Of a stretch of DNA of 29,111 nucleotides, positions 1 to 29,111 are shown piece by piece. Position 1 is the stretch's first letter. Each line of letters starts with the position of its first letter. Both the position numbers and the translations under genes were made by a program. Origin of the DNA: a virus; IMG/VR virus record IMGVR_UViG_3300032271_000475, positions 1 to 29,111 of that record. One strand, written 5' to 3'. The notes beneath the pieces are model-generated. The model ran no database searches. It was not told the DNA's origin and saw nothing but the letters and a program-made list of their open reading frames with translations.

Positions 1-1580
1 CCACCATCGCCACCGGAGTACGAGCCGCCATTGCTATAGAGGCCAGTGGCTCCGTTATACCCAGCAGTTGAACATGAACCGCCATTACCTGAAATTGTAG
101 TGCCGCTAAAAGTAACAGTGGTATTTCCTCCTGTGCCGTTAGAGGCGGCGGAAATAGTCCCGACCGCATACGCCACAGATTGGCCGCCAGATACGCTCCA
201 TGTCCGATACGCACAGCCGCCAGCACCGCCGCTGTCGTTTACCGCACGGCCACCTCCCGCGCCAACCGCCCACGCCTTCATCGTGCTTGCACCGCTCGGC
301 ACCGTGTAACTGGTGCCGCTGGTGAGCAGAACGGCCACCGGGGTAAACGACTGGTTCACCGTGAGCGTCACAGCCGACGAAAAAATCTGCGACAGGTTTG
401 CCGTCAGTTTGCATCGATAGCGATAGCCGCTGCTGCCGGTCTGGAGATTGGTGAGCGACAGAGACGATGACGTTGCGCCGCTCACGTCGCTGTATGTAGA
501 CCCTGAGTCGGTCGATAGCTGCCACTGATACGAAATTGTCGCGCTCGGAAGCGTTGCGGTAGCCGTCACCGAGAACGTAGCCGATTGGCCGACTGTCACG
601 CTGGCGGCCGACGGCTGCGCCGAAATTGTTATCAGCGGGTACGTTCCAAGTTCATATGGGTCTGGCGGGGTTGCCGAAACGGCCGCCCACGTTTGATCGC
701 CGCGCAGGTAGGTTGCCGAGGAAGCAGTTCCGCTGCCGAGGCGGGCCGTTGCCACGGTGCCGCTCACAATGTCGCTCGCCGCGTGCGTGTGCGACGATGC
801 CGCCGCGCCGATGTCGCTCGCCGTGAGAGCATCCGAGCCGCCGGTAGCGTGGCTGGTTTTGTGCGCCGTCGGGGCGAACGTGGAAGGCGTGCCAGTGAGC
901 GACGAATAGGCCACGCTTGACTGAGTGGCAAGCGAGCCAAGGCCGCTCACGGCGCTCGCGGAAATGGCGATTGACGACGACCCGGCCGCAGTTAATCGGC
1001 CATCTGCTCCAACAGTGAACGTGCCAACGGACGATGCCGAGCCGTAGGAGCCAGTCGTCACGGTGGTGCTTGGCAGCCTTGCGGCTGGAAGCGTGCCGGT
1101 GACGAGCGCCGAAGCGTCGGTCGTCGCGCTCGCATTGCTGCCCGCTGGGCCTTGTGGGCCGGTAGCACCCGTCGCCCCAGTGGCTCCCGCAGGGATGGAA
1201 AAGTTTAAGACTGCGGCGCTCGACGTTCCGACGTTGGTGACGCTTGCGGACGAGCCTGCAGCCCCCGTGCTAACGCTGCCGACGGAGACGGTCGCCGCTG
1301 TGCCGGCTGCCCCCGTAGCGCCGGTGGCTCCAGCCTGGCCCTGCGCACCAGTGGCCCCGGCGGGAATCGTGAAGTTTAGAACAGCCGCTGATGACGAGCC
1401 CGCATTCACCACCGAAGCCGACGAGCCAGCCGCGCCGGTCGTGACCGTGCCAACCGTGATGGTGGCGGCTGCACCAGCGGTGCCGGTCGGCCCAACGCCG
1501 CCGCTCACGGCCACATCAATCTGCGTCTCGCCCACACTGGCAGTGATTTGCTGGTTGGTGACGCTTGCGGAAATACCCAC
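1..1580 (-). CDS. Tail fibre / receptor-binding-like protein, collagen-like (C-terminus outside window)
   Basis: About 526 residues are visible and the frame stays open to the window edge, so the C-terminus is missing. From the N-terminus: a short head; two copies of a 57-residue unit with the motif VGSVSTGAAGSSAS and ending IPAGATG, each followed by collagen-like Gly-x-x runs; a stretch with SSHTHAASDIVSGT, common in phage tail fibres; an Ig-like domain (QPSAASVTVGQSATFSV, later SYQWQLSTDSG); and a Gly/Ser-rich tip (VGAGGG, GGAGG). The start is GTG at 1580, sharing bases with the TAG of the gene before it, with GGAGGT six bases upstream. This composition is typical of fibres that touch the host surface. 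It is probably a tail fibre or tip protein, but which receptor it binds cannot be seen. Confidence 0.85.
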   Translation of the reverse strand, partial: MGISASVTNQQITASVGETQIDVAVSGGVGPTGTAGAAATITVGTVTTGAAGSSASVVNAGSSSAAVLNFTIPAGATGAQGQAGATGATGAAGTAATVSVGSVSTGAAGSSASVTNVGTSSAAVLNFSIPAGATGATGATGPQGPAGSNASATTDASALVTGTLPAARLPSTTVTTGSYGSASSVGTFTVGADGRLTAAGSSSIAISASAVSGLGSLATQSSVAYSSLTGTPSTFAPTAHKTSHATGGSDALTASDIGAAASSHTHAASDIVSGTVATARLGSGTASSATYLRGDQTWAAVSATPPDPYELGTYPLITISAQPSAASVTVGQSATFSVTATATLPSATISYQWQLSTDSGSTYSDVSGATSSSLSLTNLQTGSSGYRYRCKLTANLSQIFSSAVTLTVNQSFTPVAVLLTSGTSYTVPSGASTMKAWAVGAGGGRAVNDSGGAGGCAYRTWSVSGGQSVAYAVGTISAASNGTGGNTTVTFSGTTISGNGGSCSTAGYNGATGLYSNGGSYSGGDG

Positions 1581-1894
1581 TAGAGCACCTCCACCGTGCC
1601 GGTAAGTGCCGTGCGGGTGGCGTTGCTTTCAGTCCACGCCATGCGCCAGCCGTAGGTGCCTCGAGCAAGGGCGGCCGTCTGCGTGTCCGAAAGGCTGACG
1701 TTGACCTGGCCGGCGGTGGCCGAAACAACCGTGACCGTGAACGGCACAACGTCCGAGCCCGTCACCAATGATGTGACGCTGCTTGTCACGGTGTAGCCGG
1801 TAAGGGCAATTGAAAAATCCACCAATGACGAAAAGTCATCGCCTTGATTCATTTTCAAGTTGAGCGTGCCCGGCGTTTGGTCGTAGCTTGGCAT
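1580..1894 (-). CDS. Small beta-rich tail protein, LtfC/Gp6 beta-sandwich-like
   Basis: A 104-residue protein with no membrane segment. It opens with MNQGDDFSSLVDFSIALTGY, continues with alternating beta-type stretches and a T-rich middle, and ends with a WRMAWTESNATRTALTG segment. This layout resembles the small beta-sandwich proteins (LtfC/p132/Gp6 type) or baseplate-upper N-terminal domains found beside tail fibre genes. Its start ATG overlaps the TGA of the upstream gene by one base, and its TAG overlaps the fibre's GTG start, so the two are probably translationally coupled. It may connect the fibre to the tail tip or assist its assembly. The family assignment is from memory of sequence style, not a search. 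Confidence 0.7.
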   Translation of the reverse strand: MPSYDQTPGTLNLKMNQGDDFSSLVDFSIALTGYTVTSSVTSLVTGSDVVPFTVTVVSATAGQVNVSLSDTQTAALARGTYGWRMAWTESNATRTALTGTVEVL

Positions 1895-2202
1895 CAGTTC
1901 TTGCCCTCCGTCTTACTGGGTCGTGCAAGCACCTGCTGAATCTCACGCTGGCCCGTCGCCAACTCTTGCAGCGTTTGGGCCTGCTGGTCCTGTGTCTTGC
2001 CGATCTCGTGAAGCGTTTCCTGTGTCGATTCCAAGAACGCTACGTGCGATTTCACCACGGGCTCGACCACCGTGGTGTGCAGTGAGATGGCCGCTTCACG
2101 CAGCATCCAAATGCCCACTGCCAGTAGCACCACGGGAACGCCAAACCGTTCGGCAATTCGTATCCCAGCTTCAATCATTGACTGCTTCGTTTCGTCGGTC
2201 AT
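1894..2202 (-). CDS. Small membrane protein with coiled-coil tail, holin-like candidate
   Basis: A 102-residue protein. The start ATG at 2202 forms an ATGA overlap with the upstream gene's stop; a longer reading frame exists but is the shadow of that gene. One membrane segment (FGVPVVLLAVGIWML, about residues 20-34) is followed by a Gln/Glu-rich region (about 50-95) likely to form a coiled coil. A single membrane span plus a long charged tail occurs in small phage holin or holin-antiholin proteins and in spanin-like proteins. It lies in a cluster of small membrane proteins near the papain-like peptidase, which makes a lysis role possible. No motif proves it. Confidence 0.7.
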   Translation of the reverse strand: MTDETKQSMIEAGIRIAERFGVPVVLLAVGIWMLREAAISLHTTVVEPVVKSHVAFLESTQETLHEIGKTQDQQAQTLQELATGQREIQQVLARPSKTEGKN

Positions 2203-2558
2203 GCCGTCAAATCCTTCCGCCATGCCACAAGAAATACCCGGTTGCTTGCAGATTCCAGCCACCACTTGAGCACCAGCTGCACCACCGCAGACGCCACGGC
2301 TTGCAGCAGGAAAAGCCACAGGATGCCCATGGTTTTGTTGTCGTCCGGTGCCGTGGCCACGTGCAGCCGCTTCATCGACTTCACCACTTCGCCCACGACA
2401 ATTTGCCGCTCGCCGTCATCGCGGCAGTGGTTCAACATTTCCGCCGGCCAGTTCTCGACGGCCAGTTGCACAAGGTCGCGCACGGTCTTGCGGCCCGCCA
2501 GCACACGCCGGGGGCCAAGACGCCGCCACACGTAATCGTCCAGGCGGTCAAACGTCAC
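2199..2558 (-). CDS. Small membrane protein, unknown function
   Basis: About 119 residues. The N-terminal two thirds is soluble and charged, starting TFDRLDDYVWRRLG. A hydrophobic segment (MGILWLFLLQAVASAVVQLVL) follows near residues 80-100, then a short basic tail. I chose the GTG at 2558 because it makes a GTGA overlap with the stop of the gene before it and has GGGAG ten bases upstream. An ATG at 2567 in the same frame is the alternative but leaves only one base after the GGGAG. Coupled downstream to another one-span membrane protein by ATGA. Family not recognised; a membrane-linked lysis or superinfection role is only a guess from position. Confidence 0.7.
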   Translation of the reverse strand: MTFDRLDDYVWRRLGPRRVLAGRKTVRDLVQLAVENWPAEMLNHCRDDGERQIVVGEVVKSMKRLHVATAPDDNKTMGILWLFLLQAVASAVVQLVLKWWLESASNRVFLVAWRKDLTA

Positions 2559-2866
2559 GGCTTGCATGCTCCCGTGGGGCACGCTTTCAATACGCTCTTG
2601 AGCTTCTTGCCCGTGCCGCCGCAGTCGGGGCACGTCATGCGGATGGATGCGCCGTCACCGATCACGCCCTTGCCTTGGCAGCGTGGGCACGTGTCCGATG
2701 CCGGGGCTGGCGTTGGTGGGATTTTCCCACTCAGCACCGTCACCATGCGTGCCGTCTCGCACGCCAAGTCGGCGGTGATGTCCGCGTCATTCGGCGGCAG
2801 CGCCGTGACGCCACACCCGTGGACGAACACCGCAAAGCATCCGGCGACAAGGGCGGCAGTCTTCAT
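2555..2866 (-). CDS. Small exported protein or lipoprotein with DnaJ-type CxxCxGxG zinc-binding repeats
   Basis: A 103-residue protein starting at ATG 2866 (ATGA overlap with the peptidase gene). The N-terminus MKTAALVAGCFAVFVHGCG is a short hydrophobic signal with two possible lipobox cysteines, so it is probably exported and perhaps lipid-anchored. The C-terminal half has CPRCQGKG and CPDCGGTGK, two CxxCxGxG repeats like those in the zinc-binding region of DnaJ/Hsp40, spaced for one zinc site. DnaJ proper carries four such repeats and a J domain, both absent here. In DnaJ this module holds zinc and binds unfolded protein; what it would do outside the membrane is unknown. It could act with the peptidase encoded just upstream. 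Confidence 0.75.
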   Translation of the reverse strand: MKTAALVAGCFAVFVHGCGVTALPPNDADITADLACETARMVTVLSGKIPPTPAPASDTCPRCQGKGVIGDGASIRMTCPDCGGTGKKLKSVLKACPTGACKP

Positions 2867-3768
2867 AGGATTTTCCCCGTCCAATCCGGCAGCCGCCGAA
2901 GGGCAAACCCGTCAAAGCCGGCGTAGGCAAACGAGTCTTCACCTTGCAGCATGCTCGTTGCCACGGGTGCTTTCACCCAACCGCCCGAGAACTGAAACGC
3001 TTTCGGCACGTCGGGGTCAGGCGTGCCCGAGTAGCAATCGCCCCAACTGTTCTCGCACCAGAGCGCCGGGTACGGCTTCCAGCGCACGCCCGTAAAACTC
3101 ATGGCGTGGCTCCAGCTCCCCATGGGAGACAGGTAGCCGTCTCGCAGCGTCATGCTGAAGCCTTGGTTGCTGCACACCATCACGGGCAAACCGTTCTGAA
3201 TGCACTTGGCAGCGGCCTCAAAGTCTTTCACCAGCGTGGTGGTGTTCACCCGGTGCTCGTGCGCAAACGGAACGAGATCGGCCGGCACGCCCGTGCGGCC
3301 CCAATCACGTTCGACCGAGCCGCTGGGGGCCGTGAACGTCTTGCCTTTGTAGTGCTGCCCAAAGTGCAGCGTGCCTTTGGCCGTGAGCGCCTTGGCGATC
3401 GCGCCGCCGTAGCAGCCGTCGCCGCCATAGTTCGGGCCGTTCAGAGTGCGGGCGAACCCGTACACACTGGCTTGGATCGTGTCGCCACCGTAGCCCTCAA
3501 GCTCGCCACGCACGGCGATGTCGCAGGCGGCGAGGATGTCAGCACAGTGAGCGCCGGCCCAACCCGTGCAACTGCCGATAGCCTGCGCCCCACGCTTCCA
3601 CTGCGGGAACACGGCCAGCAGATACGTGCCAAGGAACACGTCGCGCGTCTCGTCCAGCACAAGATCCGGCCCGGCCTGCGCCAGCGTCGGCCTGGCGAGC
3701 GACGATAGAAACTCGTCGGTGCCTTTACGGTTGGGCGTATAGCCCATCAAGGGCAGCACGTCGGCCAT
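2863..3768 (-). CDS. Papain-like cysteine peptidase (C1-type fold)
   Basis: A 301-residue protein without an obvious signal peptide. The catalytic Cys region reads QAIGSCTGWAGA (Gln62, Cys67), matching the GSCT.. form of bacterial C1-like peptidases. A WSHAMSFTGV segment supplies the His (about 221), and ENSWGDCYSG carries the Asn (about 240) in the NSWG motif of papain. The order Cys-His-Asn and the spacing fit family C1. About ten cysteines suggest disulfides. It lies among small membrane proteins and an exported zinc-finger protein, where phages usually keep lysis genes, and no peptidoglycan hydrolase is visible in the window. It could be a lysis enzyme, a virion protease or an effector; the peptidase fold is far more certain than the role. 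Confidence 0.85.
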   Translation of the reverse strand: MADVLPLMGYTPNRKGTDEFLSSLARPTLAQAGPDLVLDETRDVFLGTYLLAVFPQWKRGAQAIGSCTGWAGAHCADILAACDIAVRGELEGYGGDTIQASVYGFARTLNGPNYGGDGCYGGAIAKALTAKGTLHFGQHYKGKTFTAPSGSVERDWGRTGVPADLVPFAHEHRVNTTTLVKDFEAAAKCIQNGLPVMVCSNQGFSMTLRDGYLSPMGSWSHAMSFTGVRWKPYPALWCENSWGDCYSGTPDPDVPKAFQFSGGWVKAPVATSMLQGEDSFAYAGFDGFALRRLPDWTGKIL

Positions 3769-3771
3769 GGC

Positions 3772-4242
3772 TCACCCTTTGTTGATGCCGGCCCACGCAA
3801 TCGCCTTGCACGCCTCGGCGCACGCCTTCCGCATGTCGGGCGTCACCGGCACAACGTCCATGCCAACCACGCCGCCAAGCGCCTTCTCGGTGGCCTCACG
3901 CAGCCCGGCGTACTTGCCGGCTTGGTTGCCGCCGATACGCCGCCATGCGATGTCGAGGGCTAGCACGGTGAACCCACGCAGCGAGCGGGTGTCGGTGAAT
4001 GCCACCTCGGTGGTGACGGCATCGCCCGAGACAACCACGGCCGCCTTTTCCCAGACGCTCGCCCAAATGGCACGGTCTGCCGGGCTCGCATCCTTGAGGG
4101 CCGCCGCGATTCCAGCCACGCGCGTCTGCATGTCAGTGTTGGGCGTGACGGGCGTGACGCGCGAAACGTCCCGCGAAACGGGAACGCCGCACACGGCTAC
4201 GTATCCGAGCACGGCCGCAAGTGTGATCCGTTGCCACGTCAT
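3772..4242 (-). CDS. Hypothetical protein with N-terminal membrane or signal segment
   Basis: A 156-residue protein. MTWQRITLAAVLGYVAVCGVPV at the N-terminus is a signal peptide or membrane anchor, so the remaining ~130 residues probably lie outside the cytoplasm. The rest is Ala/Val-rich, with helical segments (VAGIAAALKDASPADRAIWA) and no recognisable catalytic motif. The start ATG is in an ATGA overlap with the gene before it, and three bases separate its stop from the peptidase start. Family not recognised. By position it belongs to the lysis-like cassette, so an envelope role is plausible but unproven. Confidence 0.7.
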   Translation of the reverse strand: MTWQRITLAAVLGYVAVCGVPVSRDVSRVTPVTPNTDMQTRVAGIAAALKDASPADRAIWASVWEKAAVVVSGDAVTTEVAFTDTRSLRGFTVLALDIAWRRIGGNQAGKYAGLREATEKALGGVVGMDVVPVTPDMRKACAEACKAIAWAGINKG

Positions 4243-4523
4243 GGCTTCGCTTTCGTTGCCGGTTCCTGCCGATTGCCCTTGAGCATCACGTCGAGCAGCT
4301 GCTGGCAGAGTGCCACGCCGTCAGCGCATCCGGCCTGACGCATGCGGGCAGCCAAGTCAAGCACCGTACGCATGTCGCTGATGCTCACGCCTTGGGGCTG
4401 TTCGGCTCGGCGTGTGTTGATCCACGCGGCGGCTTTGCGGTAGGTGGCCACGCCAACAGGCGCAGCCACGACAGCAACCGCTGCCAATCCGGCGGCAAGG
4501 CGTACAAGTACATCGACCGTCAC
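4239..4523 (-). CDS. Small membrane protein, unknown (holin-like candidate)
   Basis: A 94-residue protein starting at GTG 4523 in a GTGA overlap with the upstream gene. A hydrophobic stretch LAAGLAAVAVVAAPVGVATY (about residues 8-28) is one membrane segment. The soluble tail contains an amphipathic part (ISDMRTVLDLAARMRQAGCA) and ends Lys-rich. Size, single span and charged C-terminus fit small phage holins, but many phage membrane proteins look the same. Coupled to the next gene by ATGA. With the genes at 1894-2202 and 2199-2558, this makes three small membrane proteins around the peptidase. Confidence 0.7.
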   Translation of the reverse strand: MTVDVLVRLAAGLAAVAVVAAPVGVATYRKAAAWINTRRAEQPQGVSISDMRTVLDLAARMRQAGCADGVALCQQLLDVMLKGNRQEPATKAKP

Positions 4524-4828
4524 TTCACGCCCTCCACCTGCATGAGACAGAACCGAACGAGCGCCTCGCCTTCCTTCGTCTTCAGCACGTCGGACAACAG
4601 CCGCACCAACTGGTCATCGGCCTGCGCGCTGGTCATGCTGGCCAGCCATTCGGCGGCGTCGGACACGACAAGCGATTTCTTGTACGGGTCGATCTCCTGC
4701 ACGAACCGCTGGCCGAAACCAACGAGCGGTGCCCATTGCTGCAGCAGTCGCAGCTGATCCCAGATCGTGAGGTTTGCGCCGTACTTGGCGTACTCGTCGG
4801 CGGTGCCCTGGTAGTTCGGAAAGGTCAT
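4520..4828 (-). CDS. Hypothetical phage protein
   Basis: A 102-residue soluble, probably all-helical protein that opens MTFPNYQGTADEYAKYGANL and ends LVRFCLMQVEGVK. It contains acidic and Trp-rich helices (LTIWDQLRLLQQWAPLV). The start is fixed by an ATGA overlap with the gene before it, and its stop overlaps the GTG of the gene after it. No family recognised. It reads like a real protein, with balanced charge and no low-complexity runs. Its place between an early-type gene set and the lysis-like cassette gives no clear function. Confidence 0.7.
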   Translation of the reverse strand: MTFPNYQGTADEYAKYGANLTIWDQLRLLQQWAPLVGFGQRFVQEIDPYKKSLVVSDAAEWLASMTSAQADDQLVRLLSDVLKTKEGEALVRFCLMQVEGVK

Positions 4829-5082
4829 GGTTTGGGATCCTCCTCCCTAGATTGTCCATCGTCCTCGTGCCTGCTTGCAGACGGGGCCACCGTGTCCAGC
4901 AGGTGCTGATAGCAGAGGTCGAACATCTCCTGCGCCTCTTCGGAAACGTCCTTCCTGTCGAGCAGGTAAGGCTGCTTGAACGATTCTTCATCCAGCAGCT
5001 TGCCGTTGTCGTCCGTGAAGTACACGTAGACGTACAGCCGCCCGTACTCAACCACGATGCGCCGGTGGACGTAGTCCTTCAT
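4825..5082 (-). CDS. Hypothetical small acidic protein
   Basis: An 85-residue protein with a beta-type N-terminus (YVHRRIVVEYGRLYVYVYF), then DDNGKLLDEESF and a strongly charged tail ending REEDPKP. The start ATG at 5082 makes an ATGA overlap with the HTH gene before it. The N-terminal strand pattern looks like a small beta-sheet domain, the rest like a flexible tail. No motif or family is recognised and no function is proposed. Confidence 0.65.
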   Translation of the reverse strand: MKDYVHRRIVVEYGRLYVYVYFTDDNGKLLDEESFKQPYLLDRKDVSEEAQEMFDLCYQHLLDTVAPSASRHEDDGQSREEDPKP

Positions 5083-5468
5083 GGATCACCAAAGTTGTCG
5101 AGCAGGGATTCCAATGCGTCATCGCCCCGCGCCTTGTCGGCGGCCAACCGGAACCGAATCAGGTCGCGCTCTGCCCGCACGTACACGCGGTCGGGGTCTT
5201 CGGCCTGGCGTTGCTCGAGGTGCTTGCGGCGAATCTCGGCACAAGCGGCGGCGATCTCTTCCGGCGTCGGGTCTTTGTAGCGCGGCGGCTTTGCCCGCTT
5301 GCTGCGGTCAAGACGCAGCGGCAACTCAAGCACGCCACGCAACCGAATCAATTGATCCTTGGTGATGCCAAGAAACGCCGTGATGTCGGCCATGGCGCTG
5401 CCGCTGGCCCACACATCACGGAGTGCCGTTTGGAATTGCTTACACGCCGTTGAGACGGTGCCCGGCAT
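5079..5468 (-). CDS. HTH-containing small protein, paralogue-like to the gene at 7740-8051
   Basis: A 129-residue protein. Residues about 26-45 (MADITAFLGITKDQLIRLR) look like a helix-turn-helix. Next come a basic linker (RSKRAKPPRYKDP) and a helical region that starts PTPEEIAAACAEIRRKHLEQ. The gene at 7740-8051 has the same order: HTH, a basic linker, then PSPEELAGMEARKLECKE. The two are probably related DNA-binding regulators. The start ATG at 5468 lies 29 bases inside the glycosyltransferase gene and has AAAAGGA just upstream; an internal GTG at 5456 is possible. Stop and following gene overlap by ATGA. Likely cytoplasmic DNA binding; the target is unknown. Confidence 0.7.
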   Translation of the reverse strand: MPGTVSTACKQFQTALRDVWASGSAMADITAFLGITKDQLIRLRGVLELPLRLDRSKRAKPPRYKDPTPEEIAAACAEIRRKHLEQRQAEDPDRVYVRAERDLIRFRLAADKARGDDALESLLDNFGDP

Positions 5469-6342
5469 CGTCGTCCTTTTCGGGTAGCCAGCGCATCACG
5501 GTTCGCATGCTCGGGCACAGGTACAGTCGCCGCCCGGTTCGCTCCGCAATGCTGGCGTGGAATGGAACGTGCTCGCAGTCGCTGCCGTCGTACGTGCCCT
5601 TGAGGTAGGCGTACGTGTCGTAGATCGCCATGCCACCAAACGCTGACACCACCGGGATGGGCGGCGATCCCACGGGCGGTAGCCATTGCTGTTTCCATCC
5701 GCCCTGGCCGGCGGTGTAATCGTCCCACGTGCTGTTGATCCGCAGCGCCCAGGCGTCGTAGTGCATCCACATAGGAACAATCTGGGTTTCGTTGCCGTTT
5801 GACACGACCGCCGGGTGTTGCATCACCGAAACGCTGGCCATGCCGTACGAGTCGGGCAGGGCATTGAGGCTGCCGATCCCGGCCAGTACGCCGTCGTGTG
5901 ACCAGCCGCCCCACGAGTCAAAGTCGATTGCCATCACGTAATCGGCATGCCGGGCGTTGTCAGCCACCCACCGCTGACAGGCCGTGCGGTACTCGGCCAG
6001 GGCCACGGTGCGCCGGCCGGCAAACTCGTTGCCGTACTGGCCACGGTTCAACCGCTGGCTGGTGAACGTCGCTTGCCGGTGGGCCGTGCAGAAATCCGTC
6101 AGCACTTGGTCGGTGTCATCGTCGTTGTCGTTCGTTTCGATGTGCAGCTGCCACTCAGAGAACGCCTGCACCAAGAGTTCAAGCCGGGCGAGGTTGGCAG
6201 CCAACCTTGGCGAGCAGTTGCGGGCAAGCCCAACAAACACAACGCTGGCTTCGGCGGCGTATCGCAGCCCAAGTTTCAGCCGTTGCGAAAACGCTTCGGC
6301 AAAGTGCGGCATCGGGTAGATCAACTCGCTTGGCACCTTCAT
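5440..6342 (-). CDS. Glycosyltransferase-like protein (GT69 / CAP59-like)
   Basis: A 300-residue protein. Near the N-terminus VVFVGLARNCS is followed by a helix and an acidic IETNDNDDDTD segment, the pattern of nucleotide-sugar transferases related to fungal CAP59/CMT1 mannosyltransferases. ADYVMAIDFDSWGG holds a D-x-D type metal site (Asp140, Asp142). Near residue 250 GSDCEHVPFHASI matches a CEH motif seen in the same group. The start is in an ATGA overlap with a methyltransferase gene, so the two probably work on the same pathway. Possible acceptors are host surface glycan or a phage component. Sugar and acceptor cannot be told from sequence; the GT-A-like fold is reasonably sure. Confidence 0.75.
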   Translation of the reverse strand: MKVPSELIYPMPHFAEAFSQRLKLGLRYAAEASVVFVGLARNCSPRLAANLARLELLVQAFSEWQLHIETNDNDDDTDQVLTDFCTAHRQATFTSQRLNRGQYGNEFAGRRTVALAEYRTACQRWVADNARHADYVMAIDFDSWGGWSHDGVLAGIGSLNALPDSYGMASVSVMQHPAVVSNGNETQIVPMWMHYDAWALRINSTWDDYTAGQGGWKQQWLPPVGSPPIPVVSAFGGMAIYDTYAYLKGTYDGSDCEHVPFHASIAERTGRRLYLCPSMRTVMRWLPEKDDDAGHRLNGV

Positions 6343-6875
6343 CGTTTCACCGCTCCTCCGACGCCGTACGGTTCAAGGATCTTGCGCCACGACGCCACCT
6401 CGTCGTCACGCTCTGCCACGAATGCGGAGAAACAGTCCAGCAGATCTGGATGGGCCGGGTGCGTGATGTCGTGGAACGCCACGCACCCGCCTGGTCGAAT
6501 CAGCGGCCACGTGTTTTGCAGATCCGCCATACCGCCGGCGTAGGAGTGGTCGCCGTCCACCAGCACCAAGTCAAAGCAGGCCGACAGGTCGTTGTGCAGC
6601 GTCGGCACCGTTGCCTTGCTGTCACCGTCCAGAAACGTGGCGCGCCCGTCGTAGCCGTAGACCGCCAGCAGCTGGTCAATGTGCTCGTGGTTCCCGCGCC
6701 CGCTCCCGCCGTACTGGCTGCCCCACGTGTCGCAGCACACGATGTCCGACAGTTGCCGAGCGTTCGCCAGCACCACCTCGAGCGACCCGCCATCGCGGGT
6801 GCCGATCTCAAGGTACGAACGCACCACGTTGTTGCGGCAATGGTCGGCTAGGAATCGGTAGAGCGACTCGTTCAT
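6339..6875 (-). CDS. Class I SAM-dependent methyltransferase (Methyltransf_24-like)
   Basis: A 178-residue protein. SYLEIGTRDGGS (about residues 20-31) is the glycine-rich SAM-binding loop. ATFLDGDS follows near residue 80 and FDLVLVDGDHSYAGG near 101-115, the motif of the Methyltransf_24 group whose members often act on sugars or sugar-linked compounds. LIRPGGCVAFHDI completes the Rossmann-type core. The length fits a lone catalytic domain. It is coupled by ATGA overlaps to rusA before it and the glycosyltransferase after it. A role in making or decorating a glycan is inferred from the neighbour; DNA methylation is unlikely because no DPPY or similar target motif is visible. Confidence 0.85.
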   Translation of the reverse strand: MNESLYRFLADHCRNNVVRSYLEIGTRDGGSLEVVLANARQLSDIVCCDTWGSQYGGSGRGNHEHIDQLLAVYGYDGRATFLDGDSKATVPTLHNDLSACFDLVLVDGDHSYAGGMADLQNTWPLIRPGGCVAFHDITHPAHPDLLDCFSAFVAERDDEVASWRKILEPYGVGGAVKR

Positions 6876-7279
6876 TGGATTCGCACGGTTGTTCGCGCCT
6901 CCGTGCCGTATGACTTCTCAACCACAAGCCGAGCCACCTGCGAATCGTCGGCCCACGCCACGCCGTTCAGTGCGTCCAGGCACGCTTTGGCGCAGTTGTC
7001 CACGTCAAACCGTGGAAGCACCGGGGCACCGGCCCGCAGCCCTTTCTTGGTCATGTGCGATTTCGGGCGTGCAAATACCAAGTCAAGAATGACGGCCAGC
7101 GGTGTTTCGTCCGTGGGTGTGGCCCCGGCATCAAAAGCCGCAGCAGCAATCGATTTGCGGTAGGTATGCACAGGATGCTTTGCAGGAACGTATGCCCGAG
7201 CGAACCCGCCACGGGTCGAGACACGCGGCCGAGGCTGCGGCACGGGATCGCCGGGAACTGAGAACGTCAGCGGCGTCAC
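6872..7279 (-). CDS. rusA: RusA-type Holliday junction resolvase
   Basis: A 135-residue protein that cuts four-way DNA junctions formed in recombination and replication. It starts with the RusA-like strand FSVPGDPVPQPRPRV. The catalytic block FDVDNCAKACLDALNG supplies Asp92, Asp94 and Lys98, and VAWADDSQV gives the further acidic residue (Asp111 or Asp112), matching the Asp/Asp/Lys/Asp set of E. coli RusA. Length is normal for the family. The start is GTG at 7279, overlapping the TGA of a 49-aa membrane protein gene (GTGA). RusA fits the phage recombination set here (Sak4-like ATPase, SSB-like protein, PD-(D/E)XK nuclease). Confidence 0.93.
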   Translation of the reverse strand: MTPLTFSVPGDPVPQPRPRVSTRGGFARAYVPAKHPVHTYRKSIAAAAFDAGATPTDETPLAVILDLVFARPKSHMTKKGLRAGAPVLPRFDVDNCAKACLDALNGVAWADDSQVARLVVEKSYGTEARTTVRIQ

Positions 7280-7425
7280 GTCGCCCTCGCTGCCATGTAC
7301 AAGCCGACGTTCGCAAACGCATACCCGAGATACGCCAGCCCGAGCCCGGCCTTGCCATGCAAAGCCAAGTCAGCCGCCACAACGAGATAGATTCCGCCCG
7401 TGAGGGCGATGAGCCACGGTGCCAT
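7276..7425 (-). CDS. 49-aa small membrane protein
   Basis: A short gene from ATG 7425 to TGA 7276, filling the space between the gene at 7447-7743 and rusA. The 49-residue product begins MAPWLIALTGGIYLVVAADL and has a second hydrophobic segment (GLGLAYLGYAFANVGLYMAA), so it would cross the membrane twice as a hairpin. Its stop overlaps the rusA GTG start (GTGA), the same coupling as most neighbours, which supports it being real. No strong ribosome binding site precedes it. Function unknown. Confidence 0.65.
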   Translation of the reverse strand: MAPWLIALTGGIYLVVAADLALHGKAGLGLAYLGYAFANVGLYMAARAT

Positions 7426-7446
7426 GCCCGCACCGTACCGGCGGCG

Positions 7447-7743
7447 TCAAGCGAGACGGGCAAGCAGCGCGCGTAGCGTGTGAATGCGGTGGTAGTCCTT
7501 CGGATACCACCGCCCCTCATCGCAAGCCTCACGGATCGCCTCCCGCTCCGCGTCGGTGAGCGTGGCGTCAATCGTCACCGTCACGGCACCGTCGCATACA
7601 GACATCGTGGCATCCTGTTCCGCTAGTCGGCGGATGGCGAGACGCAGACTTTCGATCTCGGCAGCCGCGTCGGCCATGAGGGCGCACGCAGGAACAGCGG
7701 AGCAATGGTTCCAGAGTCGCAGGCGTTCCACGATGTCGCTCAT
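7447..7743 (-). CDS. Hypothetical early protein
   Basis: A 98-residue protein. I chose ATG 7743 because it overlaps the upstream stop (ATGA); an in-frame ATG 18 bases earlier is less likely. MSDIVERLRLW, then LMADAAAEIESLRLAIRRLAEQ, is a pattern seen in many small phage early proteins, with a helical coiled-coil segment. A middle part (VTVTIDATLTDAEREAIREA) and a C-terminal helix (HTLRALLARLA) follow. No catalytic motif is seen. It is probably a small partner protein in the replication region; function unknown. Confidence 0.7.
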   Translation of the reverse strand: MSDIVERLRLWNHCSAVPACALMADAAAEIESLRLAIRRLAEQDATMSVCDGAVTVTIDATLTDAEREAIREACDEGRWYPKDYHRIHTLRALLARLA

Positions 7744-8051
7744 CCCGCCCTCTGTTTCCAAGACCGGCTGCGCGTGACCTCATACGTTTCGGCACGCCGC
7801 GCCGCCATGTGCCGCTCTTTGCATTCCAACTTCCGCGCCTCCATGCCCGCCAGTTCCTCGGGCGATGGCTCGTCGCCAATGGAATCGTAGTTGAGTTCCA
7901 CCGCACGCTTGGGCAAGGCGTGGATCGCGGAGAGCTTGGTCAGGTAGGCAATGCCCACGCCAAGCTCTCGCGCGATGTCGGCCCGCGTCAGCCGCTTATC
8001 ATTCCACAACCGAAACAAAAGCGGCACGCTGTAACGTCTTTTCCGTGCCAT
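7740..8051 (-). CDS. HTH DNA-binding protein, small regulator
   Basis: A 103-residue protein starting at ATG 8051, which overlaps the TGA of the clamp gene by one base. A basic start (MARKRRYSVPLLFRLW) leads into a helix-turn-helix, LTRADIARELGVGIAYLTKL (about residues 21-40). Next comes PSPEELAGMEARKLECKE and a charged tail. The architecture repeats that of the gene at 5079-5468. The first helices resemble the HTH of GcrA-like or small-terminase-like proteins. Probably a DNA-binding regulator of phage or host genes. A longer reading frame upstream is the clamp gene's shadow and was not used. Confidence 0.75.
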   Translation of the reverse strand: MARKRRYSVPLLFRLWNDKRLTRADIARELGVGIAYLTKLSAIHALPKRAVELNYDSIGDEPSPEELAGMEARKLECKERHMAARRAETYEVTRSRSWKQRAG

Positions 8052-9190
8052 CACGCATCCTTCGCCAACGGCATGATCACGCCCCAAAACTCTCCGCACC
8101 GCAGCACGACGGCGCTGGTGGCGTCCACGGATTCCACCTCGACGTTCGGCTCTTCGTCCGCCGGGATGCCCGTCAGAAACTGCACGACAAATCGCGGGTC
8201 CAGTTTCACGGTCGCGCCCACGCCGAACTGCACAACGTCGCACGTCACGCTGGATTCGCCGCTCTCGGCGGACTGCCCGTGCAACCAAATGCCGCTCTCG
8301 GAAACCGTGTAGTCCACGCCCAGGCTGTTCTCGGTCGTGACGATGGCCGCCGCACGGGTTGCAGCCAGCAGCTGGTCGCGGGCCACGGCCGTTGCTTCCA
8401 CGTCGCGTGTCGGGAACACGTCACGCCACTTGGGAAAACGCCCTTCGGTCAGCCGTGCCGTCACCGTCGTGCCGCCGATGGTTGCAACAAGCGTATTGGC
8501 TGACGCTTCCAGCTGCACGCTGGCCTCGTCGCCGGCCCGCTCTGCCAGACGGGCCAGCAGCTGCATCACCCGCTCGGGCACCAGCGTGCTTGAATCGTCC
8601 ACGGCCAGGTCGTGCTCGAGCTTCACAAGCGACAGCCGCCGGCCGTCAGTCGCCACCACCGAAACCTCGTCGCCTTTGATTTCAAGGCACACGGCACCAA
8701 GGGCGTACCTGCTGCTTTCGCTGTCGGCTGCGTACACCACGCCACGCACCGCCCGCACAAACTGATCCGCTGGCAGGCGCGTGATCGGTGCCACGCCCGG
8801 CGCGTCCATCTCGGGGTACTCGGCAGCCGACTCCGTGGGGATCGTCCACGTGCCGTGCCCCGCGGCCACGACGCACGACGTTTCTCCAGGCGTGATCGTC
8901 ACCTCGTCGGACGGCTGGCAGAGCGACAGGATCGACCACAGGCGAGCAAAAGGCACAAGCAGCGACAGCGTGCACGGAGAGTCACCCGCCCACAGTTCGT
9001 GTTCAATCTGCACTTCCAAGTCGGTGGCCGTGATCAGCCCGTTGGCAATCAGCACGTTTCGCAGGATGGGCTTCGGGTGGCGGTCGCCGCCCACGGCACC
9101 CTGCACAGCGGCCATCGCCGCCTTAAGGTTGCCTGCGCTCAACGTCGTTCCAGAGGGCCGGGCCTTTTTTCGTTCCTTCGTTGCGGTCAT
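8051..9190 (-). CDS. dnaN: DNA polymerase III beta-like sliding clamp
   Basis: A 379-residue protein of typical bacterial beta-clamp length (about 360-380), which forms a ring on DNA and tethers the polymerase. The N-terminal domain begins after a basic stretch with TLSAGNLKAAMAAVQGAV and ILRNVLIANGLITATDLEVQ, the classic DnaN order. VSVVATDGRRLSLVK in the middle is the strongest DnaN signature. RFPKWRDVFP and GIWLHGQSAESGE in domain 3 continue the match. The C-terminus GVIMPLAKDA resembles the clamp tail VIMPMRL. ATG 9190 has AAAGGA eight bases upstream, better than the upstream start in the same frame. No DNA polymerase is seen in the window, so it probably recruits the host enzyme. Confidence 0.92.
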   Translation of the reverse strand: MTATKERKKARPSGTTLSAGNLKAAMAAVQGAVGGDRHPKPILRNVLIANGLITATDLEVQIEHELWAGDSPCTLSLLVPFARLWSILSLCQPSDEVTITPGETSCVVAAGHGTWTIPTESAAEYPEMDAPGVAPITRLPADQFVRAVRGVVYAADSESSRYALGAVCLEIKGDEVSVVATDGRRLSLVKLEHDLAVDDSSTLVPERVMQLLARLAERAGDEASVQLEASANTLVATIGGTTVTARLTEGRFPKWRDVFPTRDVEATAVARDQLLAATRAAAIVTTENSLGVDYTVSESGIWLHGQSAESGESSVTCDVVQFGVGATVKLDPRFVVQFLTGIPADEEPNVEVESVDATSAVVLRCGEFWGVIMPLAKDA

Positions 9191-9227
9191 GTGTCGAATC
9201 CTTTCGAGTGAGAGAACAACCAACCAA

Positions 9228-9254
9228 AACGCCCAAACCAAACGTCAGGGCGTT
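9228..9254 (-). terminator. Possible hairpin terminator or attenuator upstream of dnaN
   Basis: On the minus strand, AACGCCC and GGGCGTT form a perfect 7-bp stem around a 13-base loop. A T-rich stretch containing TTTT follows directly. It sits after the stop of the 60-aa gene and before the clamp's ribosome binding site, so it could tune how much transcript reaches dnaN. The T-run is broken by G, so terminator strength is doubtful. Confidence 0.4.
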
Positions 9255-9295
9255 GATCGAGAAGCCGGCGCAAATAAGTACCAGTTGTGATACGG

Positions 9296-9478
9296 TCACT
9301 TGACGGCCTCCAGGTGCTCGAGGGTGTGAGCCTGCAGAATCAGCCGGTCGGCTTGTTGCTCAAGCGCCTTCGCGGCAATCAACAGGACGATGGCCGTCAT
9401 GTTGTCCGTCGTGTCCAGCGCGGCCCGGCGGCGGCACTGGTCCGCAACTTCACGGATCCCGAGGGGGGCGTGCCTCAT
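9296..9478 (-). CDS. Small hypothetical protein between initiator and clamp genes
   Basis: A 60-residue protein starting at ATG 9478 in an ATGA overlap with the initiator gene. It is helical: MRHAPLGIREVADQCRRRAA then MTAIVLLIAAKALEQQADRL, with a C-terminal EHLEAVK. It has no clear membrane segment or motif. The overlap and its charge pattern favour a real gene. A role next to the replication initiator is possible, such as an accessory factor, but nothing in the sequence shows it. Confidence 0.6.
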   Translation of the reverse strand: MRHAPLGIREVADQCRRRAALDTTDNMTAIVLLIAAKALEQQADRLILQAHTLEHLEAVK

Positions 9479-10023
9479 GCTGCCCCCCCTTCCTCTGCAC
9501 GGTCGTCCGGTTCCTGACCGGGCGAGCCGGGCGGATTGGCTGATTGAATCTCTCTATTGGTATTACCCTGAATACCAATAGAGATATTTGAGTAGGGGTC
9601 ACGTAGCGTGTGCGCTCTGTACACGCTACGTGTGCGCTCCGTACACGCTACGTGTGCGCTACGGTCACCGGTCGTGACCGGGGGGGTCACGCTACGTGAC
9701 CCTAGCGCACACGTAGCGTGACCGGGGGTAGCCAGTTCGTACTGGCTGCGATTGCTTCCGGTTCCACGCGAGACGAGGATTAAAACACCCTCGTCAAGCA
9801 GCTGCTGGATGCCACGCCGAACGCCGTTCGGGGTCACGCCGAGCACCTTGGCTGCCCCGCGAATGCTCATTTTCAGCGTGCACTTCTCAAAATCAGCCCA
9901 ATAAAGGGCGTAGCACACCATTAGGCGGGCTTCGCTGCCCATGCGGGCCAAAGCCCCGCCCTGGATAAGAGCCCTGTGGCGGCGTCTTAGTTCGCCCCTA
10001 GCGGTTGGCTTACGGTCAGGCAT
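9475..10023 (-). CDS. Winged-helix replication initiator-like protein carrying the putative origin
   Basis: A 182-residue protein. I start at ATG 10023, eight bases inside the primase-helicase gene, with DRKPTARGELRRRHRAL first. Residues about 28-95 (SEARLMVCYALYWADFEKC, then SIRGAAKVLGVTPNGVRRGI and LLDEGVLILVSRGTGSNRSQ) form a winged-helix domain like those in phage replication proteins and helicase loaders. The C-terminal half is low-complexity and Pro/Ser/Thr-rich; its DNA holds the 22-bp-periodic sites and the AT-rich inverted repeat. Lambda O is organised in a similar way, with a DNA-binding domain and the origin inside its own gene. The longer frame upstream is a shadow of the helicase gene. 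Confidence 0.8.
   Translation of the reverse strand: MPDRKPTARGELRRRHRALIQGGALARMGSEARLMVCYALYWADFEKCTLKMSIRGAAKVLGVTPNGVRRGIQQLLDEGVLILVSRGTGSNRSQYELATPGHATCALGSRSVTPPVTTGDRSAHVACTERTRSVYRAHTLRDPYSNISIGIQGNTNREIQSANPPGSPGQEPDDRAEEGGAA
9541..9728. other. Putative replication origin: 22-bp-periodic sites plus AT-rich hairpin
   Basis: Inside the initiator gene, the 11-mer CACGCTACGTG or its complement CACGTAGCGTG starts at 9600, 9622, 9644, 9688 and 9710, always a multiple of 22 bases apart. A degenerate copy, CACCGGTCGTG, fills the missing slot at 9666. 22 bp is about two helix turns, so all sites face the same side. 22 is not a multiple of 3, so the protein does not repeat and the DNA itself is conserved. 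GGTCAC and GTGACC arms frame several sites. An AT-rich stretch (about 9541-9595) lies beside the array. Iterons next to AT-rich DNA is the classical origin pattern; an operator array is the alternative. Confidence 0.75.
9551..9584. repeat. Perfect 14-bp inverted repeat with 6-base loop beside the iteron array
   Basis: TCTCTATTGGTATT (9551-9564) and AATACCAATAGAGA (9571-9584) are exact complements around ACCCTG. It is AT-rich in a GC-rich genome and lies 16 bases from the first 11-mer site. It may be the unwinding element of the origin or a signal for primase or ssDNA binding. A role as a transcription terminator is less likely because no T-run follows on either strand. Confidence 0.7.
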
Positions 10024-11773
10024 CGGTGCGGCTCCACGGGTCTTTGAACTCCTCAAACGGAGTTGTGATGGAGTCCACGAACCGCTGGTATTTCCCGTGG
10101 AACCACAGGTCGATGTCCTTCCGCTCGCCCTGGCGTAGCTTCTTGCAGTGCCACCGCACCAAAACCTCGCCGTCACCACCGACTTCGGTAGTTCGCTGCC
10201 CAAAAAGGAAGTTGTCCACGTCAAAATCAATCTGGTTTGATCCCTTGCCGATGTTGCCGATCTCGGTGTTGTGATCCACGCCCTTGGCGATATTCGTGAC
10301 CAGCACCGTGGCAATGTTCCGACTGTTCGTGATGTGTCTGAGTTTCTGCAGCACGTCAATGATTTCGCCGGTCTGGTCTGGAAAGTGCCTTGTGCTCCTG
10401 ATTAGCTGCAGGTAATCCACGATGAGCAGCTTCACCCCATCCTTCGCCACGGCCCGCTCGATCTTGTCCACGACCAGCGGGGCTTCAATAAGTTTCAGCC
10501 GGTCACCGATTTCGCCGGCCAAGTGCACGCCGACTTCACGGGCGTGCATGTCCTTGTGAATCACTTCCTGCAGTGTCAGGTGCGAAAAGTGCTTGCCGTC
10601 GCACCAGTACGTGACCGCTCGAGCAGCCAAGGCGCTACGTGTCATCTCGCCCAAGCACCACGCGGCATTCATCTCTGGGTGCTGGGTCAGGGCCATGATT
10701 GCCAGCTGCAGGGCAAAGGCAGACTTGCCAACGCCGGGGGCCGCCGCAATGGCCGTCATCTGCCCGAGGGGCAGGCCGCCGTCAAAGAGCAGGTCAAGCG
10801 ATGTCAGGCCGGTCGGCAGGGCCGGCGTTTCCTCCTGCTTCACCCAGGCGTCGATGGCGTCCACAAGCGTCGGGGTGGGAGTCTCGTCCACGGCATCCTC
10901 AACGGGCCGGGCCTCGTCCGCTGGGCCGAGAACAGGCAGCCGCTGCCGCTTCCATGCGTTGGCGATCTGCCTCGGGCAATCGTCAAGGTCGTCCTGCCGC
11001 AAGCCGACACGACGCATCCGACCCATGATGAGCGTCGTGGCCTCAGCCACGCCCCAGCCTCGAGCGGCCAAGTCGCAGGCCACGGTGAACATCGTCTGCC
11101 GCCGGCCGGCGGCGAGCGTAAATCCCTCCTCCACGAATCGCCGCGTCAGGTCGCTCATGCTCTTGGGCTGCACGACCACCGACTGCACCGCCTGCCGCGA
11201 AAGCCGTGCCAACGTGTAGACCCTCGTCGGATCGCAGTCCTTGAGCACCGACAGCGGGCGTTGCTCGTGTTTCCAATTCACGAATCCCGGTAGCCGCATG
11301 ATGCGTGGCCAATCGCAAACCGACTGATCGGAGCCGAGTGCCGAGGCAATCGCCTTCATGCGAACGTGCCACGCCTCGGCATCTGTCATGGGCTGATCGA
11401 GCCGCCACCAGGCGTGGATGCCGCCGCCGCTCTCAAGGATCGCTGTAGGCCACGGCAGATCCGCAGCCTTGATACGCCCCATGGCGTCTTCGTAGTCGGC
11501 ACCGCCATCAAAGTCAGCGAACAGGCAGCGGGCCAACTTCACGCCTTCGGCCTGGCTGGCACCAACTTCCTTCCTCGGGTTTGCCCCGAAGTAGGCGTGG
11601 ACGCGTTGGTGCTCATCGGCGTTCACGCGCTGCAGCCACTCCACGATGTCGGGGATTTCGGTGAGCGGCGACCACCTGCGGCCAGCCGATGGCGGCAGCG
11701 GGCGGAATTCGATGATGTCCTCGGGCTCAAAGATCGCGCCGAGAAAATCAATGCACTGAGAAAGCGTGTCCAT
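10016..11773 (-). CDS. Primase-helicase: AEP/RepB-like primase domain fused to DnaB-type helicase
   Basis: A 585-residue protein combining two replication activities. The N-terminal part (about 80-175) has LFADFDGGAD (acidic metal site), SGGGIHAWWRL (the His strand) and DWPRIMRLPGFVNWKH, the signature order of archaeo-eukaryotic-type/RepB-like primases. From about 310 on lies a RecA-fold DnaB-type helicase: Walker A APGVGKSAF (about 346) and Walker B LLIVDYLQLI (about 449), with NSRNIATVLVTNIAK further on. A central helical linker joins them. I prefer ATG 11773, with GGGAG nine bases upstream; a GTG at 11779 would make a GTGA overlap. It probably unwinds and primes phage DNA after loading at the origin in the next gene. 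Confidence 0.9.
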   Translation of the reverse strand: MDTLSQCIDFLGAIFEPEDIIEFRPLPPSAGRRWSPLTEIPDIVEWLQRVNADEHQRVHAYFGANPRKEVGASQAEGVKLARCLFADFDGGADYEDAMGRIKAADLPWPTAILESGGGIHAWWRLDQPMTDAEAWHVRMKAIASALGSDQSVCDWPRIMRLPGFVNWKHEQRPLSVLKDCDPTRVYTLARLSRQAVQSVVVQPKSMSDLTRRFVEEGFTLAAGRRQTMFTVACDLAARGWGVAEATTLIMGRMRRVGLRQDDLDDCPRQIANAWKRQRLPVLGPADEARPVEDAVDETPTPTLVDAIDAWVKQEETPALPTGLTSLDLLFDGGLPLGQMTAIAAAPGVGKSAFALQLAIMALTQHPEMNAAWCLGEMTRSALAARAVTYWCDGKHFSHLTLQEVIHKDMHAREVGVHLAGEIGDRLKLIEAPLVVDKIERAVAKDGVKLLIVDYLQLIRSTRHFPDQTGEIIDVLQKLRHITNSRNIATVLVTNIAKGVDHNTEIGNIGKGSNQIDFDVDNFLFGQRTTEVGGDGEVLVRWHCKKLRQGERKDIDLWFHGKYQRFVDSITTPFEEFKDPWSRTDA

Positions 11774-11775
11774 GC

Positions 11776-12324
11776 TCACCTACTCCCTTGTTTGCTGCCG
11801 CCGCGTAAATCAATCGCCACACGAGGATTTGTGTCGCCGTTGTCAGCGTAGGCGATGGTTGCGTTGAACCAGAGAACAAGCCGATCGGCGCCACGCCCTC
11901 GAGGATGTGCAACGCCGATCCGATGCTGGGCCATGACCGATTGAAGATCGTTCCCCGGTGACTCGCACGGCCAGATAAACACAAACCGAGACATAACCGC
12001 GAATCCGTTTGGCGTGTCCCAAACGCATCGCGTGTAGTCCATCGCTTGAGACACAACGCGACCAACCTTTGTCTCAGACTTTTTGCACTCAATGCCGACG
12101 ATACCCCATCGCCAGCCTTGCTCAATCAATTCCCTCGTCGGCTGCAGCAGAACGTCAATTCGCGCGCGACCGCCGCCAGCGGTGTCCATCCTTGGCTGCA
12201 GCATCCAACCGTTAACTTCCTGCATGACTAGCCAGTGTGCAGGGTTAACAATTGACAGCAGCGCCGCCACGGAATCGGGCTCAGTGGCGTATTCGCCGCA
12301 TGTCAAAACTTGTTCTTGAGACAT
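11776..12324 (-). CDS. PD-(D/E)XK-type nuclease
   Basis: A 182-residue protein. ARIDVLLQP (Asp57) followed by WGIVGIECKKSETKVG (Glu79, Lys81) is the D...E-x-K core of PD-(D/E)XK nucleases, and the helix VSQAMDYTRCVW after it fits the family. Such phage proteins resolve branched DNA, cut recombination intermediates or act as restriction-type enzymes. ATG 12324 has AAAGGAGG five bases upstream. It is encoded between the ParB-like gene and the primase-helicase in the recombination and replication operon, so processing of phage DNA is more likely than defence. The exact subfamily is not recognised. Confidence 0.8.
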   Translation of the reverse strand: MSQEQVLTCGEYATEPDSVAALLSIVNPAHWLVMQEVNGWMLQPRMDTAGGGRARIDVLLQPTRELIEQGWRWGIVGIECKKSETKVGRVVSQAMDYTRCVWDTPNGFAVMSRFVFIWPCESPGNDLQSVMAQHRIGVAHPRGRGADRLVLWFNATIAYADNGDTNPRVAIDLRGGSKQGSR

Positions 12325-12342
12325 CCATGCCTCCTTTCCATT

Positions 12343-12387
12343 CCGCCCCGCCGCGTCGAAGCGGCGCCGTGCCTATCACGGGGGCGG
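12343..12387. repeat. GC-rich nested hairpins between the ParB-like and nuclease genes
   Basis: CGCCGC and GCGGCG (12349-12354 and 12361-12366) form a 6-bp stem around GTCGAA. An outer pair, CCGCCCC at 12343 and GGGGCGG ending at 12387, could pair instead. It fills most of the 69-base gap between the two genes. No T-run follows, so it looks more like an RNA stability or attenuation element than a terminator. Confidence 0.5.
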
Positions 12388-12393
12388 CGACGA

Positions 12394-13452
12394 TCACTTG
12401 ATAATGACGGGCGATTCAACCCCGTCTTTCCAGTTCAGAACCTTCGGCAGCGTGCCGTCTCGGCCAGCGTTCCACGCCTTAATCCAGACGTTGGCTACAA
12501 CCCAAGAATGCGTTTTCCTCGACCCCGTGGCCGCTCTTACTAGCCACTCGCGCAGCATGCCAGCTGCCTCTCCGGCCGAGGTATATGCATGGCCGAGCTT
12601 GTAGCCATTCATTACGACATCGCAGAACTCTTCTGCCGCAGCAGCGTCTATCTTGCTGAACAAATAATGAAGTGCGCAGGCGACAGAAGGCTGAGTCATC
12701 CGAATGCTCTTCATTTTGCAAACGGAATCTTCAACTCCCGGGTAGCGAGCCAGCAGCTCAAGGGAAAACGAGTTATCACCCCGGCCTTCCTTTCCGGCTG
12801 GCCCGCTGGCGTTCGATTTTCCAATCGAATCTTTGTAGTAGTTGTGAATTTGCCGCAAAGCACCGGCCAGCACGGTGCAATTCTTATGACCTTCAATCGC
12901 AAGAACGTCAGCCCCGCCACGCCTGGCACCTTGATCAACAGTGACAAAAGCTGCCGCCGGCACGCCGAAGACCATCAGCACGTCGATTGACTTGCCAGAT
13001 GCCACGCACGCGGCAAGTCGATGCTGGCCGTTCAAGATCTGATTGTTGTCCCCAACGATGATCGTTTCACCGTTGTAGACAAACTTGCCGCTGTCGATTT
13101 GCGCTTGAAGGAATTGCTTTTGGTGTTTCTTTAAGCCGCGATTCTTGAAATTGTGATTCTTCAAAAGAACCGCTGCCGCCTCCGGCGACAGAATCGCACG
13201 GCACACTCCACGCACGTCAGAAGTAAGGATGTCCTCTATGTCATTTGCTGTCAGTTCGCACGGCTCAATGTCGTACACCTTTGTTGCCGTCAACATCTGC
13301 GGTAACCCTTTCTTTATGTCGCTTCCACAACCGATACCGCCGCCTCGAGCGAGACAGTCGCGGTCCTCTTTCACGTCCGCCGTGGCGGCCTCGGCTGCTT
13401 GGGCTCGCTTCAGCCGCCACGGCGTCCATTGCTTCCACCGTTCGTCGCTCAT
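12394..13452 (-). CDS. ParB/Srx-fold (ParB-like) phage protein
   Basis: A 352-residue protein. The core (about 120-180 from the chosen start) has ETIIVGDNNQILNGQHRLAA, then VLMVFGVP and VTVDQGARRGGAD, the pattern of ParB/sulfiredoxin-fold proteins common in phages. In relatives this fold binds nucleotides or DNA. I start at ATG 13452, which overlaps the TGA of the SSB-like gene by one base. A second ATG at 13296 has AAAGGG nine bases upstream and is a real alternative; it would drop a charged, Cys-containing 52-residue leader. A C-terminal helical region (SWVVANVWIKAWNAGRD) follows. Its role in the recombination operon is unknown. Confidence 0.75.
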   Translation of the reverse strand: MSDERWKQWTPWRLKRAQAAEAATADVKEDRDCLARGGGIGCGSDIKKGLPQMLTATKVYDIEPCELTANDIEDILTSDVRGVCRAILSPEAAAVLLKNHNFKNRGLKKHQKQFLQAQIDSGKFVYNGETIIVGDNNQILNGQHRLAACVASGKSIDVLMVFGVPAAAFVTVDQGARRGGADVLAIEGHKNCTVLAGALRQIHNYYKDSIGKSNASGPAGKEGRGDNSFSLELLARYPGVEDSVCKMKSIRMTQPSVACALHYLFSKIDAAAAEEFCDVVMNGYKLGHAYTSAGEAAGMLREWLVRAATGSRKTHSWVVANVWIKAWNAGRDGTLPKVLNWKDGVESPVIIK

Positions 13453-13931
13453 CAGAACGGGATGTCGTCGTCGGGCAGCGTCGTGGCCTTCTGGCTGGCC
13501 GGCTTCTTGGCCGAAGCGACAGCAGACTTGGGCAGCCTCGACGGATCGGGCGGCATGTACTTCTTCACCACCGCCGAAACCTTGCCGGCCTTCGACGTGT
13601 AGTGCGAGACTTCCACGAGGATCTGCCGGTCCACAAGCTCGTCGGGCGTCAGCACCAGGCTGCCGCTGACAGCCCTTATGCCCACGGCCTCGGCCAGTTG
13701 GGCGGCCCGCCACCCAAGGTGCTTCGGGATGTCATCGAAAACGAACTTGAACCCGCCGCTGGCGTCCGACAGCCGGAGCTTCAGACACATGCCGTCCGGG
13801 TTCTCGTCGCACACCTTGTACTGATTCGGCCCCTCTTCGGCGGCGAGAATCGTCATGACGCGAACGCCAGCCGGCACGATGGGCCGCTCAAGCGTTTCGG
13901 TCTGCTGGTTGTCCTGCACTGCAAATTGCAC
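13452..13931 (-). CDS. SSB-like protein with acidic DDDIPF tail
   Basis: A 159-residue protein from GTG 13931. It begins QFAVQDNQQTETLERPIVPAG and continues with beta-type strands (CLKLRLSDASGGFKFVFDD). The C-terminal part is Lys/Ser-rich and ends DDDIPF, the tail that bacterial SSB uses to call repair and replication proteins. Phages often encode such a ssDNA-binding protein next to a Sak4-like ATPase, as here. Two starts compete: GTG 13931 with AAGGAG seven bases upstream, and GTG 14027 (GTGA overlap, AGGAG seven bases upstream), which adds 32 residues that look less protein-like. I prefer 13931. It is probably a ssDNA coat protein for recombination; the OB fold itself is inferred. Confidence 0.7.
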   Translation of the reverse strand: MQFAVQDNQQTETLERPIVPAGVRVMTILAAEEGPNQYKVCDENPDGMCLKLRLSDASGGFKFVFDDIPKHLGWRAAQLAEAVGIRAVSGSLVLTPDELVDRQILVEVSHYTSKAGKVSAVVKKYMPPDPSRLPKSAVASAKKPASQKATTLPDDDIPF

Positions 13932-14023
13932 TTGGTATCTCCTTCTCGTTCTGTTGATGTAGGGATCGTTCCGTGACCACAAAAGTTCCATCTCGTTCTG
14001 TTCAAAAGACGTTCGTGGCTGGT

Positions 14024-14944
14024 TCACGATGTCGCTCCTGTTCCAGCACTCAGTGACGCCATCCGCTGGTCGATCTGGTCGGTCAGCATTCCGGCCTGGT
14101 TCTCGGTCAGTTCGCCGGCCGTGACGCGGGCCAGCACCTTCGGCCGCAGCCGCTCAAGTTGTGCTGCAGACGCACGAGCAATGGCCGCGCTTGTCTCGGT
14201 CAGCAACTTCGCCACGTCCACCGCAGGCTCGGTCTTAAGTGGCTTCGCCTCCGGTTCCTGCCCGCCCGCCAGCCACTCGGCCAGTTTGCGGCCTGTGTCC
14301 ACCGTGATCGGCTTTGGATCGCCCGCGAACACCCCCGTGCGGTCCTTGCTGACGGTGGCGAAGTGCCCGTCGTGGATCACGTCCAGCACGGTCGTGAATT
14401 CAAACTCCAAGCCGTCGCGGGCCTCAAGCTTCATCCCGAGCTTCGCCACCTTCTTCTTGCCGTGGTCGTCCACCTGGGCCGTCTCGGTCTTGGACCGCCC
14501 GCTGCAGATGATGTGGGCCGGTGACCGCAGGAGTTTGTCCACGAACATGCGCCAGCGTGGCGTGATGACGCTGAACGCCGACCACGTGTTCCCGCGAAAC
14601 TGCGCCTTCGCAATCTCCTCGAGCAGTTCAAGGCAGCCGCCCGTCCCGCTCCAGCAGTGCGTCACCGAATCCACGATGATGACTTCGTAGCCGGCGTCTT
14701 CGGCCGCCTGGATCGCCTCGATGTACCGCTCTGGCGTGAACGGTGGCCGCAGGTCGATCACGTCGAAATCGTGAAGGTGGTCATACAAATCGGATGACCC
14801 CTCCTCCGTGTCAATCACGACCGTCCTGCCGCCAAGTCCCTTGGCGATCTGAAGAGCGCCCCACGTCTTACCGCTGCCGCTGGGGCCGGTGAGGAGAAGC
14901 CGCAGTTTGGTGGCACTGCGACGGGCCTTGCGAATCTGAACCAT
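14024..14944 (-). CDS. Sak4-like RecA-fold ATPase (AAA_24)
   Basis: A 306-residue protein. Walker A is LLLTGPSGSGKTWGA (about residues 17-30) and Walker B YEVIIVDSVTHCWSG (about 86-100); between them TVVIDTEEGSSDLYD continues the RecA-like core. SPAHIICSGRSKTETAQ follows later. This matches the AAA_24/Sak4-like group of phage single-strand annealing or recombination ATPases, which load with an SSB partner, and the SSB-like gene follows directly. A C-terminal helical region (ITAELTENQ-like, with LTDQIDQRMASL) may bind the partner. ATG 14944 is preceded by AAAGGGA. It probably starts recombination or annealing of phage DNA. Confidence 0.85.
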   Translation of the reverse strand: MVQIRKARRSATKLRLLLTGPSGSGKTWGALQIAKGLGGRTVVIDTEEGSSDLYDHLHDFDVIDLRPPFTPERYIEAIQAAEDAGYEVIIVDSVTHCWSGTGGCLELLEEIAKAQFRGNTWSAFSVITPRWRMFVDKLLRSPAHIICSGRSKTETAQVDDHGKKKVAKLGMKLEARDGLEFEFTTVLDVIHDGHFATVSKDRTGVFAGDPKPITVDTGRKLAEWLAGGQEPEAKPLKTEPAVDVAKLLTETSAAIARASAAQLERLRPKVLARVTAGELTENQAGMLTDQIDQRMASLSAGTGATS

Positions 14945-15054
14945 GTTGATTCCCTTTCGTTCTGTCGTTCCGTTTGTGAAAAGCCGCCTTGTCGTCCTGA
15001 CTCAGCGGCACGAATGCCTCCGTGCGTTCGCCGGTTCCACCGGCTCTCCTTGCC

Positions 15055-15300
15055 CTAGAAGGGCATGATTTCTTCGGTCGTGACTGCGTAGTGCTCCCGC
15101 TCGGCACCGGGCACGTGGCGCACCACGTGGTACACGTCGTCATCTAGCACCTCGAGCACCACCACCCGTGCGTGCGTGTTCTCGGTTCCCGGCAAACGAA
15201 TCCAGATCGAATCGCCAACGGCGTGCGTTTGCTTCTGCGTACCGTATGTGTCCTGCAGTCCAGCCACCGCAGCCGCGTATTCCCGTCCATGCGCGTCCAT
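15055..15300 (-). CDS. Hypothetical early protein, first gene of the long early operon
   Basis: An 81-residue soluble protein from ATG 15300, with AAAGGA nine bases upstream. A short helix (MDAHGREYAAAVAGLQD) leads to a beta-rich region: HAVGDSIWIRLPG, ARVVVLEVLDDDVYHVVRHV, EHYAVTTEEIMPF. The strand pattern suggests a small barrel-like domain of the kind that binds nucleic acid, but no motif is recognised. It is the first gene after the double-operator promoter, so it would be made early. About 110 bases without a convincing gene separate it from the Sak4-like gene. Confidence 0.75.
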   Translation of the reverse strand: MDAHGREYAAAVAGLQDTYGTQKQTHAVGDSIWIRLPGTENTHARVVVLEVLDDDVYHVVRHVPGAEREHYAVTTEEIMPF

Positions 15301-15318
15301 GCTTCAGAGTCCTTTCTG

Positions 15319-15362
15319 TACCGAGTTCGGTAGTTGTGTACCGAGTTCGGTAGTTTGGTCAA
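15319..15362 (-). promoter_or_regulatory. Early-operon promoter with two operator sites
   Basis: On the minus strand TTGACC (15362-15357) and TACACA (15340-15335) are spaced 16 bases apart. Two identical 14-bp near-palindromes, TACCGAACTCGGTA, lie at 15352-15339 and 15332-15319. The first ends on the first TA of the -10 box, and the second covers the expected transcription start. This is the arrangement of a tightly repressed phage promoter. It would drive the gene at 15055-15300 and the operon beyond. The -35 overlaps the TGA stop of the 47-aa gene. Confidence 0.75.
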
Positions 15363-15502
15363 CGGCAAAATCCACTGGCAACCGCTGCCAGCATTTCAAT
15401 GAGATCGTGAACAGCCCTGACCGCTTGGGAATCCGTCCCAAGGTCTTGGCCGATCCGAATGAGAACCAAGGCGTGTATCGCGTTGTTCCAGTTGAGCTTC
15501 AC
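15359..15502 (-). CDS. 47-aa hypothetical protein under its own operator-controlled promoter
   Basis: A short gene from GTG 15502 to TGA 15359. The product starts KLNWNNAIHALVLIRIGQD after its initiator Met and is mostly one long amphipathic helix (TDSQAVRAVHDLIEMLAAVA). AAAGGA six bases upstream of the GTG, a well-formed promoter in front, and the fact that it exactly fills the space to the next promoter support it. No family recognised. Its position in the control region suggests a small regulator, antirepressor or anti-host protein, all unproven. Confidence 0.6.
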   Translation of the reverse strand: MKLNWNNAIHALVLIRIGQDLGTDSQAVRAVHDLIEMLAAVASGFCR

Positions 15503-15524
15503 AGTGATTCCTTTCACGCGGGGC

Positions 15525-15552
15525 ATACTACCAAGTTCGGTAGTTCATGCAA
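15525..15552 (-). promoter_or_regulatory. Promoter with operator upstream of the 47-aa gene
   Basis: On the minus strand TTGCAT (15552-15547) and TAGTAT (15530-15525) lie 16 bases apart. The palindrome-like TACCGAACTTGGTA (15542-15529) fills the spacer and ends on the TA of the -10 box. It differs by one base from the two copies at 15319-15352. The geometry is identical to the other two promoters of the set. Confidence 0.75.
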
Positions 15553-15592
15553 GAGGAATTCACAAAAAAACTTTCGGTGCATTTCGCCCGTG

Positions 15593-15850
15593 CTAGGCGC
15601 TTTTCCGCGAGCCACGCTTTGGCGTTGGCTTAGAGGGCTTGTCCTTGGCGGCGTTGGACCGGCTGGAGAGATGCTTGCGTAGGGCGACGGCCTCGGCCCG
15701 GTCAACCATCCACGTCCATTCGTTGACTTGGAAGCCACCAAGTTTGCCCTCGCGCAGCAGGTGGCGAATCCAGCCATCGGTGCAGCCGGCCAGTTCGCAC
15801 GCCTCGGAAACGGATACCCACTTGTTGTCGGGTGATGCCACGGTGCTCAT
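15593..15850 (-). CDS. Excisionase/MerR-type HTH protein (candidate regulator)
   Basis: An 85-residue protein. KWVSVSEACELAGCTDGWIR (about residues 10-29) is a winged-helix HTH of the HTH_17/excisionase type, followed by LREGKLGGFQVNEWTWMVDR, the wing and second strand. The tail is Lys/Ser-rich and unfolded. Position next to the integrase fits an excisionase (Xis) or a small repressor of the lysogeny switch. Its own promoter carries the TACCGA-type operator, so it may be controlled by, or be, the protein that binds these sites. ATG 15850 has GGAGG only one base away, and transcription may start at the ATG itself. Confidence 0.8.
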   Translation of the reverse strand: MSTVASPDNKWVSVSEACELAGCTDGWIRHLLREGKLGGFQVNEWTWMVDRAEAVALRKHLSSRSNAAKDKPSKPTPKRGSRKSA

Positions 15851-15856
15851 GCCTCC

Positions 15857-15884
15857 ATACTACCGAGTGCGGTAGAAGCGTCAA
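15857..15884 (-). promoter_or_regulatory. Promoter with operator upstream of the HTH gene
   Basis: On the minus strand TTGACG (15884-15879) and TAGTAT (15862-15857) are 16 bases apart, with TACCGCACTCGGTA (15874-15861) filling the spacer and sharing its last TA with the -10 box. The expected start falls on or next to the ATG at 15850, so the message may have no leader. This is the same promoter-operator design as in front of the next two genes. Confidence 0.75.
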
Positions 15885-15918
15885 ACGCCCACGCAGGCGC
15901 TTGCCTTTGGATGGCGGC

Positions 15919-15941
15919 GCCCGTAGCGTTGAACTACGGGC
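15919..15941. repeat. Perfect 8-bp inverted repeat between HTH and integrase genes
   Basis: GCCCGTAG (15919-15926) and CTACGGGC (15934-15941) are exact complements around CGTTGAA. It lies in the 235-base divergent region between the HTH gene's promoter and the integrase. It could bind integrase or excisionase near attP, or regulate the integrase message. There is no T-run after it. Confidence 0.55.
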
Positions 15942-16085
15942 ACCGCTTACCAATGGAGCGGAGTCCACTTGACACCATGAAGGCCGGAAAACGAGCACTT
16001 CGAAAAATTACCACACTCGGACGCCGCGCGCCGATTCGCGGGCTAGATAGAAGAGGCAGGAAGCCCCTCAACGGGAGTACCAACA

Positions 16086-16976
16086 ATGACGCTGAACGAT
16101 CTTTTTTCGCTGGAATATGCCCCGCTTCGACGCCTTGGGCAGAAATCGATCAACTGCTACCAAGTCAGCCTGCGGCACTTCGACAGACACTTAGGCGAGC
16201 CGGCACGGCTGGATCATCTAACTGATTTAACGGTCGCCCGGTTTCTTTCTGCTCGAGAGCGAGAGACGTGCCGGGCCACGGCCGCCCGAGACCGGGTGCA
16301 GCTGTTGGCCCTGTGGCGGTATGCCGCCAGAAAACGCATGAAAAGCAGTGACGGGGAAATGCTGGCGTTCCCCGAGGTGCCGATTATGCGTGCCCCCACG
16401 CGGGTTCCCGTGGCCTACACGGCCGAAGACGTGGCCCTGCTGATCCGCGAGGCCAGGCGGTTCACGGGGACCGTGGCGGGCTGCCCCGAAGCCGATTGGT
16501 GGAGCTCGTTGCTGCTGTGCCTTTGGGAGTCTGGCGAACGCATTAACGCCGTGCTGCACACCAAATGGCGGGAGGTGGACACGACAGGCCGCCGCATCAC
16601 TTTCCGGGCGGAAACGCGGAAAAACCAGACCCGCGACCTAGACCGGCAGATTTCGCAGACGCTGGCGGCCTGGTTGTCCAGCCGCATCCAGAACCAGAAT
16701 GCCATGGTCTGGCCTTGGGATCGCAACCCGTGCCTCTTGTGGCGGCGTCTGCAGGGTATAGCCAGCCGGGCGCGGGTGCAGTACCGTGGTTTCCATGGGA
16801 TACGCCGTGCCGCCGTGTCGTATGCGGAGGCAGCGTGCCCAGGAGCAGGCCAGAAGTTGGCGGACCACTCCAGCCCGGCAATCACGCAAAAGAGTTACCT
16901 GGACCCTCGCATCGTTCCGCAGGGTCCGTCCGCACCGGATTTGCTGCCGGCACTGGATTTGACGCCGCCGACATAA
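16086..16976 (+). CDS. int: Tyrosine recombinase (phage integrase)
   Basis: A 296-residue protein that would insert the phage at the host attachment site. The N-terminal 80 residues are a SAM-like core-binding domain. The catalytic set is present in order: Arg152 in ESGERINAVL, Lys179 in AETRKNQ, His237 and Arg240 in FHGIRRAAV, His261 in LADHSSPAIT and the nucleophile Tyr271 in KSYLDP. Length is short but normal for phage integrases. It is one of only two plus-strand genes here, divergent from the early operons. ATG 16086 has GGGAG eight bases upstream. No intact attachment core could be picked out, because the host junction is not in view. Confidence 0.92.
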   Translation: MTLNDLFSLEYAPLRRLGQKSINCYQVSLRHFDRHLGEPARLDHLTDLTVARFLSARERETCRATAARDRVQLLALWRYAARKRMKSSDGEMLAFPEVPIMRAPTRVPVAYTAEDVALLIREARRFTGTVAGCPEADWWSSLLLCLWESGERINAVLHTKWREVDTTGRRITFRAETRKNQTRDLDRQISQTLAAWLSSRIQNQNAMVWPWDRNPCLLWRRLQGIASRARVQYRGFHGIRRAAVSYAEAACPGAGQKLADHSSPAITQKSYLDPRIVPQGPSAPDLLPALDLTPPT

Positions 16977-16995
16977 AGCCTCCTCCGCGTTGGTC

Positions 16996-17013
16996 TATGC
17001 CGTGCGCGGCATA
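16996..17013. repeat. 7-bp inverted repeat just after the integrase gene
   Basis: TATGCCG (16996-17002) and CGGCATA (17007-17013) pair around TGCG, 19 bases past the integrase stop. It could be a weak terminator, although no T-run follows, or a core-type site for the recombinase. An attP site often lies beside int, so this hairpin is a candidate to compare with host attB. Confidence 0.45.
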
Positions 17014-17030
17014 ATCCAACTCACGCCGCA

Positions 17031-17234
17031 ATGAGCCGTCTTCAAAAGCTCCGCGATATGAGCCCGCACGAAGTCGCCCGCATCCACCGGGTGTACCGTG
17101 CCATTGGCAACGATAACAACCATGAAAAAGCAATTGAGGCAATTGCTGACCTGATCGCCTACTGTGGCGCCGCCTGGCCCACGATGCTGCAAGACGCGCT
17201 CCGTAGGCACAGGCAGTCGCAGCGAGAGAGCTAG
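17031..17234 (+). CDS. Small helical hypothetical protein after integrase
   Basis: A 67-residue reading frame on the plus strand, 54 bases after the integrase stop. The product is helical and charged (MSRLQKLRDMSPHEVARIHR, then NHEKAIEAIADLIAYCGAAW), with a basic tail. No ribosome binding site precedes the ATG. The opposite-strand frame is less protein-like. It may be translated with int or be an accessory lysogeny gene. No family is recognised. Confidence 0.5.
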   Translation: MSRLQKLRDMSPHEVARIHRVYRAIGNDNNHEKAIEAIADLIAYCGAAWPTMLQDALRRHRQSQRES

Positions 17235-17265
17235 ACGAACCGCCGAACAATCCTCGGTAGTTGCT

Positions 17266-17329
17266 AGCCGGGCGCGGGGGCGGCGCGGGGAAAGGATGAA
17301 ACCCGCGCCGCCGCACCCGTCGCCCGGCT
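17266..17329. terminator. Large GC-rich hairpin between converging operons
   Basis: AGCCGGGCG (17266-17274) pairs with CGCCCGGCT (17321-17329), and inside CGGCGCGGG (17281-17289) pairs with CCCGCGCCG (17302-17310). It sits between the plus-strand int cassette and the end of the minus-strand structural operon, where a two-way terminator is expected. The outer right arm reaches the TAA of the minus-strand gene. No clear T-run follows, so it may depend on stem strength or block readthrough in another way. Confidence 0.6.
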
Positions 17330-17526
17330 TATTCCCAAATGCGTGGCAAATTCTCTTTGGCTGCGATGATCGCCATCAGCCGCTCGCGCTCTTCGAGCAG
17401 TCGGCCAATCATGCGGGCCGCTGTGCCGTTGGTGGCGGTCCAGCTGTTCGCCGGCCCGTGGCGTCCAACAAATAACCACGCCTCTTGGGCTTCGTCCTCG
17501 CTGTACGGCACGCGCTGGTCAGGCAC
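17329..17526 (-). CDS. Small hypothetical protein, last gene of the structural-side operon
   Basis: A 65-residue protein from GTG 17526, with GGAGGG about six bases upstream. It starts PDQRVPYSEDEAQEAW after its initiator Met and ends with a helix (MIGRLLEERERLMAIIAAKE). Its stop TAA meets the GC-rich hairpin. Start and stop, ribosome binding site and charge pattern favour a real gene; no family is recognised. It overlaps the stop of the next gene upstream by eight bases. Confidence 0.6.
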   Translation of the reverse strand: MPDQRVPYSEDEAQEAWLFVGRHGPANSWTATNGTAARMIGRLLEERERLMAIIAAKENLPRIWE

Positions 17527-17806
17527 GCTTTTCCCTCCGCAGCATCACAAGACAGATCATTGCCCAGTTGGCCGCGTCAATCAGTGCGTTCTCGTAGTCC
17601 ACCTTCGTGCCGTTGGAAAACCGCTGCATCCGCACCACGCAGTCGGACAGGTCGCACAGGGCACGTCGCCACGGTTCCACGCCACACGCGGCCGACGCCT
17701 CGACGTTGGCGAATGGGCTCTGCTTGTCCCCGTACGTGGCCGTTTTCTCTAGGTGCAATTCTCTCAATTCCTCAAGCACACCAAGCCATTCCGTGCTGCC
17801 GCTCAT
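17519..17806 (-). CDS. Hypothetical, possibly MazG/NTP-pyrophosphohydrolase-like helical protein
   Basis: A 95-residue helical protein from ATG 17806, with AAAGGA five bases upstream. LEELRELHLEKTATYGDKQS followed by PFANVEASAACGVEPWRRA, and a C-terminal VDYENALIDAANWAMICL, follow a pattern seen in small phage proteins of the all-alpha nucleotide pyrophosphohydrolase type, where Glu and Asp residues on helices bind a metal. This is a weak match by style; the canonical ExxE...ExxD metal set is incomplete. If right, it would clear modified or unwanted nucleotides; otherwise unknown. Confidence 0.55.
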   Translation of the reverse strand: MSGSTEWLGVLEELRELHLEKTATYGDKQSPFANVEASAACGVEPWRRALCDLSDCVVRMQRFSNGTKVDYENALIDAANWAMICLVMLRREKRA

Positions 17807-17816
17807 GCTGTTCCTT

Positions 17817-18818
17817 TCAAGCCGTCCTTACCGTGCCGTCGTGCATCACCCTGTAGTTATGCACGTCGAACGCGCCGCCCTTATGTATGGCGACCATGGA
17901 AAATCCCCAGTTCCACCGATTAATGCGGGCGTAGTCGGGCCGCAGATCGCACAGACAGCCGGTTGACCAGCACCCCGTTTCTTTGTGCCACATATCGCTT
18001 TCGGCGTGGTTGCTTGTGCGGTGGGAATGGCCCACCATGACCGTGGAAAGCGTTTTCATGAACGCGCCACGGGCGACGTTGACGGGAGCGGCCATGCCGC
18101 TGGGCAGCTCGTGACCGTGCAGCACGGGCAACTTCCCAAGCATCACGGGCCGCTTGTCCTCCACGAGCTCAATGCCGTACTCGCTAAACCCCAGCCAAGC
18201 CGTCAGGCTCATGCGGGGATCGTCTGAAATCTCGGCGGCGTGCTGCCACAACCAATGCTGCCAGCGCTCTTCGTGGTTGCCCGCCTTAAACACGATGGGC
18301 ATATTGGGGAACTGCTGTCGCAGGTAGGCGATAAACGCTCGCACGGCCTCAAGCTCGCCCTTGAAGTCCCGCTGCTTCGGGTCTTTCGTGTAGCGGCTGA
18401 TGGCGTAGAAGTCTGCGATGTCGCCATTTAGCAACAGGCCGGATAGGTTTTGCTGCTTCAGAAATCCAACCGCCGCAGCCACGGCTATCTCGGAGTGATA
18501 CGGCACGTGAACGTCTGACAGGATGCCGACGTTGCCCACTACGTTCATCCGGTGTGCGGACCACGTCTCGGCCATGCTCTTGGGCATGGGCAGGATCTCG
18601 CCAGCCGTGCGCGGTGCTCGAGGTGCCACGGGTTTGATTTGTTTGCGATGCTTTTTCCCGTGCACCCCAAACTGCCGCTGGATGCGAAACCGGGCTTGCT
18701 CAATGGTGATTGCCCCGTTGGCCTCTTTCACCAGGCGGCGCGCGAGCGTTCTGGCCGGCGCGTCTGGGTGCATGCGGGCGAGTCGCTTGGCAATCTCCGT
18801 AATCAGATCACCCGCCAT
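17817..18818 (-). CDS. Calcineurin-like metallophosphoesterase
   Basis: A 333-residue protein. After a basic, helical N-terminus (about 1-90) comes the catalytic domain with all metal motifs in order: GILSDVHVP (Asp102, His104), LLLNGDIADF (Asp133), KAGNHEERW (Asn181, His182), a lone His pair in VLHGHELPSG and VMVGHSHRT (His264, His266). These bind two metals and cut phosphoester bonds. Phages use such enzymes on DNA ends, nucleotides, RNA or protein phosphate. The N-terminal part may bind DNA. ATG 18818 has GGAGG seven bases upstream; the longer frame in front is a shadow. It lies between tail and lysogeny genes, which does not settle the substrate. Confidence 0.88.
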   Translation of the reverse strand: MAGDLITEIAKRLARMHPDAPARTLARRLVKEANGAITIEQARFRIQRQFGVHGKKHRKQIKPVAPRAPRTAGEILPMPKSMAETWSAHRMNVVGNVGILSDVHVPYHSEIAVAAAVGFLKQQNLSGLLLNGDIADFYAISRYTKDPKQRDFKGELEAVRAFIAYLRQQFPNMPIVFKAGNHEERWQHWLWQHAAEISDDPRMSLTAWLGFSEYGIELVEDKRPVMLGKLPVLHGHELPSGMAAPVNVARGAFMKTLSTVMVGHSHRTSNHAESDMWHKETGCWSTGCLCDLRPDYARINRWNWGFSMVAIHKGGAFDVHNYRVMHDGTVRTA

Positions 18819-18984
18819 GCGTCTTCCTCCGTGCCTTTGTCGGCTTCGGCTTGGGCTTCGCAGATCGCCGCAGAACCATGTTGCCGTCATCGTCCATGGT
18901 GAACGGCACAGGCTCGTCATCCTCGACGGGCTCGGCGTCAAACTGCGGGCGGGCTGCCTTGGGCTTGCTGGGCTTCTTGGGCAC
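18808..18984 (-). CDS. 58-aa acidic/basic hypothetical protein overlapping its neighbour
   Basis: A short frame from GTG 18984 to TGA 18808, overlapping the end of the gene at 18938-19393 by 47 bases in another phase and the phosphoesterase start by 11. The product has a Lys/Pro-rich start (PKKPSKPKAARPQF), an acidic middle (EDDEPVPFTMDDDGNMVLRR) and a basic tail (KPKPKPTKARRKTHGG). The composition looks like a small nucleic-acid-binding or disordered linker protein. GAGG lies six bases before the GTG. It covers a stretch that otherwise has no gene. Function unknown and reality only fairly likely. Confidence 0.5.
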   Translation of the reverse strand: MPKKPSKPKAARPQFDAEPVEDDEPVPFTMDDDGNMVLRRSAKPKPKPTKARRKTHGG

Positions 18985-19393
18985 GGCGGGCCTCTTCCTT
19001 GCGGGCGTTGGCTATCGCACGACGCACCAGCACCCTACCGGCCATGTCAACGAACGGCAGGCCGCGATCTGCGGCCGACTCACGCAGGTAGCCCACGCAC
19101 TCCTCGATGTTTGCCTCTACCCAGTCGCAGCCCTTAGCGTCCATGTAACGGGCGCGCTGGTTGCACTTGCAATCGGCACTGGCAACCAGGTGAAAGGGCC
19201 AGCCGGCAAGTAGTTTTTTCAGTTCCGTGCCGGGGCCGGGGGCCGTCTTGGCGTGTCGCGGGTACGCCGGGTGCGTCTCGTCTACCGTGACTTGATCGCC
19301 ATCCTCGCTGACGATGCACGGCCGCACATCCTCCAGCGTGTAGCCTCGCTGAAGGCACCGGACAACAAGATATTGCTTGTGGCAAGTAATCAC
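18938..19393 (-). CDS. Hypothetical Cys-containing protein, partner of the Cys-rich gene
   Basis: A 151-residue protein from GTG 19393 (GTGA overlap with the Cys-rich gene's stop). It begins ITCHKQYLVVRCLQRGYTLE after its initiator Met and has a DVRPCIVSEDGDQVTVDET segment. A SADCKCNQRARYMD block may bind a metal, followed by WVEANIEECVGYLRESAADR and FVDMAGRVLVRRAIANARK, a conserved-looking tail. I recall similar patterns in planctomycete proteins of unknown function, but cannot confirm it here. It is coupled to the Cys-rich protein gene just before it, so the two may act together. An acidic, Ala/Gln-rich end (EEARRAQEAQQAQG) follows. Function unknown. Confidence 0.7.
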   Translation of the reverse strand: MITCHKQYLVVRCLQRGYTLEDVRPCIVSEDGDQVTVDETHPAYPRHAKTAPGPGTELKKLLAGWPFHLVASADCKCNQRARYMDAKGCDWVEANIEECVGYLRESAADRGLPFVDMAGRVLVRRAIANARKEEARRAQEAQQAQGSPPAV

Positions 19394-20400
19394 GGCAGCG
19401 GGTTGTCCGCGCAAAGGTTGACCGTGCCGCAATTGCACAAGTAGTCCCGCATGCCAGACAACGCAAAGTCATCCCATGCGTAGCAAGCAATTAAACTTGT
19501 GCCAGAAACGCAACGAAAATTTACTTGCACTGCATCATTTATGCACTCGCTGCAATCAGACACAGCGCGCCATCGGTCGTACCAATAACTAAAGCGGTAT
19601 TGCTGGCCCGGCTCAACGTCAGGAATTCCATCGCAGTTATCGAATTCGGAAGGTCTTACGGCGGCTCGCCCGGGTGCCGCTGTTCCGCAATACAAATTAC
19701 CATTGTCGATTGCTATTGTGCCGGGAGCGTCGTCATTCACCGGAAGCGCAGGTGGGTCGGCGGGATTCCATTCCACATCCCCTGTTCCAAGACTGCGCTC
19801 AGCGACCCATGTCGAAGAATAAAAGCCATTCACTCGTTCGTGGCATATGGTTTTATATGTCGTGCAACAGCGGCAGTCATTGGCACTGCTTTGACAAGGC
19901 TCTCCGCACACCCATGTGCCAGAACTTTCTGCGCAATCCTTGTAGGTTTTTCCCGGCTGGGGTACGCCATTTTCGCAGCAACAGCCGCCACACTCTAACT
20001 TTATCGTCGCGCTAGATAGATCAAACGGATAGTCTTCTAACGACATTCCGCCGTACCCGCCGATTGGGGTTACGGTTATCCGCCCGCTATCACAATTTGC
20101 GCCTTCTTCGGATTGCAGCCATATGCCGTAATTACCTTGCGAAAGGCATTCCCCTGAACCGCCAAACTGCAATGACAATGCAAATTTTAGCCTATTGTTT
20201 TCGCACGACGGCGGAGGAATAAATCGCGGCACGACAAGGTAACAACCGTCGCCCGCGACGGTGAGTGCCGAACCAAAAGGATAAGATACATAAGCTATTT
20301 CCACGTTTCCTTCATAAGCCAAATCTATCAGCGTGCCGTATAACTTGAAGTAGCATGGGCAAGAGCAAGAGCACGTAGAAGGCCCGCAGCAACACGCCAT
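19390..20400 (-). CDS. Extremely Cys-rich protein, unknown function
   Basis: A 336-residue protein with about 31 cysteines (roughly 9%), many in clusters: MACCCGPSTCSCSCPC at the start, LECGGCCCENG, NDCRCCTTYKTIC in the middle and YLCNCGTVNLCADN at the end. No signal peptide. Beta-type stretches between clusters (YLVVPRF, FALSLQFGG) suggest a folded, disulfide- or metal-bound protein, possibly virion-attached. The local base composition looks AT-richer than its GC-rich neighbours, as in a transferred gene. It is encoded after tail genes and before a short Cys-containing partner. No family is recognised with confidence. Confidence 0.8.
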   Translation of the reverse strand: MACCCGPSTCSCSCPCYFKLYGTLIDLAYEGNVEIAYVSYPFGSALTVAGDGCYLVVPRFIPPPSCENNRLKFALSLQFGGSGECLSQGNYGIWLQSEEGANCDSGRITVTPIGGYGGMSLEDYPFDLSSATIKLECGGCCCENGVPQPGKTYKDCAESSGTWVCGEPCQSSANDCRCCTTYKTICHERVNGFYSSTWVAERSLGTGDVEWNPADPPALPVNDDAPGTIAIDNGNLYCGTAAPGRAAVRPSEFDNCDGIPDVEPGQQYRFSYWYDRWRAVSDCSECINDAVQVNFRCVSGTSLIACYAWDDFALSGMRDYLCNCGTVNLCADNPLP

Positions 20401-20401
20401 A

Positions 20402-21061
20402 TCATCCTCCGAATGTTACGAACGTGGCCGTGTAAGTGCTGGAAACGAAAACGCTTGTGGCGGTTCCGGTGACGAAAATGCTTGTGGCGGTTCCGGTGAC
20501 GAAAATGCTCGAAGCGGTCGTCAAAGTCTTGCCAATATTGATGGTGCAATTCGCGGTGTTCAGCGTTGCGGACAGCGTGATGTCCGTGATTCTTAAGCTT
20601 GTGGCCGTGGACGATACGACGATGCCTGTGGCCGTCGATGAAACGGCGATGCCCGACGTGGTGCTGCGTGCAAAAACGGCCGTGGCCGTAAACAGCGGCA
20701 CGTCAATCAGAAACCACGCCGTGCCGTCCTTCGCCACGGCACAATCGCCGCCAGCGGTGCCAGTGACCGGAAAGAAAAGATTGGTGGCCGATACGGTGTT
20801 TGGCGTGCCCGTCGCGTATTTGAACGTAACGGTCTTGTCGGTGTACTTGCTCCATGCGCCCGTGTAGGTGCAAACGCGAAACACTTTGACGTTTGAGCCA
20901 ATCCCTTGCGGGTGCTCAAAGCCAAACGGCGGCTGATCCCGGTTGCCGCCCTCGACCTTGCGCACCGCTGCCGCAATTCGCTGCGCGGCCGGGCGCGTGA
21001 ACTTCACGAAGCGGTTATTGCCTGCCCCTTGGCCGGCACCGCCACTAGCGCCCTGGCCCAT
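20402..21061 (-). CDS. Repeat-containing tail-region protein
   Basis: A 219-residue protein from ATG 21061. Gly/Ala-rich N-terminus (MGQGASGGAGQGAGNNRFVK), then KFTRPAAQRIAAAVRKVEG, and a beta-rich middle (VFRVCTYTGAWSKYTDKTVT). The C-terminal half is a Thr/Ser/Val repeat region: AVSSTATGIVVSSTATSLRI, then SIFVTGTATSIFVTGTATSV, the second encoded by a 27-bp tandem repeat. Such repeats build beta-helix or fibre-like stalks. It follows the tail gene at 21065-21442 by three bases and lies in the distal tail region, so a structural or surface role is likely. Not recognised as a named family. Confidence 0.75.
   Translation of the reverse strand: MGQGASGGAGQGAGNNRFVKFTRPAAQRIAAAVRKVEGGNRDQPPFGFEHPQGIGSNVKVFRVCTYTGAWSKYTDKTVTFKYATGTPNTVSATNLFFPVTGTAGGDCAVAKDGTAWFLIDVPLFTATAVFARSTTSGIAVSSTATGIVVSSTATSLRITDITLSATLNTANCTINIGKTLTTASSIFVTGTATSIFVTGTATSVFVSSTYTATFVTFGG
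20445..20498. repeat. 27-bp tandem repeat inside the tail-region gene
   Basis: Two copies (20445-20471 and 20472-20498) differ at one base, and a partial third begins at 20499 (ACGAAAATGCT...). 27 is nine codons, so the protein also repeats (motif FVTGTATS). This points to slippage or recombination that lengthens a fibre-like segment and is compatible with phase-variable length. Confidence 0.8.
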
Positions 21062-21064
21062 GCG

Positions 21065-21442
21065 TCACCCTTCCACGATGGAGATGACCAGCTGCGTGCC
21101 CGTGGTGGCCGCGATAGCCGCGTACGAACCGGACGCCAAGCGGCCAACGGCAGCTTCGCCACCCTTCAACGTGATGGTGGGCACGAGCGAGCCAGCCGAC
21201 AACTGACCGAAAGACACGGTGGCCGTAGTGATCGTGGACAGGTTGCGGGCGAAGAACAACCCCACGGCCGACATGGTGGCCGTGCTGATCGACACGGTGC
21301 CGGCGGCGTTCGTGCCCGGCGTCAGCGTCTGCGTGGTCACGCCGCTGTTGCTGCAATCGGCCGTAACGCCAGACGCCACAAACGTGGAATTGAGCGAGCC
21401 TCGAGACAGCGATGCGTTGATGGAATAGTTGATGTCGGCCAT
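21065..21442 (-). CDS. Small tail-region structural-type protein
   Basis: A 125-residue beta-type protein from ATG 21442, Ser/Thr/Gly/Ala-rich: MADINYSINASLSRGSLNST, GTVSISTATMSAVGLFFARN, AAIAATTGTQLVISIVEG. It lacks charge clusters and a signal peptide, as many tail tip or decoration proteins do. It is encoded eight bases after the larger tail gene's end and just before the repeat-containing gene. The longer frame upstream is a shadow. No family recognised; structural by position. Confidence 0.75.
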   Translation of the reverse strand: MADINYSINASLSRGSLNSTFVASGVTADCSNSGVTTQTLTPGTNAAGTVSISTATMSAVGLFFARNLSTITTATVSFGQLSAGSLVPTITLKGGEAAVGRLASGSYAAIAATTGTQLVISIVEG

Positions 21443-21450
21443 GGTCGTTC

Positions 21451-22356
21451 CTACTGGGGTGGAGTTCCGAAGTACTGCTGGAAATTGATCGCCTTGTGAA
21501 CGCGCCGAGTCAGCAGCACGGGCGGGTTGGATTCGCCGGGGCTCGCCGTGTCCAGCGCGCCGTTTGAGAGAAGCGGCTGCGGGTTGCTTGCGGCCACCTG
21601 TTCCAAAGGTTGCCCGCTGCCTGGGTCGTAATACACCCACACGCGCTTTTTCTGCCCGCCAGAAACGTAGTTCCACCCGACGTTGGGAAGCAGCAGCGGC
21701 CAGCCGGTTGGGTTGTACTCAAGCGTGACTTCAACTTGCCAATACCGGACCTCGACTTCGTTCACCACTTCGACGGCAGGCTGCCCGCTGATGCCGCTGC
21801 ACTTCCACGTGTAAGGATCGCCGCCAAGATACGACGAATTGTTCACGCAGTTCGTGACCAACGCCGCAGTGCTGTAATCAAACGACGAACGGTTGCCGCT
21901 GATCGACGCCTGGAGCACCGAAAGGTCGGTCATTGCCCCTTCCAGAAAATCGCCAGCGGAGTTCGTGAGCGCGCGGCGGTCGCTGTTCCCCGACCCGTAG
22001 TAGTAGAACAGCGCCGGCACGGCCATGCCCGATGTGCTGAACTTCCAGATGTCGGCCCGCTGGAGCGGGTTGGGGTCCAGCTGCGACTGCGATTGCTTTG
22101 GTACCTCGTAGTCCCACGTGACGAGGTAGTGCCAGCGGCTGCCGTTGTAGTTGGCCACGCCGACGTTAAACGCTTTGCAGTAATCAGCGTCTGGGTGCGG
22201 ATCCAGAAACACCACGCCGGGGGCGTTGCTGATATCGGTGCTCGAGGTGGTGGGGTCGTTGACCTCAACCACCCATTGGCGTTGGTACACGGGCGGCTCG
22301 CCAAACTTGCGCGAGCCCGAATATTCGCCCAGTTCCGTGACGGCTATGACGCTCAT
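21451..22356 (-). CDS. Distal tail / minor tail protein-like
   Basis: A 301-residue protein from ATG 22356 in an ATGA overlap with the tape-measure gene. It starts MSVIAVTELGEYSGSRKFGE and contains repeated aromatic beta-type patterns (YQRQWVVEVND, RWHYLVTWDYEVP, VEVRYWQVEVTLEYNPTGWP, KKRVWVYYDPGSGQP), like distal tail or hub proteins. By gene order it follows the tape measure, the usual place of Dit or minor tail proteins. The homology is not proven. Product and neighbours (21065-21442, 20402-21061) probably form the tail tip. Confidence 0.7.
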   Translation of the reverse strand: MSVIAVTELGEYSGSRKFGEPPVYQRQWVVEVNDPTTSSTDISNAPGVVFLDPHPDADYCKAFNVGVANYNGSRWHYLVTWDYEVPKQSQSQLDPNPLQRADIWKFSTSGMAVPALFYYYGSGNSDRRALTNSAGDFLEGAMTDLSVLQASISGNRSSFDYSTAALVTNCVNNSSYLGGDPYTWKCSGISGQPAVEVVNEVEVRYWQVEVTLEYNPTGWPLLLPNVGWNYVSGGQKKRVWVYYDPGSGQPLEQVAASNPQPLLSNGALDTASPGESNPPVLLTRRVHKAINFQQYFGTPPQ

Positions 22357-24740
22357 GCGGCGGCCCCCAGCATGTCAACGGGTTGCTGCTGCAACGCACG
22401 CAGCTCGGCCACGATCTGTTGAAGCTTTTCGTTCTGCTTGCGGTACTCGGCAATGGCGGGATCTTCCCGGCCCGTGGCCAGGGCGATGAATTGCGACATG
22501 CCCTCGTTTGAGCGGAGGTCGTTGGCTTTCAGAGCCTCGTTGGATTTTTCGCCAAGAGCCTTGGCGTTCTCTTCCTTAAAAGCAGATGCGTTGGCAATCT
22601 GGTCTTCCTTGCGGCCAATTTCGTCTTCCCGTTTCTTGCGGCGAGATTCGGCCTCACGGGCGGCCTTTTCCGCAGCAGCGGCCGCATCTTTGCCAGCCTT
22701 TTCCGCAGCGTCTTGCGCTTCCTTGGCGGCCTTCTCTTCTTGCTTCTTACGTTTCTCCTCGGCCGCCGCAGCCTCGCGGGCGGCCTTCTTGTCGGCCTGC
22801 TGCTGCTCGCGCTCGGCCTGTCGCTTGGCGATTTCTTCCGGCGTCATCCGTTCACGGGCGTTCCGAACGGCTTTGCCGGCGATGCCGTTGCTGGGGGCTT
22901 GTGGCTCTGAGCCAAACACGGCTGCGCTGGCGGCCGTGAGCGCATTTGAACCGGCTTGTTCAGCCTCCGTGTAATTTCTGACGGCATCATTTTTTGCCTT
23001 GGCGGCCATGTCTTTGCCGAACTGCTCAAGGTCGCTAGACACCCAGCTGCCAATGCCCTCAAGGAATCCTCCGAGACCGATGGCCAACAGGTTGCCCGCA
23101 ATCTGGAATCCGTTAAAAGCCATTCGCAGCGTTTCGGCCACGGCCGTGAACACGTTGCCAACGAATTGAAATATGGACCCCACTTCTTGAAGCGTAACGC
23201 CAAACCCTTGAAAGCCAGCCACGGCGTTATCAAAAACTCCAGCAAAATACTCGGCAATGTCCAGCAAGGCATCGGTGATGGCATTGGCGATGCCTTCGCC
23301 ACCGGAGCCGTTCACGCCGTTAAACGACTCAACCATGGACATGACTTCTTCAGCCAGCGACTCCACAATTGGGGATAGGTTGCCAACGACATTGCCAATT
23401 ATCCCGTCGAACATGGCCTTGGTCATGTCTAGGGCGTCGTTCATTGATCCGATTGCTTCCACCTGGTCGGCACCAACAACCGCCCCCAGACGTTTCATGC
23501 GCTCTTCAATCTCGGCCAAATTCTGATTCATCAGCGGCAAGAGCTCGACGCCCGAGCGGCCAAAGATGGCAACAGCAGCCGCAGCGCGCTCTGCTTCGGT
23601 CGGCAGCGCCGCAATCGCAGCCTGCACGGCCTTAAACTGCTCTTCGGGCGACATGGCCCGCAGCTGCTCAAAATCCAGCCCGAGCTTCGTAAACGCATTC
23701 GTGTCGGCGGATTCGGCAGCATTGCCAATCGACACCGCTAACTTTTGCACCGCCGTTGTGATGTCATCCACGCCCGATAGCTTGGCGGCCATCTGGAACG
23801 TCTGCAGCGCCTCAACGCCAATGCCCGTGCGTTGGGCCAGGTCGTTCATGTGATCGACAGCGTTGGCTACGTTTGTGGCGTAAGACAACGCGGCACGCCC
23901 GGCGTCTGTAAACGCATGAGCGATCATGCTGATGCCTTTGGCCACCACAGCGCCGATAGCGATATTCTTAATAAGCGAAATGTCGCTAGACGTTTTTTTG
24001 GCTTGATCGCCAAGTTTGCGCAATTCATTAGTTGCGCTGTCTGTTTGAGAAGACGCCCTTTTTAATTCGTCGTCCGCCTTGTTCACTGCACGATTAAATG
24101 TCTCTTGAGAAATTGCCCCGGCCTTGAGCAACTTAGACAAATCGTGCATGGTGCTGGCGTGTCGCTCTTCTGCCGTCATCACTGACTTGGCTACGCTTGC
24201 GCCTTCTTGCATAGTCGCGTTTAGCGCAGCCTCGGCAGCCCTCGCCTCGGCTGCAGCGCCCGATGATTCGTTGAGCCGATCGTTCGCACGGGCCACGGCC
24301 CGAGCGTACGTTTCCTCGCTAATCGCACCAGCGTCAAGCAAAGCCGATAATCGTCGTTGTGTTTCGGCAAACACTTCAGATGCAGACGCATGCTCTTGCG
24401 TAACAGACAACCCTTCGCGCTGCATTTGGCTGAGTCGCGCCGCAGCTGACGCAAGCCCCTGCATCTCCGCTTGCATTTGTTCGGCGGAAATGCTGCCGTT
24501 GTCAAAAGCTTCTTTTAGCTCTGCGGCACGGGATGCCAATGCCTTAACCGAAGAAGCAGCAGATGACGCATCTGCGCCAAACGAAGAAAAGTCAATTGCT
24601 GAAAGCTTGCTTGCGTCTGCGGATGCTTGAGCGGCTGCCTTTCCAAACGACGCAAGAGACGCTGCGGCTTGATTGGCGCCCGAAACAACTCCGTTCGCGG
24701 ACATGCTTGCCCGCATCGCCAGTGCCAGAGTTGTCGCCAT
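22353..24740 (-). CDS. Tail tape measure protein
   Basis: A 795-residue protein that sets tail length and helps DNA exit. The N-terminal 260 residues are Ala/Ser-rich helices with repeated AGAIS..ETY/F.RAV units, starting near residues 132 and 207. The central TP901-type core has RTGIGVEALQTFQMAAKLSG, LGLDFEQLRAMSPEEQFKAV and LPTEAERAAAAVAIFGRSGV. Hydrophobic stretches (IAIGAVVAKGISMIAHAF; the FNGFQIAGNLLAIGLGGF area) may insert in membranes. The end is a long charged Lys/Glu/Ala coiled coil. By the family rule of about 1.5 A per residue the tail would be near 120 nm, an estimate only. It follows the frameshifted chaperones, as in most siphoviruses. Confidence 0.93.
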   Translation of the reverse strand: MATTLALAMRASMSANGVVSGANQAAASLASFGKAAAQASADASKLSAIDFSSFGADASSAASSVKALASRAAELKEAFDNGSISAEQMQAEMQGLASAAARLSQMQREGLSVTQEHASASEVFAETQRRLSALLDAGAISEETYARAVARANDRLNESSGAAAEARAAEAALNATMQEGASVAKSVMTAEERHASTMHDLSKLLKAGAISQETFNRAVNKADDELKRASSQTDSATNELRKLGDQAKKTSSDISLIKNIAIGAVVAKGISMIAHAFTDAGRAALSYATNVANAVDHMNDLAQRTGIGVEALQTFQMAAKLSGVDDITTAVQKLAVSIGNAAESADTNAFTKLGLDFEQLRAMSPEEQFKAVQAAIAALPTEAERAAAAVAIFGRSGVELLPLMNQNLAEIEERMKRLGAVVGADQVEAIGSMNDALDMTKAMFDGIIGNVVGNLSPIVESLAEEVMSMVESFNGVNGSGGEGIANAITDALLDIAEYFAGVFDNAVAGFQGFGVTLQEVGSIFQFVGNVFTAVAETLRMAFNGFQIAGNLLAIGLGGFLEGIGSWVSSDLEQFGKDMAAKAKNDAVRNYTEAEQAGSNALTAASAAVFGSEPQAPSNGIAGKAVRNARERMTPEEIAKRQAEREQQQADKKAAREAAAAEEKRKKQEEKAAKEAQDAAEKAGKDAAAAAEKAAREAESRRKKREDEIGRKEDQIANASAFKEENAKALGEKSNEALKANDLRSNEGMSQFIALATGREDPAIAEYRKQNEKLQQIVAELRALQQQPVDMLGAAA

Positions 24741-24743
24741 ACG

Positions 24744-25037
24744 TCACCGCTGCAATTTCTTCAATTCCACCGCAATCTCTGCCGCCGACATTGGCGGCCG
24801 TTCCACCGGCATGAAATCGTCTTCCTTCGGCGGTCGGCCCCTTGAGTACGGGGCAAGCGTTGCTGCCACGATTCGTGCCGTCTGTCGCCATTCGCCCCCA
24901 AGAGGATTCACGTACCTATGAAACGCCAGCCACTGCCTGTATTCGGCAACGTCCATGCGTTGCCCGAGATCCCGCACCGTCATGCCCAAGTGACCGGCCA
25001 GCAGCAACGGGAACGCATCCAGCGGCCGGTCTCTCAG
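24744..25037 (-). CDS. Tail assembly chaperone GT-extension, reached by -1 frameshift
   Basis: The minus-strand frame from CTG 25037 to TGA 24744 encodes 97 residues: RDRPLDAFPLLLAGHLGMTV, then RMDVAEYRQWLAFHRYVNPL, a basic linker and ELKKLQR. This is the lambda gpT / DUF4035-like part of a siphovirus tail chaperone. It has no normal start at its 5' end; translation of the upstream gene slips into it at A AAA AAC (25043-25037). The full fusion would be about 207 residues. It would load tape measure protein during tail assembly, and the tape measure gene follows four bases later. Confidence 0.85.
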   Translation of the reverse strand: MRDRPLDAFPLLLAGHLGMTVRDLGQRMDVAEYRQWLAFHRYVNPLGGEWRQTARIVAATLAPYSRGRPPKEDDFMPVERPPMSAAEIAVELKKLQR

Positions 25038-25366
25038 TTTTTTCCTGTGTCTTGAATTTCAGTGTCATCAAGGTCGTTGTGCTTTTGGGCGATCTTGAAC
25101 AACCGAGCGCCCACCTTTCCCGACAGCCGCTTCAGCTGGTCGCTGGTGAACAGCGGCTTGCCGTCAGCGTCCACAAGCGCCATGGCGAGATACCGGGTGC
25201 GGAAATCGTCCACGCCCTCACCCTTGGCTCGAAGGCACGACAACTCCCACGCCTGCAACTCGCCAAGCGTGAGCACTCGCACGTACACGTCCCGTTTCCA
25301 CTCGGGCACGCTTACCTTGAGTGATTGCGCTTGGTCAGCGGAAAGGATGTCTTCTGTCAGCCCCAT
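25034..25366 (-). CDS. Tail assembly chaperone (gpG-like short product)
   Basis: A 110-residue protein starting MGLTEDILSADQAQSLKVSV at ATG 25366; two bases separate it from the stop of the tail tube-like gene. It continues with VRVLTLGELQAWELSCLRAK and FRTRYLAMALVDADGKPLFT, then DQLKRLSGKVGARLFKIAQK. Siphoviruses make two products here, a short gpG-like one and a longer gpGT by frameshift, in a fixed ratio. Both bind the tape measure protein until the tail tube forms. The longer upstream frame (from 25429) is spurious. Confidence 0.85.
   Translation of the reverse strand: MGLTEDILSADQAQSLKVSVPEWKRDVYVRVLTLGELQAWELSCLRAKGEGVDDFRTRYLAMALVDADGKPLFTSDQLKRLSGKVGARLFKIAQKHNDLDDTEIQDTGKN
25037..25043 (-). 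other. Programmed -1 ribosomal frameshift site A AAA AAC
   Basis: In the reading frame GGA AAA AAC TGA the heptamer A-AAA-AAC (25043-25037) is one of the most efficient -1 slippery sequences in bacteria, followed directly by the stop codon of the short product. The -1 frame (CTG AGA GAC...) continues without stop into the gpT-like domain. No strong pseudoknot was worked out by eye downstream; the stop itself may help pausing. Confidence 0.88.
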
Positions 25367-25368
25367 GC

Positions 25369-25722
25369 CTATGCTCCAATCTTGAAAGTGACGCTGAACG
25401 TCTGAAGCTCGCCAACGCTGCCAGACCATCCGAGCTTTTCAAACACCGCAGTGCCGAACGAAAACGACACGCCCGGCCCGCTGATTGATAGCGAGCCCGT
25501 CAAGCCGACGTTGGTGTAGGACATGCAAGCAGTCCCGCGAAGCGCGAGCGATACGCTGCCGTAATCGCCATCGGCGGGGCTGTACTTCTTGAAGCGCGCC
25601 GCTTGGCTGCGAGGCGTCACGTCAACGGTTTCGGCGGTGATGCCGTCAACGCTGACGCTGACAACCTCGCCAAGCGTGACGCCATGCCACGCTACCGCAA
25701 AACCCTGCGATACATTCGCCAC
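25369..25722 (-). CDS. Tail tube-like protein 2
   Basis: A 117-residue beta-rich protein from GTG 25722. After its initiator Met it starts ANVSQGFAVAWHGVTLGEVV and continues with GDYGSVSLALRGTACM and FSFGTAVFEKLGWSGSVGEL. The SVSVDGITAETVDVTPRSQA segment resembles the core of major tail proteins in siphoviruses. It is encoded directly after another tail tube-like gene and before the chaperones, so it may be a second tube subunit or a paralogue with a different role. The ribosome binding site is modest (GGGGG six bases away). Confidence 0.65.
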   Translation of the reverse strand: MANVSQGFAVAWHGVTLGEVVSVSVDGITAETVDVTPRSQAARFKKYSPADGDYGSVSLALRGTACMSYTNVGLTGSLSISGPGVSFSFGTAVFEKLGWSGSVGELQTFSVTFKIGA

Positions 25723-25737
25723 GGTTGGCCCCCGTGG

Positions 25738-26067
25738 TTACTTGACCTTGAAGGTGGCGTTGCCCTTGACGAGCTCGCCCACTGCGTAGGTGAGGCTTGA
25801 AGCCGAGCAGGTTGCGGTATAGGCCGTGCTGGCGAAAGACAGCGCGCCCGTGTTTCCGATGGCGATCGTGGTGGTGCCAAGGTAGTCCACCGTGATTTCG
25901 TTGTCGATCAGCGCGGGCGAGATGTAGGTGCGGTTTGCACCGCTGGCCAGCGCGAGGTGCGAAGTCTCAAGCAGGTCGCCGCCGAACGTCACGCTCACGT
26001 TGGTGACGGTGTAGGTCGAGCCCGAGAAAACAAAATTGCTGCCCTGCGAATCTGACGGCCCTGGCAT
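25738..26067 (-). CDS. Major tail tube-like protein
   Basis: A 109-residue beta-rich protein from ATG 26067, with AGGAG seven bases upstream. It has SNFVFSGSTYTVTNVSVTFG, GDLLETSHLALASGANRTYI and SPALIDNEITVDYLGTTTI, the usual pattern of small siphovirus tail tube subunits. The order connector, terminator, tube, chaperone, tape measure also fits. It forms the hollow tail through which DNA passes. It is followed after 15 bases by the second tube-like gene; which of the two is the main subunit cannot be decided. Confidence 0.75.
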   Translation of the reverse strand: MPGPSDSQGSNFVFSGSTYTVTNVSVTFGGDLLETSHLALASGANRTYISPALIDNEITVDYLGTTTIAIGNTGALSFASTAYTATCSASSLTYAVGELVKGNATFKVK

Positions 26068-26145
26068 GGTCGTGCTCCTGTGGTCGGACGGGCGGAATGC
26101 CCTATCTGTTTTGTATGGCGATTCCCGTGAATCCTTGCAGTCACA

Positions 26146-26823
26146 TTACGCACGTTTTTCTGCGCGATGCTCAAGTTGCTTCATGGCGTTCACGAATCCC
26201 TGCCGCAGTTCTTTTTCAAGGTTTCCAGCCACTTGGGCTTTGATCTGATTCCACGTTCTCGCCACGGGGTGCTGAGCGCGCACGGCCGGAAGCACAATGG
26301 CCTGTCCAGCTGGGGCCGCCTTGAAAAACGCCTTGGGGTATTTGGGCGACGTTTGCACAACCTTGCGGCCACCCTTAGCCATCCGCTGCCGTTTGATTGA
26401 GAACGGCCCAAGGCTGCCGTAGCTCGACGCAATCACGTAGCCACGCATTTTTGAAGGCTGGCTGATGCGGCGTTCTTTGGTTCCAAACTCAATCCAAAAC
26501 TGATGAAACGCACGGTCAGCACCCTTACGAACTTTTCCGCCTTGGGCTGATTTGCTTTTGCCGCTTCCGGGCCTTGTGTAACCAACAATGGCCGCTCCGG
26601 TTCCGGTTTTTGCATACCGAACCGATTTAATGTTTACGGACCTAGCCAGATTGCCCGTTGGTCCCCTGGGCGAATTAGCTTTGAGTGCCGCCACGGCGGG
26701 TTGCATGGCTCGTTTAACGGCAGCGCCCTGCGTAACCGCAGACAATGCCTTTGGCAGCGCAAGAAATCCTTCCCGCAATTCTTCAATGTCGGGAAAATCG
26801 AATTTGATTGCCGGCATTGCCAT
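26146..26823 (-). CDS. HK97 gp10-like tail completion protein
   Basis: A 225-residue protein from ATG 26823, whose TGATG overlap with the terminator gene sets the start. The opening MAMPAIKFDFPDIEELREGF is followed by the family hallmark ALKANSPRGPTGNLARSVNI, then AFHQFWIEFGTKERRISQPS. These are the pattern of HK97 gp10-like proteins that finish the neck and tail joint. The C-terminal half is basic and helical. A 78-base gap without a convincing gene follows before the tail tube gene. Confidence 0.85.
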   Translation of the reverse strand: MAMPAIKFDFPDIEELREGFLALPKALSAVTQGAAVKRAMQPAVAALKANSPRGPTGNLARSVNIKSVRYAKTGTGAAIVGYTRPGSGKSKSAQGGKVRKGADRAFHQFWIEFGTKERRISQPSKMRGYVIASSYGSLGPFSIKRQRMAKGGRKVVQTSPKYPKAFFKAAPAGQAIVLPAVRAQHPVARTWNQIKAQVAGNLEKELRQGFVNAMKQLEHRAEKRA

Positions 26824-27245
26824 CAGGTGGCTTCCTCCACCCGAAAGTCAAACGTCTGGCTGACGTTGTAATAGGGCAGCATTTGGTCATCGGCGGGCAT
26901 GTCCACGCCATCAGCCTCGCTCTGTATCGTCGTGCGTTGGATCGTCACTCCGGCCGTAGTGCCCGTCCACCCGTCCACCGCCAGGCGTACCTCTCGGGCC
27001 AACGCCTTCACGCTCGAGTACGACGTGCCGTAGCTCGTCAGCTGCAACGTCACGACGGGCCGGCCAATCGGCCCTGTCAGCGACTGCTCGCGCTGCACGT
27101 TCGTGCGTTGGTAGACGATCAGAGGCAGGGGCGTGCCAGTGGGGGCGATCAGTGGAAACACTCGCCCCGACACGATGGATGACACCGCCGTGCGGCTGGT
27201 CAGACGCTGATAGATAAACGCCTCGGGGGCTTCTGGCAGGCTCAT
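26823..27245 (-). CDS. Tail terminator protein, DUF3168-like
   Basis: A 140-residue protein from ATG 27245 in an ATGA overlap with the head-tail joining gene. MSLPEAPEAFIYQRLTSRTA, VSGRVFPLIAPTGTPLPLIV and YQRTNVQREQSLTG match the strand-helix order of DUF3168 (gp17-like) tail terminators, which cap the tail tube and join it to the neck. A typical end, YYNVSQTFDFRVEEAT, follows. Size and gene order are normal for the family. Confidence 0.85.
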   Translation of the reverse strand: MSLPEAPEAFIYQRLTSRTAVSSIVSGRVFPLIAPTGTPLPLIVYQRTNVQREQSLTGPIGRPVVTLQLTSYGTSYSSVKALAREVRLAVDGWTGTTAGVTIQRTTIQSEADGVDMPADDQMLPYYNVSQTFDFRVEEAT

Positions 27246-27571
27246 CCGTCCGCCCTCTTTTCAGTGCAGATGATTTCTTGATGCCACAGTCGATCACGTT
27301 CAATGATTTGGCCGATTTCCAACGTGCGATCCCGGTAGACGATTCGCATGGCTCCCGTGAGCCCGTCGAGATAGCGGATCTTCACGCGGTGCGTCATGAA
27401 TCCCACCGTTTCCGCAAATCGCTCGGTTTCGCGTGCGGACAGCGATTCGACCGAAGCCCAGACCGTGGCGAATTCAGACCAAGCAAGCGTGGTTTCGCCC
27501 ACCTCGTTTTGCGACTTGGCGGCGCTCTGGATCGTCACGCGCGTCCACATGTCTCCCGGCAGGAGTGCCAT
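27242..27571 (-). CDS. Phage head-tail joining protein (SPP1 gp16-like)
   Basis: A 109-residue beta-rich protein. ATG 27571 overlaps the TAA of the connector gene (TAATG). It reads MALLPGDMWTRVTIQSAAKS, then TTLAWSEFATVWASVESLSA, FMTHRVKIRYLDGLTGAMRI and LWHQEIICTEK, the classic order of the head-tail joining family (stopper). It closes the capsid after DNA packaging and connects to the tail. The longer frame upstream is a shadow of the connector. Confidence 0.88.
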   Translation of the reverse strand: MALLPGDMWTRVTIQSAAKSQNEVGETTLAWSEFATVWASVESLSARETERFAETVGFMTHRVKIRYLDGLTGAMRIVYRDRTLEIGQIIERDRLWHQEIICTEKRADG

Positions 27572-28251
27572 TAGCGGTAACTCCCCCAGCGAACCGTGTC
27601 GAGCAACGCCTTCACGCCAAACGGCACTTCGGACAAAGCCGTTTCCTGCGCCGCATCCCTGTTGCTCCAGAGGTGCGAGACAATCATCAGAACGGCCGAC
27701 TTCACTTGCGGGGGCACTGATTTGCCGTCTGCACCGTATCCCGCCCACCACTTGATTGTGACGCTGTTTTGATCCATGAGGTGGCTGGGCCACGTCTTGC
27801 CGTACAGCGGACGAACCGCCCCCGGTGTCTGGTTGTAGTCCACCCGAAACTCAGTGCTGGAAAGCGTGGCCGTCGTGCCGCTCACGGTTGGCGTATACGT
27901 CACGTCCACGGCTGTGTAGCCCGTCACCTGCGACATGGGCGGGCGTGGCAATTCCACGTCCATGTTGGGGACGGTGCCCTGCCGGCCTTCAATGTTGTTG
28001 CCATCAGACCGCAAGCCAAACTGCGCCGGGCTGCCCACCTGCCCGTAGAACGAATCCGTCCGCATGGCCCAGCGGGTCAACACAAACGTGCGGTCGCAGT
28101 AATCTTCTGCCCACTGACGGGCCGTAGCGATCAACGCTTGAATCAGCGTGTCATCGTCTTCGTTGTCAATGCGCAGGTGCAGCTTGGCGTCGGCCAGGCT
28201 CACGGGCTCAACCACCGGCTGCGTGTCTCGGACCAGGCTGCGGTATCTCAC
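27571..28251 (-). CDS. Head-tail connector / adaptor protein (gp6-like)
   Basis: A 226-residue protein from GTG 28251 (GTGA overlap). EPVSLADAKLHLRIDNEDDD followed by LIQALIATARQWAEDYCDRT is the well-known helical start of HK97 gp6-like or phiE125 gp8-like connectors. The C-terminal helix VPPQVKSAVLMIVSHLWSNR, then FGVKALLDTVRWGSYR, completes the family pattern. The middle (about 70-150) is an extra beta-type insertion (QFGLRSDGNNIEG, TYTPTVSGTTATL), longer than the minimal family member. It forms the ring under the portal that joins head to tail. Confidence 0.9.
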   Translation of the reverse strand: MRYRSLVRDTQPVVEPVSLADAKLHLRIDNEDDDTLIQALIATARQWAEDYCDRTFVLTRWAMRTDSFYGQVGSPAQFGLRSDGNNIEGRQGTVPNMDVELPRPPMSQVTGYTAVDVTYTPTVSGTTATLSSTEFRVDYNQTPGAVRPLYGKTWPSHLMDQNSVTIKWWAGYGADGKSVPPQVKSAVLMIVSHLWSNRDAAQETALSEVPFGVKALLDTVRWGSYR

Positions 28252-28448
28252 TTGCGGCGTCTCCGTGGCGTTACGTCTGCGGTCCTGGCTTCGGCGGGCT
28301 CAACGGCGGCCGTCTCGAGCAGCTGCTGCGTGTGAACGTCTCGGACAACGCGCCCGATATTGATGAGCTCGGTGCCCATGCCGTCTGGCACTTCAATCAC
28401 GTCTCCCACGCAATACGCTTTCCACGCCCGAATGAATCGAACCTTCAT
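28248..28448 (-). CDS. Small hypothetical head-region protein
   Basis: A 66-residue protein from ATG 28448 in an ATGA overlap with the glycosyltransferase. MKVRFIRAWKAYCVGDVIEV then GTELINIGRVVRDVHTQQLL and a basic C-terminus (TPRRRRK). The KVRFIRAWKAYCVGDVIEVP start resembles small phage proteins found beside connector genes (often annotated as hypothetical). The longer frame upstream is spurious. Function unknown. Confidence 0.7.
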   Translation of the reverse strand: MKVRFIRAWKAYCVGDVIEVPDGMGTELINIGRVVRDVHTQQLLETAAVEPAEARTADVTPRRRRK

Positions 28449-29111
28449 GCGCTGGCCTCCCCGTGCTCGACTGATCCCCATGCCTCCGCTGGCCGCCGGC
28501 CGCCAGCAGCCCAATACTTGGACGGGTACTGAAAGACGCCCTTGAGATCCCGGCCCGGCCACGTGAAGACCAGTTCGGCGTGCCCGATGGCCACCTGCGG
28601 GGCGATGCCAAGCGTGTTCCCGCTGGCCCGCCACTGCTTCCAAAAGTGAATGTCTTCCTCGGTCCTGCCGGCACCGCCTTCGGGGGCGTCACCCCAGTGG
28701 CCATCTTCGGCAGGCGTGCCCAAGAACCACGGCGTTTTCATCCGTTTCAAGGCCGACGAACGCAGCAGCGTGCAGCCAAAGTGGGCGGTTTCGACGGGCT
28801 GAATCGCCGCCTCAAACCACGAATTGGGCAACTCCACTTTGCCGATACCGCTGCAACCCTCGGGCGTGAACATCGGGATGCCCTCATCCCGTTTCACTTG
28901 CATGGGGGCCACGGCGTCGAACCCGCTGACCATGGCGGCCGTCATCAGCCTCTGAATTGTGTCCGACTCAAATACGCTGTCGTAGTCGATGCACAGAATC
29001 CAATCGGTGCGGCTGACCATCTCTTGCAGCACCCTGTCCATGCAGGCATGCCAGAACGCCCCGGTGTGCTTTGTAGGGCGGATCCCCAGCGGCAGCAGCG
29101 ACTGCATGACG
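28445..29111 (-). CDS. Glycosyltransferase (GT-A-like), N-terminus outside window
   Basis: About 220 residues are visible and the frame is open at the right window edge, so the gene probably starts outside. RTDWILCIDYDSVFESDTIQ has the D-x-D type metal site (DYDS). FGCTLLRSSALKRMKTPWFL and GGAGRTEEDIHFWKQWRASG carry the acidic ED motif of GT-A transferases, and AIGHAELVFTW follows. It sits among head-tail genes. Phages use such enzymes to decorate virion or host structures. It shares no clear close sequence with the glycosyltransferase at 5440-6342, but both are GT-A-like. Confidence 0.8.
   Translation of the reverse strand, partial: VMQSLLPLGIRPTKHTGAFWHACMDRVLQEMVSRTDWILCIDYDSVFESDTIQRLMTAAMVSGFDAVAPMQVKRDEGIPMFTPEGCSGIGKVELPNSWFEAAIQPVETAHFGCTLLRSSALKRMKTPWFLGTPAEDGHWGDAPEGGAGRTEEDIHFWKQWRASGNTLGIAPQVAIGHAELVFTWPGRDLKGVFQYPSKYWAAGGRRPAEAWGSVEHGEASA

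Follow-up and report, generated by a model that had tools for sequence, protein, structure and literature searches.

A probable tailed-phage replication origin embedded in its own initiator gene

Known systems and gene layout of the locus

Origins inside initiator genes and hairpins for RepB' priming are already known (PMC7466680, PMC5703833, PMC6316719, PMC4434180, PMC4234260), so the origin proposed here does not form a new category. In lambda and the Stx phages, the origin is located inside the initiator gene and has 4-6 iterons beside an AT-rich region; the lambda iteron is a 19-bp imperfect inverted repeat (PMC7466680). The origin-binding protein of SPP1, gp38, has its direct-repeat binding sites in the very gene that encodes it, gene 38 (oriL), next to an AT-rich unwinding element (PMC6316719). 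The N-terminal winged helix of the pSK41 initiator (RepA_N) binds boxes inside the rep gene, and the linker encoded there is dispensable (PMC5703833). In a repABC plasmid the origin lies within repC (PMC3155836). The oriV of RSF1010 carries iterons beside the short hairpins ssiA and ssiB, which are recognised by the RepB' primase after unwinding (PMC4234260, PMC4434180). In RK2, the repeats of the unwinding element are bound specifically as single strands by winged-helix initiators (PMC4081077).

The window analyzed here is the whole 29,111-base IMG/VR viral contig IMGVR_UViG_3300032271_000475, which belongs to an uncultured bacterial virus. The putative winged-helix initiator gene (9475 to 10023, minus strand, ATG at 10023) encodes 182 amino acids, and its role is suggested by weak PHROG matches of family members and by fold matches. 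Its start is overlapped by 8 nt by the end of the primase-helicase gene (10016 to 11779, minus strand). The neighbouring primase-helicase had been recognised from the sequence alone, and the gene directly upstream indeed encodes one: its N-terminal half is a RepB-type primase of the archaeo-eukaryotic type, joined to a DnaB-like helicase. The primase domain matches PF16793 with 33.1 bits at a cut-off of 24.3. The predicted model of this half, with a modest mean confidence of 63, matches S-2L PrimPol, RepB' alone (3h20) and RepB' on its initiator DNA (3h25). A separate helicase loader was not identified in this analysis. Downstream of the initiator gene lies a phage-encoded DNA polymerase III beta-type clamp gene (8051 to 9193, minus strand), as in most relatives, and terminase, portal and tape-measure genes of tailed phages are present in the relatives. 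Neither BLASTN nor TBLASTN found a match to the region or the initiator in annotated phages. The initiator and the primase-helicase found no relative in the GTDB species genomes, and no host or prophage is therefore assigned. The probable origin belongs to an uncultured phage group with no close relative found in either collection.

Residues 1-100 of the initiator are predicted to fold as a winged helix, in agreement with the sequence-only reading. Residues 101-182 are predicted to be disordered, and the array and the hairpin described below are encoded there, which places the array where the protein is likely to tolerate change. The initiator of the window reaches no Pfam cut-off. Members of its family show weak PHROG matches to replication-initiation and O-like families, the best O-like value being 0.0017 and restricted to some members. 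When solved structures were searched by sequence with the initiator profile, no significant match was obtained; fold matches include a Rep-DNA complex (5kbj) and phage replication proteins.

The locus resembles lambda O and ori-lambda in that the origin would lie within the initiator gene, with inverted-repeat iterons adjoining an AT-rich region. It differs in that the initiator has no significant sequence match to O beyond the weak PHROG hits of some family members and no predicted folded C-terminal domain, the iterons are unrelated and spaced at 22 bp, the virus supplies its own primase as one polypeptide with the helicase, and the AT-rich element contains a covarying hairpin (H1). The sequence-only reading had also set the locus apart from lambda by the orientation and spacing of its sites. 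The spacing does differ; the contrast in orientation was overstated, as the lambda iteron is itself an inverted repeat. The fold match to 5kbj links the initiator to pSK41, but RepA_N is not among the Pfam matches obtained, no C-terminal DnaG-interaction domain is visible, and the description of pSK41 contains no hairpin like H1 (PMC5703833). With RSF1010 (IncQ; RepC, RepA and RepB') the locus shares a homologous PF16793 primase domain and iterons beside a hairpin, a likeness of architecture. In contrast to RSF1010, primase and helicase are fused here, the helicase is DnaB-like and the iterons lie inside the initiator gene. SPP1 differs by its separate loader, its use of the host primase and its second origin, whereas one array per record was found here.

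The iteron array and its conservation

The array begins about 300 nt inside the initiator gene, so that a predicted DNA-binding protein has regularly spaced repeats in the DNA that encodes it. The five exact 11-mers of the sequence-only reading (CACGCTACGTG or its complement at 9600, 9622, 9644, 9688 and 9710) were recovered, with no further copy anywhere in the 29,111-base record. Using a motif defined from the relatives, the iteron can be described as a 17-bp palindrome, G-NN-CAC-N5-GTG-NN-C. The copy at 9666, formerly regarded as degenerate, reads CACCGGTCGTG on the plus strand and is an exact match to this motif. All six slots in the perfect 22-bp register are therefore exact palindrome matches. 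In gene order they are located at 9707 to 9723 (centre 9715), 9685 to 9701 (9693), 9663 to 9679 (9671, the supposedly degenerate copy), 9641 to 9657 (9649), 9619 to 9635 (9627) and 9597 to 9613 (9605), the last being closest to the hairpin.

Coding does not explain the repeat, as had been argued from the 22-bp period: in 5000 synonymous recodings that kept the protein sequence, the longest exact 22-bp chain had 3 members, compared to 6 observed. The accompanying statement that the amino acids do not repeat was incorrect. RSV recurs 22 residues apart, because three steps of 22 bp make 66 bp, or 22 residues. The two orientations reported for the sites come down to the central triplet, CTA or TAG, the rest of the site being palindromic. 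Where this triplet is in frame it is TAG in none and CTA in 11 cases; out of frame it is TAG in 17 and CTA in 3. TAG is absent from the in-frame position and replaced by CTA because it would be a stop codon.

Relatives were gathered independently with the initiator (20 loci) and with the primase-helicase (45 loci), and 43 of the 45 primase-helicase loci had enough downstream sequence. The sequence-only reading had asked whether relatives might keep the protein and lack the repeat. A 22-bp array was found at this place in 43 of 43 relatives, a count that is not one of independent loci since many are near-copies of each other; the distinct set comprises about 24-28. The CAC/GTG palindrome is present in 36 of the 43 and a different palindrome, CC-N7-GG, in 7. 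Most of the 43 arrays have 6-8 sites. The 36 CAC-N5-GTG loci have chains of 4 to 8 members in 22-bp steps, and a single 23-bp step is conserved in several clades. The chain of 4 (locus L053) was cut short by the strict pattern, since the same contig (L024) has further sites with TAC/GTA half-sites. Elsewhere in a locus the longest chain has 3 members, and other spacings give 3 at most. Each of 11 whole records searched contains a single array.

Although site selection made no use of the flanking G and C, all 74 of the 74 representative sites carry both. In a second set, where they were part of a one-mismatch selection, they were found in 142 and 145 of 145 sites. Among 18 representatives, consensus columns of the array show 99.2, 99.2 and 99.3% identity at codon positions 1, 2 and 3; acceptance of sites with up to two mismatches inflates these values somewhat but cannot explain the missing codon pattern. 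Non-consensus columns of the array are at 42, 38 and 42%, with no codon bias; for the winged-helix domain encoded by these genes the values are 61, 71 and 43%, the usual coding pattern. Conservation of about 99% at all three codon positions indicates selection acting on DNA. Judged from these alignments, the repeats are selected as DNA and not as protein.

Together with the adjacent AT-rich hairpin and the upstream primase-helicase, the 43 arrays and their DNA-level conservation support the replication origin suggested by the sequence-only reading. We consider the locus very probably a tailed-phage origin embedded in its own initiator gene. Against this stand the missing Pfam assignment of the initiator, the lack of an identified separate helicase loader and the cumulative GC skew. 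The skew plot, proposed earlier as a check, was made for eight contigs; it is monotone, with no inflection at the array, and uninformative.

The AT-rich element, its hairpin and alternative readings

Next to iteron 6 lies a probable DNA unwinding element (9541 to 9596), with 66% AT in a record of 39% AT. In composition, no sampled 52-bp window of the record was equally AT-rich. Across the loci, the H1 region has 63% AT compared to 37% for the loci overall. The AT-rich inverted repeat noted earlier is perfect over 14 bp (9551-9564/9571-9584) and extends to 18 bp at 94%. It forms the H1 hairpin (9551 to 9584) with a 6-nt loop and its apex at 9567/9568; the DNA fold has -13.2 kcal/mol (z -6.7). 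Iteron 6 has its centre 37-38 bp away from this apex. The distance between apex and last iteron is identical in 23 of 28 distinct loci and within 1.5 bp in the rest, except for L053 with its cut chain.

The pairing of H1 covaries. In 24 distinct loci, 88% of the 14 pairs are Watson-Crick, 29 additional pair types occur and the eleven inner pairs contain no G-U; with one arm shifted by 1-3 bases, Watson-Crick pairing falls to 26-30%. Watson-Crick covariation without inner G-U favours a structure in DNA. Many relatives share the stem TTGGTA...TACCAA, and in four loci (L061, L081, L085 and L092) the stem sequence is very different and pairing persists. H1 was also considered as a terminator, which was dropped as it is AT-rich and not followed by a T run.

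Short CAGT/CAAT-like direct repeats, absent from the sequence-only reading, overlap the hairpin in the window (9541-9596) and in the relatives L050-L093. In 23 of 24 loci, the pattern CA[AG][TGA] is repeated roughly once per helical turn, at offsets of about -22, -12, -1, +9 and +21 relative to the apex, and CA-R stands at the H1 loop in 23 of 24. There are 4.4 copies per segment compared to 1.7 in shuffles, an enrichment that is not a blind test since the pattern was picked after viewing the alignment. The pattern has support from L061 and L081, whose divergent stems retain CAGT in the loop and at the outer positions, and from seven loci that tolerate a G.G mismatch where both arms read CAGT. 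With the pattern from the relatives, they were placed by hand in the window, all on the minus strand: CAAA at 9587 to 9590 (offset -22 from the apex), CAGG in the H1 loop at 9567 to 9570 (-2), CAAT in the 3' arm at 9556 to 9559 (+9) and CAAT beyond H1 at 9543 to 9546 (+22).

A second, GC-rich hairpin, H2 (9507 to 9521), lies about 53 bp past the H1 apex; in relatives it is found at about +47.5 or +53.5. Its paired stem is variable, with 8-11 bp in many relatives and a weak 5 bp in the window. In some relatives, TTATCCA near H1 may resemble a DnaA-box.

We infer the following order of events. Winged-helix dimers would bind the six palindromes, which are two helical turns apart and would thus present all sites on one DNA face. 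The initiator-iteron complex would then melt the AT-rich element 37-38 bp away, and the CAGT-like repeats on the opened strand would be likely single-strand contacts for the initiator or the helicase. The opened strand may fold into H1 and be recognised by the RepB-like primase domain, so that helicase loading and first priming would take place together. A covarying DNA hairpin at a fixed distance is consistent with priming at an ssi-type hairpin; nevertheless, we put recognition of H1 by the primase at somewhat under an even chance.

H1 might be a double-stranded palindrome bound by a host factor or the initiator, and not a single-stranded primase start. This concerns one step of the explanation and not the origin itself, and we hold it to be possible but clearly short of even. 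The stem common to many relatives would suit a duplex site, and missing G-U pairs are as compatible with duplex DNA as with a hairpin in DNA. The four divergent stems with preserved pairing, the CA-R at the loop and the resemblance of the primase to RepB', a hairpin recogniser (PMC4434180), speak against it. A stretch inside H1 could bind a host protein instead.

The best PDB fold matches of the initiator also include the MarR, ArsR and CodY families. Winged-helix folds are common in regulators, and autoregulation often goes with initiators. The array could thus be an operator from which the protein regulates transcription of downstream genes out of its own coding region. However, the array starts far inside the gene, and the first downstream genes vary among relatives, whereas the array and the hairpin do not. 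An operator also leaves the AT-rich element at its fixed distance and the constant linkage to the primase-helicase unexplained, and this reading is very improbable.

H1 is transcribed and precedes the next gene, and it could in principle be an RNA structure that forms in the initiator mRNA and serves translation or transcription without any connection to the array. The missing inner G-U pairs argue against this. Its position is moreover fixed relative to the array and not to the gene end: the distance to the stop codon is mostly 75-214 nt across relatives, negative values reflecting truncated or mis-framed ORFs. The automated hairpin layout mis-scored L053 and L063/L091, where a second hairpin was picked in the stop-codon layout; L063 is right in the apex-distance layout. 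Rfam gave no match at the gathering threshold over the whole window, and an RNA role is highly improbable. On 9200-10100 just one microRNA model appeared, far under its gathering score, which was rejected as a chance match on palindromes.

Partition sites can also hold palindromes in helical register, but a centromere-like site bound by the winged-helix protein is extremely improbable, as a partial scan of the proteins found no partition gene, the neighbours are replication genes and a centromere could do without an AT-rich hairpin that covaries and keeps its distance.

Iteron types and neighbouring genes

In both trees, the seven loci with CC-N7-GG group as a single clade (support 100/100). 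The palindrome they carry has an outer G and C, less regular in L077, and occurs in about seven copies at 22 bp. These loci retain the place and spacing of the iterons as well as the hairpin, both in its distance and in its sequence. On the stem branch of this clade, the winged-helix domain shows 1.35 changes per column compared to 0.31 in the helicase part. Among the columns setting the clade apart are some in the recognition-helix region, with P/T-N replaced by T-S and Q by E, and those of a change from SEGRL to AQGLR. In the sequences of this clade, iteron and initiator change together, an indirect sign that the encoded protein may bind the repeats; the winged-helix domain may have diverged fast or have been replaced.

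For most of the primase relatives lying further away (L136 onward), a tandem-repeat search gave no such array; those inspected have other genes downstream. A third iteron type, three non-palindromic 22-bp direct repeats (GGGGCTATANNATCAC) after the domain, was found in two distant contigs, L135/L175 and its near-copy L176 (L135 6680-7234; L176 1008-1568). The primase of L135/L175 is about 49% identical, and the winged-helix protein is barely alignable to that of the window (24% over 58 residues). Beside these iterons lies an AT-rich stretch with CAAA/CAAG repeats.

Tentatively, the origin may be modular, a proposal we rate as rather less than evenly probable. An exchangeable initiator would read rewritable iterons, and the primase-helicase would read the constant hairpin and the CAGT-like repeats and load itself without a separate loader. 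In that case, a phage lineage could acquire a new origin specificity and leave its replication machine as it is. The loci form a natural series in which the origin geometry is kept and the recognition sequence rewritten. With roughly 250 bp of DNA and two proteins, it can therefore be tested how origin specificity evolves and how initiator, unwinding element and primase hairpin are coupled.

The window also contains an AAA_24/Sak4-like ATPase gene (14024-14944; PF13479, phrog_1366), which occurs in the same replication region of several relatives, and a metallo-phosphoesterase gene (17817-18941; phrog_221). The first gene downstream of the initiator varies among relatives and is a small ORF or encodes a LexA-like domain. 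In many relatives, the next protein is short, has no evident protease domain and resembles the LexA-type DNA-binding domain (PF01726 in two examples). It is located at about 6350-6590 in L067 and downstream of the array in L009, L011, L012 and L017.
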